Source: Stigmatella aurantiaca (GTDB lineage Bacteria; Myxococcota; Myxococcia; Myxococcales; Myxococcaceae). Taken from it: a stretch of 64,000 nt of DNA. Of the stretch, positions 1-64,000 are shown one piece after another. The stretch covers positions 1-64,000 of the forward strand of contig NZ_FOAP01000011.1 in the NCBI RefSeq assembly GCF_900109545.1. The letters run 5' to 3'. The translations under genes and the position numbers were made by a program. The notes under the pieces were generated by a model, which made no database searches, was not told where the DNA came from, and worked only from the letters and a program-made list of their open reading frames with translations. Each line of letters starts with the position of its first letter. Position 1 is the stretch's first letter.

Positions 1-81
1 GTGCTGACCTTTCTGCGCGAGGCCATGCAGGCCTCCCTTCACTCTGCGCCTGCCCCCTCTCTGCTCCCCACTCAGACCTGA
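1..81 (+). CDS. Transposase C-terminal tail (probable IS66 type, cut by window edge)
   Basis: An open frame enters from the left edge and stops at 79-81, giving 26 residues that end in SLLPTQT. A short tail of the form FLREA...PSLLP closes many IS66-family TnpC transposases, and the sequence GGTTAC about 30 bases after the stop could be the terminal base pairs of the element (IS66 ends typically begin GTAA, so the right end finishes TTAC). Everything catalytic lies outside the window. The identification rests on the tail only and is tentative. Confidence 0.35.
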   Translation: MLTFLREAMQASLHSAPAPSLLPTQT

Positions 82-100
82 ATCTCTCTCTTCCGTGGGA

Positions 101-112
101 CTGAACGGTTAC
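101..112. mobile_element. Possible right end of the insertion sequence
   Basis: The sequence CTGAACGGTTAC lies 20 bases after the transposase stop, where the right inverted repeat of an IS66-like element would sit. The left end is not in the window, so neither the repeat nor a target duplication can be confirmed. Confidence 0.25.
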
Positions 113-271
113 CCCTTCGCTTCAACACCCTCTCAGTGTCTACGAAAGACGCCTGATTGCCTGCTTCTGATCAACGCCCTCTAAAGCTCAACAAAAATCA
201 ACCATGAACTCCAAGCCTAACGCTTATTATTATAAATTGTCCTGGCAGATTTCTGGCGCAGGAGCGCGGAA

Positions 272-1492
272 ATGCCGATGAAGCGAGAGGTGCTGATTAC
301 CGGGGCGAGCATCGCGGGGCCCGCCCTGGCCTGGTGGCTGAGCCGCTTTGGCATGACCGTCACGGTGGTGGAACGCGCGCCTGAGTTCCGCGATGGCGGG
401 CAGAACATCGACGTGCGCGGCGCGGGCCGGACGGTCGTCCAGCGCATGGGGCTCGAAGACGCGATCGCCCAGCGGACAACGGGCGAAAAGGGAATCGCGT
501 TCGTCGACGAAGCGAACCGGATCAAGGCCGAAATCAGCGCGGAGCAGTTCGGCGGCAATGGCCCCACCGCCGAGCTGGAGATCCTCCGCGGCGAGCTGGC
601 GCGGCTCCTGATCGAACACAGCCGCAGGCAGGCCCGCTATGTCTTCGGGGACCGCATCCGCGGCATTGAAGACCAGGGTGACGCCGTCGAGGTCACGCTG
701 GAGCACGGGGGCCCGCGCCGGTTCGACCTCGTCATCGCCGCCGAGGGAATCGGCTCATCGACGCGCTCGCTCGTGTTTGGCAATGCCGCCCGGCGCGTGC
801 CGCTCGATCTCTACACGGCTTATTTCACGATTCCGCGGGGGGAGAATGACGGGACCACCGCCCGCTGGTTCAACGCCCCGGGGGGACTCAGCGTCTTCCT
901 CCGCCCGGACAACACCGGCACCACGCGCGCCATCCTCTCGGTGCAACAGGAGCCGGCGGGGTACGAGGACCGGTCCCCCAGCGAGCAGAAGACATTCTTG
1001 AAGGCGAAGTTCGCCCGCGCCGGATGGGAGACGCCGCGCGTGCTCGCCGCGCTGGACGATGCCAAGGATTTCTACTTCGAGGCGCTCGGCCAGGTGAAGA
1101 TGGACCATTGGTCCAAGGGCCGCGTCGCCCTGGTGGGCGACGCCGCCTATTGCGCCTCACCCATCAGTGGCATGGGCACGAGCCTGGCGCTCGTGGGCGC
1201 CTACGTCCTCGCGGGAGAGCTCTCACGCCACGAGGACCCTGCGCAGGCCTTCGCCGCCTACGAGCGGCTCATGCGTCCCTACGTCGAGCAGGCGCAGGAC
1301 GTGCCCAAGCTGGGGCCGCGCATCGCTCAGCCACAGACCCGGGCTGGCATCGCCCTTCAGCAGGGCGCGCTGCACCTCGCCAGCAAACCGGGGATCAGCA
1401 GGCTTGCTGGCAAGCTGCTGTCTCCCCCCGCCGACAAGATCGAACTGCCGGACTATGGCGCTGGCATCACGCCAGGAGAGGCGGCTCAGTAA
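272..1492 (+). CDS. FAD-dependent monooxygenase (PHBH/TetX-like class A flavoprotein)
   Basis: A 406-residue flavoprotein hydroxylase of the class A type that uses FAD and NAD(P)H to hydroxylate small, often aromatic, substrates. The dinucleotide-binding signature GASIAG is at about residue 9-14, the second nucleotide motif is in modified form (AAEGIGSSTR, about 158) and the FAD ribityl-binding motif GDAAYCASP is near residue 289. There is no signal peptide, so it is cytoplasmic. The ATG at 272 is preceded by GGAG with a 7-base spacer. Its last codons overlap by 7 bases the end of the convergent lipoprotein gene. An AT-rich stretch at 219-240 (TATAAAT) may supply a -10 element but I see no good -35. 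The substrate cannot be told from sequence; a detoxifying or tailoring hydroxylase are both possible. Confidence 0.85.
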   Translation: MPMKREVLITGASIAGPALAWWLSRFGMTVTVVERAPEFRDGGQNIDVRGAGRTVVQRMGLEDAIAQRTTGEKGIAFVDEANRIKAEISAEQFGGNGPTAELEILRGELARLLIEHSRRQARYVFGDRIRGIEDQGDAVEVTLEHGGPRRFDLVIAAEGIGSSTRSLVFGNAARRVPLDLYTAYFTIPRGENDGTTARWFNAPGGLSVFLRPDNTGTTRAILSVQQEPAGYEDRSPSEQKTFLKAKFARAGWETPRVLAALDDAKDFYFEALGQVKMDHWSKGRVALVGDAAYCASPISGMGTSLALVGAYVLAGELSRHEDPAQAFAAYERLMRPYVEQAQDVPKLGPRIAQPQTRAGIALQQGALHLASKPGISRLAGKLLSPPADKIELPDYGAGITPGEAAQ

Positions 1493-1842
1493 TTGGGCTT
1501 GTTCGAGCTCCAGCAGACCTTGTACGCCGAGTGCCCGCAGAAGTTGTTCGCGTAGGCGCCGCAGTCGCCAAAGGCCACGGTCTGGACCGACCAGAGCCAC
1601 TCGCTGGTGCTGCGGCACTTCCACGAACAGGTGCGCGCGCCATTCTCCCAGCCCGCACAGTTCGCGGTCCACTGAGCGCTGACGCCGTCCTGGGAGGGTG
1701 CGGCCTCCGCCTCGGGCATGGGTTCGGACGGCGCCGTCACGGTGGCTTCGGGCTCGGCCACCTGCGGCATGTCCTCGGGCGCGCCGCAGGCCGCCAAGAG
1801 GGCACCAGACACCAAGGGGATGATCCAGGTCTTCAGGTTCAT
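1486..1842 (-). CDS. Small Cys-rich lipoprotein, copy 1
   Basis: A 118-residue protein with a lipoprotein signal (MNLK start, lipobox LAAC), a low-complexity Pro/Glu/Ala linker and a compact C-terminal domain with six cysteines spaced C-x9-C-x3-C-x17-C-x7-C-x7-C-W. The next gene upstream carries the same cysteine pattern, so the two are tandem paralogues. RBS AAAGGAG lies about 10 bases before the ATG. I recognise no named family; the even cysteine count and export suggest three disulfides in a secreted, membrane-anchored module. Confidence 0.8.
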   Translation of the reverse strand: MNLKTWIIPLVSGALLAACGAPEDMPQVAEPEATVTAPSEPMPEAEAAPSQDGVSAQWTANCAGWENGARTCSWKCRSTSEWLWSVQTVAFGDCGAYANNFCGHSAYKVCWSSNKPNY

Positions 1843-1876
1843 GGCAATGCGCTCCTTTCAGGCAGACCGCCTGGAA

Positions 1877-2164
1877 TCAGGGAATGCTCCAGCAGGCGCT
1901 GTAGGGTTCACGCCCGCAGTAGGCCACCGCGCGATCATGGCACTGGCCATAGGGGACATCCCCGTAGCCGTACCAGTGCCGGTAATCGTCCGCCGTGCAC
2001 TTGAAGGTACAGTTCCGCGCCCCTTTGTCCCAGCCTTCACAGATGCCCTGCTCGGTCTCCTGGAGCGGAGGTTCAAACTCGCCCGGAACCTCATCGATGG
2101 ATCCACCACACGCCGCGAGGAGACCACTGAACGCCATGCTGACAACGAGGCGCTTCAGGTTCAT
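1877..2164 (-). CDS. Small Cys-rich lipoprotein, copy 2
   Basis: A 95-residue paralogue of the following gene: same MNLK beginning, lipobox LAAC, short linker and the spacing C-x9-C-x3-C-x18-C-x7-C-x7-C-W. A GTG nine bases upstream is also open, but the ATG at 2164 has AGGGAG eight bases before it and gives the same N-terminus as the paralogue, so I chose it. The 34-base gap to copy 1 suggests co-transcription. Function unknown; probably outer-membrane or periplasmic. The product is aromatic-rich between the third and fourth cysteines. Confidence 0.8.
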   Translation of the reverse strand: MNLKRLVVSMAFSGLLAACGGSIDEVPGEFEPPLQETEQGICEGWDKGARNCTFKCTADDYRHWYGYGDVPYGQCHDRAVAYCGREPYSACWSIP

Positions 2165-2213
2165 GAGAAGCACTCCCTAAGGAAGCGGCTGGCGTCACGC
2201 CAAGCACGAATAA

Positions 2214-2242
2214 CATTTATCACCGCATTTCCAGCTTTACAA
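2214..2242 (-). promoter_or_regulatory. Weak sigma70-like promoter before the lipoprotein pair
   Basis: On the minus strand TTGTAA (2242-2237) is followed after 16-17 bases by an AT-rich -10-like hexamer (TAAATG or ATAAAT). A short palindrome, TGGCGT-c-ACGCCA (2190-2202), lies just downstream, between promoter and start. Both are only suggestive. Confidence 0.3.
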
Positions 2243-2284
2243 GCACACTGCGCGATTCCAGCTTAAACAGAGGCTCACCGGGCG

Positions 2285-3154
2285 TCACGTCCCGGCGACG
2301 GTCTCCAGTTCCTTGAGCGCGTCCTCCGGCAGCGTGCATCCGGCCGCGGCGAGGTTCTCCCTCAGGTGCGCGACCGACGAGGTGCCGGGAATCAGAAGGA
2401 TGTTGGGCGAGCGGCGAAGCAGCCAGGCGAGCGCGACCTGCATGGGGGTGGCACCAAGACGCGCCGCGACGCCGGACAAGGTGGAGGACTGCAAGGGGGA
2501 GAATCCGCCGAGCGGGAAGAACGGCACGTAGGCGATGCCGTCGCGGGCCAGCGCGTCGATCAAGGCATCGTCGGCCCGGTGCACCAGGTTGTAGTGGTTC
2601 TGCACGCAGACGATGGGGGCGATCCTTCGCGCCTCCGCGACCTGCGTGGGGGTGACGTTGCTCAGACCAATGTGGCGCACCAGGCCCTTCTGCTGGAGCC
2701 CGGCGAGCACCGTGAGCGGCGCCTCGATCGAGCCCTCCGCGGGTCCGTGGGCGCTGAACATGAGGCGAAGGTTCACCACGTCGAGCGCCTCCAGCCCCAG
2801 GTTGCGCAGGTTGTCGTGGACCGCCTGGGTCAGCTCCTGGGGCGAGAAGGCCGGGAGCCACGCGCCATCCTCGCCCCGCCGGGCGCCGATCTTGGTGACG
2901 ATGACGAGCTCGCGGGGATACGGCGCGAGCGCCTCGCGGATCAGCCGGTTCGTGACGTACGGACCGTAGTAATCGCTGGTGTCGATGTGGTTCACCCCCC
3001 TGGCGATCGCCTCGCGCAGCACGGCCAACGCCGCGCCAGGGTCCTTGGGCGGACCGAACACGCCAGGCCCCGCGAGCTGCATGGCGCCATAGCCGAGCCG
3101 CTTCACGGTGCGGCCTCCGAGGGTGAACGTGCCGGACAGGTCAATCTGGGACAT
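2285..3154 (-). CDS. Aldo/keto reductase family oxidoreductase
   Basis: A 289-residue single-domain NADPH-dependent aldo/keto reductase (TIM barrel, cytoplasmic). Visible family features: the N-terminal GYGAMQLAGPG strand, the catalytic region DTSDYYGPY (Asp, Tyr), the KIG lysine segment (VTKIG), and GLSNVT with the C-terminal cofactor-binding stretch LIPGTSSVAHLREN. Of the possible starts, ATG 3154 has AAAGGAG five to six bases upstream and yields a protein of normal family length; the longer frame upstream reads into the regulator's region. It is divergent from a LysR regulator, the usual layout for a regulator controlling its neighbour. Confidence 0.9.
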   Translation of the reverse strand: MSQIDLSGTFTLGGRTVKRLGYGAMQLAGPGVFGPPKDPGAALAVLREAIARGVNHIDTSDYYGPYVTNRLIREALAPYPRELVIVTKIGARRGEDGAWLPAFSPQELTQAVHDNLRNLGLEALDVVNLRLMFSAHGPAEGSIEAPLTVLAGLQQKGLVRHIGLSNVTPTQVAEARRIAPIVCVQNHYNLVHRADDALIDALARDGIAYVPFFPLGGFSPLQSSTLSGVAARLGATPMQVALAWLLRRSPNILLIPGTSSVAHLRENLAAAGCTLPEDALKELETVAGT

Positions 3155-3218
3155 GTGCTCTCCTTTGAAGAGGAGACACAGATAGCCGCGATCCGGGCCC
3201 ATGAGAATTGGGTACAAT

Positions 3219-3235
3219 CCGCACGGGCTGTGCGG
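3219..3235. promoter_or_regulatory. Inverted repeat in the AKR/LysR divergent region
   Basis: A perfect repeat CCGCAC-N5-GTGCGG sits between the divergent aldo/keto reductase and LysR genes and abuts the LysR ribosome binding site. Its place suggests an autoregulatory operator, but the spacer is not the T-N11-A form typical of LysR boxes, so the assignment is uncertain. Confidence 0.35.
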
Positions 3236-3246
3236 AAGGGCGAACA

Positions 3247-4155
3247 GTGAAAGCCGACCTGGATGACCTGAAGGCCTTCGTCGCGGTGGCACGCGCCCGG
3301 GGGTTTCGTGAGGGCGCTCGCACCAGTGGCAGCAGTGCATCCGCGCTCAGCGAGGCGGTCCGCCGTCTGGAGGCGCAGCTGGGGGTCCGGCTGCTGAACC
3401 GGACAACGCGCAGTGTCGTCCTGACCGAAGCGGGACAGGGCTTGCTGGAGCGGCTCGGCCCCGCCCTGGCCGAGATGGAGGCCGCGCTCGACGTGGTGAA
3501 CGGCTTTCGCGACAGGCCCGCGGGCTCGCTGCGCCTCAACGTCCCGGTCAGCGCGGCGCGGCTGGTGCTGCCCCGCATCGTTCCGCCGTTCCTCTCCGCC
3601 TACCCCGACATCCGGCTGGAGATCATCACCGACGACAACTTTGTCGACGTGATCGCCTCCGGGTTCGACGCAGGCATCCGCTACGACGAACGGCTGGAAC
3701 AGGACATGATCGCGGTGCCCATTGGACCGCGCGTCCAGCGTTTCGCCACCGCCGCGTCCCCGGCTTACTTGGAGCGTCATGGCCGGCCGAAGCACCCCCG
3801 CGAGCTGCTGGGCCACGCCTGTCTGCGCGGCCGCTTCTCCAGCGGCGCGATGCCGCCGTGGGAGTACGAGCGCAACGGCGAGGTGGTTCGGGTTGATCCG
3901 GCGGGGCCGCTGATCGTGAGCGCGGGTGGGGCGAGCGACCTCTCCATCGACGCGGCGATCGCTGGCAGCGGCATCGTGTACCACTTCGAGGACTGGCTCC
4001 GGCCGCACCTGGACAGCGGCGCCCTCGAATCCATCCTCAAGCCCTGGTGGCAGAGCTTCCCAGGGCCCTTCCTCTATTACCCCGGGCGGCGCCTCGTACC
4101 GGCGCCGCTGCGGGCCTTCGTCGACTTCATCAAGGCATCGGCGGGACCCGCTTAA
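3247..4155 (+). CDS. LysR-family transcriptional regulator
   Basis: A 302-residue LysR regulator: N-terminal winged helix-turn-helix (about residues 1-60, with the SSASALSEAVRRLE recognition helix and the RLLNRTTRSV wing) and a C-terminal substrate-binding-like effector domain (about 85-290). The GTG at 3247 has GGAAGGG six bases upstream and gives the standard N-terminus (VKADLDDLKAF); an in-frame ATG further upstream would add residues not typical of the family. Likely regulates the divergent aldo/keto reductase and possibly itself. Inducer unknown. Confidence 0.9.
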   Translation: MKADLDDLKAFVAVARARGFREGARTSGSSASALSEAVRRLEAQLGVRLLNRTTRSVVLTEAGQGLLERLGPALAEMEAALDVVNGFRDRPAGSLRLNVPVSAARLVLPRIVPPFLSAYPDIRLEIITDDNFVDVIASGFDAGIRYDERLEQDMIAVPIGPRVQRFATAASPAYLERHGRPKHPRELLGHACLRGRFSSGAMPPWEYERNGEVVRVDPAGPLIVSAGGASDLSIDAAIAGSGIVYHFEDWLRPHLDSGALESILKPWWQSFPGPFLYYPGRRLVPAPLRAFVDFIKASAGPA

Positions 4156-4226
4156 CCTCTGCCCGCCTGCGTCGCCTTCCGGGGTGCCCCTGTCTGTCTT
4201 ATGCGCACCGGCCTATGCTCCACCGG

Positions 4227-5459
4227 ATGTCCACCGCCCGCCCCTCCCCACCCGTAGACCCCGTGTCCGCATTCGACCTGGCGCGCCTGGACGACGCCTT
4301 CTACGCCGATCCCTTTCCCCTCTACCGGGCGATGCGCGAGCGGGATCCGGTCCACCGGATGCCCGACGGCTCCCTCTTTCTCACCCGCTGGGCCGACCTC
4401 GACCGTGTCTACCGCGACACGCGCACCTTCTCCTCGGACAAGCGCGTCGAGTTCGGCGCGAAATACGGGGACACGCCCCTCTTCGAGCACCACACCACCT
4501 CCCTCGTCTTCAACGACCCGCCGCTGCACACGCGGGTGCGTCGGCTGATTGTGGGCGCGCTGACGCCGCGCGCGCTGGCGACGATGGAGCCTGGGTTGCG
4601 CGCCCTGGTGGACCGGCTGCTGGACGGGCTGGCCGCGAAGGGCGCCGCGGACCTGATCGAGGACTTCGCCGCCGCCATCCCCATCGAGGTGATCGGCAAC
4701 CTGCTGGACATGCCGATGGAGGAGCGAGGGCCGCTGCGGGGCTGGTCGCTTGCAATCCTTGGCGCGCTCGAACCCCGTCTGACGGCCGAGCAGGAGGCCC
4801 GCGGAAACGAGGCGGTGACGGAGTTTCTGGACTACCTCCGCATCCTCGTCGTCCGGCGGCGGGCGCGGCCGGGGGACCCCGCGACGGACGTGCTGACACG
4901 GCTCATCCAGGGCGAATCCGACGGGGAGCGGCTGACCGAGACGGAGCTGCTGCACCAGTGCGTCTTCCTCCTGAACGCGGGACACGAGACGACGACGAAC
5001 CTCATCGGCAACGCACTGGAGCTGCTGGCGCGCTTCCCGGACGAGCGCGCAAGGCTGTTGCGAGACCCGGCGCTGATGCCAGCGGCGGTGGAGGAAGTCC
5101 TGCGCTACGAATCTTCCAATCAGCTCGGCAACCGGCGGGTGGCGGAGGACACGGAGCTCGGCGGCGTGGCGGCGCCGGCCGGCACCTTCCTCACGCTCTG
5201 CATCGGCGCCGCCAACCGCGACCCCGCGCGCTTCGAGGACCCTGAGCGCTTCGACGTGGGGCGCCAGCCCAACCGGCACCTCGCCTTCGCGGGAGGGGCA
5301 CATACGTGCGCGGGGATGAACCTCGCGCGGATGGAGGCACGGATCGCGCTGGCGGCGTTCCTCGCGCGCTTCCCGGCCTATGCGCTGACCGCGCCGCCAG
5401 TGCGGGCGCGGCGGGCGCGGTTTCGCGGGTTCACGGCGATGCCGGCGCGGCTGGGGTAG
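4227..5459 (+). CDS. Cytochrome P450
   Basis: A 410-residue soluble bacterial P450. The I-helix oxygen-binding motif AGHETT is at 251-256, the ExxR pair of the K helix at Glu290/Arg293, and the haem loop FAGGAHTCAG has the thiolate ligand at Cys361 (FAGGAH in place of the common FGxGxH). An in-frame ATG four codons upstream (4215) is possible; neither has a strong ribosome site. It starts about 70 bases after the LysR gene on the same strand, so read-through is possible. No ferredoxin partner is nearby. The substrate is not predictable. Confidence 0.92.
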   Translation: MSTARPSPPVDPVSAFDLARLDDAFYADPFPLYRAMRERDPVHRMPDGSLFLTRWADLDRVYRDTRTFSSDKRVEFGAKYGDTPLFEHHTTSLVFNDPPLHTRVRRLIVGALTPRALATMEPGLRALVDRLLDGLAAKGAADLIEDFAAAIPIEVIGNLLDMPMEERGPLRGWSLAILGALEPRLTAEQEARGNEAVTEFLDYLRILVVRRRARPGDPATDVLTRLIQGESDGERLTETELLHQCVFLLNAGHETTTNLIGNALELLARFPDERARLLRDPALMPAAVEEVLRYESSNQLGNRRVAEDTELGGVAAPAGTFLTLCIGAANRDPARFEDPERFDVGRQPNRHLAFAGGAHTCAGMNLARMEARIALAAFLARFPAYALTAPPVRARRARFRGFTAMPARLG

Positions 5460-5495
5460 CGCTTCAGCGGCCGTGCGCGGGTGGCGGATTCCCTT

Positions 5496-6272
5496 TCAGC
5501 TCAGGTGGGGATCTTCCGCCGGGTAGTAGGAGCGTCCCTGCACCAGCGCCGCGTCCGCTTCCACCACTTTCGGCTGCTCCACGCACAGCACCGACTGCTC
5601 GATGCCCGTGGGATTGTCGTAGCGGTGGGTGAGCCCCTGGAGCCCGTGGAAGACCATGCCTTGCTGAGCCGGGCGGCCCTGCAAGAGCAAGCCACCGCCC
5701 AGCACCAACTGGCTCTGCGCCATGCGCGGATGCCGGGGCTCGGACACGAAGCCCCCGGGCCGGATGCGCAGCCGGCAGATGTTGTAGCGGGGCCCCTCGT
5801 AGATGCGGTCCACGTGGCCCGAGGGCGTCTCCTCCACGGGATAGGCGAAGTGCCCGTGGCGACGGTGGACCTGCACCGCGGGCACGGCCTGGCCCCCCGG
5901 GGCCTCAGGCCGGGTGACCCGCACCGTGGCCGCCCTCACCTGGGCATGTGGGGCATCCAGCGAGGGAGGCAACAGCACATAGCGGACAACGGCCTCCGCC
6001 ACCGGCTCCAGCGACTCGAAGCGGCAGGATTCCAGCAGGAAGCGCAGCTCCCCCGCCAGCCGCCCGTAGTGGACCGTGTGAGACAGGTGCCCGTCCGTCG
6101 CGGCCCGCCGCGTGTCCAGAAACAGCGCCACCTCCAGGCTCCACCGCGCGGCCTCGCCTCCAGCCGACGCGGTGCCCAGGGCGCTCTGCACCGTGAAGTC
6201 CCTCAGCTCGATGACATCCAGCAGACGCCCTTGGCCGTCCGTCTCCACTGGCAGGCGCAGGGGTTCATTCAT
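5496..6272 (-). CDS. FolB-like domain fused to a C-terminal cupin-like domain
   Basis: A 258-residue protein. Residues about 15-125 look like a dihydroneopterin aldolase (FolB/tunnelling) fold: DVIELRDF start, the HTVHYGRLA segment matching the family's DTVDYG region, LEPVAEAVV, and a closing strand TVRVTRPEAP. The catalytic lysine of the family KPxAP motif is replaced by Arg and the glutamate-bearing loop after the first strand is not recognisable, so aldolase activity is doubtful. Residues about 150-258 resemble a cupin barrel (EPRHPRMAQSQLV, GLTHRYDN). The ATG at 6272 has AGGAG nine bases upstream; a GTG at 6296 is less likely. No folate genes are nearby. Function unknown. Confidence 0.65.
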   Translation of the reverse strand: MNEPLRLPVETDGQGRLLDVIELRDFTVQSALGTASAGGEAARWSLEVALFLDTRRAATDGHLSHTVHYGRLAGELRFLLESCRFESLEPVAEAVVRYVLLPPSLDAPHAQVRAATVRVTRPEAPGGQAVPAVQVHRRHGHFAYPVEETPSGHVDRIYEGPRYNICRLRIRPGGFVSEPRHPRMAQSQLVLGGGLLLQGRPAQQGMVFHGLQGLTHRYDNPTGIEQSVLCVEQPKVVEADAALVQGRSYYPAEDPHLS

Positions 6273-6411
6273 GAGGCGGGGCTCCTGGGAGGGCACGGGG
6301 ACGAACCGTCAGCGTATGAAACTTCAAAGTCCCTGTCCCCGCCCGTGAGCGCCCCCCTGGGGGCCGGAGCCCGCCTTGACGCCTGGGCGAGCGCCGCATC
6401 TGCTGGGGTTC

Positions 6412-7725
6412 ATGGATCCCTCGCCTTCCCTGGCGCCCTCCGATGCCACGGAGATCCGCCCCGCCAGCGCCCACGAACGGGTGGTCTTCCTCGACGTGCT
6501 GCGCGGCTTCGCCCTCTGCGGCGTCTTCATGTCGAACGTCTATATGCACTTCAGCGGGCGGTATCCGCCTCCCAAGGAGGGCGTGGCCCCCCTGCTGCCC
6601 TCGCCGGTGGATCCCGCCGTCCACGCCCTCTACGAGTTCATGCTCGCCGGCAAGGCGATGACCCTGTTCGCTTTCCTGTTTGGCCTGGGCTTCGCGCTGC
6701 AGATGGGCCGGGCCCAGGCGCGCGGCGCCGCCGTGCTCCCCCTGTACACGCGCCGCCTGACGGTGCTGCTGTGCCTGGGGCTGACCCACCTGTTCGGGCT
6801 CTGGTACGGCGACATCCTGTCCATGTACGCCGTGGCGGGGTTCCTGATGCTGCTGTTCCGGGAATTCTCCAGCAAGCGGATCCTCGTCTGGAGCCTGGTG
6901 CTCATCCTCGGCGTTCCCCTGGTGCTCACGATGCTCCAGCGGTTCGTGCCCCTGCTCGCCAGTTCCACCGAGACCGTTCAAGCCGTGACGCAGCAGGAGC
7001 GGGCGCAGGCCGAGGCGTTCCAGAAGCAGGCGCAGGCGGTGTTCGACCACGGATCCTTCCTGGAGACGCTGCGGACCAATGCCGCCGTCCACATGAAGCG
7101 CGCCCTGCGGCCTGTGTACTTCGCCTTCCTGCTCATCCCTCTGGGCAAGTTCCTGCTGGGGCTCCTCGCGGGGCGGCACCGGCTCCTCCAGGAGCCCGGA
7201 CAGCACCGGCCGCTGCTGCGCAAGCTGCTCGGGTGGGGGCTCCTCGTGGGCGTGGTGGGCAGCAGCGCCTCCCTCGCCGTGGGGGCCCTGACCCGCGCCG
7301 GGCACATCCCCCGGGGCACGCCGTGGCTGTTCTTCATGCCCACGGTGTCGGAGATCGGCGTGCTCGGGCTCGCCGCCTTCTACATGGCGGGCTTCGCGCT
7401 CCTGTTCCAGCGCGCCCTCTGGCAGAAGAGGCTCTCGGTGCTCGCCCCGGCCGGGCAGATGGCGCTGACGAACTACCTGAGCCAGACCGTCATCAGCCTC
7501 CTGCTGTTCCGGGGTTACGGCCTGGGCCTGGGCAGCAAGCTGGGCGCGCTGGCGTGCTTGACGCTCATCTTCTGCCTCTTCTGGGTCCAGGTGGGGCTGA
7601 GCCACCTCTGGCTGTCACGCTTCCGCTTTGGCCCCGCCGAGTGGCTGTGGCGCTCGCTCACCTACGGCAAGGCCCAGCCCATGCGGCGGCCCCCGGACAT
7701 GACTCCGGCAGACGCCGCCGCATGA
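6412..7725 (+). CDS. DUF418-family integral membrane protein (YeiB-like)
   Basis: A 437-residue polytopic membrane protein with roughly ten hydrophobic segments. It has the family start (VVFLDVLRGFALCGVF) and the diagnostic DUF418 ending GPAEWLWRSLTYGK followed by PMRR. A charged Gln/Glu-rich stretch near residue 200 lies between membrane segments. The ATG at 6412 is preferred over an upstream TTG. The family is widespread, and its transport role is unproven. It is divergent from the FolB-like/cupin gene and stands alone. Confidence 0.85.
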   Translation: MDPSPSLAPSDATEIRPASAHERVVFLDVLRGFALCGVFMSNVYMHFSGRYPPPKEGVAPLLPSPVDPAVHALYEFMLAGKAMTLFAFLFGLGFALQMGRAQARGAAVLPLYTRRLTVLLCLGLTHLFGLWYGDILSMYAVAGFLMLLFREFSSKRILVWSLVLILGVPLVLTMLQRFVPLLASSTETVQAVTQQERAQAEAFQKQAQAVFDHGSFLETLRTNAAVHMKRALRPVYFAFLLIPLGKFLLGLLAGRHRLLQEPGQHRPLLRKLLGWGLLVGVVGSSASLAVGALTRAGHIPRGTPWLFFMPTVSEIGVLGLAAFYMAGFALLFQRALWQKRLSVLAPAGQMALTNYLSQTVISLLLFRGYGLGLGSKLGALACLTLIFCLFWVQVGLSHLWLSRFRFGPAEWLWRSLTYGKAQPMRRPPDMTPADAAA

Positions 7726-7738
7726 GCCGCCCCTGGGA

Positions 7739-8044
7739 TCAGCGGGACTTGAAGCTCTTCGCCGCGCGATTGAAGGAATGGAAGCTGAAGCCAAACGGGA
7801 TGCCCGTGCAGTCCGGGCCCGGGTAGGCGAGGACGCCGTCCGCGTTGATCATGTTCACACCGGACCAGGCGTCAAACGGCAGGTTGGTGCACCCCGCCGG
7901 CACGGTCTGATAATTGATGTACGGCCCCCCGAAGCTCTTCTGGGCCCAGAAGGTGAGGCCCGTCTCGAAGTCCGCTGGCGCGGGATTCGCGGCGCCGAAG
8001 GCGGTGGAGGCGGTGAACAGCGCGGCGGTCAGGATCTCAAGCAT
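7739..8044 (-). CDS. Small secreted protein, possibly beta/gamma-crystallin-like inhibitor
   Basis: A 101-residue protein with a short signal peptide (MLEILTAALFTASTAFGAA) and a mature part of about 80 residues with two cysteines. The C-terminal segment, with Tyr-Pro-Gly, a DCTG turn and a final NRAAKSF, recalls the beta/gamma-crystallin fold of peptidase-inhibitor family I36, but the match is weak. The ATG at 8044 is preferred because it gives a signal peptide. It converges on the DUF418 gene, with 13 bases between the stops. Confidence 0.6.
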   Translation of the reverse strand: MLEILTAALFTASTAFGAANPAPADFETGLTFWAQKSFGGPYINYQTVPAGCTNLPFDAWSGVNMINADGVLAYPGPDCTGIPFGFSFHSFNRAAKSFKSR

Positions 8045-8091
8045 GGTGTGCAGCCCTTTCTTTGAAGCGGTGTGACGTGTTGAAACAGTCT

Positions 8092-9555
8092 TTACCGGGT
8101 TGAGGACCCCAGACGCCGGCGCCTGAGGCGCCACAACCCAGCAGCCAGCAACAGCCCTCCCCCCCCGGCCCCCGGCCCCGCCTGGCACCCCTTGGAGGAC
8201 TCGGGCTCCTCGGACTCCTGAGGTTCCTCCCCCGGCTCCTCACCACACGGGGTGGCCGTGGCCGAGGGGACCATGCAGAGCCGCCCGTACCGGCCTGTCC
8301 CCTCGTGGCGCCCATCCACCACCGCCACGGACACGCTCGTGGCGTCCTGGGCAGGAAGCTGGAGGGTCAGCGGGCCCGGCCCCTTCACCTGGACCACCCG
8401 CAGCACCGCCGTGCCCGAGCGTGCCGCCGCCACCAGGTGGAGCGCGACCGTCTCGTCGCCCTCGCGGGGCTGGAAGCCCACCGAGACCGTCCCGGCCCCG
8501 CCCGCCACCTCGAAGTATCGGACGGCCGCGGGGGCAACGCGCACCGAGGGCTCGTCCACCGGGAGCGTCTTGGGCGCGAGCACCAGCTCCGCATAGCCCG
8601 CGCCCCGCGCGTACCCCTGCCCGGCCTGCCACCGCGAGCCCGTGGAGAGGTTCCACTGGGCGAACTCCGTGAAGGCCGTGTCGAAGTCCGTGCTCCAGTC
8701 GCGGCGCAGACACGTGTCCAGCAACACCGGCCAGCGTGCCGTGGGCGAGCGGACGCTCTCCTCCCAGAACGAGCGGATGAGCCCATCCCCGAAGCGCTCC
8801 CCCAGGAACTGGAAGAACAGGGACGCGCCATAGCTGAATGCCTGCGCGGGCCCGTCCGGATCCAGCACCAGGCTGCGGTCGGGCCGCTCCAGGTACGCGG
8901 ACGAGAAGTGATCCAGGTCGTCCAGCGCGGGCTCGAAGCGCTCGGTGGCCCAGACCGCGCTGCCCTCCCCCGCCACGCTGCCCAGGCCCGGGTGGTAGAC
9001 CGCCTGCACCGCATGGAAGAACTCGTGGCTGGCCAGCGTGGCCACGGCCTCTTCGTACGAGCCGTAGGAGTAGCCCGCGAAGTCATTCTCCTGAAGGATG
9101 TGCCCCGTGCAGTCCGTGTCCGCCCCGAGGCACCCGTCCAGCCGGTAGGCCCCATCGGCCCGCAGGGCGAAGTCCACCAGGTACACGTCGAACTTCCCGT
9201 CCCCGCCGGCGGTGTCCTCAGACGGCAAGCGGTAGCCCAGCCCCGCGTAGAAGGCCGCCACGCGGTCGTACACCCGCGCCGCTGCCTCGACCGAGTCCGG
9301 GATTCCGCTGCCATCCGCATCCGCCCCAGCCACCGCGTTGGGCCCCGAGCGGGAAAAGTGCAGGCGGAAGCGCCCGCCCGGCGACACCGTGGACTCCACG
9401 GTCTCTCCGGGCTCGAAACGCGGAAGGGGCGCTGACGGCTCCGTAGGGCGTACCGCCGCCACGAGCCGCCCCGCCATGTCGCCGGGCACCTCATGCGGGG
9501 GCCGGGCGGAATCACACCCAGCGCCCAGGAGCAGCGTCAGCGCCAGGGCCCTCAC
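8092..9555 (-). CDS. Secreted HExxH metalloprotease with MYXO-CTERM-like tail
   Basis: A 487-residue exported protein with a lipobox-like signal (LLGAGC), a DADGSGIPDSVE segment common in large myxobacterial secreted metalloproteases, and the zinc motif HEFFH (His177, Glu178, His181). The end is a Cys, Gly-rich hydrophobic stretch and Arg cluster (GCQAGPGAG ... RLRRRR), the layout of a MYXO-CTERM sorting tail. The preferred start is GTG 9555, overlapping the stop of the HmuY-like gene as GTGA; a GTG at 9570 is also open. It looks like the MXAN_6640-type group, which I recall but could not search. Co-transcription behind a Fur box suggests release of haem or iron from host or prey proteins. 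Confidence 0.8.
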   Translation of the reverse strand: MRALALTLLLGAGCDSARPPHEVPGDMAGRLVAAVRPTEPSAPLPRFEPGETVESTVSPGGRFRLHFSRSGPNAVAGADADGSGIPDSVEAAARVYDRVAAFYAGLGYRLPSEDTAGGDGKFDVYLVDFALRADGAYRLDGCLGADTDCTGHILQENDFAGYSYGSYEEAVATLASHEFFHAVQAVYHPGLGSVAGEGSAVWATERFEPALDDLDHFSSAYLERPDRSLVLDPDGPAQAFSYGASLFFQFLGERFGDGLIRSFWEESVRSPTARWPVLLDTCLRRDWSTDFDTAFTEFAQWNLSTGSRWQAGQGYARGAGYAELVLAPKTLPVDEPSVRVAPAAVRYFEVAGGAGTVSVGFQPREGDETVALHLVAAARSGTAVLRVVQVKGPGPLTLQLPAQDATSVSVAVVDGRHEGTGRYGRLCMVPSATATPCGEEPGEEPQESEEPESSKGCQAGPGAGGGGLLLAAGLWRLRRRRLGSSTR

Positions 9556-10343
9556 GGCAGGAAGGCCCACCGGATGCGGAACTGCGCCGCGCCGTTGGGA
9601 GCGGGCGCGGAGCCCGTCTCGTTGCAGGTCTGCTGTGGCTCCGGATCGTAATAGTGCGTCACCTCCAGCTTCACGTGACGGCCGTCCGCCAGGCGCACCA
9701 CGAAGACGTTCCCCGTCATGGCCAGACAGGCCTCGTACGCCCAGAAGCTACCCATCGCCGTGGCGGGCCCCAGCCCCGCCCCGTGGGAGACGGACTCGCA
9801 CGTGTCCGTGTAGTAGTTCTCGGAGGTGAATGCCCAGGACGGGTCCACGGCGGTCACCGCCTCGAAGGCCGTTCCCGCGGGGGTCTGCGCCACCAGCGTG
9901 CAGGAGGGGCCGGACACCCCGCTGTTCACCCGGATGATGTAGCGGCGGAACGCGATGTCCCAGTCCATGGACGCCAGCGCGGCCTGGTCATCCACCGCCA
10001 CCGCCGTCAGGCCCTGCGCGGTGAAGCGGGCATAGGTATAGGACTGCGTGGGCGGATTGCCGCCGCCGCGCGCATCCACATACGTGTGGAATTCGCCCGC
10101 CGTGGTGCCGTCCTCCCGGATGGCCCCCGCCGACACGGTGGTCAGCAGGTCGAGCCCGTCAATGCTCTCCTCGGAGCAGCGCACCGGGGCGGGCGCGCAC
10201 TGCGGCTCGCCGCGCCCATCGCTGACCGGGGGCGTCTCCTCCGGGTCGTCACCGCAATTCACCAGCGCCAGGGACATCGCCAGGACGGCCAGCGCTGGAA
10301 GCCACCGCGCGTGCGAACGCTTCAACTCAGGGAGGGAGGACAT
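9552..10343 (-). CDS. HmuY-like haem-binding lipoprotein
   Basis: A 263-residue lipoprotein (hydrophobic signal ending LALVNC). The core has HmuY family features: a YARF strand, then WDIAFRRYIIRVNSGVSGP, the hallmark WDxAFxR segment, and a C-terminal beta strand FRIRW. HmuY proteins bind haem at the cell surface. A near-consensus Fur box lies 17 bases upstream of the ATG, so iron starvation should switch it on. It is followed by the metalloprotease with a GTGA overlap. No TonB receptor gene is adjacent in this window. Confidence 0.8.
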   Translation of the reverse strand: MSSLPELKRSHARWLPALAVLAMSLALVNCGDDPEETPPVSDGRGEPQCAPAPVRCSEESIDGLDLLTTVSAGAIREDGTTAGEFHTYVDARGGGNPPTQSYTYARFTAQGLTAVAVDDQAALASMDWDIAFRRYIIRVNSGVSGPSCTLVAQTPAGTAFEAVTAVDPSWAFTSENYYTDTCESVSHGAGLGPATAMGSFWAYEACLAMTGNVFVVRLADGRHVKLEVTHYYDPEPQQTCNETGSAPAPNGAAQFRIRWAFLP

Positions 10344-10360
10344 GGCCGCCCACCCTAGGT

Positions 10361-10379
10361 GATAACGATTCTCATTTTC
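10361..10379 (-). promoter_or_regulatory. Fur box upstream of the hmuY-like gene
   Basis: The 19 bases GATAACGATTCTCATTTTC match the classical Fur consensus at 15 of 19 positions, including both outer half-site ends. It sits 17 bases upstream of the HmuY-like start and close enough to block transcription initiation. Its AT content contrasts with the surrounding DNA. Confidence 0.85.
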
Positions 10380-10390
10380 AACGCGAAAGT

Positions 10391-10405
10391 GGCCCCGACG
10401 GGGCC
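10391..10405 (-). terminator. Short GC hairpin after tgt
   Basis: A perfect hairpin GGCCCC-gac-GGGGCC lies 16 bases beyond the tgt stop codon. On the minus strand it is followed by ACTTTCGCGTT, with only a short T run, so it is a weak candidate terminator that would separate tgt from the Fur-controlled pair. Confidence 0.45.
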
Positions 10406-10421
10406 CTCACCGCGCTGGGGC

Positions 10422-11591
10422 TCAGCCCACGTCCTTCAGCGTCACCGCCTCGGGGGACACCTCACCGCGCAGGTCCTTCGGCGGGGCGATGGCGGCCTTG
10501 AGCTCCCGGTACGTCTGCGCGTAGCTGCCCTGGAGGATGGCCTCGCGCAGCTTGCCCATCAGCTTCTGATAGTGGCGCACGTTGTGGATGGAGAGCATGC
10601 GCGAGCCCAGGTGGTGCTTGCCGCGCATCAGGTGCTGCAAGTAGCCGCGCGTGTAGCGCGTGCACACCATGCAGTCACACGCCGCGTCCAGCGGGGCGTC
10701 GTCCAGCCGGTAGACCATGCGGGTGATGCGCACCAGCCCCTCGAAGGTGTACGCGTAGCCCTGCTGCGCCATCTTCGTGGGGATGATGCAGTCGAACATG
10801 TCCACGCCCCGCATCACCGCCTCCAGCAGGTCCGTGGGCGTGCCCACCCCCATGAGGTAGCGCGGCTTGTCCGTGGGCAGGGAGGCGGTGGCGCGGGCCG
10901 TCATCGTCTCGCGCTCCTCCTTCGTCTCCCCCACCGCCAGGCCGCCAATGGCGAAGCCATCGAACGGCAGCTGGGTGAGGAACGCGGAGCTCTCGTCCCG
11001 CAGGCGCGGGTAGACGCCGCCCTGGACGATGCCGAACAGCGCCTGGCCCGTGGGCACCTTGTCCTTGGCGGCCAGGCTGCGCACCGCCCAGCGGTGGGTG
11101 CGCTCCATGGCCTCGCGCGTGCCCGCCTCGTCCGTGCGCGAGTCGATGCACACGTCCAGCACCATCATGATCTCCGAGTTGATCGCCTGCTGCATGGCGA
11201 TGCTGGTCTCGGGGCTGAGCATCTGGCGGCTGTTGTCGTAGAAGCTGCGGAACTGCGCCCCCTTCTCGGTGATGAGCCGGTCCTCCGGCAGCGAGAAGAT
11301 CTGAAACCCGCCCGAGTCGGTGAGGATGGCCCCATCCCACTGCATGAAGGGGTGGATGCCGCCGAACTTGCGGAACACGTCCGCGCCGGGCCGGAGCATC
11401 AGGTGGTAGGTGTTGGCCAGGAGGATCCGGCTGCCCGTCTCCCACACCTCCTCGGTGCCCAGGTGGCGGAAGGCGGCGTGGGTGGCCACCGGCATGAACA
11501 TGGGGGTGGGGAAAGAGCCCCGGCGCGTGTGGAGCACCCCGGCGCGGGCGCCGGTGGGGTCGGTGGTGAGCAGTTCGAAGCGGACAGCCAT
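10422..11591 (-). CDS. tgt: Queuine/preQ1 tRNA-guanine transglycosylase
   Basis: A 389-residue enzyme that swaps guanine 34 of GUN-anticodon tRNAs for the queuosine precursor preQ1. Visible are the catalytic aspartates (ILTDSGGFQ near residue 90; DMFDC near 265), the substrate loop GGLAVGE, and the zinc site CDCMVC...H around residues 305-335. The length is normal. It has a good -10 (TATAAC) ending only ten bases before the ATG, implying a very short leader. No queC/D/E/F or queA is adjacent. Confidence 0.95.
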   Translation of the reverse strand: MAVRFELLTTDPTGARAGVLHTRRGSFPTPMFMPVATHAAFRHLGTEEVWETGSRILLANTYHLMLRPGADVFRKFGGIHPFMQWDGAILTDSGGFQIFSLPEDRLITEKGAQFRSFYDNSRQMLSPETSIAMQQAINSEIMMVLDVCIDSRTDEAGTREAMERTHRWAVRSLAAKDKVPTGQALFGIVQGGVYPRLRDESSAFLTQLPFDGFAIGGLAVGETKEERETMTARATASLPTDKPRYLMGVGTPTDLLEAVMRGVDMFDCIIPTKMAQQGYAYTFEGLVRITRMVYRLDDAPLDAACDCMVCTRYTRGYLQHLMRGKHHLGSRMLSIHNVRHYQKLMGKLREAILQGSYAQTYRELKAAIAPPKDLRGEVSPEAVTLKDVG

Positions 11592-11600
11592 GGGCCGGGC

Positions 11601-11606
11601 GTTATA
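11601..11606 (-). promoter_or_regulatory. -10 element of tgt with very short leader
   Basis: TATAAC on the minus strand ends ten bases before the tgt ATG. A start site 6-7 bases further on would leave only a few untranslated bases. No clear -35 is seen in the very GC-rich upstream DNA. Confidence 0.4.
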
Positions 11607-11820
11607 CCCGCCTCCGCGCCCGCCGCACCTGGCGCCTGCGAAAGCCGCCCCCTTGCCCGCCAGGAAGGCGACCTGGGCCTACATGCCCTGGGGACCCGGG
11701 ACAGGGGCTAGCGGCATGAATGGTTCCAGGCGCGCGTTACAAGGATTCCCTCCGGCCTCCCCGCGGTGGTAATGCCGCGGCGCGTCTGGCCGCAGCCCCC
11801 TTTTCGTCAAGAGCATCGCC

Positions 11821-13425
11821 ATGTTCAACATCATCAACGTCTCCAAGGCCTTCGGGCCCAAGAAGCTCTTCGAGGACGTGAACGTCTCGTTCTCGCCGGG
11901 CCGCCGCTACGGCCTCACCGGCCCCAATGGGGCGGGCAAGTCCACGTTCATGAAGATCCTCGCCGGGGACGAGGAAGCGGACATGGGCACCATCACCCGG
12001 CCCAAGCGCCTGGGCATCCTGCGGCAGGATCACTTCCGCTACGACCAGGACCGCGTGCTGGACGTGGTGCTCATGGGCAACAAGCCCCTGTGGGAGGCCA
12101 TGCAGGAGAAGAACACGCTCTTGGCCAAGGCGGACATCACCGAGGAGGACGGCAACCGCCTGGGCGAGTTGGAGGGCGTCATCGCCGAGGAGGATGGCTA
12201 CGTGGCCGAGAGCGACGCGGCCACCCTGCTGGTGGGTCTGGGCATCGCGGAGAACTTCCACGAGGGCCCCATGCGGCAGCTCACCGGCGGCCTCAAGCTG
12301 CGCGTGTTGCTTGCCCAGGCGCTGTTCGGCAAGCCCGAGGGGCTGCTGCTCGACGAGCCCACGAACAACCTGGACATCGAGTCCATCCGCTGGCTGCAGA
12401 ACTTCCTCACGGACTACGAGGGCGTCCTCATCACCATCAGCCACGACCGGCACTTCCTCAACGTCATCTGCACCCACATCGCCGACATCGATTACGAGAC
12501 GATCATCCCGTACACGGGCGGCTATGACGACATGGTGATGCAGAAGGCGCAGATCCGCGGCCGCATCGAGTCCGAGACCGAGGAGAAGAAGAAGAAGATC
12601 GCCCAGCTCCAGGACTTCGTGGCCCGCTTCAGCGCCGGCACCCGCGCCTCCCAGGTGCAGAGCCGCAAGAAGCAGATCGAAAAGCTGCGCAGCGAGGACC
12701 TGAAGCGCTCCAACATCGCCCGGCCCTTCATCCGCTTCGACCAGAAGCAGATCAGCGGCAAGCAGACGCTGATGATCGAAGGCATCCACAAGTCCTTCGA
12801 CGGGGCGCCGGTCATCAAGCCCTTCAACGCCCTGGTGTGCAAGGGCGAGAGAATCTGCGTCATAGGCCGCAACGGCGTGGGCAAGTCCACCCTGGTGCGG
12901 ATGATCGCCGGGCAGCTGGAGCCGGACGGGGGCAGCGTGAAGTGGGGCCACCAGGCCACCCTGGGCTACCTGCCGCAGGACCACCACGGCACCATCCGCA
13001 AGGGCACCACCGCCTTCGAGTGGATGCGCGACATCAACACCAAGCTCACCAACGAGGAGATCTCCGGCGTGCTGGGGCGGATGCTCTTCTCGGGCGAGGA
13101 GCGCATGAAGCCCACCGACACCCTGTCCGGTGGTGAGACGGTGCGGCTGCTGCTCTCCAAGCTGATGCTGACGCAGGACAACGTGCTGGTGTTCGACGAG
13201 CCCACCAACCACCTGGACCTGGAGTCCATCAGCGCGCTGGCCGACGGGCTCAAGAAGTTCGAGGGCACGGTCATCGTCGTCACGCACGACCAGGAGCTCA
13301 TCTCCGAGGTGGCCACGCGCATCTGGTCGCTGAAGGGCAGCGGCCAGGAGGTGCTCGACTACAACGGGCCCTACGCCGAGTTCATGGAGAAGCACGCGGT
13401 GGACACGGACACGCGCCGCCGCTGA
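11821..13425 (+). CDS. ybiT: ABC-F ATPase, YbiT type
   Basis: A 534-residue cytoplasmic ABC-F protein with two ATPase domains and no membrane segments. Domain 1 has GPNGAGKST (Walker A), a TGGLKLRVLLAQ signature region and LLLDEPTNNLD; domain 2 has GRNGVGKST, LSGGET and FDEPTNHLD. The linker (residues about 245-310) contains a Lys/Glu-rich EEKKKKIAQLQDF helix. The sequence follows E. coli YbiT closely along its whole length, including RRYGLTGPNGAGKST, IRWLQNFL and FEWMRDI. ABC-F proteins act on the ribosome E site. It stands alone, divergent from tgt, with a strong hairpin after its stop. Confidence 0.92.
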   Translation: MFNIINVSKAFGPKKLFEDVNVSFSPGRRYGLTGPNGAGKSTFMKILAGDEEADMGTITRPKRLGILRQDHFRYDQDRVLDVVLMGNKPLWEAMQEKNTLLAKADITEEDGNRLGELEGVIAEEDGYVAESDAATLLVGLGIAENFHEGPMRQLTGGLKLRVLLAQALFGKPEGLLLDEPTNNLDIESIRWLQNFLTDYEGVLITISHDRHFLNVICTHIADIDYETIIPYTGGYDDMVMQKAQIRGRIESETEEKKKKIAQLQDFVARFSAGTRASQVQSRKKQIEKLRSEDLKRSNIARPFIRFDQKQISGKQTLMIEGIHKSFDGAPVIKPFNALVCKGERICVIGRNGVGKSTLVRMIAGQLEPDGGSVKWGHQATLGYLPQDHHGTIRKGTTAFEWMRDINTKLTNEEISGVLGRMLFSGEERMKPTDTLSGGETVRLLLSKLMLTQDNVLVFDEPTNHLDLESISALADGLKKFEGTVIVVTHDQELISEVATRIWSLKGSGQEVLDYNGPYAEFMEKHAVDTDTRRR

Positions 13426-13432
13426 ACCCGGG

Positions 13433-13458
13433 GCCTCCTGGCACACCCGCCAGGAGGC
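13433..13458. terminator. Bidirectional hairpin between ybiT and the UbiA gene
   Basis: A perfect 10-bp stem (GCCTCCTGGC / GCCAGGAGGC) with a 6-base loop starts 8 bases after the ybiT stop and 28 bases before the stop of the convergent prenyltransferase gene. There is no long T run. The position between convergent genes supports a terminator role. Confidence 0.7.
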
Positions 13459-13485
13459 CTCCTGCGTTTGAGAGGGAGACTCCGC

Positions 13486-14523
13486 TCAGGCGGGGTTTCC
13501 GCCCGGCTCCGCCGCCACGGGGGGCTGGCGCTTCAGGCGCGCCATGAACTTCAGGAGCAAGAAGCCTCCCAGGTAGAGGTACAGCGGGAAGAGCTCGAGC
13601 GAGGACGGCGAGACGCCGGGCTTGAGGAGAATCATCCCGATGAGCGCGGCCGAGCCCCCGAGTCCGTTATGGGTCGAGGCGATATAGGGGATGATCCACA
13701 TCGTCTGCTTCTGCCGCCAGGCGCCCTTCTGGAGCCGGTAGGCATAGCGCAGCCCCATGTACGCCGTGGCCAGCAGGGCCAGCAGCACCGTGAGCGGCAC
13801 GCCCGCGAAGTACAGCGGAATCAGCGACAGGTACGCCAGCACCATGCCCACGCCGTGAACCTTCACGGCGTTCTCGATGCCGATGCGCACCACCAGGGTC
13901 TTCTTCCAGGTCGTCGCATCGCTCTCCCAGTCGGCCATGTTCATGACCATCATCCGGATGTATTCGATGATGCCCAGCGGGACGAGCACCAGGAGCAAGG
14001 GATGGGGTTGCAGGCCACCGCTCTGGAGGCAGTAGCCCAGCACGGGCACCAGGATGTTGAGCACCAGCGTCACGGTGGCCTCCCCCAGGCCCAGCGCCTC
14101 CAGCTTGAAGGGCGGCGCGCTGTACTCCCACGAGAAGAAGATGGCCAGCAGGCACAGCACCCGGGCGCTCATCGTGGGCATGAGCAGCGCGAGCACGAGG
14201 GAGACCACCGCCAGCGCGTACGCGAGCCGCAGGGAAAGCTCGGGCGCCACCAGCCCCTTCACCAGCACCCGGCTGCCGCCCGTCCAAGGCGAGGGCGACA
14301 CGTTGGCCCGGTCCGGCTCCAGGTCGTAGTACTCGTTGCAATAATGCGTCATCAGGTGCGTCACCCACGTGAAGAGCACACCGTGGACGAAGTGTCCGGC
14401 GTGCAGGGAGCCGCCCTCGAGCGTGGGGATGATGGCCCCCACGGTGTAAAGAATGGGGCTGTACAGGAGAAACTTCACGCGGCCCAACGCCAGGAGACGC
14501 TGGGTCAACGAATTCTCGTTCAT
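13486..14523 (-). CDS. UbiA-family prenyltransferase, MenA-like
   Basis: A 345-residue integral membrane prenyltransferase with eight or nine transmembrane helices. The first Asp-rich motif is NEYYDLEPD (about residue 63-71; Glu replaces the usual first Asp) and the second is DWESDATTWKKTL (about 200), followed by LVVRIG, like the DxxxD/KRTLAVRLG block of MenA. MenA attaches a polyprenyl chain to 1,4-dihydroxy-2-naphthoate in menaquinone synthesis; other UbiA enzymes use other acceptors, so the substrate is not certain. It is divergent from a second UbiA gene across a 160-bp gap holding an AT-rich palindrome. Confidence 0.8.
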   Translation of the reverse strand: MNENSLTQRLLALGRVKFLLYSPILYTVGAIIPTLEGGSLHAGHFVHGVLFTWVTHLMTHYCNEYYDLEPDRANVSPSPWTGGSRVLVKGLVAPELSLRLAYALAVVSLVLALLMPTMSARVLCLLAIFFSWEYSAPPFKLEALGLGEATVTLVLNILVPVLGYCLQSGGLQPHPLLLVLVPLGIIEYIRMMVMNMADWESDATTWKKTLVVRIGIENAVKVHGVGMVLAYLSLIPLYFAGVPLTVLLALLATAYMGLRYAYRLQKGAWRQKQTMWIIPYIASTHNGLGGSAALIGMILLKPGVSPSSLELFPLYLYLGGFLLLKFMARLKRQPPVAAEPGGNPA

Positions 14524-14610
14524 ACGCTGTCAGGGGACGCCATCACGGTGAGAGAAACTGATGCGCCCATTTCCTTTCGTGCCCACGTGGTAGTCCGTTA
14601 ATCCACAGAT

Positions 14611-14636
14611 TTCAAATAATACTTTATTATTTTGAA
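14611..14636. promoter_or_regulatory. AT-rich 26-bp near-palindrome between two UbiA genes
   Basis: TTCAAATAATA, then CTT, then TATTATTTTGAA: arms of 11 and 12 bases complementary apart from one extra T. It lies midway between the two divergent prenyltransferase genes, which excludes an ordinary terminator and fits a shared operator. An almost GC-free stretch is exceptional in this sequence. Confidence 0.55.
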
Positions 14637-14683
14637 CTCCCTGTTTTTTCCCCAGGCGACCTTCCATTCACGCGGATAGGCCC

Positions 14684-15718
14684 ATGAAAGGCCCTCGTTA
14701 CCAAACGCTCTTCACCGAAGCCCGGCAGTGGGTGCGAGATGTGGGCCGGGGAGCACCGGTGCTGGCAGGTCTGGGCGCGGGGCGCTTTGGGATGCTGCTC
14801 CTCGAGGCAATGCGCCCGCACTACTTCGCCTTTGGCGGGGCGGCGGCCCTGGCGGGGGCGGCGGCCGTGCCCGGGCCCGTGGAGGTGGGCCGCGTGGCGC
14901 TCGCGGCCTTTGTGGCGGGCACGGGCTGGGGGGTGGGCCAGCTTTTCAATGACTTGCTCGACCGGGATACGGACGCCATCAATGCGCCTGGGCGCCCCCT
15001 GGCGGATGGGCGGCTGCCCGTGGGGCCCGTGCTGGCGGCGGCCCTGTTCCTGGGACTGCTCTTGCTCGCGGCGCTGCAAGCCCTCCATCCGGCCGCCTGG
15101 ATTTTGGGGGCCACGGCGGTGGTGCTGCTCGTGGGCTACAACCAAGCCAAGGGCGTCCCGGTCCTCGGCAACCTCGTCTTCGGCTCCATCAACGCGGTCG
15201 CGGGAGGCATCGGGGTTCTGGCCCGGCTGCCGGGCCCGGAGGCCTCCCTGTCCCAGGCCTTCGAGTCCCTGGGGGAGGCACTGCCCCTACTGGGGCTGCT
15301 CCTGGGCATCAATGCCTGGTTCCTCCTGGCCAACTACGAGAAGGACCGCCTGGGAGACCGGGCCGCGGGCTACTGGACGCTTCCGTTGCTCCTGGGCGTG
15401 CGCGCCAGCGCCTTCCTGCGGGCCATCGCCCTGCCCGCCCTGGCCCTGGGCGTGGTCCGGCTGGGCGCTGCCCCTGCGCTGTCCGGCCAGATGGCGCTCA
15501 CCGTGGCCGCGGTCCTGGGCGGGCTCTCGGTGCTCCCTTCGCTCTGGAGGGGGACGGATGAGGCCGCGCTGCGTGGCTACCGCCTGGCGGTCCCCGCCTC
15601 GTCGCTGGCCCTGCTGGGATTGGCGGCGCCCCTGCTGGGCGGCGTGGGGTTGGCGATCGCCGCGCTGGCGAGCACTACGCTGATGGAGGCCACCTTCCGG
15701 CGGACCCCCCATCCGTGA
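14684..15718 (+). CDS. UbiA-family prenyltransferase
   Basis: A 344-residue membrane prenyltransferase with eight or nine helices. Motif 1 is canonical: NDLLDRDTDAINAPGRPLA (near residue 88), and motif 2 is NYEKDRLGDRAAGYWTL (near residue 219). The N-terminal 25 residues are soluble. It differs from the neighbouring MenA-like protein in both motifs, so the two are not recent duplicates; this one resembles the group that includes chlorophyll/haem/geranylgeranyl-glyceride prenyltransferases. The substrate is unassigned. Its TGA directly abuts the stop of the convergent LpxR-like gene (TGATCA). Confidence 0.8.
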   Translation: MKGPRYQTLFTEARQWVRDVGRGAPVLAGLGAGRFGMLLLEAMRPHYFAFGGAAALAGAAAVPGPVEVGRVALAAFVAGTGWGVGQLFNDLLDRDTDAINAPGRPLADGRLPVGPVLAAALFLGLLLLAALQALHPAAWILGATAVVLLVGYNQAKGVPVLGNLVFGSINAVAGGIGVLARLPGPEASLSQAFESLGEALPLLGLLLGINAWFLLANYEKDRLGDRAAGYWTLPLLLGVRASAFLRAIALPALALGVVRLGAAPALSGQMALTVAAVLGGLSVLPSLWRGTDEAALRGYRLAVPASSLALLGLAAPLLGGVGLAIAALASTTLMEATFRRTPHP

Positions 15719-16753
15719 TCAGGGAATGAACGCCAGGCTGAGGGTGCCGAAGAGATCCGGCCCTTGCTGATCGTCGAACTCCTCGCTGCGCACCACCAGG
15801 GCGTACGTGAGCCGGGCGTTGCGGTAGGTGAGGCTCACACCCGCCTCGGCATCCGCCACGAACAGCCGCCGGGGCACCCGGGCGCTCGCGGCGAAGGTAT
15901 TGCCGTCCAGAAAGAGATTGCGGGCCACCAGGCGGGCTTCCGCGCCCAGGTGAGCAGCCCACGCCCAGCTGTCCCGGCGCTCGAAGGTGCTGGCCCCCGG
16001 CAGGCCGGGGGAGATGCGCGCATGGCCAAAGTCTCCGGCCAGACCCTTTCCCCAGCGTGCGCCCACCCCGCCGCCGCCGTACGTGAACACGTTGCCCAGG
16101 CACACGGTGCCGTGCGCGGTCAGCTCGAAACCCGTCCGGTCCTCGGACGGGGGACGCCGCAGGCGGCGCTGACGCGAGAGCACCAGCGCCCCGCCCAGCT
16201 CGTTTTGCAGCTGCTTCTCCCAGCCCCGGGGGGGCTTCATTCCCATGGCGCCATGGAGCCACTCCTGGGTGGGCTCCGCCAGGGAGGCCTTCCCCACCAT
16301 TCCGAGGTGGAGCATGGCGGCATCGAGCCCCGCGCCCGAGACGCGGGCCAGTCCCCAGGAGCCATACAGCCACCCCGCGTAGGGCCGGTCCCGGTAACGG
16401 CGGGTGCGCAGCGCCACCCCGGCCGGCGTGTAGATGTTTTGCCCGAGCCCCAGGGCCCAGTGCACCCGCGCGTCCGGCTCGTGGCCCGGAAGGAGCGCCA
16501 GCCGCCGCATCCAATCGGGCGTCTGGTCCGCCGCCGACGTCCAGGACAGCTGGAGCCCGCTGGTGTAGTGCCGGTCCCGGCGCGAGACGTAGAAGTCGTT
16601 GTCCGTGTGGAGGGTCAGCGTCCCCAGGGACGTGTCCGCCTCCGCGGGAGCCCCCGCGAGCGCCAGGGCCAGCAACAGAAGCCCGGACAGATTGGACGCA
16701 GGCCCTGCCCGGCTCTGCCTGCGCCTGCCTTGGCCGTCCACCGGAGCGCCCAT
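15719..16753 (-). CDS. LpxR-like lipid A 3'-O-deacylase family outer-membrane protein (DUF2219)
   Basis: A 344-residue protein with an N-terminal arginine patch and hydrophobic signal (LLLLALALAGAPAEA), then a predicted outer-membrane beta barrel ending in Phe-Ile-Pro. The LpxR landmarks are HTDNDFY near the mature N-terminus, YTSGLQLSW, GLGQNIYTP, and RPYAGWLYGSW. LpxR removes the 3' acyloxyacyl chain of lipid A. The ATG (16753-16751) shares one base with the stop of the upstream Ser/Thr kinase gene (TGATG), so translation is probably coupled. Family assignment is good; activity here is inferred. Confidence 0.8.
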   Translation of the reverse strand: MGAPVDGQGRRRQSRAGPASNLSGLLLLALALAGAPAEADTSLGTLTLHTDNDFYVSRRDRHYTSGLQLSWTSAADQTPDWMRRLALLPGHEPDARVHWALGLGQNIYTPAGVALRTRRYRDRPYAGWLYGSWGLARVSGAGLDAAMLHLGMVGKASLAEPTQEWLHGAMGMKPPRGWEKQLQNELGGALVLSRQRRLRRPPSEDRTGFELTAHGTVCLGNVFTYGGGGVGARWGKGLAGDFGHARISPGLPGASTFERRDSWAWAAHLGAEARLVARNLFLDGNTFAASARVPRRLFVADAEAGVSLTYRNARLTYALVVRSEEFDDQQGPDLFGTLSLAFIP

Positions 16754-18507
16754 CAGAGCCGCAGCTTCTTCACCGTGCTCTGGCCGGAGCGAATCTCCAC
16801 CTCGATGACCGTGGAGATGTTCTTCGCCTCGTTGACGAGCTTGAGCTGGTGCTGTCCCGCGGGCAGGACATGGTCGATGAGGGGCGTGTCCCCCAGCTTC
16901 CGCCCGCGCAGGAACACGTGCGTCCAGGGCGTGGTGTCCAGCGTCAACCGGCCCGTGGCCTTCTTCGACGTCTTGGACGCGGCGGCGGCCGGCTCCTTCT
17001 CTGGAGGAGGCTCGGCCACGGGCGGCGGGGGCTCGGCGGCCAGCGCCAGCACCACCATGGCCCGCTCGCCCGGGTGGGCCAGCTTCACCCGGCGCTCCGC
17101 GGGGAGCCTCCCCTCCAGCGAGGCCGCCACCGTGTGCTCGCCCAGGGCAAGGGAGTCCAGCCGCAAGGGAGAGCGCCCCACGTCCTTGCCATCCACCACG
17201 AGCCGGGCGCCGGGAGGCTCCGTCTCGATGGTGAGCACCGGCGGGGCAGGCGGTGTGGGGGCCGCCGCGGCCACCGGCGCCGGAACCGGCTCCGTCCGCC
17301 GGGGCCACAGGAGCCCCAGGGCCCCTCCTCCCAGGGCAAGCGCGAGAGCCGCCGCCGCCCCTACGAGCCTCGCCCCCCGGCGCCGGAGCCACGGCTGCTC
17401 CAGCGTGGTCTCCTCCTCGGCCTGCGGGAGTGAGCCCGGCACCGAGGCCGCCGAGATGCCGCGCGCGGCCACCCGCTGGGCTCCCGAGGCGGACAGGTCC
17501 CCGGAGCGGGCCGTATCGAGCAGCCGGGAGCGCTCCTGGATGCGCTCGCCAAACACCTGCGACATGTAGTGGGCCAGTTCGGCGGAACCCGTGCCCTCGC
17601 TCTGGCCGCGCAGCCACTCCTCCAGGGCGTGCTGGAAGTGGCGCGCCGTGGGGTAACGCTCGCCGGGCTGCCGGGCGAGCGCCCGGGCGATGAGGTGGCT
17701 CAGGGCCTCCGGCACCTCGGGGTTGCGCGTGTGGGCCAGCGGCAGCGGCTCCTCGCTGGCCACCGCCTGCAGCGCGGCGAGCGGCTCAGGGAACTTGAAG
17801 AGCCGCGAGCGCGTCACCAGCTCGAAGAGGATGACCCCCAGCGAGAAGATGTCGCTGCGCCCATCCAGGGGCTGACCCCGGGCCTGCTCGGGCGACATGT
17901 AGGCCGCCTTGCCTTTGACCTGGCCCGACAGGGTCTGGCTCTCCCGGGTGGCGGCCTTGGCGATGCCGAAGTCCAGGACCTTCACCCCCCCGTCGTACGT
18001 CAGCAGGAGGTTCTGAGGGGACACGTCGCGGTGGACGATGCCGAGCAGCGCCCCATCCGGCCCCACCTTGGCGTGCGCATAGCCAAGCCCCTCGGCGGCG
18101 CTCGCGATGATGCGGACCGCGTGGGAGAGGGGCAGTGGCCGCTTCTGGCGCATGCCCGTGCGCACCACGGAGGCCAGGTTCTCGCCCGGCAGGTACTCCA
18201 TGGCGATGTAGAAGGCGCCCTCCTCCTCGCCCAGGTCGAAGATCTGGACGATGTTCGGGTGGTTGAGCTGCGCGGCGAGCCGTGCCTCGTCGAGGAACAT
18301 CCCCACGAACTCGGGATCCGTGCCCAGCCCGTCCAGGATGCGCTTGATGACGATGAACTTCTCGAACCCCTTGGGCCCCACCTGGCGCGCGAGCCAGATC
18401 TCCGCCATGCCGCCCACCGCGAGCCGCGTCAGCAGGCTGTAGCGGCCCACCGTGAGCCCCTGCTGCCAGACCGCGAGGGCCTCGGGCCCAGCTGAGGGGG
18501 AGGGCAT
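16753..18507 (-). CDS. Ser/Thr protein kinase with C-terminal PEGA domains
   Basis: A 584-residue Hanks-type kinase. Catalytic domain about 20-290: VGGMAEIWLA glycine loop, VIK lysine, HRDVSPQN with His159/Arg160/Asp161, DFGIAK, MSPEQARG and SDIFSLG. A variable segment follows, then one transmembrane helix (about 385-405) and two extracytoplasmic PEGA-type repeats (VLTIETEPPGARLVVDG; RLTLDTTPWTHVFLRG). The ATG at 18507 was chosen; a GTG three codons upstream is equally possible because neither has a good ribosome site, fitting a very short leader. It overlaps the LpxR-like gene, which may link phospho-signalling with outer-membrane remodelling. Confidence 0.93.
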   Translation of the reverse strand: MPSPSAGPEALAVWQQGLTVGRYSLLTRLAVGGMAEIWLARQVGPKGFEKFIVIKRILDGLGTDPEFVGMFLDEARLAAQLNHPNIVQIFDLGEEEGAFYIAMEYLPGENLASVVRTGMRQKRPLPLSHAVRIIASAAEGLGYAHAKVGPDGALLGIVHRDVSPQNLLLTYDGGVKVLDFGIAKAATRESQTLSGQVKGKAAYMSPEQARGQPLDGRSDIFSLGVILFELVTRSRLFKFPEPLAALQAVASEEPLPLAHTRNPEVPEALSHLIARALARQPGERYPTARHFQHALEEWLRGQSEGTGSAELAHYMSQVFGERIQERSRLLDTARSGDLSASGAQRVAARGISAASVPGSLPQAEEETTLEQPWLRRRGARLVGAAAALALALGGGALGLLWPRRTEPVPAPVAAAAPTPPAPPVLTIETEPPGARLVVDGKDVGRSPLRLDSLALGEHTVAASLEGRLPAERRVKLAHPGERAMVVLALAAEPPPPVAEPPPEKEPAAAASKTSKKATGRLTLDTTPWTHVFLRGRKLGDTPLIDHVLPAGQHQLKLVNEAKNISTVIEVEIRSGQSTVKKLRL

Positions 18508-18524
18508 GTCGCTCACGTGGAAAT

Positions 18525-18552
18525 TTTCTACGCGGCCTCCACCCCCTGTCAA
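18525..18552 (-). promoter_or_regulatory. Sigma70-type promoter of the Ser/Thr kinase gene
   Basis: On the minus strand a consensus TTGACA (18552-18547) is followed after 16 bases by TAGAAA (18530-18525). Initiation would fall about 10 bases before the GTG/ATG starts, predicting a leaderless or nearly leaderless message for the kinase-LpxR pair. Confidence 0.55.
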
Positions 18553-18592
18553 TTCTCGATTCTCGTCAATACCTGATTAATATCACCCGGCT

Positions 18593-19636
18593 TTGGCCTC
18601 TCCCCGCCCCTTCCTCGTGCTCACCGCCACCTTGCTCCTGGCCCCGCTGGCCTGGGGCGAGGCTCCCAATGCCGAGCTGCCCCGGGCACGCCGGCTCCTC
18701 GAGTCCCTGCGCTACGCCGAGGCCGCGCGCGCGCTGGACACCGCCCGCGCCCAGCTGGGCAACGACCGGGACACCCTGCTGGACATCCTGGAGCTCCAGG
18801 GCGTGGTGGCCGCCATGCTCCAGCAGCCCGCGAAGGCCCGCGCGGCGTTCCAGACCCTGCTGGTGCTCGCTCCGGACCGCCAGCTCAAGGGGGACTACGC
18901 CCCCCGGGTCGTCACCCCCTTCTTCGAGGCCAAGGCCTGGGTCACGGATCAACAGGCGGTGCTGCGGCTGGAGGCGGTCCCCCAGGCGGAGGGGACCCCA
19001 TCCGTGGAGAGCCTCTCGGTGCGCACGCCGGTGGATCTGCTGAAGCTGGGCCGCACCGTGCGCTTCCACCTCAACGAGGCCGGGGCCCGGTGGAGGGAGC
19101 AGACGAGCCCCTTGTTGGAGGGCCAGGCGTCGGTGGCCGTGAGGGGGCAGCAGGTGCGGTGGTGGGCCGAGTTGCTCGACGAGCGCCAGGCGGTCCTCTC
19201 CACGCTGGGCAGCGCCACGGCCCCCCTGACGGCGAGCCCGCCCCTGCCCCCTGCCTTCACGCCACAGGCCTCCCGGGCCGAAGAAGAAGCCCTGGAGAAG
19301 GCCCCCAGTTCGCCCTGGCGGCGCGCGGCGTATGTGTGTCTGGGCGTGGCCGTGGGAAGCGGGGCCGCCGGGGGCTACTTCGGGCTGCGCTCGCGCAATG
19401 CCCGGGCGGACGTGGAGGGCGCCGCCGTGAATGATCAGGGCCTGACCACCGGCCTCACCCAGCGCGAGGCCTATGCGCTGGATGACCGGGCGCGCTCGAA
19501 CGCGCGGCTGGCCAATATCCTGTTCGGCGTGGCGGGCGCCACGGCACTGGCGGGAGGAACGTTCTGGGTGCTGGGCGCCCCCGTGCAGGTCTCCGCCACG
19601 CCCGCGGGCGTGGTGCTCCAAGGTGAACTCCCATGA
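18593..19636 (+). CDS. Exported helical-repeat (TPR-like) membrane protein
   Basis: A 347-residue protein with a signal peptide (LTATLLLAPLAWG), an alpha-helical N-terminal region of about 100 residues with Ala/Leu pairs (YAEAARALDTARAQLGN) like tetratricopeptide repeats, a middle domain, and two hydrophobic C-terminal segments (about 248-268 and 305-325). The frame opens with TTG at 18593; no ATG is available before the signal core. It is divergent from the kinase gene and overlaps the next gene by four bases (ATGA). Function unknown; possibly a scaffold with the lipoprotein that follows. Confidence 0.7.
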   Translation: MASPRPFLVLTATLLLAPLAWGEAPNAELPRARRLLESLRYAEAARALDTARAQLGNDRDTLLDILELQGVVAAMLQQPAKARAAFQTLLVLAPDRQLKGDYAPRVVTPFFEAKAWVTDQQAVLRLEAVPQAEGTPSVESLSVRTPVDLLKLGRTVRFHLNEAGARWREQTSPLLEGQASVAVRGQQVRWWAELLDERQAVLSTLGSATAPLTASPPLPPAFTPQASRAEEEALEKAPSSPWRRAAYVCLGVAVGSGAAGGYFGLRSRNARADVEGAAVNDQGLTTGLTQREAYALDDRARSNARLANILFGVAGATALAGGTFWVLGAPVQVSATPAGVVLQGELP

Positions 19637-21594
19637 GCCGGTGCCCTTCCCTGCGAACAGCCCCCACGATGCTCCTGGTGCTCCTGGCCTTCTGGGCAGG
19701 GTGCGACAGCGGCCCCACGGGGGCGGAATCGCGGCGCTTCGCCTGTACCGAGGACCGTGAGTGCGCGGGGGGCTTCGTCTGCCGTGCGAACGAGTGCCTC
19801 CCCGAGGAGACGCCCGGAACGCCCGATGGCGGCCCGGACGCGGGCCCCCCGGATGGCGGGGAGCCGGACGGCGGACCCGACTCGGGCACCCCGGACGGCG
19901 GGGACACCTCCCTCCCCACCCGGCTCGCCTTCGGCAATTCGCAGCCGCCCCTCACGGTTGGACAGTGCTCCAACGCCGTGGAGGTCGAAACCCGGACCGG
20001 GACGGACACCGCGGCCCCCGTGCAGACCGCGACGGTCCTCACCCTGAGCGCCAACCCCAGCGCCGGCCTCACCTTCTACCGGGATGCGGCTTGCCAGCTG
20101 CCCGCCAACTCCGTGACGGTGGAGGCCGGCAGCAGCCGCGCCGCCTTCCATGTCCGGGGAACCGTGGCCCAGACGGTCAACCTGGGTGTGGTGGCCCAGG
20201 GGCTCTCCAATGCCAACCAGGCGCTGACCTTCCGCGCCGCGGCCCCCACGAACCTCGTCTTCGTGACCCCTGCGCAGACCTTGCCCGCGGGAGGTTGCTC
20301 CGCCCGGGTGGAGGTCGAGGCGCGCGACGCCTACGGCAACCCAGCGTCCTTCCCCACCGCGCGGACGGTGCTGCTGAGGGCCCCGAGCAGCGCGGGCGTG
20401 GCCTTCTTCGCCGACCCGGCATGTCAAACCGGCCTCAGCGAACAGGTGCTCGCCCCGGGGGCCTCCCGGGTGGCCTTTTACTTCAAGGGCCGGACAGGCG
20501 GCGCGTTCAACCTTTCCGCCATCGTGGCGGAGCAGTTCTCCGTATTCCAGCGCGAGACCCTTCTGCCCATGGTGCGCACCGGCTTCTGTTCCTTCTCCTC
20601 CTCCAGCACCGTGGAGCAGTGCCGAGTCTCGCCGGCGCAGCTCGATCTCTCGAAGACGATGCTGTTCTTCCAAGCCAACTCCTACAACAACAACCCCCAC
20701 ACCTCGAACGTGCGGTGTGCGCTGACGGCACGGGACACCATCACGTGCAGCCGCAACGACGATGGGAGCGAAGTCGACATCCTCTGGCAAACCGTGGAGC
20801 GCCCATCTGGGCTCCAGGTCCAGCACATTCCCGTGCTTTGCAAAGGTGCCGTCACCCAGGTTCCCGTGTCTCCCGTCTCGAGCCTCGAGCACACCTTCCT
20901 CTTGGTGAGCGCCGAGCAGGGAGGGACCACCCTGGGGGATGATGACTTCTTCACCGCCCGGCTCGTCTCGGCCAACCAGGTGGATGTGGCCTTCAGCACG
21001 GCGTGCAACAGTGGCTGGAAAGCCTCACTCCAGGCCGTGGAGTCCCCGGACATCCACGTCACCCGGGGCACCACGGACCGGATGACGGGCACCCAAATCA
21101 CCGTCTCGGGGCTGGCCCCGGTGGACCTCTCCTCCACCGCGCTGCTCTTCACCCACCGGGTGTCCAACACGGACGCCCCTGTCCTGTGTGACCGGGTGCT
21201 GCGCGGCGAGCTCACCTCGCCCACCACCATCACCTTCTCGCGAGGCGCGGGAAACCCCGCCTGCACCACCGCGTCCGTGGACGCCATCTCCTGGGAGCGC
21301 ATCGCGTTCGGTGCCTCCGCGCGGACCCAGCACATCCCGGTCACCCTGAACGCTCCCATCGAGAGCGACGACTTCGCCATCACCCCGGTGGACCCGACCC
21401 GCTCGCTCATCTTCGCCAGCGGGCAAGGGCCCTCCGGCCAGGCCTGGGGTGAAAGCTCGTACGCGAGCGACGACATCGCGGGCGCCGCCCTGGGCGTGTT
21501 CGAGCTGGAAGGCGACACGGAGTTCGAGGCCTCACGCGCCGCCCCGCTGGGCACGGTGAGGTGGAACACCACCGTGGTGGAGTTCGAACCCTGA
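19633..21594 (+). CDS. Large lipoprotein with Asp/Gly-rich linker and beta-sandwich repeats
   Basis: A 653-residue lipoprotein: signal with lipobox-like FWAGC, a small Cys cluster (CTEDRECAGGFVCRANEC, an EGF/DUF-like knot), a linker built of PDGG units (about residues 60-90), then repeated domains starting LAFGNSQPPLTVGQCS and LVFVTPAQTLPAGGCS, each with a Cys pair, and a C-terminal half with two related repeats containing SWERIAFG / LWQTVERPSG and HIPV. The start codon overlaps the previous stop as ATGA, so the pair is an operon. A surface adhesin-like or scaffold role is a guess. Confidence 0.75.
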   Translation: MSRCPSLRTAPTMLLVLLAFWAGCDSGPTGAESRRFACTEDRECAGGFVCRANECLPEETPGTPDGGPDAGPPDGGEPDGGPDSGTPDGGDTSLPTRLAFGNSQPPLTVGQCSNAVEVETRTGTDTAAPVQTATVLTLSANPSAGLTFYRDAACQLPANSVTVEAGSSRAAFHVRGTVAQTVNLGVVAQGLSNANQALTFRAAAPTNLVFVTPAQTLPAGGCSARVEVEARDAYGNPASFPTARTVLLRAPSSAGVAFFADPACQTGLSEQVLAPGASRVAFYFKGRTGGAFNLSAIVAEQFSVFQRETLLPMVRTGFCSFSSSSTVEQCRVSPAQLDLSKTMLFFQANSYNNNPHTSNVRCALTARDTITCSRNDDGSEVDILWQTVERPSGLQVQHIPVLCKGAVTQVPVSPVSSLEHTFLLVSAEQGGTTLGDDDFFTARLVSANQVDVAFSTACNSGWKASLQAVESPDIHVTRGTTDRMTGTQITVSGLAPVDLSSTALLFTHRVSNTDAPVLCDRVLRGELTSPTTITFSRGAGNPACTTASVDAISWERIAFGASARTQHIPVTLNAPIESDDFAITPVDPTRSLIFASGQGPSGQAWGESSYASDDIAGAALGVFELEGDTEFEASRAAPLGTVRWNTTVVEFEP

Positions 21595-21606
21595 GCCCGC
21601 CGGGGC

Positions 21607-22767
21607 TCAGTACGCCACGCCGTAGCTGGAGGCCTGCTTTCGCACGCTCTTCATCACGTTGTCGTCGAAGCTGGCCTCCGTCTCCGCCACGTTCTTCTGG
21701 CGCCACGTGTCGCGCTCCGCCGCGAGCTTCGCGGCCCGCTCCTCCAGCACCTTGCGCTCCGCCACCAGCGTCTTCACCTTCGCGGCCTGCTCCTGCTTGC
21801 TCAGGCCTTGGAGCGGCGCGGGCAGCTCGGCCTCCTTCACGCTCGCCAGCATCTCCGGCTTCTCGGCCAGGTCCACCGCCCCCCCCACGGCCACGGGCGC
21901 GCTGCTCACCGCCCCGGCCCCGAGGGCACTCTTGCCCCGCGCCTTCTTCATGTAGCTGATGCGCTCGGCGGCGGACTCCGCCGGCAGGGCCGCCATCTGC
22001 GCCGCGCGGTCCCGGTTCTCGGCCTGCACCACCGCCGTGCCCGTGTAGAGGGTCTTCGCGGCGATCTTCCCGTTCACCTCCGCCAGCTCCGCGTCATAGG
22101 GCGTGGCCACCGCCAGCATCCCCCCGGAGGAGTCGATCGAGTCGAACGTCCCATCCGTCAGCTTCGCCACGGCCTTCCAGGCCTTCTCCGTCGCGGCGTC
22201 GTCACCACAGCGAACCGTGTTCACCACGATGCGCCGCTCCTTCGCCGCCTTCGACCATTGCTGGAAGTTCCACGCCTGCTCGCGGCTCGCCGGGGGCGCA
22301 TCCCCCACCAGGAAGATGACCTTCATCGTCTCCCGGCCGCTGCTCCAGGACATCTTCGACACCGCCTCCCCCAGCCCCCGGCCCACGTGCTCCGGCGAGT
22401 CCCCGCCCCCGTCGGCGCGCAGCTGGCGCAGGTGGGTGAAGACCGTGTCCAGGTCCTCGCTCAAATCGAAGCGCTTCGTCACGTACTCATCGCCCACGTC
22501 CCGGTACGCCACCACCCCCACCTTCAGGCGCGGCGTGGGCTTGCCGGTGGCGATGCGCGAGGCGATGGAGAAGATCTTCTGCTTGGCCCCCTCCAGCAGG
22601 CTGCCCATCGAGCCCGTCGTGTCCAGCACGAAGACCACCTCGATCTGCGGGGCGGCGGCCTTCTGCGCGGCGGGGGGAGCCTCCTCGGCCAGGGCGCGGG
22701 GGGCGGAGAACACGGTGGTGGCGAGCGCGGCGGCCAGGAAGGGCCGGACCAGGAACTTCAGGGACAT
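21607..22767 (-). CDS. Exported von Willebrand factor A domain protein
   Basis: A 386-residue protein with a signal peptide (FLAAALATTVFSAPRALA). The VWA domain spans about residues 40-215, with a MIDAS variant DTTGSMGS, the conserved DGGGDSPEH and FLVGDAPP. A coiled-coil-like Lys/Glu/Ala region fills residues 300-386. The ATG at 22767 has GGAG six bases upstream. Probably periplasmic, metal-dependent protein binding. It shares its strand with the BrkB-like gene, 95 bases away, and converges on the large lipoprotein gene. Confidence 0.85.
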   Translation of the reverse strand: MSLKFLVRPFLAAALATTVFSAPRALAEEAPPAAQKAAAPQIEVVFVLDTTGSMGSLLEGAKQKIFSIASRIATGKPTPRLKVGVVAYRDVGDEYVTKRFDLSEDLDTVFTHLRQLRADGGGDSPEHVGRGLGEAVSKMSWSSGRETMKVIFLVGDAPPASREQAWNFQQWSKAAKERRIVVNTVRCGDDAATEKAWKAVAKLTDGTFDSIDSSGGMLAVATPYDAELAEVNGKIAAKTLYTGTAVVQAENRDRAAQMAALPAESAAERISYMKKARGKSALGAGAVSSAPVAVGGAVDLAEKPEMLASVKEAELPAPLQGLSKQEQAAKVKTLVAERKVLEERAAKLAAERDTWRQKNVAETEASFDDNVMKSVRKQASSYGVAY

Positions 22768-22862
22768 GGAGGACTCCAGGGGGCAACAGGGAAGAGCGGT
22801 AGCGCGCGCGGTCTTCCCTGGAACGGACCAGCCCCCTGGAGGGTTTAAGGCCCTGCTTTTTT

Positions 22863-23915
22863 TCAGGTGGAGCGGGTTCCCCGGCGCAGCAGGAAGATGC
22901 CCAGCCCCAGCCCCGCCGCCCACTTGACCGCGGACACCAGGGGGGTGTCCTTGAGGGGCATCGGCGCCGGCGGTACCGGCGGCGTGGGACGGAACTCCGT
23001 GGAGCCGGGCAGCTTGGCCCCCTTCTGCTCCGCCTCGGTCTTGGTCACCAGGGGCCCGCCCTGGTCCAGCTCCTTCTCGCCCGGCGCCTTCCCCTCGGGG
23101 GAGCGGTGCTCGAGGATGGCGTTGATCTCCGCGCCAATCAGGATGACCTGCGAGGAGATCCACATCCACATCAGCAGCACGATGACACCGCCGATGGCGC
23201 CGTAGTTCGCATCGTAGCTGCCGAAGTTCGCCACGTACTGGGAGAAGCCCCACGAGGCGATCAGCCAGATGATGACGCCGGCCACCGAGCCCGGGGTGAT
23301 GAAGCGGAAGCGCTGCTTGACGTCCGGCAGGGCGAAGTAGAGCAACGCCCAGACGAACATCATCATCACCCCCGCGACGGGCAGGCGCAGCCAGGTGACG
23401 AGCGTCGGGAAGGGACCGCCGACCTTATCGGCCAGAGCAGGCGTCACCACCGCCGCCGCCGCCGCGAGGATGGAGATGGCCGCCGTCACCAGCGTCACCA
23501 GCAACGCCACGCCGCGAACCTTCCAGAAGGGACGCGACTCCTCCACGCCATAGGCCGTGTTGAGCGCCGTCATCAGCGCCACCATGCCGCCCGAGGCCGC
23601 CCAGACGGCGCCCACGCCGCCCAGTGTCAGCAAGCCCACGTTGTTGCTGGACGCCAACGCGTGGAGCCGGTCCCCGAGGATGGACACCACCTCCTTGGGG
23701 GCCACCCGCGACAGCTCCTGGATCAGCGCTTCGGCCTGAGCCGGGTCGATGATGACGCTGGCCAAGGAGACCAGGAACAGCAGGAACGGGAAGATCGCCA
23801 GGATCGCCGAGAACGTCAGCGAACCAGCCACGTCCCCCACCTTGTCCCGCGTGTACTCGTCCTTCAGCGCCTTGAAGAACTCTTTCCAGCTCATGCCCTT
23901 GCCTGGAAGAACCAT
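22863..23915 (-). CDS. YihY/virulence factor BrkB family membrane protein
   Basis: A 350-residue polytopic inner-membrane protein, formerly called RNase BN. Family landmarks are DVAGSLTFSAILAIFPF, VWAASGGMVALMTALN, and near the C-terminus GSYDANYGAIGGVIVLLMWMW followed by GAEINA. A hydrophilic tail with Pro-rich sequence and a final hydrophobic segment with RRGTRST is an addition. The ATG at 23915 has GAGGAGG four bases upstream; longer frames lack this. No transport substrate is established. It lies downstream of the rml operon with a 117-bp gap. Confidence 0.85.
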   Translation of the reverse strand: MVLPGKGMSWKEFFKALKDEYTRDKVGDVAGSLTFSAILAIFPFLLFLVSLASVIIDPAQAEALIQELSRVAPKEVVSILGDRLHALASSNNVGLLTLGGVGAVWAASGGMVALMTALNTAYGVEESRPFWKVRGVALLVTLVTAAISILAAAAAVVTPALADKVGGPFPTLVTWLRLPVAGVMMMFVWALLYFALPDVKQRFRFITPGSVAGVIIWLIASWGFSQYVANFGSYDANYGAIGGVIVLLMWMWISSQVILIGAEINAILEHRSPEGKAPGEKELDQGGPLVTKTEAEQKGAKLPGSTEFRPTPPVPPAPMPLKDTPLVSAVKWAAGLGLGIFLLRRGTRST

Positions 23916-24032
23916 TCCGCCTCCTCGACCGTGTTCGCAGGGAACAATGCGCACGGTGAGGAGGGCTGGCGGCGGACCCATTCCAGCGTGCTTCAGGATG
24001 CACGCTGAGCAGGCAAGCAAAAGAGCCCCTGC

Positions 24033-24587
24033 TTACTTCCCGTAGGTGGGCAGCAGCGGCGCGTCCTTCAGGCGCGGCGCCGCGGCATCCTTCGCGGACA
24101 GCTTCGGCTCGCCGGAGAGCGGCCAGGTGATGCCCAGGTCCGGATCATTCCACAGGATGGAGCGCTCGTTCTGGGGGGAGTAGAGCGCGGTGCACTTGTA
24201 CTGGAAGTCCGCGGACTCCGAGGTGACGCAGAAGCCATGGGCGAAGCCCGGCGGCACCCAGAGCTGGCGCCGGTTCTCCGCGGACAGCTCCACCCCCACC
24301 CACTTGCCGAAGGTGGGCGAGCCCCGGCGGATGTCCACCGCCACGTCGAACACCGCGCCGGCCACCACCTGGACGAGCTTGCCCTGGGGCTGGGGCTCCT
24401 GGAAGTGAAGCCCCCGGAGCGTGCCCTTGGCCGAGCGCGAGTAGTTGTCCTGCACGAACGGCCCGGGGATGCCCGCGTCCGCGTAGCGCTGGGCGTGGAA
24501 CGTCTCCAGGAAGAAGCCCCGGTCGTCTCCGAACACCTTGGGCTCGATGAGGAGCACCCCGGGAATGGCCGTCTCCGTCACCTTCAC
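24033..24587 (-). CDS. rfbC: dTDP-4-dehydrorhamnose 3,5-epimerase
   Basis: A 184-residue cupin-fold epimerase (RmlC), the third step of dTDP-L-rhamnose synthesis. It has [32 protein letters not shown] with the catalytic histidine, and [11 protein letters not shown]. The GTG start (24587-24585) overlaps the rfbA stop as GTGA and has AAGGGGG upstream. Last of four rml genes in order B-D-A-C. Confidence 0.96.
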
Positions 24588-25465
24588 GACACCGCCCCCT
24601 TGTTCTCCAGGAGCGCCAGCAGGTACTGCCCGTACTCGTTCTTGCGCATGGGCTCGGCCAGCGCGGCCACCTGCGCGGCGGTGATGTAGCCCATGCGGTA
24701 GGAGATCTCCTCGGGGCACGCCACCTTGAGCCCCTGCCGGCGCTCGATGATCTCGATGTAGTTGGAGGCCTGCATCAGCGACTCGTGGGTGCCGGTGTCC
24801 AGCCACGCGTAGCCGCGGCCCATCAGCTCCACCTGAAGCTGGCCCCGGCGCAGGTACTCGGCGTTCACGTCGGTGATTTCGTACTCGCCGCGCTTGGAGG
24901 GCTTGAGCTGCGCGGCCACGTCCAGCACCTGGTTGTCGTAGAAGTACAGGCCCGTGACGGCGTAGTTGGACTTGGGCTGGGTGGGCTTCTCCTCGAGGCT
25001 CACCGCGCGGTTGTTCGCGTCCAGCTCCACCACGCCGTAGCGCTCCGGATCCTTCACGTAGTAGCCGAACACCGTGGCGCCCTGGCGCTGCTTGCCGGCC
25101 CGCTGCAGCATGTCGGTGAAGCCGTGGCCGTAAAAGATGTTGTCGCCCAGGATGAGGCACACGGGCTCATTGCCCACGAACTGCCGGCCAATCACGAACG
25201 CCTGCGCCAGGCCGTCGGGCCGGGGCTGCTCGGCGTACTCGAAGCGCACGCCCCACTGCTCGCCGGTCCCCAGCAGCTCGCGAAAGCGCGGCAGGTCCGT
25301 GGGCGTGGAGATGATGAGAATCTCCCGGATCCCCGCCAGCATCAGCGTGGTGACCGGGTAGTAGATCATCGGCTTGTCGTAGACGGGCAGGAGCTGCTTG
25401 CTGACGACGCGCGTCAGCGGGTACAGGCGCGTGCCTGAACCGCCGGCGAGAACAATCCCTTTCAT
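24584..25465 (-). CDS. rfbA: Glucose-1-phosphate thymidylyltransferase
   Basis: A 293-residue RmlA that makes dTDP-glucose from glucose 1-phosphate and dTTP. Visible are the nucleotidyl signature [37 protein letters not shown] and [20 protein letters not shown]. Of two adjacent ATGs, the one at 25465 has GAGG at 6-base spacing and overlaps the rfbD stop by one base (TGATG). Confidence 0.97.
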
Positions 25466-26376
25466 CATGCACCTCGGACAGGCGTGGTTCCGGCCTTCCA
25501 CGCCGCATGAAACCGCTGCAGTGACTCGTTGAGCGCGAGGGGCTTCGCCTGGAGCTGGGCCCTCGCCTTGTCCGCCTTGAGCCCGCTGTGCAGCGGGCGG
25601 GGGCTGGCCAACTTCAAATCCGCCATGCGCGAGGGCACGAGCAGGCCCGGGTCGAACCCGAACACCTCGCACAGCGCACGGCCAAAGGAGACGCGGTTGA
25701 CCACCTCGCCACCGCACGTGTTCCAGATGCCGCCCAGCTTGCGCTCGCCCAGCTCCACCAGCATCGCCGCCACGCTGTCGGCGAGGCTCGGCGCGACGAA
25801 CTGATCCTCGAAGAGCTTGACGGTCTGCCCCTTCTCCAGCGCGCCCACCAGCCAGGCGCCGAAGTTGGGACGGCCCGCGGGCGGCCAGCCGTACACCACC
25901 GCCGTGCGGGCAATGGCGCACCCGGGCACGAAGGACTGCGCGGCCTGCTCCCCCATGTGCTTCGTGAGGGCGTAGACGCCGCGCGGGTTGGGGCGGGCCT
26001 CTTCGTCATAGGGGCCCGCGTTGCCGTCGAAGACGTAGTCCGTGGAGACGTGCACCAGGTGGGCGCCCACCTTGCGCGCGCCCTTGGCCACGGCCATGGC
26101 GGCGGTGACGTTGGCGGCGTAGGCCTGGTCCGGCGCCCGCTCGCACGCGTCCACCTCCGTCATGGAGGCAGGGTGGATGACGGCGTCGGGCGCCGCGGCA
26201 TCGAGGGCGGTGAGGACGTCCGCCTCCAGGGTGAGGTCCACCGGGATGTAGCGGTGGGCCCCGCCCGTGCGCCGCGCGCCCCGGCCGATCCCCACCACCT
26301 CGTGGCCCCGCTGCTCCAGCTGGGCGCAGACGCGGCTGCCGACCAGCCCGTTGGAACCCGTGACGACAAAGCGCAT
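25465..26376 (-). CDS. rfbD: dTDP-4-dehydrorhamnose reductase
   Basis: A 303-residue short-chain reductase (RmlD), the final step to dTDP-L-rhamnose. The Rossmann motif [10 protein letters not shown] is at the N-terminus, [10 protein letters not shown] and the catalytic Tyr/Lys pair YALTKHMGE follow, then the RTAVVYGW strand. It starts 19 bases after rfbB and its stop shares a base with the rfbA start. Confidence 0.95.
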
Positions 26377-26395
26377 GGTAACGGCTCCGGAAGGC

Positions 26396-27415
26396 CTAGC
26401 CCTTGAGGCGGGCGCGGTACTGGGTCTCGAAGTACTGGCGGTAGGTGCCGCTCATCACCCGCTCCCACCAGGAGGGGTGATCCACGTACCACTTCACGGT
26501 CTCGGCCAGCCCCTGCTCGAAGGTCTGCGAGGGCGTCCACCCCAGCTCCGCCTTGATCTTCGACGGATCAATGGCGTAGCGGCGGTCATGGCCGGGCCGG
26601 TCCTTCACGAACTTGATGAGCGACTCGGGCTTGCCCACCAGGCCCAGCACCGCCTTGACGATGTCGATGTTCTTGCGCTCGGCCCCGCCGCCGATGTTGT
26701 AGACCTCGCCGGCCTTGCCCTTCTCCAGCGCGCGCAGGAGCGCCGAGCAGTGGTCCTCCACGTGGAGCCAGTCGCGCACATTGCCGCCGTCGCCGTACAC
26801 GGGCAGCGGCTTGTCGTGCAGCGCGTTGACCACCATCAGGGGGATGAGCTTCTCGGGGAACTGGTAGCGCCCGTAGTTGTTCGAGCAGCGCGTCACCACC
26901 ACGTCCATGCCGAAGGTGTGGTGGTAGGCCAGGGAGATGAGATCCGAGCTCGTCTTGGAGGAGGAGTACGGGCTGGAGGGCTGGAGCGGCGACTGCTCGG
27001 TGAAGGCGCCCGTGGGGCCCAGCGAGCCGTACACCTCATCCGTGGACACCATGAGGAAGCGCTGGATGCCGCGCGAGCGGCAGGCCTCCAGCAGCCGCTG
27101 GGTGCCCAGCACGTTGGTGGTGACGAACACCTCGGGCCCCAGGATGGAGCGGTCCACGTGGCTCTCGGCGGCCAGGTGCATCACCGCGTCGATGGAGTGC
27201 TGGACGAGCAGGTGCTCGATGAGATCCTGGCTCCCGATGTCCCCGCGGACGAAGACGTGCTGGGGGTCCCCCTCCAGCTCGGCCAGGTTCTCGAGGTTGC
27301 CCGCGTACGTGAGCTTGTCGAGGTTGACGACCTTCCAGCCGGGCCGGTGCTTCCGCAGATATTTGACGAGGTTGGAGCCGATGAATCCGCAACCACCTGT
27401 AACGAGAACATTCAT
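26396..27415 (-). CDS. rfbB: dTDP-glucose 4,6-dehydratase
   Basis: A 339-residue extended short-chain dehydrogenase (RmlB) that forms dTDP-4-keto-6-deoxyglucose. NAD motif TGGCGFIGSNL, STDEVYGSLG with catalytic Asp-Glu, YSSSKTSSD (Tyr/Lys), NNYGRYQFPEKLIPL, and GDGGNVRDWLHVEDH. First gene of the rml operon; its start faces the glycosyltransferase gene across a 117-bp divergent region. Confidence 0.97.
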   Translation of the reverse strand: MNVLVTGGCGFIGSNLVKYLRKHRPGWKVVNLDKLTYAGNLENLAELEGDPQHVFVRGDIGSQDLIEHLLVQHSIDAVMHLAAESHVDRSILGPEVFVTTNVLGTQRLLEACRSRGIQRFLMVSTDEVYGSLGPTGAFTEQSPLQPSSPYSSSKTSSDLISLAYHHTFGMDVVVTRCSNNYGRYQFPEKLIPLMVVNALHDKPLPVYGDGGNVRDWLHVEDHCSALLRALEKGKAGEVYNIGGGAERKNIDIVKAVLGLVGKPESLIKFVKDRPGHDRRYAIDPSKIKAELGWTPSQTFEQGLAETVKWYVDHPSWWERVMSGTYRQYFETQYRARLKG

Positions 27416-27532
27416 GAACGCGCGGGACTCCACGAAAGCGAGGCACCCTGCGTATCGGAGTGAACTCCCCTGCGTCAAGACGCACCTGAGGAGGGCTTGT
27501 ACATCCCCGGGGACGGGCGCTAAGGGGGGCTC

Positions 27533-29164
27533 ATGGTGTTCGGCCTCTTGAGCCACCGTCCCGCCGGGGGCGAGCCACTGCCCGCGGTCCACCAGCTCGT
27601 GCCCCGGCTGGCCTGGGGCGACGCGGTGGGCAACCAGGTGAGGTACCTCCAGGCCCTGCTCCGGGACTGGGGCCACCCGTCGGAGATCTTCGCGGACCAG
27701 TGGGACGCGTCCTGTGAACAGCAGGCCCGCCCCGCCTCGCGGCTGCCCCGGGAGATGCGCGCCGGGGACATGCTGCTGGTCCACCACAGCTTCGAGTCCC
27801 GGCTGGTCCCCCTGCTGCGGCGGACCCCGGGCCGCAAGGCGCTCGTGTACCACAACATCACCCCGGCCCGGCTCTTCCAGGGCTTCGACCGGAAGCTAGC
27901 GCTTGCCTGCACGGCAGCCCGGGACGAGTTGCTGGCGCTCCAGCCGATGATGGAGCGGGCCTACGCGTACTCCCACTTCAGCGCCGAGGAGCTCCAAGCC
28001 GCGGAGTACCCCGCCGTGTCCGTGCTGCCCTTCGCGGTGGACTGGCGGGCCTTCGACGTGGCCCCGGACGAGGCGCTGAAAGCCGAGCTGCTGGAGGATG
28101 GCTGCGTCAACATCCTCTTCGTGGGCCGCGCCGTGCCGAGCAAGCGGATCGACGGCGTGCTGCGTGCCTTCACTGCCTACCAGCGGCTCTATCAACCTCA
28201 CAGCCGGTTGATCCTCGCCGGCTACCTCAACCGCGAGACGCCGTATGGCGCCGCGCTCCTGGGCGTGAAGGAGCTGCTCGGTGCCGGGCGGGTGCGGCTG
28301 CTCGGCCGGGTGAGTGCCGCCCAGCTCTCGGCCTGCTATGCGGCGGCCACGGCGTACCTCTCCCTGAGCCGGCACGAGGGGTTCGGGGTGCCGCTGCTCG
28401 AGGCCATGTACCGCCACGTGCCCGTTGTCGCCTATGGCGCCGCGGCCGTCCCCGAGACGCTGGGCGGCACGGGCATCACCACGCTCACCGACCAGCCCGA
28501 GGCCATCGCCCAGGTGCTCGCCGTGCTGGAGCGCCGGCAAGACTTGCGCCAGCGGCTCATCGCGGGGCAGCAGGAGCGGCTGCGGGCCCTCTCCCAGGAG
28601 ACGGTCGCTGTGCAGGTCCGCGAAGGGCTCCGGCCGTTTCTGGAGGGGAGCAAGCGGCCCTCCCCCGCCCCGTCCCCGGCGTCCGTGGAGATTGTCTGCC
28701 CCACCCTGTCCCGGTGGCCCCAAGCCCCGCTGTCCCTGCTGGGCCAACAGCTCGCGGCGAGCCTCCCGGGCGCACGCCTGTGCACGCTGCATCCCACCCC
28801 GGCCTCCGGCCCCTCGGAGCTGAAGGCGGAAGGGAACGTGTGGCGGTTCATGCCAGATCAACCCCTTCCCGCCGATGCGGCGGAGCCCCTGCCGGGCTCG
28901 TCCTCCCTGGAGATGGCGCTTCGGCGCTCTCCGGCCCCCGTCGTCTTCCTGGGCGCGGACACGGAGGTGGCCCGGGCGGCCCTGCCCTACGTTGCTTCCC
29001 GCGCCTGGGGCATCCGGGAGGCCGCGGGCGCACCCGGCGCGTTTGCCCAGGGCGGACCGCTGGCCCACCGGCTGCTGACGCTGGATGCGGCCACCCCCGA
29101 CACCCCGGTGGCCTTCCTGCGCGAGGCGCTGGCCACCTTCCGGAGAGACCATGCGCGTGGATGA
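27533..29164 (+). CDS. GT4-family glycosyltransferase with extra C-terminal domain
   Basis: A 543-residue GT-B enzyme. The donor-binding half has ILFVGRAVPSKRIDGVL and the E-x7-E motif HEGFGVPLLE (about residues 280-289), followed by VPVVAYGAAAVPETLGGTG, typical of GT4 mannosyl/rhamnosyltransferases. Residues about 385-543 form an additional region without a recognisable motif. The ATG has GGGGGG four bases upstream. The gene overlaps the following small gene by 14 bases. Donor unknown; dTDP-rhamnose or GDP-heptose made by the flanking genes are natural candidates. Confidence 0.85.
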   Translation: MVFGLLSHRPAGGEPLPAVHQLVPRLAWGDAVGNQVRYLQALLRDWGHPSEIFADQWDASCEQQARPASRLPREMRAGDMLLVHHSFESRLVPLLRRTPGRKALVYHNITPARLFQGFDRKLALACTAARDELLALQPMMERAYAYSHFSAEELQAAEYPAVSVLPFAVDWRAFDVAPDEALKAELLEDGCVNILFVGRAVPSKRIDGVLRAFTAYQRLYQPHSRLILAGYLNRETPYGAALLGVKELLGAGRVRLLGRVSAAQLSACYAAATAYLSLSRHEGFGVPLLEAMYRHVPVVAYGAAAVPETLGGTGITTLTDQPEAIAQVLAVLERRQDLRQRLIAGQQERLRALSQETVAVQVREGLRPFLEGSKRPSPAPSPASVEIVCPTLSRWPQAPLSLLGQQLAASLPGARLCTLHPTPASGPSELKAEGNVWRFMPDQPLPADAAEPLPGSSSLEMALRRSPAPVVFLGADTEVARAALPYVASRAWGIREAAGAPGAFAQGGPLAHRLLTLDAATPDTPVAFLREALATFRRDHARG

Positions 29165-29606
29165 ACTGCTGATGGAGCCCACCCTGGCCCAGGAGCTGGC
29201 GGACGAAGCGGCGCGCCTTCCCGTGCCGCCCGCCCAGGAACAGGAACGCCTGCGCCACCAGCTCGAAGCCTCGGAGCGGCCTCCGCAGGACACCGCCTGG
29301 CCCCAGGTGCTCCAGGCGCCCCGCGAGAAGCAGGACACCCGCTACGCGGATCCCGCCACGTCCCACCGGCCCGTGGTGGGGCCCGTGCTCGTCTTCGCCA
29401 AGCGCTCCTTCCGGCGGCTCTTCCAGCCGTTCATCAACGAAGTGATGCGCCGCCAGGTGGAGTTCAACGAGGCCCTCCTCGACTCGCTGGCCCTCATTTA
29501 TGACGAGCAGCGCGAGAACGCGCGTGCCCAGGCCGCCTGGCGCAAGGACATCACCGAGCGGCTGGAGCGGCTCGAGCAGGCCCGGCCCCCGGACCGCGAG
29601 CGCTGA
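29151..29606 (+). CDS. Small Gln/Glu-rich polysaccharide-locus protein
   Basis: A 151-residue soluble protein with high charge and no signal peptide. Its C-terminal third (EVMRRQVEFNEALLDSLAL ... ERLERLEQA) is predicted to be a long helix or coiled coil. The ATG at 29151 has GGAGA five bases upstream and lies inside the end of the glycosyltransferase gene, so the two are coupled. I do not recognise a family; an accessory or scaffold for the glycosyltransferase is a guess. It converges with gmhA three bases away. Confidence 0.65.
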   Translation: MRVDELLMEPTLAQELADEAARLPVPPAQEQERLRHQLEASERPPQDTAWPQVLQAPREKQDTRYADPATSHRPVVGPVLVFAKRSFRRLFQPFINEVMRRQVEFNEALLDSLALIYDEQRENARAQAAWRKDITERLERLEQARPPDRER

Positions 29607-29609
29607 GCC

Positions 29610-30194
29610 TCACCGTTCGCCCGGCTCCACGTAGCACTCGGCCGGCATGCCGCTGAGCCGCTGCATGGTGACGTGGCCGAAGGACAGGTGCAGATCCTCC
29701 ACGAGTTGCACGTCATTCACGGCCACGTGCAGCACGTTCTGCGCGAGCGGCTTCAGCTGGCCCCCGTCGTACCCCACCAGGCCCAGGGTGATGCCGCCGT
29801 TCTCGTTGGCCCACCGGATGGCGTTGAGCACGTTGGGCGAGTTGCCGCTGCTGGAGATGCCAATCACCAGGTCGCCCGGCCGCATGAAGTTCTTCAGCGG
29901 CTCCTCGAAGATGGACGCGTAGGACACGTCGTTGGCGTAGGCCATCAGCGTGGGCACGTTGTCGTTGAGACAGATGGCCCGGATGCGGTGCTCTCGCGTG
30001 TAGGAGACGCCCTTGTTCCAGTCGCACACGAAGTGGGAGGCGGTGGAGCCGCTGCCGCCATTGCCCATCGTGAAGATCTGCTTGTCCGCTTTCCAGGCGG
30101 CCTCGATGAGCCCCGTGCAGAAGTCCACCTGGGCGTAATCGAGCGCGAGGATGGCCTTCACCATCCGGCTGTAATACGCCTTGCTGTACGACAT
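29610..30194 (-). CDS. gmhA: Sedoheptulose-7-phosphate isomerase
   Basis: A 194-residue SIS-domain isomerase making D-glycero-D-manno-heptose 7-phosphate. Sugar-phosphate loop GNGGSGSTASHF (about 43-54), SSSGNSPNV, and the metal-ligand region EDLHLSFGH near the C-terminus. RBS GGAGGA. Last gene of the seven-gene wzm operon; with HddA and the fusion protein it completes the heptose nucleotide pathway. Confidence 0.93.
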   Translation of the reverse strand: MSYSKAYYSRMVKAILALDYAQVDFCTGLIEAAWKADKQIFTMGNGGSGSTASHFVCDWNKGVSYTREHRIRAICLNDNVPTLMAYANDVSYASIFEEPLKNFMRPGDLVIGISSSGNSPNVLNAIRWANENGGITLGLVGYDGGQLKPLAQNVLHVAVNDVQLVEDLHLSFGHVTMQRLSGMPAECYVEPGER

Positions 30195-30214
30195 GGGCTC
30201 CTCCGCCAGGGTTC

Positions 30215-31195
30215 CTACTGCGCGAAGATGATGGAACTACCGCGGGGCTCGAAATGGAAGTCCATGCGCCGCAAATCTCCCAGGGCCTGGGCGATGGCGG
30301 GGTGAGCCTCCTCGGGAGCATAGAACAACAGGAACCCCGCCGAGCCTGCACCCAGGAGCTTGCCGCCCAGGGCCCCGGCGTGACGGGCCTTCTCGTACCA
30401 CGCGTCGATGGCCGGCGTGCTCACCGCGTCCACCAGACTCTTCTTCAGCACCCAGTTGGTGTGGAGCAGCCCTCCCACGGCCTCCAGGTCACCGTGTTCG
30501 AGCGCCCGCTTGAACTCATGGGCGAGGCGCACCATGTGACGCAGCACGTCCTGCTTGTCCCGGTTGCCGCTCACCGCCTCCTGCTGCGCCTGGAGGATGG
30601 TGGAGGCCCTGCGGGTGAGGCCCGTGTAGAAGCAGAGGGTGCGGCGCTGGAAGGTCCGCACCGTCTCCGGAGCACACTCGACCGGCTGGACGGCCACGGA
30701 GCCATCCGCGTGGAACTGGATGAAGTTCAGTCCCCCGTGGGCGGCCGCGTACTGGTCCTGCTTACCGATGGGCTCCTGGAGGATGTCGAGCTCCAGCGCG
30801 CAGGCCTCGCGGGCCAGCGTCCCGGCATTCACCGCCTGGCCCTGGTAGGCATGGAGCGCCTGGAGCAAGCCCACGGCGAAGGAGCTGGAGGAGCCCAGCC
30901 CCGTGCCCTGGGAGGGAACGTCGGAGATGGAGGTGATCTCCAGGCCCCCCGGAATCTTCAGCAGCCGCAGGGCCTCGCGAACCAGGGGGTGCGTGATCGC
31001 CTCGACGCTGGCGGCCTCTTCCGTCCTCGCGTGGCTGACGCGAATGGCGTCATCGAACTTCTTATGGACGGTGACGTAGATGTACTGGTCGATGGTGGTG
31101 GAGACGACCGCCCCTCCATGCTCGCGGTAGAACGAGGGCAGGTCGCTGCCCCCGCCCACGAAGCTCATCCGCAGCGGCGTCCGGCTGATGATCAT
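30215..31195 (-). CDS. hddA: D-glycero-D-manno-heptose 7-phosphate kinase (GHMP family)
   Basis: A 326-residue GHMP kinase. Motif 1 RTPLRMSFVGGGSDLP, ATP-binding motif 2 PSQGTGLGSSSSFAVG (about 100-115), motif 3 KLLGAGSAGFLLFY near the C-terminus. HddA makes heptose 1,7-bisphosphate in the GDP-heptose (alpha anomer) branch. Its ATG overlaps the upstream fusion gene as ATGA. Neighbours gmhA and the nucleotidyltransferase/phosphatase support HddA over other GHMP kinases. Confidence 0.9.
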   Translation of the reverse strand: MIISRTPLRMSFVGGGSDLPSFYREHGGAVVSTTIDQYIYVTVHKKFDDAIRVSHARTEEAASVEAITHPLVREALRLLKIPGGLEITSISDVPSQGTGLGSSSSFAVGLLQALHAYQGQAVNAGTLAREACALELDILQEPIGKQDQYAAAHGGLNFIQFHADGSVAVQPVECAPETVRTFQRRTLCFYTGLTRRASTILQAQQEAVSGNRDKQDVLRHMVRLAHEFKRALEHGDLEAVGGLLHTNWVLKKSLVDAVSTPAIDAWYEKARHAGALGGKLLGAGSAGFLLFYAPEEAHPAIAQALGDLRRMDFHFEPRGSSIIFAQ

Positions 31196-33093
31196 GGCCC
31201 TGTCTCCACGATGACGTGCGCCCGCTCTCGCGTGGCCCGGATGCGTGGGTTCTCGTGCACCTCCCGCTCGGCGTAGCGGGCCAGGGCCCCCTCCTCGGAC
31301 TCCGTCCCGCGCCACCGGTAGTCCCGAAGGAAGCGCTCCCGGCGCACTGCCTCGTCACAAGTGACGAACAGCTTGAGGTCCAGCACCCGCTCCAGGCCGG
31401 GCACGTCCAGCGCCACCACGCCCTCCACCAGGACGACCTCTCCGGGCTGCACGGCCAGCACCTCCCCATCCGGGTGGGAGGTGCGCGTGGAGCGCTCGTA
31501 CCGTGGCATCCGCACGGTGTGGCTTCCGGTGCGGGAGGCGAGCGGCACGAGGGCCGCCTCGATGGCCGGATAGTCGTAGCTGTGGTGCGGCCCAGGTCCA
31601 CCCCGCTCCGCCTCGGAGCGGATCCACGCATCCAGCGGGACGATGCAGGCCTGGAGCCCCCGCTCGTGGAGGAGCTCGCGCAAGACCGATGCGGAGCTGC
31701 TCTTGCCCGAGTGGGCCAGCCCGGCAAGGCCCACGAGCTGCCCGGGGAGGATGCGCCCGGCCACGGCCTCCAGGCGGCGCCGGTGCACCTCGTGCCCCTG
31801 GAGGATGTAGTCCACCGCATCCCCGAGCGCGTGGAAGATGAAGTCCGGCCGGTCCGGAAACCGCCCATCGCGCCCCGCCTCGCCGGTACGCATCAGGATG
31901 GAGCGAACGCCCGCCGCATGGGCCGTGCGCACATCCACCGTGCTGTCGCCAATGAGCCACGAGCGAGGCAACGCGACGGACAGGTCCTTCGCCGCCCGCT
32001 CCAGCATCCCTGGGGCGGGCTTGCGGCAAGCACAGCGAATTTTCAGCTCGCGCCGCTCGCCCGGGAACCCCGCATCCGGATGGTGGGGGCACCAGTAGAG
32101 GCGGTCGAGGTAGGCGCCTTCCCGGCCCAGCAGCGTCTCCAGCTTGTTGTGGATCTGCTGGAGCGTGGCCTCGGTGGCTTCCCCCCGGGCGATGACCGGC
32201 TGGTTGGTCACCAGCACCGTGCGGTACAGGGACTGATTGAGCCGCCGCAGGGCAGCGCCCACCCCGTCCAGCAGGTGGAGCTGTCCGGGGGTCCGGATGT
32301 AGCCATCCTCCCGGATGAGCGTTCCGTCGCGGTCCAGGAACACCGCCGGTTGGGGAACGCTCAACGAACGCTGGGCGGGCTTTCCCGCGCGCCAATCCGC
32401 CAGCCCCCGGGCGTACCGCTCCGGGGTGCCCAGGTCCTTGATGTACTCGGGACTCTCGTAGCCCAGGAAGAACCGGCCCTGGCGGTGCAGCTCGGGAAAC
32501 AGGTGCTTGGCGAAGTCGATGACGCGGGGCGGTTCTGTCCACTCGGGCAGCGCGCGCTTCTCGACGGCGTAGAGCGCCGCGTTGACCCGGTTGGGCAGCC
32601 ACGCGTCCGGCGGATGGGGATAACCGTGGAAGGCGAGCACCCGGCCCTCCGCGTCCAACTCCACGACATCCGAGTCCGCCGGATGATCATTCGGGTGCAG
32701 AAAGAGCGTGACGTCCGCCCCGGCGGCGCCGTGCGCGGCCCAGAACCGGTCCAGGTCCACGTCCAGCAGGGTGTCGCCGTACATGACCAGGAAGCGCTCG
32801 GCGAGCAGCGCCCGGCCCTCCATCACCGCCCCCGCCGTGCCCAGCGGCTGGGACTCGCGGTGGTACACGAGGCGGATGCCCAGCGAGGCCCCATCCCCGA
32901 AGAAGGACTCGATAGCCTCTGCCCGGTAGCCCGTGAAGAGCACCGCCTCGGTGAAGCCATGGCGGCGCGCCAGCTCCAGCTGGTGTTGCAACAGCGGCTT
33001 GCCCCCCACGTCCATCATGGGCTTGGGCAGTCCCCCCAGCTGAGCGCCCAGCCGGGTCCCCTTCCCTCCGGCCAGGATGACCACCTGCTTCAT
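31192..33093 (-). CDS. Trifunctional heptose enzyme: nucleotidyltransferase, GmhB-type phosphatase and P-loop kinase domain
   Basis: A 633-residue three-domain protein. Residues 1-235: sugar-1-phosphate nucleotidyltransferase (GGKGTRLG, PKPMMDVGGKPLLQ, MYGDTLLDVD), HddC-like, probably a guanylyltransferase. Residues 248-430: HAD phosphatase of GmhB type, with DRDGT at 254-258 and the zinc loop Cys335, His337, Cys354, Cys356. Residues 450-633: a P-loop domain with Walker A GLAHSGKS (Lys464), VPLDAWIR and VLVEGVVAL, resembling uridine kinase/phosphoribulokinase. The third domain is not needed in the known pathway. ATG with GGAGGAG upstream; overlaps hddA by four bases. Confidence 0.85.
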   Translation of the reverse strand: MKQVVILAGGKGTRLGAQLGGLPKPMMDVGGKPLLQHQLELARRHGFTEAVLFTGYRAEAIESFFGDGASLGIRLVYHRESQPLGTAGAVMEGRALLAERFLVMYGDTLLDVDLDRFWAAHGAAGADVTLFLHPNDHPADSDVVELDAEGRVLAFHGYPHPPDAWLPNRVNAALYAVEKRALPEWTEPPRVIDFAKHLFPELHRQGRFFLGYESPEYIKDLGTPERYARGLADWRAGKPAQRSLSVPQPAVFLDRDGTLIREDGYIRTPGQLHLLDGVGAALRRLNQSLYRTVLVTNQPVIARGEATEATLQQIHNKLETLLGREGAYLDRLYWCPHHPDAGFPGERRELKIRCACRKPAPGMLERAAKDLSVALPRSWLIGDSTVDVRTAHAAGVRSILMRTGEAGRDGRFPDRPDFIFHALGDAVDYILQGHEVHRRRLEAVAGRILPGQLVGLAGLAHSGKSSSASVLRELLHERGLQACIVPLDAWIRSEAERGGPGPHHSYDYPAIEAALVPLASRTGSHTVRMPRYERSTRTSHPDGEVLAVQPGEVVLVEGVVALDVPGLERVLDLKLFVTCDEAVRRERFLRDYRWRGTESEEGALARYAEREVHENPRIRATRERAHVIVETGP

Positions 33094-33110
33094 GGCCTCC
33101 TCCGGGACGC

Positions 33111-34550
33111 TCACTTCAGCAACCTGGAGGCGGTGCGCCGCAGCGCCCCATGGAGCCAGGGGGCTCCCGCGCGCAGCCGTGCGTCGAGCGCATCGAGCGC
33201 GCGGTGCCTCAAGTCCTTCGCGCTCTGGCCCGCGCTCCGGGCCCGCGACACCATCTGCTCCAGGGCGTCGAGGGACCGCAGGCTCCACAACGTGCCCACC
33301 TCCGGGTCCACGGCCACGGGGGCCGCGTCCGGCACGCGCTGCTCACACGTGGCGAGCCCATTGAGGAACACGGGCTCGAACAGCGCCATGAGCCGCCACG
33401 GCAGCGTCGCGGGCGGCCCCGGCTGGGGATCCGGGACGTGCAGGGAGAAGTTGGCGATCCGGCTACGGTCGATGAGCAGCGCGTGGAGGAGCCACGGGTG
33501 CTGACGCAACTGGTCCAGCTCCAGGTGGTCTCCCAGGGGAAACGGAACCTTCGTCTCGGTGTAGTCCTCCTGGCCGGGAACCGCCCGGGACACCCGCCGG
33601 AAGGCCCGCGACACCGCCCACGCCGCCTCCGAGTCCCTCAGCGCCTGGACGAGCTGCTCGAAGTGGCCGGGGTAGACGAGCCCGGAGGCCTCGAAGAAGG
33701 CCAGGTACTGCCCCCGCGCCTGCTGGATCGCCCGGTCCATCAGCTCCCCCGGAGGCCCCTGCACGTGCTGGAAGCGGAAGTCCTCGATGCGCCGGTAGCG
33801 CTCCAGGATCTGCACCGCCGCGTCTCCCTCCGTGCCCTCGGGCTCCACCAGGAGCAGCTCGAACGGCCGGTAGCGCTGGCACGTGAGGGAGAACACCGCC
33901 TCATCGAGCAGGGGACGCTGGCCGGGCCCGCACCAGAGCACCACGCTCAGCAGGCCCGGCTCCCGCGCGGGGGCGACCGCCGCCACGGGAGCCCGCCGGA
34001 GGGCGTACAGGACGATGTCATCACCCGCCCCCGGCTCAAGCTCGCTCAGGAGCCGGTGGAGGGCCTTCTCGGTCCCCGGGGCCAGCGTTCCCATGTGGGC
34101 GCCTACGGAGTGGGCCTCCCGGTGCACCACGCGCAGGCCACAGGTGGAGAGGCTGCGCCGGAAGCCCACCTCGGAAGGCCCCGTGCGTCCTGGCGCCCCC
34201 TCCAGGAGCGTGGCGAGCAGCGCGTTGGCGGCCCCGGCATTCGCGAAGCCCAGGAGCACCTCCACCTTGGGAAACACCGCGAGGATGGCGCTCGCCAGGT
34301 ATTCGAGCCCCTCTTGCAGCGAGTTCCCCGTCAGCACGACGTGCGTCGGCGCGAAGCGCTGCAGCGCCTCCAGCTCGGACGCGCCCCCGGCCCACACCGC
34401 GCACCCCACGGAGGCCAGCTCGCGGGACAGCCCACCTTCTCCACCGAAGAGGGCCACCCGGCTCTCCGGCGTCACGCGCCCCCGCACGAAGGCACGCAAG
34501 GGCTCCACCACCTTCATGTCTTCCAGGGCCTTGCCAAGGGTGTTCACCAT
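33111..34550 (-). CDS. Two-domain protein with GT2-like glycosyltransferase C-terminus
   Basis: A 479-residue protein. Residues about 195-330 show a GT2 GT-A beginning (LLSVVLWCGPGQRPLLDEAV, LLLVEPEG, AIQQARGQYLAFFEASGLVYPGH), but the family's DxD is replaced by EAS. The N-terminal 180 residues have a Rossmann-like organisation (VALFGGEGGLSRELASVG), perhaps a degenerate methyltransferase. ATG 34550 has GGAG five bases upstream and overlaps the preceding gene by 7 bases. Likely acts on the exported polysaccharide; catalytic competence is uncertain. Confidence 0.6.
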   Translation of the reverse strand: MVNTLGKALEDMKVVEPLRAFVRGRVTPESRVALFGGEGGLSRELASVGCAVWAGGASELEALQRFAPTHVVLTGNSLQEGLEYLASAILAVFPKVEVLLGFANAGAANALLATLLEGAPGRTGPSEVGFRRSLSTCGLRVVHREAHSVGAHMGTLAPGTEKALHRLLSELEPGAGDDIVLYALRRAPVAAVAPAREPGLLSVVLWCGPGQRPLLDEAVFSLTCQRYRPFELLLVEPEGTEGDAAVQILERYRRIEDFRFQHVQGPPGELMDRAIQQARGQYLAFFEASGLVYPGHFEQLVQALRDSEAAWAVSRAFRRVSRAVPGQEDYTETKVPFPLGDHLELDQLRQHPWLLHALLIDRSRIANFSLHVPDPQPGPPATLPWRLMALFEPVFLNGLATCEQRVPDAAPVAVDPEVGTLWSLRSLDALEQMVSRARSAGQSAKDLRHRALDALDARLRAGAPWLHGALRRTASRLLK

Positions 34551-35389
34551 CGGGACTCCGCGAACGCATAGAGGTGCCGGAAGTCGGCGATCCGCGCCAG
34601 GGCCTCCCCCGGGCGGGACACGGGGGGCACCGCGAACGGCTCGCCGCCCAGGGCGCGGTACTCGGCCAGCCGGGCCTGCAGGAAGGCCTCATCCCCGTAC
34701 TTGGCCCCGAGCAACGCGGCGCTGCGGCGGACACTGCGCTCGCGGGCCGGGGTCAGCGGCCGGTCCACGGTGTAGTGGTGGATGAGCGCCCGCGGCGCCA
34801 CGCGGATGGAGAAGCCCGCGGCCCGCGCCCGCCACGAGAGGTCCACGTCCTCACAGTACATGAAGAAGCGCTCGTCGAAGCCGCCCACCTCCCGGTACAG
34901 CGCCGCCGTGACGAGCACCATGCACCCCGAGCACCAGGGTGTCTCGTGCGTCAGGGGCACGTAGGGCTTGGGGTGCTCATCCGGGAACAGGCGCGCCTCG
35001 ACGAGCCCCGTCCGTCCAGGCCGCTCCGCCTCCGCCACCAGCTCCACTAGGCAGCGCGGGTGCGGCACCCCATCCGGGTTGAGGCACACGTAGGCGCGCG
35101 TGGCGGGGGACGCGAAGGCCTCCCGCATCAGGCGGTTGTGCGCCGCGCCGAAGCCCAGGTTCTCGCCCGCGAAGCGGTAGGTGTCCTCGGGCACGAGCCG
35201 CGCCAGCTCCGCGCGAAGCGCCTCCGTGGGGGAGTTGTCCCACCAGACGGTCTGGAACGCCGGCGCCCCGGGCGTCTCCCGGTTCAACCGCAGCGCCGCG
35301 CACAGCCGCTCCAGCTCCCGTGGCGAGTTCTGGTAGAGGACGACCCCCACCCAGAGCGGGGCCCCCTGCCATGGCCCGCCCGCCGTCAC
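34544..35389 (-). CDS. GT2-family glycosyltransferase (rhamnosyltransferase-like)
   Basis: A 281-residue GT-A enzyme of the WbbL/RfbN type: VWWDNSP, ENLGFGAAHNRLMREA, LNPDG as the metal/nucleotide site, and GGFDERFFMYCEDVDLSWRA, hallmarks of rhamnosyltransferases. The GTG at 35389 overlaps the wzt stop as GTGA; a GTG four codons earlier is also open. With dTDP-rhamnose made nearby, rhamnosyl transfer is the simplest reading. Confidence 0.88.
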   Translation of the reverse strand: MTAGGPWQGAPLWVGVVLYQNSPRELERLCAALRLNRETPGAPAFQTVWWDNSPTEALRAELARLVPEDTYRFAGENLGFGAAHNRLMREAFASPATRAYVCLNPDGVPHPRCLVELVAEAERPGRTGLVEARLFPDEHPKPYVPLTHETPWCSGCMVLVTAALYREVGGFDERFFMYCEDVDLSWRARAAGFSIRVAPRALIHHYTVDRPLTPARERSVRRSAALLGAKYGDEAFLQARLAEYRALGGEPFAVPPVSRPGEALARIADFRHLYAFAESRW

Positions 35390-36711
35390 GAGCCGACCCA
35401 CCTCGGCAGAAGCTCCAGCTTGGCGGTCCCCTCGCCCTCCACGCGCCAGCAGTGTGCCGGCCGCGCGATGCCCTCGTCCGCGATGGCCGAAGTCACCGTG
35501 AAGGGGCAGACGCCGCGGTGCATGTCATGGCTCTCCCCGGACGCGGAGCGCACGGAGACATCGAAGAGGTAGTCGCCGGCCGTCAGCCCCACGCGCTCGA
35601 TGAGCAGCACCAGGGAGCCCTGCTTCGCCAGGGGCCGGGGCAAGGGCAGCGCCTCGGCCGCCGTGCTCGTCTGATACACGAGCATCCCATCGGTCCGCCG
35701 CAGCGCGACGACGAAGTCCGCGTCCTCCACGGACTGAAACGCCGTGAAGTCCAGGTGGAGCGAGAGCCCCTCCTCCGTATCCACCCGGGAGGTCTCCACG
35801 CCATCCCGGCGCGTCAGGCGCACGCCGGAGATCTTCAGCATGGCCGAGGCGTTGGAGGCGGGCTCCGCCGGGGCATCCAGCGAGGGCAAGGCCCCGCCAT
35901 CGGCGGCGATGGCCGCGGGCACCATCACCTGGAATTGCTCCTCGGCCAGCGCCACGGCACGGCGGTAGTCCTGGACGACTTCTTCCGGAGAGCCAAAGCG
36001 GCGGATGCGCCCCGCGTCGAGCCACGCGGCCGTGTCACACCACTTCTCGATGGTCAGCAGATCGTGCGTGACGAGGACGATGGTCTTCCCGGCCTTCTTG
36101 AACTCCATCATCTTCGCCATGCTCTTCTTGCCGAAGTGCTCGTCGCCCACGGCCAGAATCTCATCGACGATGAGGATGTCGGGGTCCACGTGGGTGGCCA
36201 CCGAGAAGGCCAGCCGCATGTACATGCCGCTGGAGTAGGTGCGCACCGGCTCGTCGACGAAGTCGCCCAGCTCGCTGAAGGCGACGATCTCGTCCATCCT
36301 CGCGCGCACCTCCGCCCGGGACATGCCCAGGATGATGCCGTTGATGAGGATGTTCTCCCGGCCCGAGAAGTCCGGGTGGAAGCCCGCCCCGAGATCCAAC
36401 AGCGCGGAGATCCGCCCGTTGATGTCGATGCTCCCCGAGGTGGGCGAGTAGATGCCCGTCATGAGCTTGAGCAGGGTGCTCTTCCCGGAGCCATTGCGGC
36501 CCAGGATGCCCACCGTCTTGCCCCGGGGAATCGTCAAATCGATGCCGCGCAGCGCCTCGATGAAGGTCTTCTCGCCCCGGTCCTTGCGGCCCATCATCCA
36601 GCGCACCAGCTCCGACTTGATCGTCGTGTACTCACGCCGGACGGTGCTCTTGCGGAAGCTCTTGACGACATTGCGGATGACGATGGCATCCCTGTTGTGT
36701 GTCTGGCTCAA
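35386..36711 (-). CDS. wzt: O-antigen/polysaccharide ABC exporter ATPase with C-terminal glycan-binding domain
   Basis: A 441-residue Wzt. The ATPase (about 1-255) has GRNGSGKST, TYSSGMYMRLAFSVA signature and ILIVDEILAVGDEHF. A C-terminal extension (about 290-441) matches the position of the Wzt carbohydrate-binding jelly-roll domain that recognises the capped end of a specific polysaccharide, so the glycan is probably finished at its non-reducing end before export. The start is TTG, overlapping the wzm stop as TTGA, with GGAGG four bases upstream. Confidence 0.92.
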   Translation of the reverse strand: MSQTHNRDAIVIRNVVKSFRKSTVRREYTTIKSELVRWMMGRKDRGEKTFIEALRGIDLTIPRGKTVGILGRNGSGKSTLLKLMTGIYSPTSGSIDINGRISALLDLGAGFHPDFSGRENILINGIILGMSRAEVRARMDEIVAFSELGDFVDEPVRTYSSGMYMRLAFSVATHVDPDILIVDEILAVGDEHFGKKSMAKMMEFKKAGKTIVLVTHDLLTIEKWCDTAAWLDAGRIRRFGSPEEVVQDYRRAVALAEEQFQVMVPAAIAADGGALPSLDAPAEPASNASAMLKISGVRLTRRDGVETSRVDTEEGLSLHLDFTAFQSVEDADFVVALRRTDGMLVYQTSTAAEALPLPRPLAKQGSLVLLIERVGLTAGDYLFDVSVRSASGESHDMHRGVCPFTVTSAIADEGIARPAHCWRVEGEGTAKLELLPRWVGS

Positions 36712-37487
36712 ACGACCTCCGCGAACTCCTCACGCCGCCGTTCGAAGATGCTGGAGGCCACCGCCAGCAGCACGAGCGCGATCCCCAACCACAGCAGCAG
36801 CGGCCCCAAGTCGGGCATCCGGTGCTCGTAAAAGATGGCCTGGTAGGACGTGACCATCACCGCCATGGGGTTGGCGAGAATGACCAGGGCCCGGAACCGG
36901 TCCGGCACCGTCTGCGCCTGGTAGAAGATGGGCGTGACGAAGAACCACATGGTCAGCAGGTTGACGACGATCTGCTGCAGGTCCCGGAACGTCACGTTGA
37001 TGGCGGAGATGAGGTAGGCCAGCCCCATCGTCACGCACAGCTGGATGAGCACCACGGCCGGAAAGAACAGCAGGTGCCAGGAGGGCCACCGCCCCAGGAA
37101 GAGCCCGAAGACGATGAGCAGCGGCACCGACAGCATGAAGTTGCACAGGTTGGTGACCACCACGGTGGCCGGCAGCACCTGGGCCGGAAAGCGCACCTTG
37201 GTGAGCAAGTCCCGGCGGTCGCTGATGGCGCTGGCCCCCGCGCCGATGGAGCTGGAGAACCAGATCCACGGCAGCAGCCCGACGAACATGAAGTACGGGT
37301 AGTGCTCGATGTTCTGGCGCATGTAGACCGAGAACAGGAGCGTGTAGACGGCCATCTGCAGCATCGGGTTGAGGAACGTCCACAAGAACCCGAGCACCGA
37401 GCCGCGGTACCGCGCTTTCAGCTCGCGCTGGGTCAGGCTGAGCAGCAGGCCCCGGTATTGGTAGAGTTCTCGGAGGTTACGCAACAT
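36708..37487 (-). CDS. wzm: O-antigen/polysaccharide ABC exporter permease
   Basis: A 259-residue ABC-2 type permease with six transmembrane helices: RELKARYRGSVLGFLWTFLNPMLQM at the N-terminus, ISAINVTFRDLQQIV and the NPM segment near the end are typical of Wzm/RfbA permeases. First gene of the seven-gene heptose/export operon. No strong ribosome site is visible before its ATG. A perfect 10-bp hairpin lies in the DNA upstream. Confidence 0.93.
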   Translation of the reverse strand: MLRNLRELYQYRGLLLSLTQRELKARYRGSVLGFLWTFLNPMLQMAVYTLLFSVYMRQNIEHYPYFMFVGLLPWIWFSSSIGAGASAISDRRDLLTKVRFPAQVLPATVVVTNLCNFMLSVPLLIVFGLFLGRWPSWHLLFFPAVVLIQLCVTMGLAYLISAINVTFRDLQQIVVNLLTMWFFVTPIFYQAQTVPDRFRALVILANPMAVMVTSYQAIFYEHRMPDLGPLLLWLGIALVLLAVASSIFERRREEFAEVV

Positions 37488-37894
37488 GCGGCAGTATCCC
37501 TACACCAGAAGGCCGGCTGGCCATAAGCGTCGCAGCGCCACCAGGACAGGCAAGCTCCGCCGAGCCTCCAACCCCTTCCCGCTCCTCAACCTGCCAAGCC
37601 TGAGGGAACAACGCTCCGGGGGCCAGACCCCACCCGAAGGCGCGCGCACCCTAGGGGAAAGCCCTGGGAGCGTCAACACGCTCCCAGCCCGCCTCCAGCG
37701 CCGAAAGCCCTCCAGGGTCCGCGCCCGCCTTCACGCAGCGTGAGGCCCAGCGCCTGCCTTAAGGGGGCGTCATCGTTGGATTTTTCCGTTGCACTTCCAA
37801 GCGATGGACAGGTCCCCGTTCTTCGGTGGATCCTCGGTTGTCAGGTCCGGGCCTTCGCGCGCCGGGCTCTTCTTCATCCAGGTGACGGGACGCC
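37488..37894. other. 407-bp divergent intergenic region
   Basis: The only gene-free stretch above 300 bases. It separates wzm (minus) from the acyl-AMP ligase gene (plus) and must hold both promoters. I see one perfect hairpin (37664-37687) and an AT-richer patch around 37768-37800; no convincing coding frame, tRNA or strong promoter could be found. Confidence 0.7.
37664..37687. promoter_or_regulatory. Perfect 10-bp inverted repeat upstream of wzm
   Basis: CTGGGAGCGT-caac-ACGCTCCCAG. On the minus strand the loop and right arm contain TTGACG, followed after 17 bases by TAGGGT, a possible but poor promoter. The repeat could be an operator or a hairpin in the wzm leader; since the flanking genes diverge it does not terminate either. 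Confidence 0.45.
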
Positions 37895-40800
37895 GTGAAA
37901 GAACACGTACACTCCCCGGCAAGCGGCGGGGCCCGCCTCGTGTGGAAGGAGGCGAGAACGTTTGCGGACATCCTCCGCCGCCGCGCGGCAGACCAGGGCT
38001 CGGCCCCCGCGTTCACCTTCCTGGGCGCGCAGCCCTCCGAGGACGTCACCCTCACGTACGCCGAGCTGGACACGCGCGCCCGGGCCATCGCCGCGGAGCT
38101 GAACGGGCGGGGGCTCGCGGGCCAGCGCGTCCTGGTCTCCCTGCCCCCGGGCCCCACCTCCGTCGCCAGCTTCTTTGGCTGCCTGTACGCGGGCGCGATC
38201 GCCGTGCCCGTGCCCTCCCCGCTGTTCGGCTCGCCCCAGCAGGGGCCTGGGCAGATGGCCACCCTGGCCATGGACTCCGGGGCCGCGGCGGCGCTCGTCG
38301 CCGGCCAGCGGCCCGCGGAGGGCCAGCGGCTGACCATCGAGGGGCTCGCGGGCCACATCGATCTCATCGCCGCCGAGGCCATCTCCGGGCCGCCCCCCGC
38401 CGACTGGCATCCGCCCGTGGTGGACACGCGCGCCATCGCGTTTCTCCAGTACACGGCCGGCACCCTGGGCGCCCCCAAGGGGGTGCGCGTCACCCACGCC
38501 AACCTCCTGGACAACTGCGAGGCGCTGCGGCGATCGCTGGGCCACACCTTCACCGATAAAATCCTCCTCTGGCTGCCCAGCCACCAGGGCCTGGGGCTGC
38601 TGGAGGGCGTGCTCCAGCCCCTGTACGCCGGCGTGCACTGCGTGCTCATGCCGGCGCAGTCCTTCTTCCAGCGGCCGGGGCGCTGGCTGGAGGCCATCTC
38701 CGCCCACGGCGCGACGGTCAGCGGCGCGCCGAACTTCGCCTATGAGCTGTGCGTGCGCTCGGTGAGCGAGGCGGAGCGGGCCAAGCTGGACCTGAGCCGC
38801 TGGCGCGTCGCCTTCTCCAGCATGGAGCAGGTGCGCGCCGAGACGCTGGAGCGCTTCGCGGAGCACTTCGGCCCGTGCGGCTTCCAGGCCAAGGCCTTCC
38901 GCCCCCTGTACGGGCTGGCCGAGTCCACGTTCCTCATCTCCAGCTCCAAGTCCGACGCAGGCGCCACCGTGCGCGGGGTGGCCGTGGACGCGCTGGCCCA
39001 GCAGCGCATCACCGAACGGCCGGGCGCGGCCACGAAGCTGGTGAGCAGTGGGTCCGCGGCGAGCGTCCAGGTGCTCATCGTGGACCCGATCACCCGCGCG
39101 GTGCGCGGCGAGCAGGAGATTGGGGAGATCTGGGTGTCCGGCCTGAGCGTGGCCGATGGCTACTGGGGCCGGGTGGGCACCACGGAAGAGGTGTTCCGCG
39201 GGCGGCTCGCGGGCACGGCCTCCGCGGGCCGCGCCTTCCTGCGCACGGGAGACCTTGGCGCGAGCGTGGGTGGAGACCTGTATGTCACCGGGCGGCTCCG
39301 GGACGTCATCATCTGGCAGGGCCAGGAGCTGCGGCTGCAGGATCTCGAGTTCGACGTGGAGTCGAGCCATCCCGCCCTGGTGCCCGGCAGCTGTGTGGCG
39401 GCGGCCTCCAAGCAGGGACGCAACGAGGAGCTCACGCTGATCGCCGAGGTGCTCCCCTCCGAGCCGGAGCCGGTGGGCGCGGACGCCCGCAAGCGGCAGC
39501 AGGACATCATCGAGGCCATCCACCGCCGCGTGAACCTGCGCCACGGGGTGACGCCCCGGGACGTCGTGCTCGTGCGGGCCTACTCCCTGCCCCGCTCCTC
39601 CACGGGCCGGGTCTCCCGCTCCGCCACGCGGGCCCTGCATCAGGCCTCCGGCCTCAAATCATTGACCCAACCCCAGGACGAGGATCGCCCTGCCCCTGCC
39701 CAGGCCGAGCCCACCCTCTCCCCGGGGCGCGAATCCGCCTGGAAGGGGCCGCTGGACCGGCTCCCCCTGACGCCCGCGCTCTACGCGGTCCATGATCCAG
39801 CACGCGGGCTCCAGGGCCGGACCGGGGCCTGCCGGGTGTTCGAGCTGCCCGTGGGCACCGAGGCCTTCCATGCGGAGGAGGCGCTCCACGCGGTGTGGGC
39901 CGCCCACGAGCCGCTGCGCCTGCGCTATGCGCGGCTGGGAGCCGAGGGCCCGTCCGGCTGGGCCGCGCTCATCGCGCCCGAGAAGGAGCCCGTTCCCCTG
40001 ACGCGGATCGATCTCGCGTCTCGCACGGACGTGGAGTGCTGGCCCACCGTCGAGGCCATGGCCCGGAAGCTGGGCGCGGAGGTGGGCCGGTGCTCGGGAG
40101 CGCTGGCCACGTTCGTCTTCTGCGCCCGGGGCGACAAGGCAGCCCCATGGCTCATGGCGATCTGCCACCCGTCGCTGATGGATGAGTCCTCGTGGCGGAT
40201 CCTCGCCTCGGACCTGGCGGATGCGTGTGAGCAGGCACGGCTGCGAGGGCGCGTGAGGCTGGCGCCCCAGAGCGGCTCCCTGATGGGGTGGGCGCAGCAG
40301 CTCGCCACGGAGGTCCGGCTGCCCCGGACCGTCCAGGAGGCCCGCACGCACTGGCTCAAGGCCTCCCCCGCCTCCGAGGCGGCTTCCCCCTCGCCCGGTA
40401 CATCGGGCGCCCCCGCGCCCAGCGCGCAGGCCACCGCGGACGCGGCCTCGCTCCAGCGGGCCGCCACCCTGCTTGATGTCTCCCGGGAGGCGTTGCTGCT
40501 GACGGCGTGCTCGCTTGCCTTCGCGGCGCACACCCAGCGCGCCTCGGTGCGGGTCAGCCTGGAGCAGAGCGCGCGGGGCACCAGCCTCTACCGGGTGGAC
40601 ACCTCGCGCATGCTGGGCAACCTCCACTATGCGTTCCCCACGCTCGTGGCCGTGGAGCCGGGCGCGGTCCCGGAGAAGCTGGCGCGGCGGCTCCACCTCC
40701 AGCTCCTGGAAGCGCCGCTGGAGGGCCTCGCCTACGAGGGCCTGCGGACCTACGGCGAGGATCGCTCGCTCGCCGACGCGCTCACCGCCTTGCCCGTGCC

Positions 40801-41116
40801 TGACTTCGGCCTGCACCTGGTGGATGAGGGCGCCCCCTCCAGCCGTGGCACCCTGCACACCCTGGCCCTGTTCGATGATGGGCCCTGGCCGGGCACGGGG
40901 GCCATCCCCCTGCGCGTGGAGGCCCGGCTGTCCGCGGAACAGGCCCAGTTGCTCTGGCACGGCCGCACGGCCGACGGCGAGCTGCTGAGCACGCTGGCGA
41001 AGCTCACCGAGCAGGTGCTGCGCGGGCTCTGCACCCAGGTGGAGAATCTCAAGGCCACGCCCCCGGCGGGACTCGGCGCGGCCCGGGCCGGTCCTCCCCA
41101 GACGCGCTCCCACTGA
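37895..41116 (+). CDS. Fatty acyl-AMP ligase fused to a degenerate condensation-like domain
   Basis: A 1073-residue protein. Residues about 20-600 are a fatty acyl-AMP ligase: LQYTAGTLGAPKGV at 185-198 (Ala where most have Ser), FRPLYGLAEST, RTGDLG, and a late KxG-type end (SSTGRVSR). Residues about 640-1060 resemble an NRPS condensation fold (RLPLTPALYAVHD start), but its HHxxxDG is CHPSLMDE (Cys757, His758, Asp763). There is no carrier domain. GTG start with GGGA upstream. Probably activates a fatty acid for an unlinked carrier; its partners are not in the window. Confidence 0.75.
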   Translation: MKEHVHSPASGGARLVWKEARTFADILRRRAADQGSAPAFTFLGAQPSEDVTLTYAELDTRARAIAAELNGRGLAGQRVLVSLPPGPTSVASFFGCLYAGAIAVPVPSPLFGSPQQGPGQMATLAMDSGAAAALVAGQRPAEGQRLTIEGLAGHIDLIAAEAISGPPPADWHPPVVDTRAIAFLQYTAGTLGAPKGVRVTHANLLDNCEALRRSLGHTFTDKILLWLPSHQGLGLLEGVLQPLYAGVHCVLMPAQSFFQRPGRWLEAISAHGATVSGAPNFAYELCVRSVSEAERAKLDLSRWRVAFSSMEQVRAETLERFAEHFGPCGFQAKAFRPLYGLAESTFLISSSKSDAGATVRGVAVDALAQQRITERPGAATKLVSSGSAASVQVLIVDPITRAVRGEQEIGEIWVSGLSVADGYWGRVGTTEEVFRGRLAGTASAGRAFLRTGDLGASVGGDLYVTGRLRDVIIWQGQELRLQDLEFDVESSHPALVPGSCVAAASKQGRNEELTLIAEVLPSEPEPVGADARKRQQDIIEAIHRRVNLRHGVTPRDVVLVRAYSLPRSSTGRVSRSATRALHQASGLKSLTQPQDEDRPAPAQAEPTLSPGRESAWKGPLDRLPLTPALYAVHDPARGLQGRTGACRVFELPVGTEAFHAEEALHAVWAAHEPLRLRYARLGAEGPSGWAALIAPEKEPVPLTRIDLASRTDVECWPTVEAMARKLGAEVGRCSGALATFVFCARGDKAAPWLMAICHPSLMDESSWRILASDLADACEQARLRGRVRLAPQSGSLMGWAQQLATEVRLPRTVQEARTHWLKASPASEAASPSPGTSGAPAPSAQATADAASLQRAATLLDVSREALLLTACSLAFAAHTQRASVRVSLEQSARGTSLYRVDTSRMLGNLHYAFPTLVAVEPGAVPEKLARRLHLQLLEAPLEGLAYEGLRTYGEDRSLADALTALPVPDFGLHLVDEGAPSSRGTLHTLALFDDGPWPGTGAIPLRVEARLSAEQAQLLWHGRTADGELLSTLAKLTEQVLRGLCTQVENLKATPPAGLGAARAGPPQTRSH

Positions 41117-41135
41117 GCCGCTCCTGCCGGGGCGC

Positions 41136-42998
41136 TCAGCGCACCTGGCAACGGCGGGCCCGGAGGAGCGCTGCCAGCAGCAGTCCCCCCCAGGCAGCGC
41201 CCAAGGGCCCCGTGGCCGCGGCACACCCTCCGGCTTTGCGCTCGTCGGCCGGTGAATCCTCGGGGGGCCCGTCTTCGCCCGGCGTCTCCTCCGGAGGGAC
41301 ACCCGGCGTGGGCCCTCCCGGGTCTGGAGGCACGGCCATGGCCTTCACGGTATGGCGGGCCACCGTGAACTCGTTGTCGCGCTGGGTACTCCGGAGCGAC
41401 ACCTGGCCCAAATCCACCATGGAGGGAGCCCCGGCGCGGAAGGCGTAGTTCTCCGCCAGGAGCACTTCCGGGAGGCCAGGAGGGGTGAGCCACACGCTGT
41501 AGCGCTGGGCGGGCAGGTCCACCACCATGCGCACGTGGTACGTCTGGTGAGCGGTATAGGGCACCGGGTTCGCCGCCGCGTAGGCCGCCCCATTCCGCGC
41601 GTCGAACACCCCACTGGGGTTGAGGCGCACGCTGATGGGCAGATCCTCATAAGAGGACACCTGGGCCGCGCTGCCCACGTAGCCCATCACGCCATCAACG
41701 GCCGGGCCATGGGGCGTGACGTCGAACTCCACCGTGAGCACGCCGGTGTTCCCCGTTCCCAGGGAGTACAGGCTCCCGGCGAACGCACGCTTCGAGTGCC
41801 AGCCCGCCTCGCCGCCCGGAGGAGGCTGCTGCTGCCGGTACCGCATCAGCGCTTCGAGGAAGTAGTAGTCCCCGTAGACGAGCCCCACGTCCACCTCGTG
41901 CCCCGCGGGCAGATGCCCCACGCCGTGCAGCAGGATGCCCGCATTGCGTGTCCCAGCGGCCAGGTACGCCGGCGAAGTGAGGCTCTCCAGCATGCGGACG
42001 GCGGCGGACTGATAGCGCGCGCGCTGGACCGGGTCCTCCACGAAGCGGTGGAGTTCCAGCAGCGCGGAGGCCGCCGCCGCGGCCGCCGACGAGTCCTTGC
42101 GTTGCTCCGGCGCATCGAAGTCCCAGTTGGGCACGAAGTCCCCGGGCAGCCGGTTCAGGTAGGCATCGGTCACCTTCCGCGCGGCCTCCAGCATGCGCGG
42201 ATCCTGGGTGTACCGATAGGCCAGGGTGAAGCCGTACATGGCCCACGCCTGACCCCGCGTCCAGGTGGAGCCGTCCGCATACCCCTGGTACGTCTCCTTC
42301 GAGAGGATGGCGCCCGACACCGGATCATAATCCACGACGTGGAAGGTGCTCCCATCCGGGCGGACGAGATCCTCCCACGTGCGCAGCGCATGGTGGAGCG
42401 CCATGTCCTTCCACTCGGGCGGCCCACCGTTCTCCGCGGCCCAGAAGAGCAGCTCCAGGTTCACCATCGTGTCGATGACGGTGGGCAGGTGCCAGTCCGG
42501 GTTCCAGTCACAGGTGTTGATGACCCCCACCTTCGCGTCATAGCGAGCCGCCAGCGAGCGTGCGGCCTCCAGCAGGATGTCCCGGTAGTACGGCTCTCCT
42601 GTCAGCCGGTACGCGTGGCCATAGCTGGGGATGAACTTGAAGCCCAGGTCATGCGTCTGGGTGTTCCCCTTCTGCACTTCCAGGGCCCGCGTCCAATCCC
42701 CGGCGAGCGTCTTCCACGAGGCCTCGCCGGTCAGCTCGTACAGAATCCAGAGTTCCCCGGGGAAGAAGCCCTGAGTCCAGCCGGTCATGTCCGTGGCAGG
42801 TGTCGTCTGGAGGGTCCCATCCGGCGGGGTGCTCTTCGGGTACTGGCCCACTGGGAGCTGCGCCCCCATCCGCGCCAGCTGCTGCTGGGAGAACTGGAGG
42901 GCACGCGCCACATCCGCATCCTCCAGCGCCAGGGCAGAGCCCGCCACGAGCAGGCCGAGGAGCAAGCCCACGCCTCGCATCTGAATCCTGCCCCCCAT
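41136..42998 (-). CDS. Secreted GH88-like glycoside hydrolase with MYXO-CTERM-like tail
   Basis: A 620-residue protein with a signal peptide (GLLLGLLVAGSALA). The catalytic part (about 20-380) matches the family 88 unsaturated glucuronyl hydrolase alpha/alpha barrel: WTQGFFPGELWILYELT, HDLGFKFIPSYGHAYRLTG, TVIDTMVNLELLFWA, and STWTRGQAWAMYGF. A beta-rich domain follows, then a Pro/Glu linker and a Gly-Cys, hydrophobic, Arg tail of MYXO-CTERM type. ATG 42998 has AGGAGG five bases upstream. Cleaves unsaturated uronides from polysaccharide lyase products if active. Confidence 0.85.
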   Translation of the reverse strand: MGGRIQMRGVGLLLGLLVAGSALALEDADVARALQFSQQQLARMGAQLPVGQYPKSTPPDGTLQTTPATDMTGWTQGFFPGELWILYELTGEASWKTLAGDWTRALEVQKGNTQTHDLGFKFIPSYGHAYRLTGEPYYRDILLEAARSLAARYDAKVGVINTCDWNPDWHLPTVIDTMVNLELLFWAAENGGPPEWKDMALHHALRTWEDLVRPDGSTFHVVDYDPVSGAILSKETYQGYADGSTWTRGQAWAMYGFTLAYRYTQDPRMLEAARKVTDAYLNRLPGDFVPNWDFDAPEQRKDSSAAAAAASALLELHRFVEDPVQRARYQSAAVRMLESLTSPAYLAAGTRNAGILLHGVGHLPAGHEVDVGLVYGDYYFLEALMRYRQQQPPPGGEAGWHSKRAFAGSLYSLGTGNTGVLTVEFDVTPHGPAVDGVMGYVGSAAQVSSYEDLPISVRLNPSGVFDARNGAAYAAANPVPYTAHQTYHVRMVVDLPAQRYSVWLTPPGLPEVLLAENYAFRAGAPSMVDLGQVSLRSTQRDNEFTVARHTVKAMAVPPDPGGPTPGVPPEETPGEDGPPEDSPADERKAGGCAAATGPLGAAWGGLLLAALLRARRCQVR

Positions 42999-43130
42999 GT
43001 CCACCTCCTGGCGCACCTCCCGGACGAGGGAGGGCCATTGATGGGAAATAAGCATCCTCCCCTCCCGGATCAGCGGCAGCGTTCAGGAGTGAATGCTTCT
43101 CTGTAGACTGGCCCCTTCCGAGGTGCACCC

Positions 43131-44372
43131 ATGAACCGTTGTTTGCTCGCTGTGTTCCTTCTTCTCCTCTCGGTCCCCCTCCCCGGCCACGCGCAGGAGA
43201 AGAAGGAGGTCGACCTGCAGATCTGGTACGGGTACAGGGCTGCCGAGCGGACTGCCCTGGAGCAGGCCGTGGCCGCCTACAACAAGGCCCGGGCAGGCAC
43301 GGGCGTGAAGGCCACCCTGCGCAACATTCCGTCGGATGCCTTCACGGACAAGATCAGCGCCGCCGTGCCCCGGGGGGTGGGACCCGATGTCTTCATCTTT
43401 CCCCAGGACCGGCTGGGCGGCTGGGTCGAGAGCGGCAACATCCTCGAGCCCCTCGACTTCTTCCTGGACGAGCCCCTCCGCAAGCGCTTCCTCCCCGCCA
43501 CCCTGGAGGCCATGACGTACCGGGGCTCCGTCTACGCCCTGCCCCTGAACTTCAAGGTCCTCACGCTCATCTACAACAAGAAGCTCCTGCCCAAGCCCCC
43601 GCGGACCACGAAGGAGCTGGTGGAGACCTGCGCCAAGCTGCCCGGGAAGAAGGAGGACAGCACGTGCCTCGTCTACCCGTACACGGACTTCTACTACCAC
43701 GGGGCCTTGATGAACGCCTTCGGGGGACGGGTGTTCGACCCCGGCCCGAAGCCCCGGCTGGATGCGCCCGAGAACGTGAAGGCGCTGGAGCTGCTGATGC
43801 GCTGGGTGGACAAGGACAAGCTCCTTCCGCCCGAGCCCTCCACGGCGCTGACCACCTCGCTGTTCAACACGGGCAAGGCGGCGATGGTGTTCTCCGGCCC
43901 GTGGTTCCTCGGCGAGGTGTCCCCGAACATCGACTACGGCCTGGCGCTGCTGCCCACCGTGGATGAGGCCGGGGGCAAGCCGATGCGCCCGTGGATGACG
44001 GTGGAGGGCGTCGCCGTGGCCGCGCCGTCGAAGCACAAGGAACAGGCGTTCGACTTCGTGAACTTCCTCACGGGCCCCGAGGGCGAGCGGATCATGGCGG
44101 TGGTGGGCCGCCAGAACCCCGCGCTGCAGCAGTCCTACGACGAGCCCGCGATCGCGCAGGATCCCCTCCTGAAGGCGTTCCGCGCCCAGGCGGAGTTCGC
44201 CGTGCCGCTGCCCAACCTGGCGGAGATGACGATGGTCTGGTCCCCGATGACCAGCGCCATGAACGCCATCGCACGCAAGGCCGCTTCGCCCAAGGCGGCC
44301 CTGCAAGAGGCCCAGAAGTCAGTCCAGCGGGACGTGGAGGGCCTGCGCGGCAAGCGGTCCCCCACCCCGTAG
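43131..44372 (+). CDS. Sugar ABC transporter substrate-binding protein (MalE-like)
   Basis: A 413-residue periplasmic binding protein with a signal peptide (VFLLLLSVPLPGHA). It follows the MalE cluster: LQIWYGYRAAE, GPDVFIFPQDRLGGWVESG, LPLNFKVLTLIYNK, MVFSGPWFLGE, and VNFLTGPEGERIM. Probably binds maltose/maltodextrin or a similar oligosaccharide. No ABC permease or ATPase gene is adjacent, so it is either an orphan or works with a remote transporter. Confidence 0.88.
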   Translation: MNRCLLAVFLLLLSVPLPGHAQEKKEVDLQIWYGYRAAERTALEQAVAAYNKARAGTGVKATLRNIPSDAFTDKISAAVPRGVGPDVFIFPQDRLGGWVESGNILEPLDFFLDEPLRKRFLPATLEAMTYRGSVYALPLNFKVLTLIYNKKLLPKPPRTTKELVETCAKLPGKKEDSTCLVYPYTDFYYHGALMNAFGGRVFDPGPKPRLDAPENVKALELLMRWVDKDKLLPPEPSTALTTSLFNTGKAAMVFSGPWFLGEVSPNIDYGLALLPTVDEAGGKPMRPWMTVEGVAVAAPSKHKEQAFDFVNFLTGPEGERIMAVVGRQNPALQQSYDEPAIAQDPLLKAFRAQAEFAVPLPNLAEMTMVWSPMTSAMNAIARKAASPKAALQEAQKSVQRDVEGLRGKRSPTP

Positions 44373-44554
44373 TGCCATGCGGACCCGGCGGGGATCCACG
44401 CAAGGGTTCCCCTGGAGATGGGATCAGCCGTCATGGCGTTGTCCCCGTAAACCTGTGACGTGATTCATAGGCGATGGGCGCTCAACCGCAGAGCATGGAG
44501 TCACAGCGGGGAAAACCTAGAGAGGCGTGGCCACTTCTTGAGGGAAGAGCAGCC

Positions 44555-47500
44555 ATGGCACACTTCCCCCATCCACTGACTGGCCTGCTGGAGAGCAGGT
44601 ATCACGACGGAGAGCCCATGGTGCGCAGGGGGGGGTACGCGCTTCATCAAACCATTCATGAGAGTGAGCGCTCGCTCATCATCCGGGCGACCCGGCTCAA
44701 GGACGAATGCCCGGTCCTGCTCAAGTTCCCTGTCAGCGACTACCTCGATCGGCGCCGCATCCTGGAACTCCGGCGTGAGTACGCCATCTCCCGCCGCGTC
44801 GAGGGGGATGGGATCGTCCGGGTGCTCGGACTTGAGGAGTTTCCCGACCGGCCGGGGCTCGTCCTGGAGGACTTCGGCGGCGCTTCTTTGAGCCAGGTGC
44901 TGAAGCAGCGTGTGCGGCTGGACGTGGAGACCTTCCTGGACTTCGCCTTGCGCATCACCACAGCGCTCGGCCACATCCACCGCAAAAGCGTCATCCACAA
45001 GGACATCAAACCGCACAACATCATCGTCAACCCCCAGACAGGGGTTCTGAAACTCACGGACTTCTCTCTTTCGGTGGCCCTTGCTCGGGAAGTGGTCTCC
45101 CCCGAGAGCCTCACGCATCTGAGGGGTACGCTGGCTTACATGGCCCCTGAGCAGACGGGGCGCATGAACCGGGCCGTGGACTCCCGCGCGGACTTCTACG
45201 CCTTGGGCGCCACCTTCTTCGAGATGCTCACCGGCCGGCACGTCTTCCCCACCAGCGTGCCACTGGAGTTGCTCCACGCCCACGTCGCCCAGCTTCCCTG
45301 CTCACCACAAGAGGTGGTCGCCGGCATTCCCTCTGTGCTGGCGGACATCGTGCTCAAGCTGCTGGCCAAGGATCCGGAGGACCGTTACCAGAGCGCCGCG
45401 GGGCTCATCGCCGATTTGGAAAAGTGCCGGCTCCAGCTTCAGGAGGGAACTGCCGGGCGCACCTTCACCTTGGGCTCCGCGGACCGTTCCCAAGGCTTCC
45501 AATTGCCGCAGGGGCTCTACGGGCGTGCCTCGGACATTGAACTGCTGACGGAGTTACATGCGCGCGCGGCAGCCGGACGTTGCCAGTTGCTGCTGATCAC
45601 CGGCTCGGCGGGCATTGGCAAGTCCTCCCTGGTCAACGAGCTGCACAGGACCACGGTGGCCAGCCAGGGGCGGTTTGCTTCAGGCAAGTGCGATCAGCTC
45701 CATCGGGGGGTGCCTTTCGACGCCGTTCTTCAGGCGCTGCGGCATCTCGTGCGCCAGACCCAAACCGAGGAGCCAGCGCAGGTGGCCTTCCTGCGCGAGC
45801 GCCTGTTGGAGACGCTCGGCTCGAACGCGGGGGTGCTCGTCGAGGCCGTTCCCGACTCTCGCGCGCTCCTGGGGGAGCAGCCTCCGGTGGTCCCGCTACC
45901 GGCGAACAGCGGCCACGGCCGGCTCTCCCTGGTGCTGGCGCGCGCGATCCAGGCGTTCGCCATGCCGGGCCAGCCGCTCGTGCTGTTCCTGGATGACCTG
46001 CAGTGGGCCGACAGCGCCACCCTCGGGTTGGTGCAGACGCTCGCGCATGGTCCGGACAGCCATCACCTGCTGCTGGTGGGCGCCTACCGGGACGTCGAGG
46101 TCTCCGAGACTCACCCCCTGTCACTCATGCTCAATGAGTTAAGCGCCTCGGGCACGCCGCCTCAGACCCTCTACCTGGCGCCACTGGGCCCACGAGAGGT
46201 GGCTCAGCTGGTGGGTGACGTCACGGGTGCAAGCGAGCCACAGGCCCTGGAGCTGGGGAGCCTCATCCACACGAGGACAGGAGGCAACCCCTTCGTCGTC
46301 AAGGAGTTCCTTCGGTTCCTGTACGAACAAGGCTTGCTGCGCGCCAGCTCGCGCGGCACGGGGTGGGAATGGGACTTCTCCGAGCTCAAGTCCCAGGAGA
46401 TTCCAGAGGACGCGGCGGGGCTGATGGCGGTGGAACTCCGCCGGTTGCCTCCAGACACAGTGGAGTTGCTGCAGCTGGCCTCATGTCTGGGGGTCGTGTT
46501 CGGATTCCGCGACCTCACGATCGCCCACGGCGCCACGAGCGCGGAGACGGCGCGCGTGCTCTGGAGCGCCATTGAGCGTGGGCTCGTGCTGCCACTCAGC
46601 CCTGATTACCTGCTGCTCGATCCCCACGGGGATACCGTGTCCCCGGATTTCGATGTGCCCCTGCGCTTCCTCCACGATCGGGTGCGCCAAGCGGCCTACA
46701 CGCTCAGCCCCGAGGCCGAGCGAGCCACCTGCCACGTGCGGACGGGCTTGCGTTTGTACGAGGACGCCCGCGCCGCGGGGAAGTTGGAAGAGCGGGCGTT
46801 CACCTTCTTGCCGCACCTGGGCCATGGTCTGGAGCGCATCGCTCCAGACATGCGGCTCGAGCTGGCCGACCTCCACCTGCGGGCGGGGCAGCGGGCGAAG
46901 GCCTCGGGCTCGTACCGCACCGCATGCGAGCTGTTCCGCGCCGGCAGCACCCTGCTGCCCGCTTCCCCCTGGGAGCATGAGCACGATCGGTCCTTCGCGC
47001 TGCACTTGGAGTACGCGGAATCCAGTTCCCTGGCGGGGGATTTCGAGGTGGCCAGCACCTACTTCGAGACGCTGCGGGCACAGGCGAACACCCCGGCCCA
47101 GCGGGCCATGGTACTCGGCCTGCGGGCTCAGCTGGCCGCCCTGAACAACCAGTACGCCGAGGCGCTGGAGTTGAGCCTCGAGGGCTTGCGCATGCTGGGC
47201 GTCGAGTGCCCAGCCTCGCTGGACATGGCGCAGCTGTCGGCTCAGCGGCGGGAGGTTTCGGGCCTGCTGAAAGGGCGCGAAGTGGCGGAATTGCTCCAGT
47301 TGCCCCGGCTGAACGATCCTCAGGTGGCGCTGATTCATGGCCTGCTGGCCGCCGCCGTGATCCCCACCTACTTCGTGGCACAGCATGCCCTCATGTGGCT
47401 GGCGCTCCAGCTCGTCAAGCTGTCGCTGGAACACGGCAACAGCCGCTTCTCCCCCTACGGTTACGTGCTGCTTGGCTTTATTCACTCCAGTGAGTTGGAT

Positions 47501-49975
47501 GACCCATTCACGGGGCAGGAGCTCGGGCAGCTGGCCATCGAACTGACCAGCCGCTTCCAGGATCCGATGGCCCAGGCCCACGTGCGCTTTGTGCATTCAG
47601 CCTTCATCAACCACTGGGTGCGAGGCTCCCGGACCAGTGTGGAGCTGCTCACGGCGGCCTATAAAGACGCGATGGAGGGCAGAGATTGGAAGCGGGTGGC
47701 GCACTGCCTCATCGTGCGAGCCTCGCTGCGGCTCTCTCTGGGGGATCCCCTCCCGGAACTCCTGGAGGAGAACCAAAAGTTCCTTGAGCTGCTGAAGCCG
47801 TTCAAGGATCACGGCAATCTCACCACCTTCCGGTACCTCCAACAGACCGTGCTGATGTTGACCGGCGCCGAGAAAGTCCCCGAGCATTCGCCCGACATCC
47901 AGTGGCCGCTGTCACACGCGTACCAGGCAGTCCTGCTGACCGAGCAGCACTACCTGATGGGCCGGCCCAAGCAGGCGCTGGAGAGTGCTGAGGCAGCCAT
48001 GCCTTGGCTGGTCTCCGTCACCGGCCAGGCCTTGCTGGTGACGCATGCGTTCTATCATGCCATGAGCGCAGCGGCAGTGTCCCTGGACGATCCTCGGACC
48101 CTGGAGCCACTGCTCGCGGTGATAGAGAAACACCTCGCCTATCTGGAGAAGTGTGCTCACCGGGCTCCGGAGAACTACGCGCCCCACCACCTCCTGGTCC
48201 GCGCGGAGTTCGCCCGCGTGAGGCGGCAGGAGCAGGAAGCACTTCAAACGTATGAGGAGGCCATTGCCGCCGCTCGCGAGAGCAGGCTCCCCAATATGGA
48301 AGCACTCGCCTGTCAACAGGCCTGCAGCCTCCAGGTGGAGCGGGGACGGCGGCCCCATGCCTACGCCTATCTGCTGGAGGCACTCAATGCCTGTGAGCGC
48401 TGGGGCGCTTATGGAAAGGTCAACCAACTGTTGGCCGAGCACGCGTCTCTGCTACGCACCTATGGAGGGGCTGCTGGCCGATGGGGCGCGGTGGCGCGGC
48501 TGAAGCCCGCGGAGACTGGCGCCGGGGCCACCTCCGAGTCACGCAATGAAATGCTGGATATGACCTCCGTGATGAAAGCTTCGCAGACCATCTCCAGTGA
48601 GTTGCAGTTCTCACAGTTGGTGGCCAACCTCATCAGCATCGTCATGGAGAGCGCCGGGGCGCAGCGAGGTGTGCTGGTACTCAAGCGGGAGCAGGACTTC
48701 TTCGTCGAGGCGGTAGCGGAGGTGGGCAACCGCGACAGCCCCCTGATGCCTTCTCAGCCCGTGGCCCTCAGCGATGCGCTTTGCCATGCCATTGCGCATC
48801 AAGTCCTGCGCACCGGTGCCACCGTGGTGCTGGATGACGCGTGTGTTCAGGAACCCTTCCGCACGGACGTCTACATTTCCCAGCGCGGTGTACGCTCGGT
48901 GCTGTGCGCCCCCATCTTCCACCGCAAACACTTGCTCGGCCTGTTCTACCTGGAGAACAACCTGGCCGCTGGGGCTTTCAACGGCAGCCGCCTCGAGGTG
49001 CTTGGCATTCTCTCGGCCCAGGCCGCGATCTCCATCGAGAATGCCGCGCTGTATCGCGAGCTCGAGGAGCACAGCCTCAACCTTGAGCGGCGCGTCACCG
49101 AACGCACCGATCAGCTCCACCTGACGAATGCCCAGCTGCGGCACACGCTGGAGACGCTCAAGACCATAAACGCACAGATCCTCACCCAGGAGAAGCTTGC
49201 CTCGTTGGGTGTGCTCACCGCAGGCATCGCGCACGAGCTGAGGAACCCGTTGAACTTCATGAGTAACTTCGCCGAACTCTCACTGGAGTTGCTTCAGGAA
49301 TTGGCGGAGGATCTGGGTGGCGACACAGAGCTCCCGTCCCTCTGGCGTGAACGGCTCCTGGCCTTGCTGAATGAGCTGACGCGGAACTCCGTCAAGGTGT
49401 GTGAGCACGGGCACCGCGCCACCAGCATCATCGACGGGATGTTGAGGCATGCGCGCACCCACCAGGGGGAGCGGAACCTGACCGACATCAACCAACTGGT
49501 GGATGAGGCCGTTCGCTTCATCCAGCATGGGCTGCGCTCTCAGACCCCCAAGGTCGAGGTCACCATCGAGACCGAACTCGACTTCTCCGTGCCCCCATTG
49601 CCCCTGGCCGCCGAGGACATCCGCCGGGTCATCCTCAACCTGCTAGACAATGGCTGCTACGCGGCCCACCACAAGGGACGGCGGCTCGGGCCGGCCTCGG
49701 TGCCCCGGGTGAAGGTATCCACGCGGTGGACAGGCAGCGAGGTGGAGATGCGGATACGCGACAATGGGGAGGGCATTCCTCCGGCTGTCCGGGACCGGCT
49801 CTTCACCCCCTTCTTCACGACCAAGCCTCCGGGGAAAGGAACCGGGCTGGGCCTGTCCATCAGCCACGACATCATCGTCGTCACCCACGGCGGTACGTTG
49901 CGCGTGGAGTCCGAGGAGGGACAGTACGCGGAGTTCATCCTCACGCTGCCGGGCGAGGCCAGCTTGTCTTCGTGA
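44555..49975 (+). CDS. Hybrid Ser/Thr kinase - AAA ATPase - GAF - histidine kinase
   Basis: An 1806-residue signalling protein. Kinase domain about 25-290: VLLKFP lysine, HKDIKPHN (His148) in place of HRD, DFSLS in place of DFG, MAPEQTGRMN. AAA/predictor-type ATPase from about 315: Walker A GSAGIGKSS (350-358), Walker B LFLDDLQWAD. A long helical-repeat region follows to about 1350. GAF about 1365-1520, then HELRNP with phospho-His at about 1560 and an HATPase (LNLLDNGCYA, DNGEGIPP, GTGLGLSIS). No receiver. ATG 44555 has GGGAAG upstream; an in-frame ATG at 44474 lacks one. Confidence 0.92.
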   Translation: MAHFPHPLTGLLESRYHDGEPMVRRGGYALHQTIHESERSLIIRATRLKDECPVLLKFPVSDYLDRRRILELRREYAISRRVEGDGIVRVLGLEEFPDRPGLVLEDFGGASLSQVLKQRVRLDVETFLDFALRITTALGHIHRKSVIHKDIKPHNIIVNPQTGVLKLTDFSLSVALAREVVSPESLTHLRGTLAYMAPEQTGRMNRAVDSRADFYALGATFFEMLTGRHVFPTSVPLELLHAHVAQLPCSPQEVVAGIPSVLADIVLKLLAKDPEDRYQSAAGLIADLEKCRLQLQEGTAGRTFTLGSADRSQGFQLPQGLYGRASDIELLTELHARAAAGRCQLLLITGSAGIGKSSLVNELHRTTVASQGRFASGKCDQLHRGVPFDAVLQALRHLVRQTQTEEPAQVAFLRERLLETLGSNAGVLVEAVPDSRALLGEQPPVVPLPANSGHGRLSLVLARAIQAFAMPGQPLVLFLDDLQWADSATLGLVQTLAHGPDSHHLLLVGAYRDVEVSETHPLSLMLNELSASGTPPQTLYLAPLGPREVAQLVGDVTGASEPQALELGSLIHTRTGGNPFVVKEFLRFLYEQGLLRASSRGTGWEWDFSELKSQEIPEDAAGLMAVELRRLPPDTVELLQLASCLGVVFGFRDLTIAHGATSAETARVLWSAIERGLVLPLSPDYLLLDPHGDTVSPDFDVPLRFLHDRVRQAAYTLSPEAERATCHVRTGLRLYEDARAAGKLEERAFTFLPHLGHGLERIAPDMRLELADLHLRAGQRAKASGSYRTACELFRAGSTLLPASPWEHEHDRSFALHLEYAESSSLAGDFEVASTYFETLRAQANTPAQRAMVLGLRAQLAALNNQYAEALELSLEGLRMLGVECPASLDMAQLSAQRREVSGLLKGREVAELLQLPRLNDPQVALIHGLLAAAVIPTYFVAQHALMWLALQLVKLSLEHGNSRFSPYGYVLLGFIHSSELDDPFTGQELGQLAIELTSRFQDPMAQAHVRFVHSAFINHWVRGSRTSVELLTAAYKDAMEGRDWKRVAHCLIVRASLRLSLGDPLPELLEENQKFLELLKPFKDHGNLTTFRYLQQTVLMLTGAEKVPEHSPDIQWPLSHAYQAVLLTEQHYLMGRPKQALESAEAAMPWLVSVTGQALLVTHAFYHAMSAAAVSLDDPRTLEPLLAVIEKHLAYLEKCAHRAPENYAPHHLLVRAEFARVRRQEQEALQTYEEAIAAARESRLPNMEALACQQACSLQVERGRRPHAYAYLLEALNACERWGAYGKVNQLLAEHASLLRTYGGAAGRWGAVARLKPAETGAGATSESRNEMLDMTSVMKASQTISSELQFSQLVANLISIVMESAGAQRGVLVLKREQDFFVEAVAEVGNRDSPLMPSQPVALSDALCHAIAHQVLRTGATVVLDDACVQEPFRTDVYISQRGVRSVLCAPIFHRKHLLGLFYLENNLAAGAFNGSRLEVLGILSAQAAISIENAALYRELEEHSLNLERRVTERTDQLHLTNAQLRHTLETLKTINAQILTQEKLASLGVLTAGIAHELRNPLNFMSNFAELSLELLQELAEDLGGDTELPSLWRERLLALLNELTRNSVKVCEHGHRATSIIDGMLRHARTHQGERNLTDINQLVDEAVRFIQHGLRSQTPKVEVTIETELDFSVPPLPLAAEDIRRVILNLLDNGCYAAHHKGRRLGPASVPRVKVSTRWTGSEVEMRIRDNGEGIPPAVRDRLFTPFFTTKPPGKGTGLGLSISHDIIVVTHGGTLRVESEEGQYAEFILTLPGEASLSS

Positions 49976-50069
49976 CGCAGGGCTCTTTTCCAAGTGCTTG
50001 GTCCTGCTGCTGCGCCGCGCTCCCAGTCGGCTCGGGCTGGCGCTCAACGCCCAGTTCTGGGCCCATAAT

Positions 50070-50087
50070 TTTCCGATCTCCCGGAAA
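50070..50087. promoter_or_regulatory. Inverted repeat in the gap before the propeller/M23 operon
   Basis: TTTCCG-N6-CGGAAA within an AT-richer patch 95 bases after the hybrid kinase stop and 93 bases before the next start. It may be an operator or a weak terminator; there is no T run directly after it. Confidence 0.3.
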
Positions 50088-50179
50088 TAATCGTTTTCTA
50101 AGCAACTCGCACTCGCCTCGCGAGAAAACCACTTCGCCACATTGCACCCGCGTGGTTTCTCCCATCGAGCTGAAACAAA

Positions 50180-51040
50180 ATGAAAAAGCCATTTCTGGCA
50201 CTGACAGCGCTGCTGGCCACCCAGGCTCTTGCAGCAGACATCATGAACCCGGCGGATCTGCGGCGTGTGACCAAGGCGCGCGAGCGCCTCGTGCCGGCCG
50301 TCGCGAAGGAGTTCGGCCCCAAGGCGCGCTTCATCCACCTCTTTGGCCAGGGCCGGGTCATGCTGGCGGGCGTGGTCGCGGAGATTCCGGAGCAGCCGCT
50401 GGGCACGGACGAGCTGCCGCTGCTGGCCATTGTCCAGTACGACGAGGTGACGGGCGCCGTCCGCGTGGTGGACCGGGCGTTCAAGTACCGCGAGGCCCGC
50501 TCGGTGGGGCAGGACGTGGCGCTGCTGGATGGCGAGGGCAACCTGCGCCTGCGCGAGGCCAACAGCCGTGAGCGGCTGCTGGCCCGGGGCGTGGGCGGAG
50601 ACCTGTTCCCAACGGCGAAGGGCGACGCACTGGTGGCCACGCTGCAGACGTCCACCAGCCACAAGCACGAGACGTCCGTGGGCATCATCGACCTGAAGGG
50701 CCAGGTGAAGGTGCTGGCGGACGGGCCCGGTGTCGACGCGACGCCCAGCATCTCTCCAGATGGCAGGACGGTCATCTTCGTCTCTGGCCGCACCACCGTG
50801 GCGTCCTTCTACGTCACGGACGTGGACGGCGCGGAGCCCCGGCAGCTCACCAACGTGGGCCTGGAGAACTGGATGCTGTTCGGCGGGCCCCCGAAGGAGT
50901 TCGTCCCCCCGCCCGTCTCCAGCCACCACATGGAGTGGTTGAGTAACGACGTGCTTCGCTACAACGCCGGCGGCGGCGCGTTCTGGACACTGAACGTGCG
51001 CACGGGCGCGGCGGCTCCGGACCTGGGCGGTGACAAGTGA
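50180..51040 (+). CDS. Exported TolB/WD40-like beta-propeller protein
   Basis: A 286-residue protein with a signal peptide (FLALTALLATQALAA). The C-terminal half carries PD40-like propeller blades, best seen as DATPSISPDGRTVIFVSG and YVTDVDGAEPRQLTNVG. Overlaps the next gene as GTGA, so the two form an operon with the peptidoglycan endopeptidase. Function unknown; perhaps periplasmic binding or regulation of its partner. Confidence 0.75.
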   Translation: MKKPFLALTALLATQALAADIMNPADLRRVTKARERLVPAVAKEFGPKARFIHLFGQGRVMLAGVVAEIPEQPLGTDELPLLAIVQYDEVTGAVRVVDRAFKYREARSVGQDVALLDGEGNLRLREANSRERLLARGVGGDLFPTAKGDALVATLQTSTSHKHETSVGIIDLKGQVKVLADGPGVDATPSISPDGRTVIFVSGRTTVASFYVTDVDGAEPRQLTNVGLENWMLFGGPPKEFVPPPVSSHHMEWLSNDVLRYNAGGGAFWTLNVRTGAAAPDLGGDK

Positions 51041-51690
51041 TTGGCTCGATGACGAAGATGCTCACCGCAGTGCTGGCGTTCTCGCTGCTGGCCTTCCCGG
51101 CGGTCTCCTCCGCGCAGACGATGTTCCGATTCCCCGCGTCGCAGCTGGCGGACCAGTGCGGAAACGGCGGCTGCGTGGTGAGCGCGTACCGGGACTACGG
51201 CGGCAGGGACTACGCCTGTGGCGGCGTGCGCTACAGCGGCCACACGGGCATCGACTACGCCCTGGCCGGCGGGTTCAGCAAGATGGACTACGGCGTCTGG
51301 GCGATGAACGCCGCCCGGGGCTACGTCGAGTCCACGGTGGACGGGTACTACGACCGGTGCAACTACTGGGACCAGGGCAACCCGTACGCCGCCTGCGGCC
51401 TCTACACGGCCAACTACATCATCATGCGGCACCCGGATAACACCCAGACCTGGTACTGGCACCTGAAGGCCTGGACGCAGCAGTACGCCCGGGGCACCAC
51501 GCTCACCTGCGGCAACTGGATTGCGCGCGTGGGCTCGTCCGGGGCCTCCACGGGGCCGCACCTGCACTTCGAGTACTGGGTCCCCGGCTACGGCTCGGAT
51601 GACCCGTACTCGGGGGCCTGCGGGACGCCGTACACGCGGTGGACGGCGCAGGGCGCGTACCGGGGCCTGCCCGGCATCACCTGCCAGTAG
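51037..51690 (+). CDS. M23-family peptidoglycan endopeptidase
   Basis: A 217-residue exported LytM-type zinc endopeptidase. Signal peptide LAFSLLAFPAVSSAQ; catalytic motifs YSGHTGIDYA (HxxxD, about 67-76) and GPHLHFEYW (HxH, about 171-179). Several cysteines in the mature part suggest disulfides. The reading frame opens with GTG overlapping the previous stop; an internal ATG four codons later is also suitable. Probably cleaves peptide cross-links in its own or prey cell wall. Confidence 0.9.
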   Translation: MIGSMTKMLTAVLAFSLLAFPAVSSAQTMFRFPASQLADQCGNGGCVVSAYRDYGGRDYACGGVRYSGHTGIDYALAGGFSKMDYGVWAMNAARGYVESTVDGYYDRCNYWDQGNPYAACGLYTANYIIMRHPDNTQTWYWHLKAWTQQYARGTTLTCGNWIARVGSSGASTGPHLHFEYWVPGYGSDDPYSGACGTPYTRWTAQGAYRGLPGITCQ

Positions 51691-51696
51691 CGTCCA

Positions 51697-51745
51697 GGGC
51701 GCGCGCAGCGGCCAGTGCCCGAAGCCCTCAGCCGCTCGCGCGCCC
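51697..51745. terminator. Long GC hairpin between convergent M23 and PKS operons
   Basis: Arms GGGCGCGCGCAGCGGC and GCCGCTCGCGCGCCC pair over 15 bp with one bulged base around an 18-base loop. On the plus strand it is followed by GTCCTTTCCCC. It begins 7 bases after the M23 stop and ends 15 bases before the PKS stop, fitting a shared terminator. Confidence 0.7.
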
Positions 51746-51760
51746 GTCCTTTCCCCTGAG

Positions 51761-55942
<4,182 letters not shown>

Positions 55943-55958
55943 GGGTGAAATCGGTTCG

Positions 55959-56810
55959 TCAGCGAATCAGGCCTTCCTGGATGCCCTGAGGACCGGTCCC
56001 GACGCCTCCGAGCCCTGTCAGCGCCGCAGTGAGCCGCTTCTCCTGCTCGGCGCTGATCACCGTTCCCCGAATCGAGAGGGTGCGCAGGCCAGTGAACGTC
56101 GCGAGCGTGTTGACGCACGCGTCGGTCACCCGCGTGTAGCCCAGGTACAGCCGCTCAAGGACGGGCGCCAGGGGCGCGAGCGCGGCCACCCCGGCGTCCC
56201 CCACCCCAGTCTCCTGAAGACTCAGTGCCCGGAGGCGCTTCAGGCCGGTTAGCCGGGCCAGCCCCGCGTCGGTGATCCGGGTCCCACGCAGATCCAGGGT
56301 CTTCAGCGACGGCGCCAAGGCCAGCCGGGCCAGGCCAGCATCGCTCACCTCGGTCCAGCCCAGGTGCAGCGTCTCGAGCGAGGGCAGCCCGGCGATCACC
56401 TCGATCGCGCGATCGGTGATGGCCGTGCCCGCCAGGTTGAGCGAGCCGAGTGATGTGAGCTTGCCGAGCGAGGCGGCCCCGGCATCCGTGATGCGGGTGT
56501 TGAACAGGTCGAGGATCTTGAGGTGGGGGGCGGCCTGAAGGTGAGCAAAGGCCTCGTCATCGAGCTGCCGGCACCCCGCCAGGGACAAGCCTGGAATGCC
56601 CTTGGCCGAACTCTCGGCGACGAGCTCCTTCAGGAACCACGCCGGCATGCGGGGATCGGGATGGCTGGCATACCAGGGGGCATCCGCGGGGATGGAAACA
56701 GGCTTGCGCGCCCCGGACTCATCCTCCTCCAGGGTGTAGCCGAGCGGCTTGTCAATGCCCCAGAAGATCTGCTCGTAGACGCGAAGGGCCAGCTCGGAAC
56801 TCAGGTCCAT
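55959..56810 (-). CDS. Leucine-rich-repeat (RNI-like) protein in the PKS operon
   Basis: A 283-residue soluble protein. The N-terminal 80 residues contain WGIDKPLGYTLEEDE and WYASHPDPRMPAWFL. From about residue 100 there are about seven repeats of 23-24 residues of the form LxxLDLxxTxITDAGLAxLxxL, like cysteine-containing/RNI LRRs. No signal peptide. The ATG at 56810 has GAGG upstream and overlaps the hydrolase stop by 10 bases. LRR proteins bind proteins; a role in assembly-line scaffolding is a guess. Confidence 0.8.
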   Translation of the reverse strand: MDLSSELALRVYEQIFWGIDKPLGYTLEEDESGARKPVSIPADAPWYASHPDPRMPAWFLKELVAESSAKGIPGLSLAGCRQLDDEAFAHLQAAPHLKILDLFNTRITDAGAASLGKLTSLGSLNLAGTAITDRAIEVIAGLPSLETLHLGWTEVSDAGLARLALAPSLKTLDLRGTRITDAGLARLTGLKRLRALSLQETGVGDAGVAALAPLAPVLERLYLGYTRVTDACVNTLATFTGLRTLSIRGTVISAEQEKRLTAALTGLGGVGTGPQGIQEGLIR

Positions 56811-57715
56811 TTCGGTGACCTCATGAAGTTGGAAGCGAAGAGGGCGGCCTGCTGGGCGAACTCCTCTGGCCGCTCCTGGGGCCAGAAGTGCGAGGCCCCT
56901 TTGCAGGTGTGATGACGGGCGCCTGGGATGACACGGGCGGCGATCTCGGCCATGGCCCCGTAGACCGGGTTGCTCTCGTCGGCCGAGGTGACGAGCACCG
57001 GGCACTTCACGTCGAGCAGGCGCTCGAACTCGCGGCCCGGGTAGCGGTTCTCCATGGTCTGGAAGATGGGGACCAGCATCTCGGCCTCGGCGGCGGGCAG
57101 GCAGCAGGACTCGACGCCCCCGCCCTCGACGTCGCGATAGCCGTATTCGAGCTGGGCCCGCAGCAGCTCTGGATGCCAGCGCTGGAGTGGCGAGCGCTTG
57201 CGCAGCATCTCGAGCGCGGCGTCACGGCTGGAATAACGGCTCAGGCGGTACTGAGTGCGGTTGATGAGCCCCTGGCACAACTCCGACACGGTGGGATCCG
57301 GATCGCGCTTGGCCCGTGGATCCTGGACGGTGGGCTCCACGGCGAGGATGCCCGCGAAGGCCTCCGGCCGAATGCCTGCGGTCAGGAGCATGTCCGTGGC
57401 CCCCGAGCTGTGGCTGATGCCATAGGCGCCGCGCACGCCGAGGGTGTCGAGGAAGAGGCTCAGATCACGGCTGAAGACCTCGAAGGCGCAGCCGCGCTCG
57501 TCCACCGGAGCGCTGCGCCCGTGGCCGCGGCGATCCAGGGCGTAGACGGTGTAGTCACGCGCGAGTTCGCGCGCCAGGAGCATCCACGAGGCGCCCACGA
57601 AGCCCAGCCCATGCGTGAGCACCACGGCCGGACGCCCCTCCTGGGGCTCGTTCCAGCGGAGGTAGTGAATCCTCGTCCCGTCACTGGCAATGAAGTGGGA
57701 GGAAGGCTCGAGCAT
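56801..57715 (-). CDS. Alpha/beta hydrolase of the PKS operon
   Basis: A 304-residue alpha/beta hydrolase. Oxyanion region LTHGLGFVGASW, nucleophile elbow GISHSSGA (SxSxG rather than GxSxG), acid TSADESNPVYG, and histidine GASHFWPQE. Length and cap-like insertion (about 150-210) fit small-molecule esterases or thioesterase-like enzymes. ATG 57715 with GAGGA upstream; 10 bases after the radical SAM stop. It may release, lactonise or edit polyketide intermediates; no thioesterase domain is seen in the PKS proteins here. Confidence 0.82.
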   Translation of the reverse strand: MLEPSSHFIASDGTRIHYLRWNEPQEGRPAVVLTHGLGFVGASWMLLARELARDYTVYALDRRGHGRSAPVDERGCAFEVFSRDLSLFLDTLGVRGAYGISHSSGATDMLLTAGIRPEAFAGILAVEPTVQDPRAKRDPDPTVSELCQGLINRTQYRLSRYSSRDAALEMLRKRSPLQRWHPELLRAQLEYGYRDVEGGGVESCCLPAAEAEMLVPIFQTMENRYPGREFERLLDVKCPVLVTSADESNPVYGAMAEIAARVIPGARHHTCKGASHFWPQERPEEFAQQAALFASNFMRSPKWT

Positions 57716-57725
57716 CGGTGGTTCC

Positions 57726-59141
57726 TCAGGTGCCGGACAAGGCCGCGGGCCGCGCCGAGGCACGGAGCGAGCTGCTCAGCTCGGCGATACGCTCGCGCGA
57801 GAGCAGCGTCTGGATCATGGGCGTGTAGAACACCCCATCCCCCACCAGGCGCAGTTTCCTGCCCTCGAGCGCGACGAAGCCGCGCTCGGTCAGGGCCTGC
57901 CAGGCGCCAGCATACTCGTCCATGAGCTCGACCCCGAACGCCCGCTGATAGGCGTCGAGATCGACTTCCAGTCCCTGCAGGTTCCGGAAGAGCTGGGACA
58001 GGCGGTAGTCGACCTCCTGGTGGGTGAACCCATGTTCGAGCGGGATCCGTCCCTCGTCGATGGCCTTGTAGTAGTCCTTGATCGAGGTGTGCTGCCGGTA
58101 GGTCCAGGCTCCCCTGCCTCCCGCCCCCGTGAACTGGGACACGCCCGCGTAGCCCCAGCCGAAGATGTCCGTGGCGCGGAAGTCGCGTTCGCACTCCTCG
58201 TAGAGGCGCTGCTCCGGGGCGTCGATCTTCTCCCAGTCGTAAGGGGTGAGCTGGACGTAGCCGCAGCTCTTCAGGAAGTCCCGCGAGACCCGGTACATCT
58301 CCAGATTCTCGGCCACCGACGGCAGCTCATGACGCCGGTTCAAGGCGAAGTCGGTCGGTCCACCGACGTTGAGCTCATAGTGGGTGATGTGGTGGATCCC
58401 GGTGCTCACCAGCAACTCCAGGTCCTTCATCATGGTGGACACGGTCTGGCGCGGCCATCCGAAGATGAGGTCCACGTTGCAGGGCAGCCCGAGTTCCTGG
58501 CACCACTCAATGGTCTGAAGGGTGTGCTTGACAGTCTGCTTGCGGCCGCTGAGCGCGTTCAGCTCGTCATTCATCTGCTGCACGCCCATGCTCACGCGGT
58601 TCATCCCGCTCTCTTTGATCTTCTGCAGTTTCTCGCGCGTGAAGAGCTGAGGGATCCCCTCAAGGGTGATGGAGACGCCGGCCGGCAGCGTGAAGTGCTC
58701 CCGCACCAGGTCCATGAGCTGGGGGTACCTGTCGGCGCGGTAAAGGTTGGAGGTGCCGCCGCCGAAGTAGATGTTGACGACCCGATCCTTCTCGAACAGG
58801 CCCCGGTACAACTCTCCCTCGCGCCGCAGGTAGGAGAAGTACGTGTCCAGGTCGTTGTTGCCGGTGTAGACCTCGACGGGAAACAGGCAGTAGCCGCACC
58901 GGTCCGGATCCGTGCGAATGCAGTAGGGAACGGCGACGTACAGGGCCAGGTCATGGCTTTCCTGCGCCGCCTTGCGCGCTTCGAGCCGCTCGCGCACCGG
59001 AATATCGGTCTCCTGCCACATCCGCGGCGACGGGAAGGCGTGGAGGACCTTGTTCACCTGGCGGACATTCAGGTTGCGTTCGATGAAGTCGCGCGCGGCC
59101 TCGGCCGAGGAGCGCGCGGGCCTGCCCACGGACGGGCTCAT
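57726..59141 (-). CDS. HemN-like radical SAM enzyme with atypical cluster spacing
   Basis: A 471-residue radical SAM protein of the HemN/coproporphyrinogen dehydrogenase-like class. The cluster ligands are Cys74, Cys82 and Cys85 in YCIRTDPDRCGYC, C-x7-C-x2-C instead of C-x3-C-x2-C. It keeps the SAM motif YFGGGTSNLY, the PQLFTREKLQ segment, NRVSMGVQQMND and the GLPCNVDLIFGWPRQT strand. The C-terminal winged region (EVDYRLSQLFRNLQGLEVD) is present. It overlaps the PKS gene as ATGA and so belongs to the pathway, not to haem synthesis. HemN-like enzymes perform cyclopropanation or methylation in some natural products. Confidence 0.85.
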   Translation of the reverse strand: MSPSVGRPARSSAEAARDFIERNLNVRQVNKVLHAFPSPRMWQETDIPVRERLEARKAAQESHDLALYVAVPYCIRTDPDRCGYCLFPVEVYTGNNDLDTYFSYLRREGELYRGLFEKDRVVNIYFGGGTSNLYRADRYPQLMDLVREHFTLPAGVSITLEGIPQLFTREKLQKIKESGMNRVSMGVQQMNDELNALSGRKQTVKHTLQTIEWCQELGLPCNVDLIFGWPRQTVSTMMKDLELLVSTGIHHITHYELNVGGPTDFALNRRHELPSVAENLEMYRVSRDFLKSCGYVQLTPYDWEKIDAPEQRLYEECERDFRATDIFGWGYAGVSQFTGAGGRGAWTYRQHTSIKDYYKAIDEGRIPLEHGFTHQEVDYRLSQLFRNLQGLEVDLDAYQRAFGVELMDEYAGAWQALTERGFVALEGRKLRLVGDGVFYTPMIQTLLSRERIAELSSSLRASARPAALSGT

Positions 59142-62100
59142 GACTGCCCCCTTTCGAAGGAGCCGTTGCCGAACGTCTGGGTGAGCAGGTGGGCCGCCAG
59201 CGATTCGGTGCTCTCGTAGTCAATGACCAGGTTCTTCGGAAGCTCGCAGCGGAGGTTCTTCTGGAGCCGGTACTGGAGCTCCACGGAGCCCAGGGAACTC
59301 ATGCCCAGCTCGAAGTACATGAGCCCACCGGAGATCTCGCTGCTCTCGACCCCCATGATGTCGGCGACCTGGTTGGCGAGGAAGGAGACCATCAGGTCCC
59401 AGCGTTTCACGGGTGAGGCCTCGACGAGCTGGTGCAGGATGTCGGCGCCGTCCTGCCGCTCCGAGGCCGCCTCGCGCATGCGTGAGCGCTCCACGCCCTG
59501 CATGCGCAGGCCCACGATCTCGAGCGCGGGCGAGCCATCGGCGGCAAACACCGAGAGCGCCGCGCTGTACTCCAAGCCCTTGCCGAGGCTGACCTCCACG
59601 CGGGCCGACGCCTCGTTGCCCAGAGGTTGGCGCAGGCGCACCCGCTCGATCGCCACGGGCAGGTAGGCCATCTTGATGGCATTGCCCGCGGCGAATCGCG
59701 TGGTCAGTGCGGCGCCGATGGCCTGAAAGCAGCCATCGAGCAGCGCCGGGTGGGCCACGTGACGAGCGCTCACCGGTGACGCACCGGGGCTCTCTTCCGC
59801 AGGCAAGGCCACGCGCGCCATGGCAACGCCGGAGCCGTGGGGTCCTTTCCGAAGCGTGGTGATGGACCGGAAGGGGCCTGTGTAGCCCATGCCACGCTCG
59901 GTGAGGAGCCGGTAGAAGTCCGCCGGGGCGAGCTCGCTCTCCCCCTCCAGCTTGAACTCGACGCTGCCGGTCCCCTCGAGCGACGGCGAAGGCTGGGCCT
60001 GGCCCGACGTGTCACACCGGGCCTCGCCGCGCGCGTGGAGGAGCCAGGGCAGACGCTGCTCTTCCTCGCCATCGCCCAGGAAGGGCTGACTGTGGATCTC
60101 GAAACGGAACCGCTCCTCACCGTTCTCGCGAGACACAGGCATGAGCAGCAGTTGAACCCTGCGCTGGCTGTCCTCGGGCAGGATCAGGGCTCGCTCGAAG
60201 AGTACGTTCTCGAGTTCGCACGGAAACGAACCCACCACGGCGCGCAGCGCGGCCAGGGCCATCTCCACATACCCAGTCGCCGGAAACACCGTGAGGCCGT
60301 AGATGCGGTGGCCCGACAGGTAGGCAGGCGACTCGGAGCTCAGGAGTCCTTCGAACTGCGCGCCAGCCAGGGGCGACTGCAGGCGCCGGCCGAGCAGCGG
60401 GTGGCCCTTGGCCTGCTTGGGGGCTTTCTTTGACTGCGAGTTAGAAGGCACGAGCCAGTGGCGTTTGCGCTCGAAGGGATAGGTGGGCAGGAGCGCCTTT
60501 TTGGCCAAGCGGCGCTCATGGAAGCCCGCCCAGTTCAGCTCAACCCCGTGGGCATACAGTGCAGCGGCGCTCTCCACCATGCGCCGCGTGTCATCCCCGT
60601 CCCGAGTGAGCGACCACAACCAAGGCTGCTCTTCACCCTCTGCCGAGGGACTGGTCAGCGACGCGCGCGCCAGGGGGATGAGCGTGGGATGAGGCCCGAT
60701 CTCCAGGAAGGTGGACACGCCCAGCTCCGCCATCGCTCGCATCCCCTGCTCGAACAGCACCGGCTCTCTCACGTGCTTGCGCCAGTACGCTGCGTCCGGG
60801 GCCTGCCCCGCCTGGAACGCCTGCCCCGTCACATTCGAGATCAGCTTGCAGCGCGCTGGCCTCGCCACCACCGGGCGCGCCACCCGCTCGAACTCCTCCA
60901 GCATCGGCTCCATCTGCGCCGAGTGGAACGCGTGCGACACCGTCAGGGCCTGCCCCTTGTACCCCTCCCTCTCCAGCCTCCCCACCACCTCCTGCACCGC
61001 CTGCTTCTCACCCGACATCACCGTGCTTCTCGGCCCGTTCTGCGCCGCGATGGACACCTGCCCTCCTCCGGCCGCCTCCATCGCCTCTCTCACCTTCTCC
61101 ACTGGCGCCTGCACCGACACCATGCTCCCCTTCGAGGGCAGCGCCTGCATCAACCGGCCTCTCGCCGCCACCAGCTCCAACGCGTCCTTCAGCTCCAGCA
61201 CTCCCGCCACACACGCCGCCGCGAACTCCCCCACGCTGTGGCCCACCACCGCGTATGGCCTCACTCCCCAGCTCTCCCACAGCCGGCTCAGCGCGTACTG
61301 CACGCTGAAGAGCGCTGGCTGCGCGTACTGTGTCTCGTGGATCGTCCTCTCCTCGGGCCCCGCGAACATCACCTCCAGCAGTCCCTTGGGCAGCTGCCCT
61401 TTCAGCCCCTGTGCGCACGCCTCCAGCGCCTCTCGGAACACAGGTTCCTGCTCGTACAGCCCCCTTCCCATCCCCGCGTACTGCGAGCCCTGTCCCGTGA
61501 ACAGGAAGCCCACCTTGGGCTGCATCCGGGGCCGCACGTTGCCTCGCAGGAGGTTCTTGTCCTCGCGGCCGTGGCGCAAGGCATCGAGCGCGGCTTCGAG
61601 CTCGCGGCGCGAAGAGGCCACCACCGCCGCGCGATGCTCGAAGTGGTGGCGCCCCGTCGCCGCCGTGAACGCCAGGTCCGCCAGCTCATCGCCCAGAGAC
61701 TCTCGCGTGTGCCGGGACCAACGGCCCGCCAGCTCCGTGAGGGCCGGGCGCGTACGTGCCGACAGGGGCACGATCTGCACCGGGCGCAAGGGCAGCGGAG
61801 GAGCTGGGGGCTCGGCGGGACTCGCCCCTTCCCCCAGGCTCGCGCCATCACCCGCCTCCGCGCCTTCCGTGGCCTCCGACGCTTCCTCCTCGCTCACGGA
61901 CTCCACGAGCACGTGGGCATTGGTGCCACTGAAGCCGAAGGAACTCACCCCTCCAACGCGCCTGGAGCCGTGTGTACGCCACGGGCGCCGCTCGGTGGGG
62001 ACCTGCAGCGGCAAGGAGCCAAGGTCGATGTTGGGATTGGTCCGCTGCAGGTGAAGGTGCGGGAAGATCTCGGCGTCGCGGACCATGAGCACCAGCTTGA

Positions 62101-63229
62101 TGAGCCCGGCAATACCGGCCGCGGCCTCCAGGTGTCCCACGTTGGTCTTGGCCGAACTCACCACGACGCGATTGGCCGCCGCTTCCCGTTCGCGGAAGAC
62201 CGCTCCCAGCGCCAAGAGCTCCTGAGGATCCCCCAGGGCCGTGCCCGTCCCGTGGACCTCGACACAGTCGATATCCCCAGGGCCGTATCCGCCCATCTTC
62301 CACGCGCGCTGCACCACTTCCCGCTGCGCCAGCCCGTTGGGCGCGGTGAAACCCTGGCTCCGGCCATCGTGGTTCACCGCCGAGCCCGTGATGAGGGCAT
62401 GGATGATATCGCGGTCCCGCCGCGCATCCGACAGCCGCTTGAGGACCACCATGCCGCTGCCCTCGCTCCGGCCATACCCATCGGCCCGGGCATCGAAGGT
62501 CTTGCAGCGGCCATCCGGCGCCATCATGCCGGCCTGGGAGAACCCCATGAAGCCATAGGGAGCAATGAGCGCGTTCACCCCCCCTGCCAGGGCACAATCC
62601 ACCTCCCGCGCGCGCAGGCTCTGGCAGGCATTGTGGACCGCCACCAGCGACCCGGAGCACGCCGTGTCGATGGCCTCGCAGGGGCCCTTGAGATCAAAGA
62701 AGTACGACACCCTGCCCACGGCGGCGCTGTGGGACAGGCCGGTGTTGGTATAGCCATCCGGCGAGTGGATATCGGTCAGTTCCAGGTAGTCGAAGGTCGC
62801 GATGCCCACGTACACGCCGGTCTGGCTTCCCGACAACACCGCGGGGGGCATGCCGGCCGATTCGAAGGCCTCCCACGCCAGTTCGAGCAGCAGGCGGTGC
62901 TGGGGATCCATGGCCTCGACCTCGCGAGGCGTGAGGCGAAAGAACCCAGCGTCGAAACGATCAATGTCCTGGATGAAGCCACCATGCCGGGTGGAGATCG
63001 CGCCAGGAGTGCCCGCCACTGGGCTGTAATAGGCGTCGAGGTCAAAGCGCTCCGGGGGGATCTCTTTGCGGACCTCCATCCCATCGGAGAACAGCCGCCG
63101 GTAGGCCTCCAGGTGAGGCGCGTTCGGGAAGCGGCAGCTCATGCCGACGACGGCGATGGGCTCGGTGGCGTGGCGCTGCAGCTTGCGGGCAAAGCGGCTG
63201 GCGAGCGCGCTCTTTCGTCGGATGGTCAC
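59138..63229 (-). CDS. Modular PKS protein: KS-AT-DH-ACP
   Basis: A 1363-residue cis-AT module. KS about 30-450: DTACSGS (Cys191), HGTGTA, NVGHLE. AT about 560-860: GHSVGEF (Ser665) and HAFH (about 767), the malonyl-CoA pattern. DH about 935-1220: SGHRIYGLTVFP (His about 973) and LLDGCFQ (Asp1165). ACP near the end: FELGMSSLGSVEL, Ser1312, with Ser in place of the usual Asp before it. No KR lies between DH and ACP. GTG start immediately after the previous TAG, GGAGG within the preceding codons. Overlaps the radical SAM gene by four bases. Confidence 0.93.
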   Translation of the reverse strand: MTIRRKSALASRFARKLQRHATEPIAVVGMSCRFPNAPHLEAYRRLFSDGMEVRKEIPPERFDLDAYYSPVAGTPGAISTRHGGFIQDIDRFDAGFFRLTPREVEAMDPQHRLLLELAWEAFESAGMPPAVLSGSQTGVYVGIATFDYLELTDIHSPDGYTNTGLSHSAAVGRVSYFFDLKGPCEAIDTACSGSLVAVHNACQSLRAREVDCALAGGVNALIAPYGFMGFSQAGMMAPDGRCKTFDARADGYGRSEGSGMVVLKRLSDARRDRDIIHALITGSAVNHDGRSQGFTAPNGLAQREVVQRAWKMGGYGPGDIDCVEVHGTGTALGDPQELLALGAVFREREAAANRVVVSSAKTNVGHLEAAAGIAGLIKLVLMVRDAEIFPHLHLQRTNPNIDLGSLPLQVPTERRPWRTHGSRRVGGVSSFGFSGTNAHVLVESVSEEEASEATEGAEAGDGASLGEGASPAEPPAPPLPLRPVQIVPLSARTRPALTELAGRWSRHTRESLGDELADLAFTAATGRHHFEHRAAVVASSRRELEAALDALRHGREDKNLLRGNVRPRMQPKVGFLFTGQGSQYAGMGRGLYEQEPVFREALEACAQGLKGQLPKGLLEVMFAGPEERTIHETQYAQPALFSVQYALSRLWESWGVRPYAVVGHSVGEFAAACVAGVLELKDALELVAARGRLMQALPSKGSMVSVQAPVEKVREAMEAAGGGQVSIAAQNGPRSTVMSGEKQAVQEVVGRLEREGYKGQALTVSHAFHSAQMEPMLEEFERVARPVVARPARCKLISNVTGQAFQAGQAPDAAYWRKHVREPVLFEQGMRAMAELGVSTFLEIGPHPTLIPLARASLTSPSAEGEEQPWLWSLTRDGDDTRRMVESAAALYAHGVELNWAGFHERRLAKKALLPTYPFERKRHWLVPSNSQSKKAPKQAKGHPLLGRRLQSPLAGAQFEGLLSSESPAYLSGHRIYGLTVFPATGYVEMALAALRAVVGSFPCELENVLFERALILPEDSQRRVQLLLMPVSRENGEERFRFEIHSQPFLGDGEEEQRLPWLLHARGEARCDTSGQAQPSPSLEGTGSVEFKLEGESELAPADFYRLLTERGMGYTGPFRSITTLRKGPHGSGVAMARVALPAEESPGASPVSARHVAHPALLDGCFQAIGAALTTRFAAGNAIKMAYLPVAIERVRLRQPLGNEASARVEVSLGKGLEYSAALSVFAADGSPALEIVGLRMQGVERSRMREAASERQDGADILHQLVEASPVKRWDLMVSFLANQVADIMGVESSEISGGLMYFELGMSSLGSVELQYRLQKNLRCELPKNLVIDYESTESLAAHLLTQTFGNGSFERGQS

Positions 63230-64000
63230 CTATTCCTCCCCTTCGAGCAGGTTCGTCAGGAGCCGCTGCTGTTCCGCATCGGACAAGCTCTCGATCGCAG
63301 CGAGGATCGCAGCCACCTTGTCTCCGCTCGCGGACAGGTCCAGGGCCGCGGTGGGCACTGCGGCCTTCGGAGCGGCGGACGGCTCGGCGGGCGTCTTCAG
63401 GACCTCGGCCCGAACGTAGCCGGCCAGGGCCCGGATACTCGGGTAGTCGAAGAGGAGCGTCGCGGGCAAGGTCACCCCAAGGAGCGCGCCGAGCCGGTTG
63501 CGCAGCTCCACCGCCATGAGTGAGTCCAGGCCCAACCGATCGAGCGGCTCGGCGGGATCGATGTAGAGGTCTTCGTCCAGATCGAGCACCCGGCGGATCT
63601 CGGCGGTGAACACCTCCTCCACCTGCTCCGGCGAGACAACCTGCGCGGCCCTGGCCGGCTGCGAGGCCACGGTCCGCTCTCTCACCTGCGCCAGGTGTGC
63701 CAGGAGCGGAGGCGCGTTCTGCGCGGCTCCTCCCAGGTAGCGGTTCCAATCGACCAGCATGACCCCCGCCTGTGCGATGCGGCCCGCGAGCAGGGCCTCC
63801 AGGGCCGCGATCCCCTCGTCCGGGCCGATGGCGTCGATGCCGCGGGCCTCGAGGGGAGTCAGGCGGCGGGCGGCATCTGCGGCGGCCATGCCGACCTCGC
63901 GCCAGATGCTCCAGTTGATGCTCAGGCCGGGCAGCCCCATGCCCCGGCGGTAGTGCATCAGGGCATCCAGGAAGGCGTTGGCCGCGGCGTAGTTGCCCTG
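63230..64000 (-). CDS. PKS protein, 3' part: KR C-terminus and ACP (continues past the window)
   Basis: The last 256 codons of a PKS gene whose start lies beyond the right edge. It opens inside a ketoreductase (QGNYAAANAFLDAL, holding the catalytic Tyr and Asn of the family) through INWSIWREVGMA, then an ACP with LGLDSLMAVELRN. The tail with SLSDAEQQRLLTNLLEGEE looks like a C-terminal docking segment. First visible gene of the operon; its stop is directly followed by the next start. Confidence 0.92.
   Translation of the reverse strand, partial: QGNYAAANAFLDALMHYRRGMGLPGLSINWSIWREVGMAAADAARRLTPLEARGIDAIGPDEGIAALEALLAGRIAQAGVMLVDWNRYLGGAAQNAPPLLAHLAQVRERTVASQPARAAQVVSPEQVEEVFTAEIRRVLDLDEDLYIDPAEPLDRLGLDSLMAVELRNRLGALLGVTLPATLLFDYPSIRALAGYVRAEVLKTPAEPSAAPKAAVPTAALDLSASGDKVAAILAAIESLSDAEQQRLLTNLLEGEE

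Follow-up and report, generated by a model that had tools for sequence, protein, structure and literature searches.

A stretched radical SAM cluster loop in a Stigmatella polyketide locus, and its kinship with the polyketide cyclopropanases

What is a HemN-like radical SAM protein with a stretched cluster loop doing inside a polyketide operon? The question comes from the window, by which we mean the 64,000 nucleotides of Stigmatella aurantiaca DNA analysed here (contig NZ_FOAP01000011.1, positions 1–64,000). On its reverse strand, at 57726–59141, lies an ORF with an ATG start and 471 codons (the stop is included in the coordinates). Its translation reads VAVPYCIRTDPDRCGYCLFPV at the cluster loop: C74, seven residues, C82, two residues, C85, or C74-IRTDPDR-C82-GY-C85, encoded at 58887–58922 on the same strand. 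The frame is backed by codon-position GC of 0.63/0.42/0.90, and Pfam places a Radical_SAM domain at residues 81–244 (E 4.5e-20). Alignments with HemN (1olt) and NocN (9p2u) leave a 4-residue gap exactly at the loop. The initial annotation had taken the extra residues for a genuine loop insertion and not a misread, and they are just that. The ortholog in another Stigmatella species, from an independent assembly, is 87% identical and has an identical loop. Among 44 aligned x7 homologs, T77, P79 and C82-G83-x-C85-L86-F87 are invariant, and the three loop cysteines and the loop itself hold across many phyla. The x7 loop is thus a conserved insertion, neither chance nor sequencing error. The gene is present in 2 of 195 Myxococcota genomes, and the window genome also encodes separate HemN/HemW-like homologs with the x3 motif.

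Who else carries such a loop? A scan of about 85,000 genomes with the motif Y-x-x-x-P-[YF]-C-x7-C-x-[YF]-C, written as a degenerate DNA pattern, matched 68 stretches. About 50 of them are full radical SAM homologs sharing C-[ILPV]-x-T-x-P-x-x-C-G-[YF]-C, and about 16 are chance hits whose frames are short or unrelated. (A protein-pattern scan of the genome contigs gave no match; the peptide patterns were too specific.) Among the loci fetched from 59 related genomes, the ortholog and a few CX6CX2C proteins are the exceptions; every other HemN-like homolog with a readable motif is CX3CX2C. In a tree built without the motif columns, a single branch separates all 53 x7 proteins from the 27 x3 proteins (SH-aLRT 99), a split supported at 100/99 in a smaller, more careful tree. 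The CX3CX2C outgroup was drawn only from HemN-like proteins of myxobacterial relatives, and it is against these that the x7 proteins form one clade; C10P, NosN and ChuW were left out of the tree. Within it, branch A/D takes in Actinomycetota, Chloroflexota, Planctomycetota, Bacteroidota, Acidobacteriota, Rhodobacter, Deinococcus plasmids and the myxobacterium of the window. Branch B holds Acinetobacter, Aquimarina, Delftia, Curvibacter and Paraburkholderia, and branch C deltaproteobacterial/myxobacterial, Gemmatimonadota and Elusimicrobia MAGs.

The CX6CX2C proteins deserve a word of their own. They are HemN-like proteins of Polyangiaceae (L104:8812-11138; also L017 and L029) with the motif PHTxC-x6-CGFCTFPH, and in one genome (G006) a gene of 296 aa lies directly upstream of the CX6CX2C gene. 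As a group they fall with the x7 proteins (99/98), so the wider clade has more than one stretched-loop length. The CX7CX2C spacing is reported as well for PoyB/PoyC-type radical SAM methyltransferases, which are B12-dependent and unrelated (PMC5682303), and is therefore not diagnostic by itself. These belong to a different, cobalamin-dependent family with peptide substrates, in which the spacing presumably arose independently of the HemN-like clade.

The initial annotation had gone on to suggest that the stretched motif, with its place in a polyketide synthase (PKS) operon, may mark a distinct enzyme clade. The clade stands (99 in the larger tree, 100/99 in the smaller), and a PKS-adjacent subclade lies within it, as that reading guessed; the spacing is not confined to PKS operons, and the PKS-linked clade had already been published. 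PKS sequence sits directly beside the radical SAM gene in essentially all branch A loci, and the longer loci show it to be KS-AT-ACP. The sole PKS-linked member without an adjoining PKS fragment comes from a 3.3-kb stretch (L078). In both Deinococcus plasmids the gene's neighbours are KAS III and ACP genes, within a PKS/NRPS cluster. No type I PKS was found in branches B and C, in loci of up to 8 kb (one group B locus, L058, has a FabF-like KS), so the x7 loop marks a clade wider than the PKS-linked one. These PKS-free carriers of the same spacing go part of the way to refuting the initial annotation on its own terms, although they are not ordinary HemN/HemW proteins.

Group B has a regularity of its own. 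Its x7 genes each adjoin a gene for an alpha/beta hydrolase of about 290 aa (L093:3987-6282, L084:2303-4599, L043:520-2795 and L095:3266-5603, with further pairs at L088:5227-7626, L058:2723-5095 and L068:375-2707). The hydrolases share about 28–49% identity with one another (E below 1e-38), and 88% between two Acinetobacter. This is apparently an uncharacterised two-gene unit of Acinetobacter, Flavobacteriaceae and Burkholderiales. We considered whether the hydrolase encoded in the window is their kin; the similarity is weak and local (best E 5e-6), and we claim no shared pairing. Group C x7 genes have genes for class I SAM methyltransferases nearby (L083:1176-2084; L096:4305-5216), an arrangement that resembles the C10P/C10Q pair.

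The enzymes that explain the loop best make cyclopropanes. POP iterative PKSs, which build polycyclopropanated fatty acids, combine a KS-AT-DH-ACP synthase with a stand-alone KR, a cyclopropanase and a TE (PMC13389473, 2026). In their cyclopropanases, Jaw5 of the jawsamycin pathway, Pfl2 of the fuelimycin pathway and Log2 of S. longispororuber, the Cx7CxxC motif is invariant (C68, C76 and C79 in Jaw5), and the Pfl2 and Log2 pathways, which have the same loop, yield cyclopropanes in vivo (PMC13389473). We took the radical SAM protein of S. albireticuli NRRL B-1670 (L051) to be Pfl2 because this is the fuelimycin strain, the genes run PKS, radical SAM, FabG-like KR, and the genome holds one strong homolog; that of S. 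longispororuber (L036) was taken as Log2. The window protein is 49.6% identical to the former over 464 residues and 53.7% identical to the latter. It falls inside the PKS-linked clade (100/99, and 99 by SH-aLRT in the larger tree), as sister to the POP core with somewhat lower support (93/89). Like Jaw5, Pfl2 and Log2, it has the Cx7CxxC motif, a HemN-like fold in its model and a gene directly after a KS-AT-DH-ACP synthase; unlike them, it stands on a sister branch outside the core and has a myxobacterial host. The PKS-linked clade and its motif are known already (PMC13389473). What is new is that a deep-branching member occurs in a myxobacterium, with unusual genes around it, and that the x7 loop reaches into PKS-free relatives.

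That context is an 18-kb unit on the reverse strand (contig 51761–69898). Its first gene encodes a 2222-aa KS-AT-DH-ER-KR-ACP synthase, whose 3' end occupies 63230–64000 of the window and which runs on to contig position 69898. Then comes a KR-less KS-AT-DH-ACP synthase of 1363 aa (59138–63229, domains by Pfam), which overlaps the downstream radical SAM gene by 4 bp. The active-site motifs of this partner synthase are intact (HAFH in the AT, HRIYGLTVFP in the DH, LGMSSL in the ACP), and both adjacent synthases have an AT motif of the malonyl type. Beyond the radical SAM gene, at 56801–57763, is an alpha/beta hydrolase of about 304 aa (Abhydrolase_6, 5e-22; likely start MLEPSSHF), possibly the release enzyme. 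At 55959–57005 is an ORF of 348 aa for a leucine-rich-repeat protein (by Pfam), whose counterpart in the sister species is 79% identical; the true start of the ORF probably lies downstream of its overlap with the hydrolase gene. This LRR gene, unusual for a PKS operon, is kept within the unit. The last gene encodes a 1393-aa acyl-AMP ligase-ER-ACP-KS protein (51761–55942, by Pfam), a candidate loading protein.

The unit departs from the POP layout in several ways. It has an alpha/beta hydrolase where POP clusters have a hotdog TE; it adds the AL-ER-ACP-KS protein, a fully reducing PKS and an LRR gene; it has no adjoining KR of the Pfl3/Jaw6 type; and its partner KS stands outside the tight POP KS clade (100/100 in the KS tree), although forcing it inside is not rejected (p-AU 0.17). 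A search of the contig for a Pfl3-type KR found only KR domains embedded in PKSs, and the best Pfl3-like match in the genome (44% identity) is on another contig. In 8 of 8 POP-core genomes tested, the radical SAM gene has a Pfl3-like KR no more than about 8 kb away. For the deep-branching members from Rhodobacter (L050) and Planctomycetota (L082), no same-contig Pfl3-like KR scored above the cut-off used.

What, then, might the protein do? An AlphaFold2 model (pLDDT 89.5, pTM 0.89) predicts a HemN fold, matching 1olt end to end (VIA Z 34.6, rmsd 3.0, 408 residues aligned; Foldseek E 1.8e-30), with the next best match at Z 15.7. NocN (9p2u) was absent from the structural matches listed; it matches by sequence. 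The residues of NocN that contact SAM I and SAM II are known, and its two-SAM mechanism is established structurally (PMC12871812), as a two-SAM mechanism is for C10P (PMC6050322). NocN Tyr34, Thr101, Arg153, Gly157, Arg171 and Asp196 correspond to Y68, T130, R182, G186, R200 and D224 of the window protein, all kept and all invariant in the x7 family; Y68 is also Tyr56 of HemN. These residues are common to HemN-like enzymes generally and cannot alone separate cyclopropanation from methylation or other chemistry. Taken with the motif, the clade and the gene layout, they make the window protein quite likely a member of the POP cyclopropanase family, acting as a class C (HemN-type) radical SAM methylene transferase.

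The chemistry we propose follows C10P and NocN. The three loop cysteines would hold the [4Fe-4S] cluster that cleaves SAM I, and the resulting 5'-dA radical would likely convert SAM II to a methylene radical. The partner synthase (59138–63229) would make an alkene on its ACP and offer it as enoyl-ACP; the SAM methylene radical would add to an sp2 carbon of this alkene, and ring closure with loss of SAH would leave a cyclopropane, however many rings the product may come to carry. Since a dedicated Pfl3-type KR is absent, we propose that the KR of the neighbouring KS-AT-DH-ER-KR-ACP protein probably serves in trans for the ketoreduction that precedes dehydration. C10P and YtkT are likewise HemN-like, two-SAM enzymes that form cyclopropanes by methylene radical addition. 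They differ in a CxxxCxxC loop and a pyrrole-type substrate, and ring closure by C10P needs a separate methyltransferase, C10Q, of a kind not seen in the window unit.

Could the adduct simply collapse to a methyl or other one-carbon branch, with no ring? A class C C-methyltransferase would add its methylene radical to an sp2 carbon in the same way, and HemN-like NosN, TbtI and CoeI can methylate. The class C methylases (NosN/NocN, TbtI, CoeI), which yield lactones or methyl groups on RiPPs or anthraquinones, have the SAM I and SAM II binding residues of the window protein, so these fit either outcome, and the partner PKS differs from the POP synthases. We nonetheless think this unlikely: the methylases NocN and CoeI have x3 loops, and the window protein groups among proven cyclopropanases, to which it is about 50% identical, with Cx7CxxC in common. 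It is scarcely credible that this is an ordinary haem enzyme of the HemN/HemW/HutW type, in a PKS cluster by accident. The top NCBIfam matches are indeed the STM4012, ChuW/HutW and HemN models, at scores far under their curated cut-offs (160/380, 156/400 and 136/325 bits). E. coli HemN shares the modelled fold over its whole length; it has an x3 loop, 22% identity and a place in the haem pathway. The genome has separate HemN/HemW-like x3 homologs, and the x7 clade is distinct. Nor do we give much credence to a non-functional remnant that has lost cluster binding at its stretched loop. Across many phyla neither the three cysteines nor the loop vary, same-loop Pfl2 and Log2 pathways form cyclopropanes in vivo (PMC13389473), and the radical SAM gene is the most conserved of its unit between species (86.9% against 75–79%).

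A different kind of doubt concerns the wiring. The radical SAM protein and its PKS may belong to one modular PKS/NRPS line (contig 51761–119177) that sets a single cyclopropane at one module; here the chemistry is that of the POP-type cyclopropanase we prefer and only the wiring differs, so that our confidence in the one overlaps with that in the other. The 2222-aa gene and a giant PKS/NRPS operon of about 49 kb (contig 70314–119177) are adjacent and co-oriented, and the partner KS falls among the KSs of its own cluster (96/94). Against a single line stand a 415-bp gap between the two, the inversion of the 18-kb unit as a block relative to the operon in the sister species (G004:C2:1673172-1691344), and its greater divergence (75–87% identity for its proteins, 92–96% for the operon proteins compared). 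On these grounds the 18-kb unit behaves as a separate unit, and we regard the single line as a serious but somewhat improbable arrangement.

A POP-family cyclopropanase, if that is what the window protein is, turns an odd-looking motif into the hallmark of a known enzyme chemistry. It also predicts a cyclopropane-bearing myxobacterial polyketide, from a class that draws interest for antifungals such as jawsamycin and for energy-dense fuels. Beyond this we speculate, with rather more doubt than conviction, that a Jaw5-lineage cyclopropanase has been recruited to a non-POP synthase, with a KR-less module, a KR borrowed from its fully reducing neighbour and an acyl-ligase loader. Cyclopropanation would then have moved outside the classical iterative POP systems. 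The x6/x7 clade at large would consist of many acyl-modifying radical SAM enzymes, most of them uncharacterised, with the PKS-free hydrolase pairs among them. With its variant gene context, the unit offers a natural test for transplanting cyclopropanation to other synthases, and the PKS-free x7 relatives raise the question of their substrates.

Three smaller observations came along the way. In Chloroflexota and Bacteroidota loci (L037, L072 and L056) an NRPS comes after a POP-like synthase and cyclopropanase, in L072 together with a thioester reductase, a layout that suggests cyclopropanated lipopeptide-type products outside Actinomycetota. On one Rhodobacter contig (G201:C108:8946-18428) about 8 kb separates two distinct x7 radical SAM genes (L050 and L081), which would make two cyclopropanase-like enzymes in one cluster. 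And just past the end of the cluster, at 44474–49975 of the window, lies a gene for an 1833-aa fusion of Ser/Thr kinase, AAA, GAF and histidine kinase.
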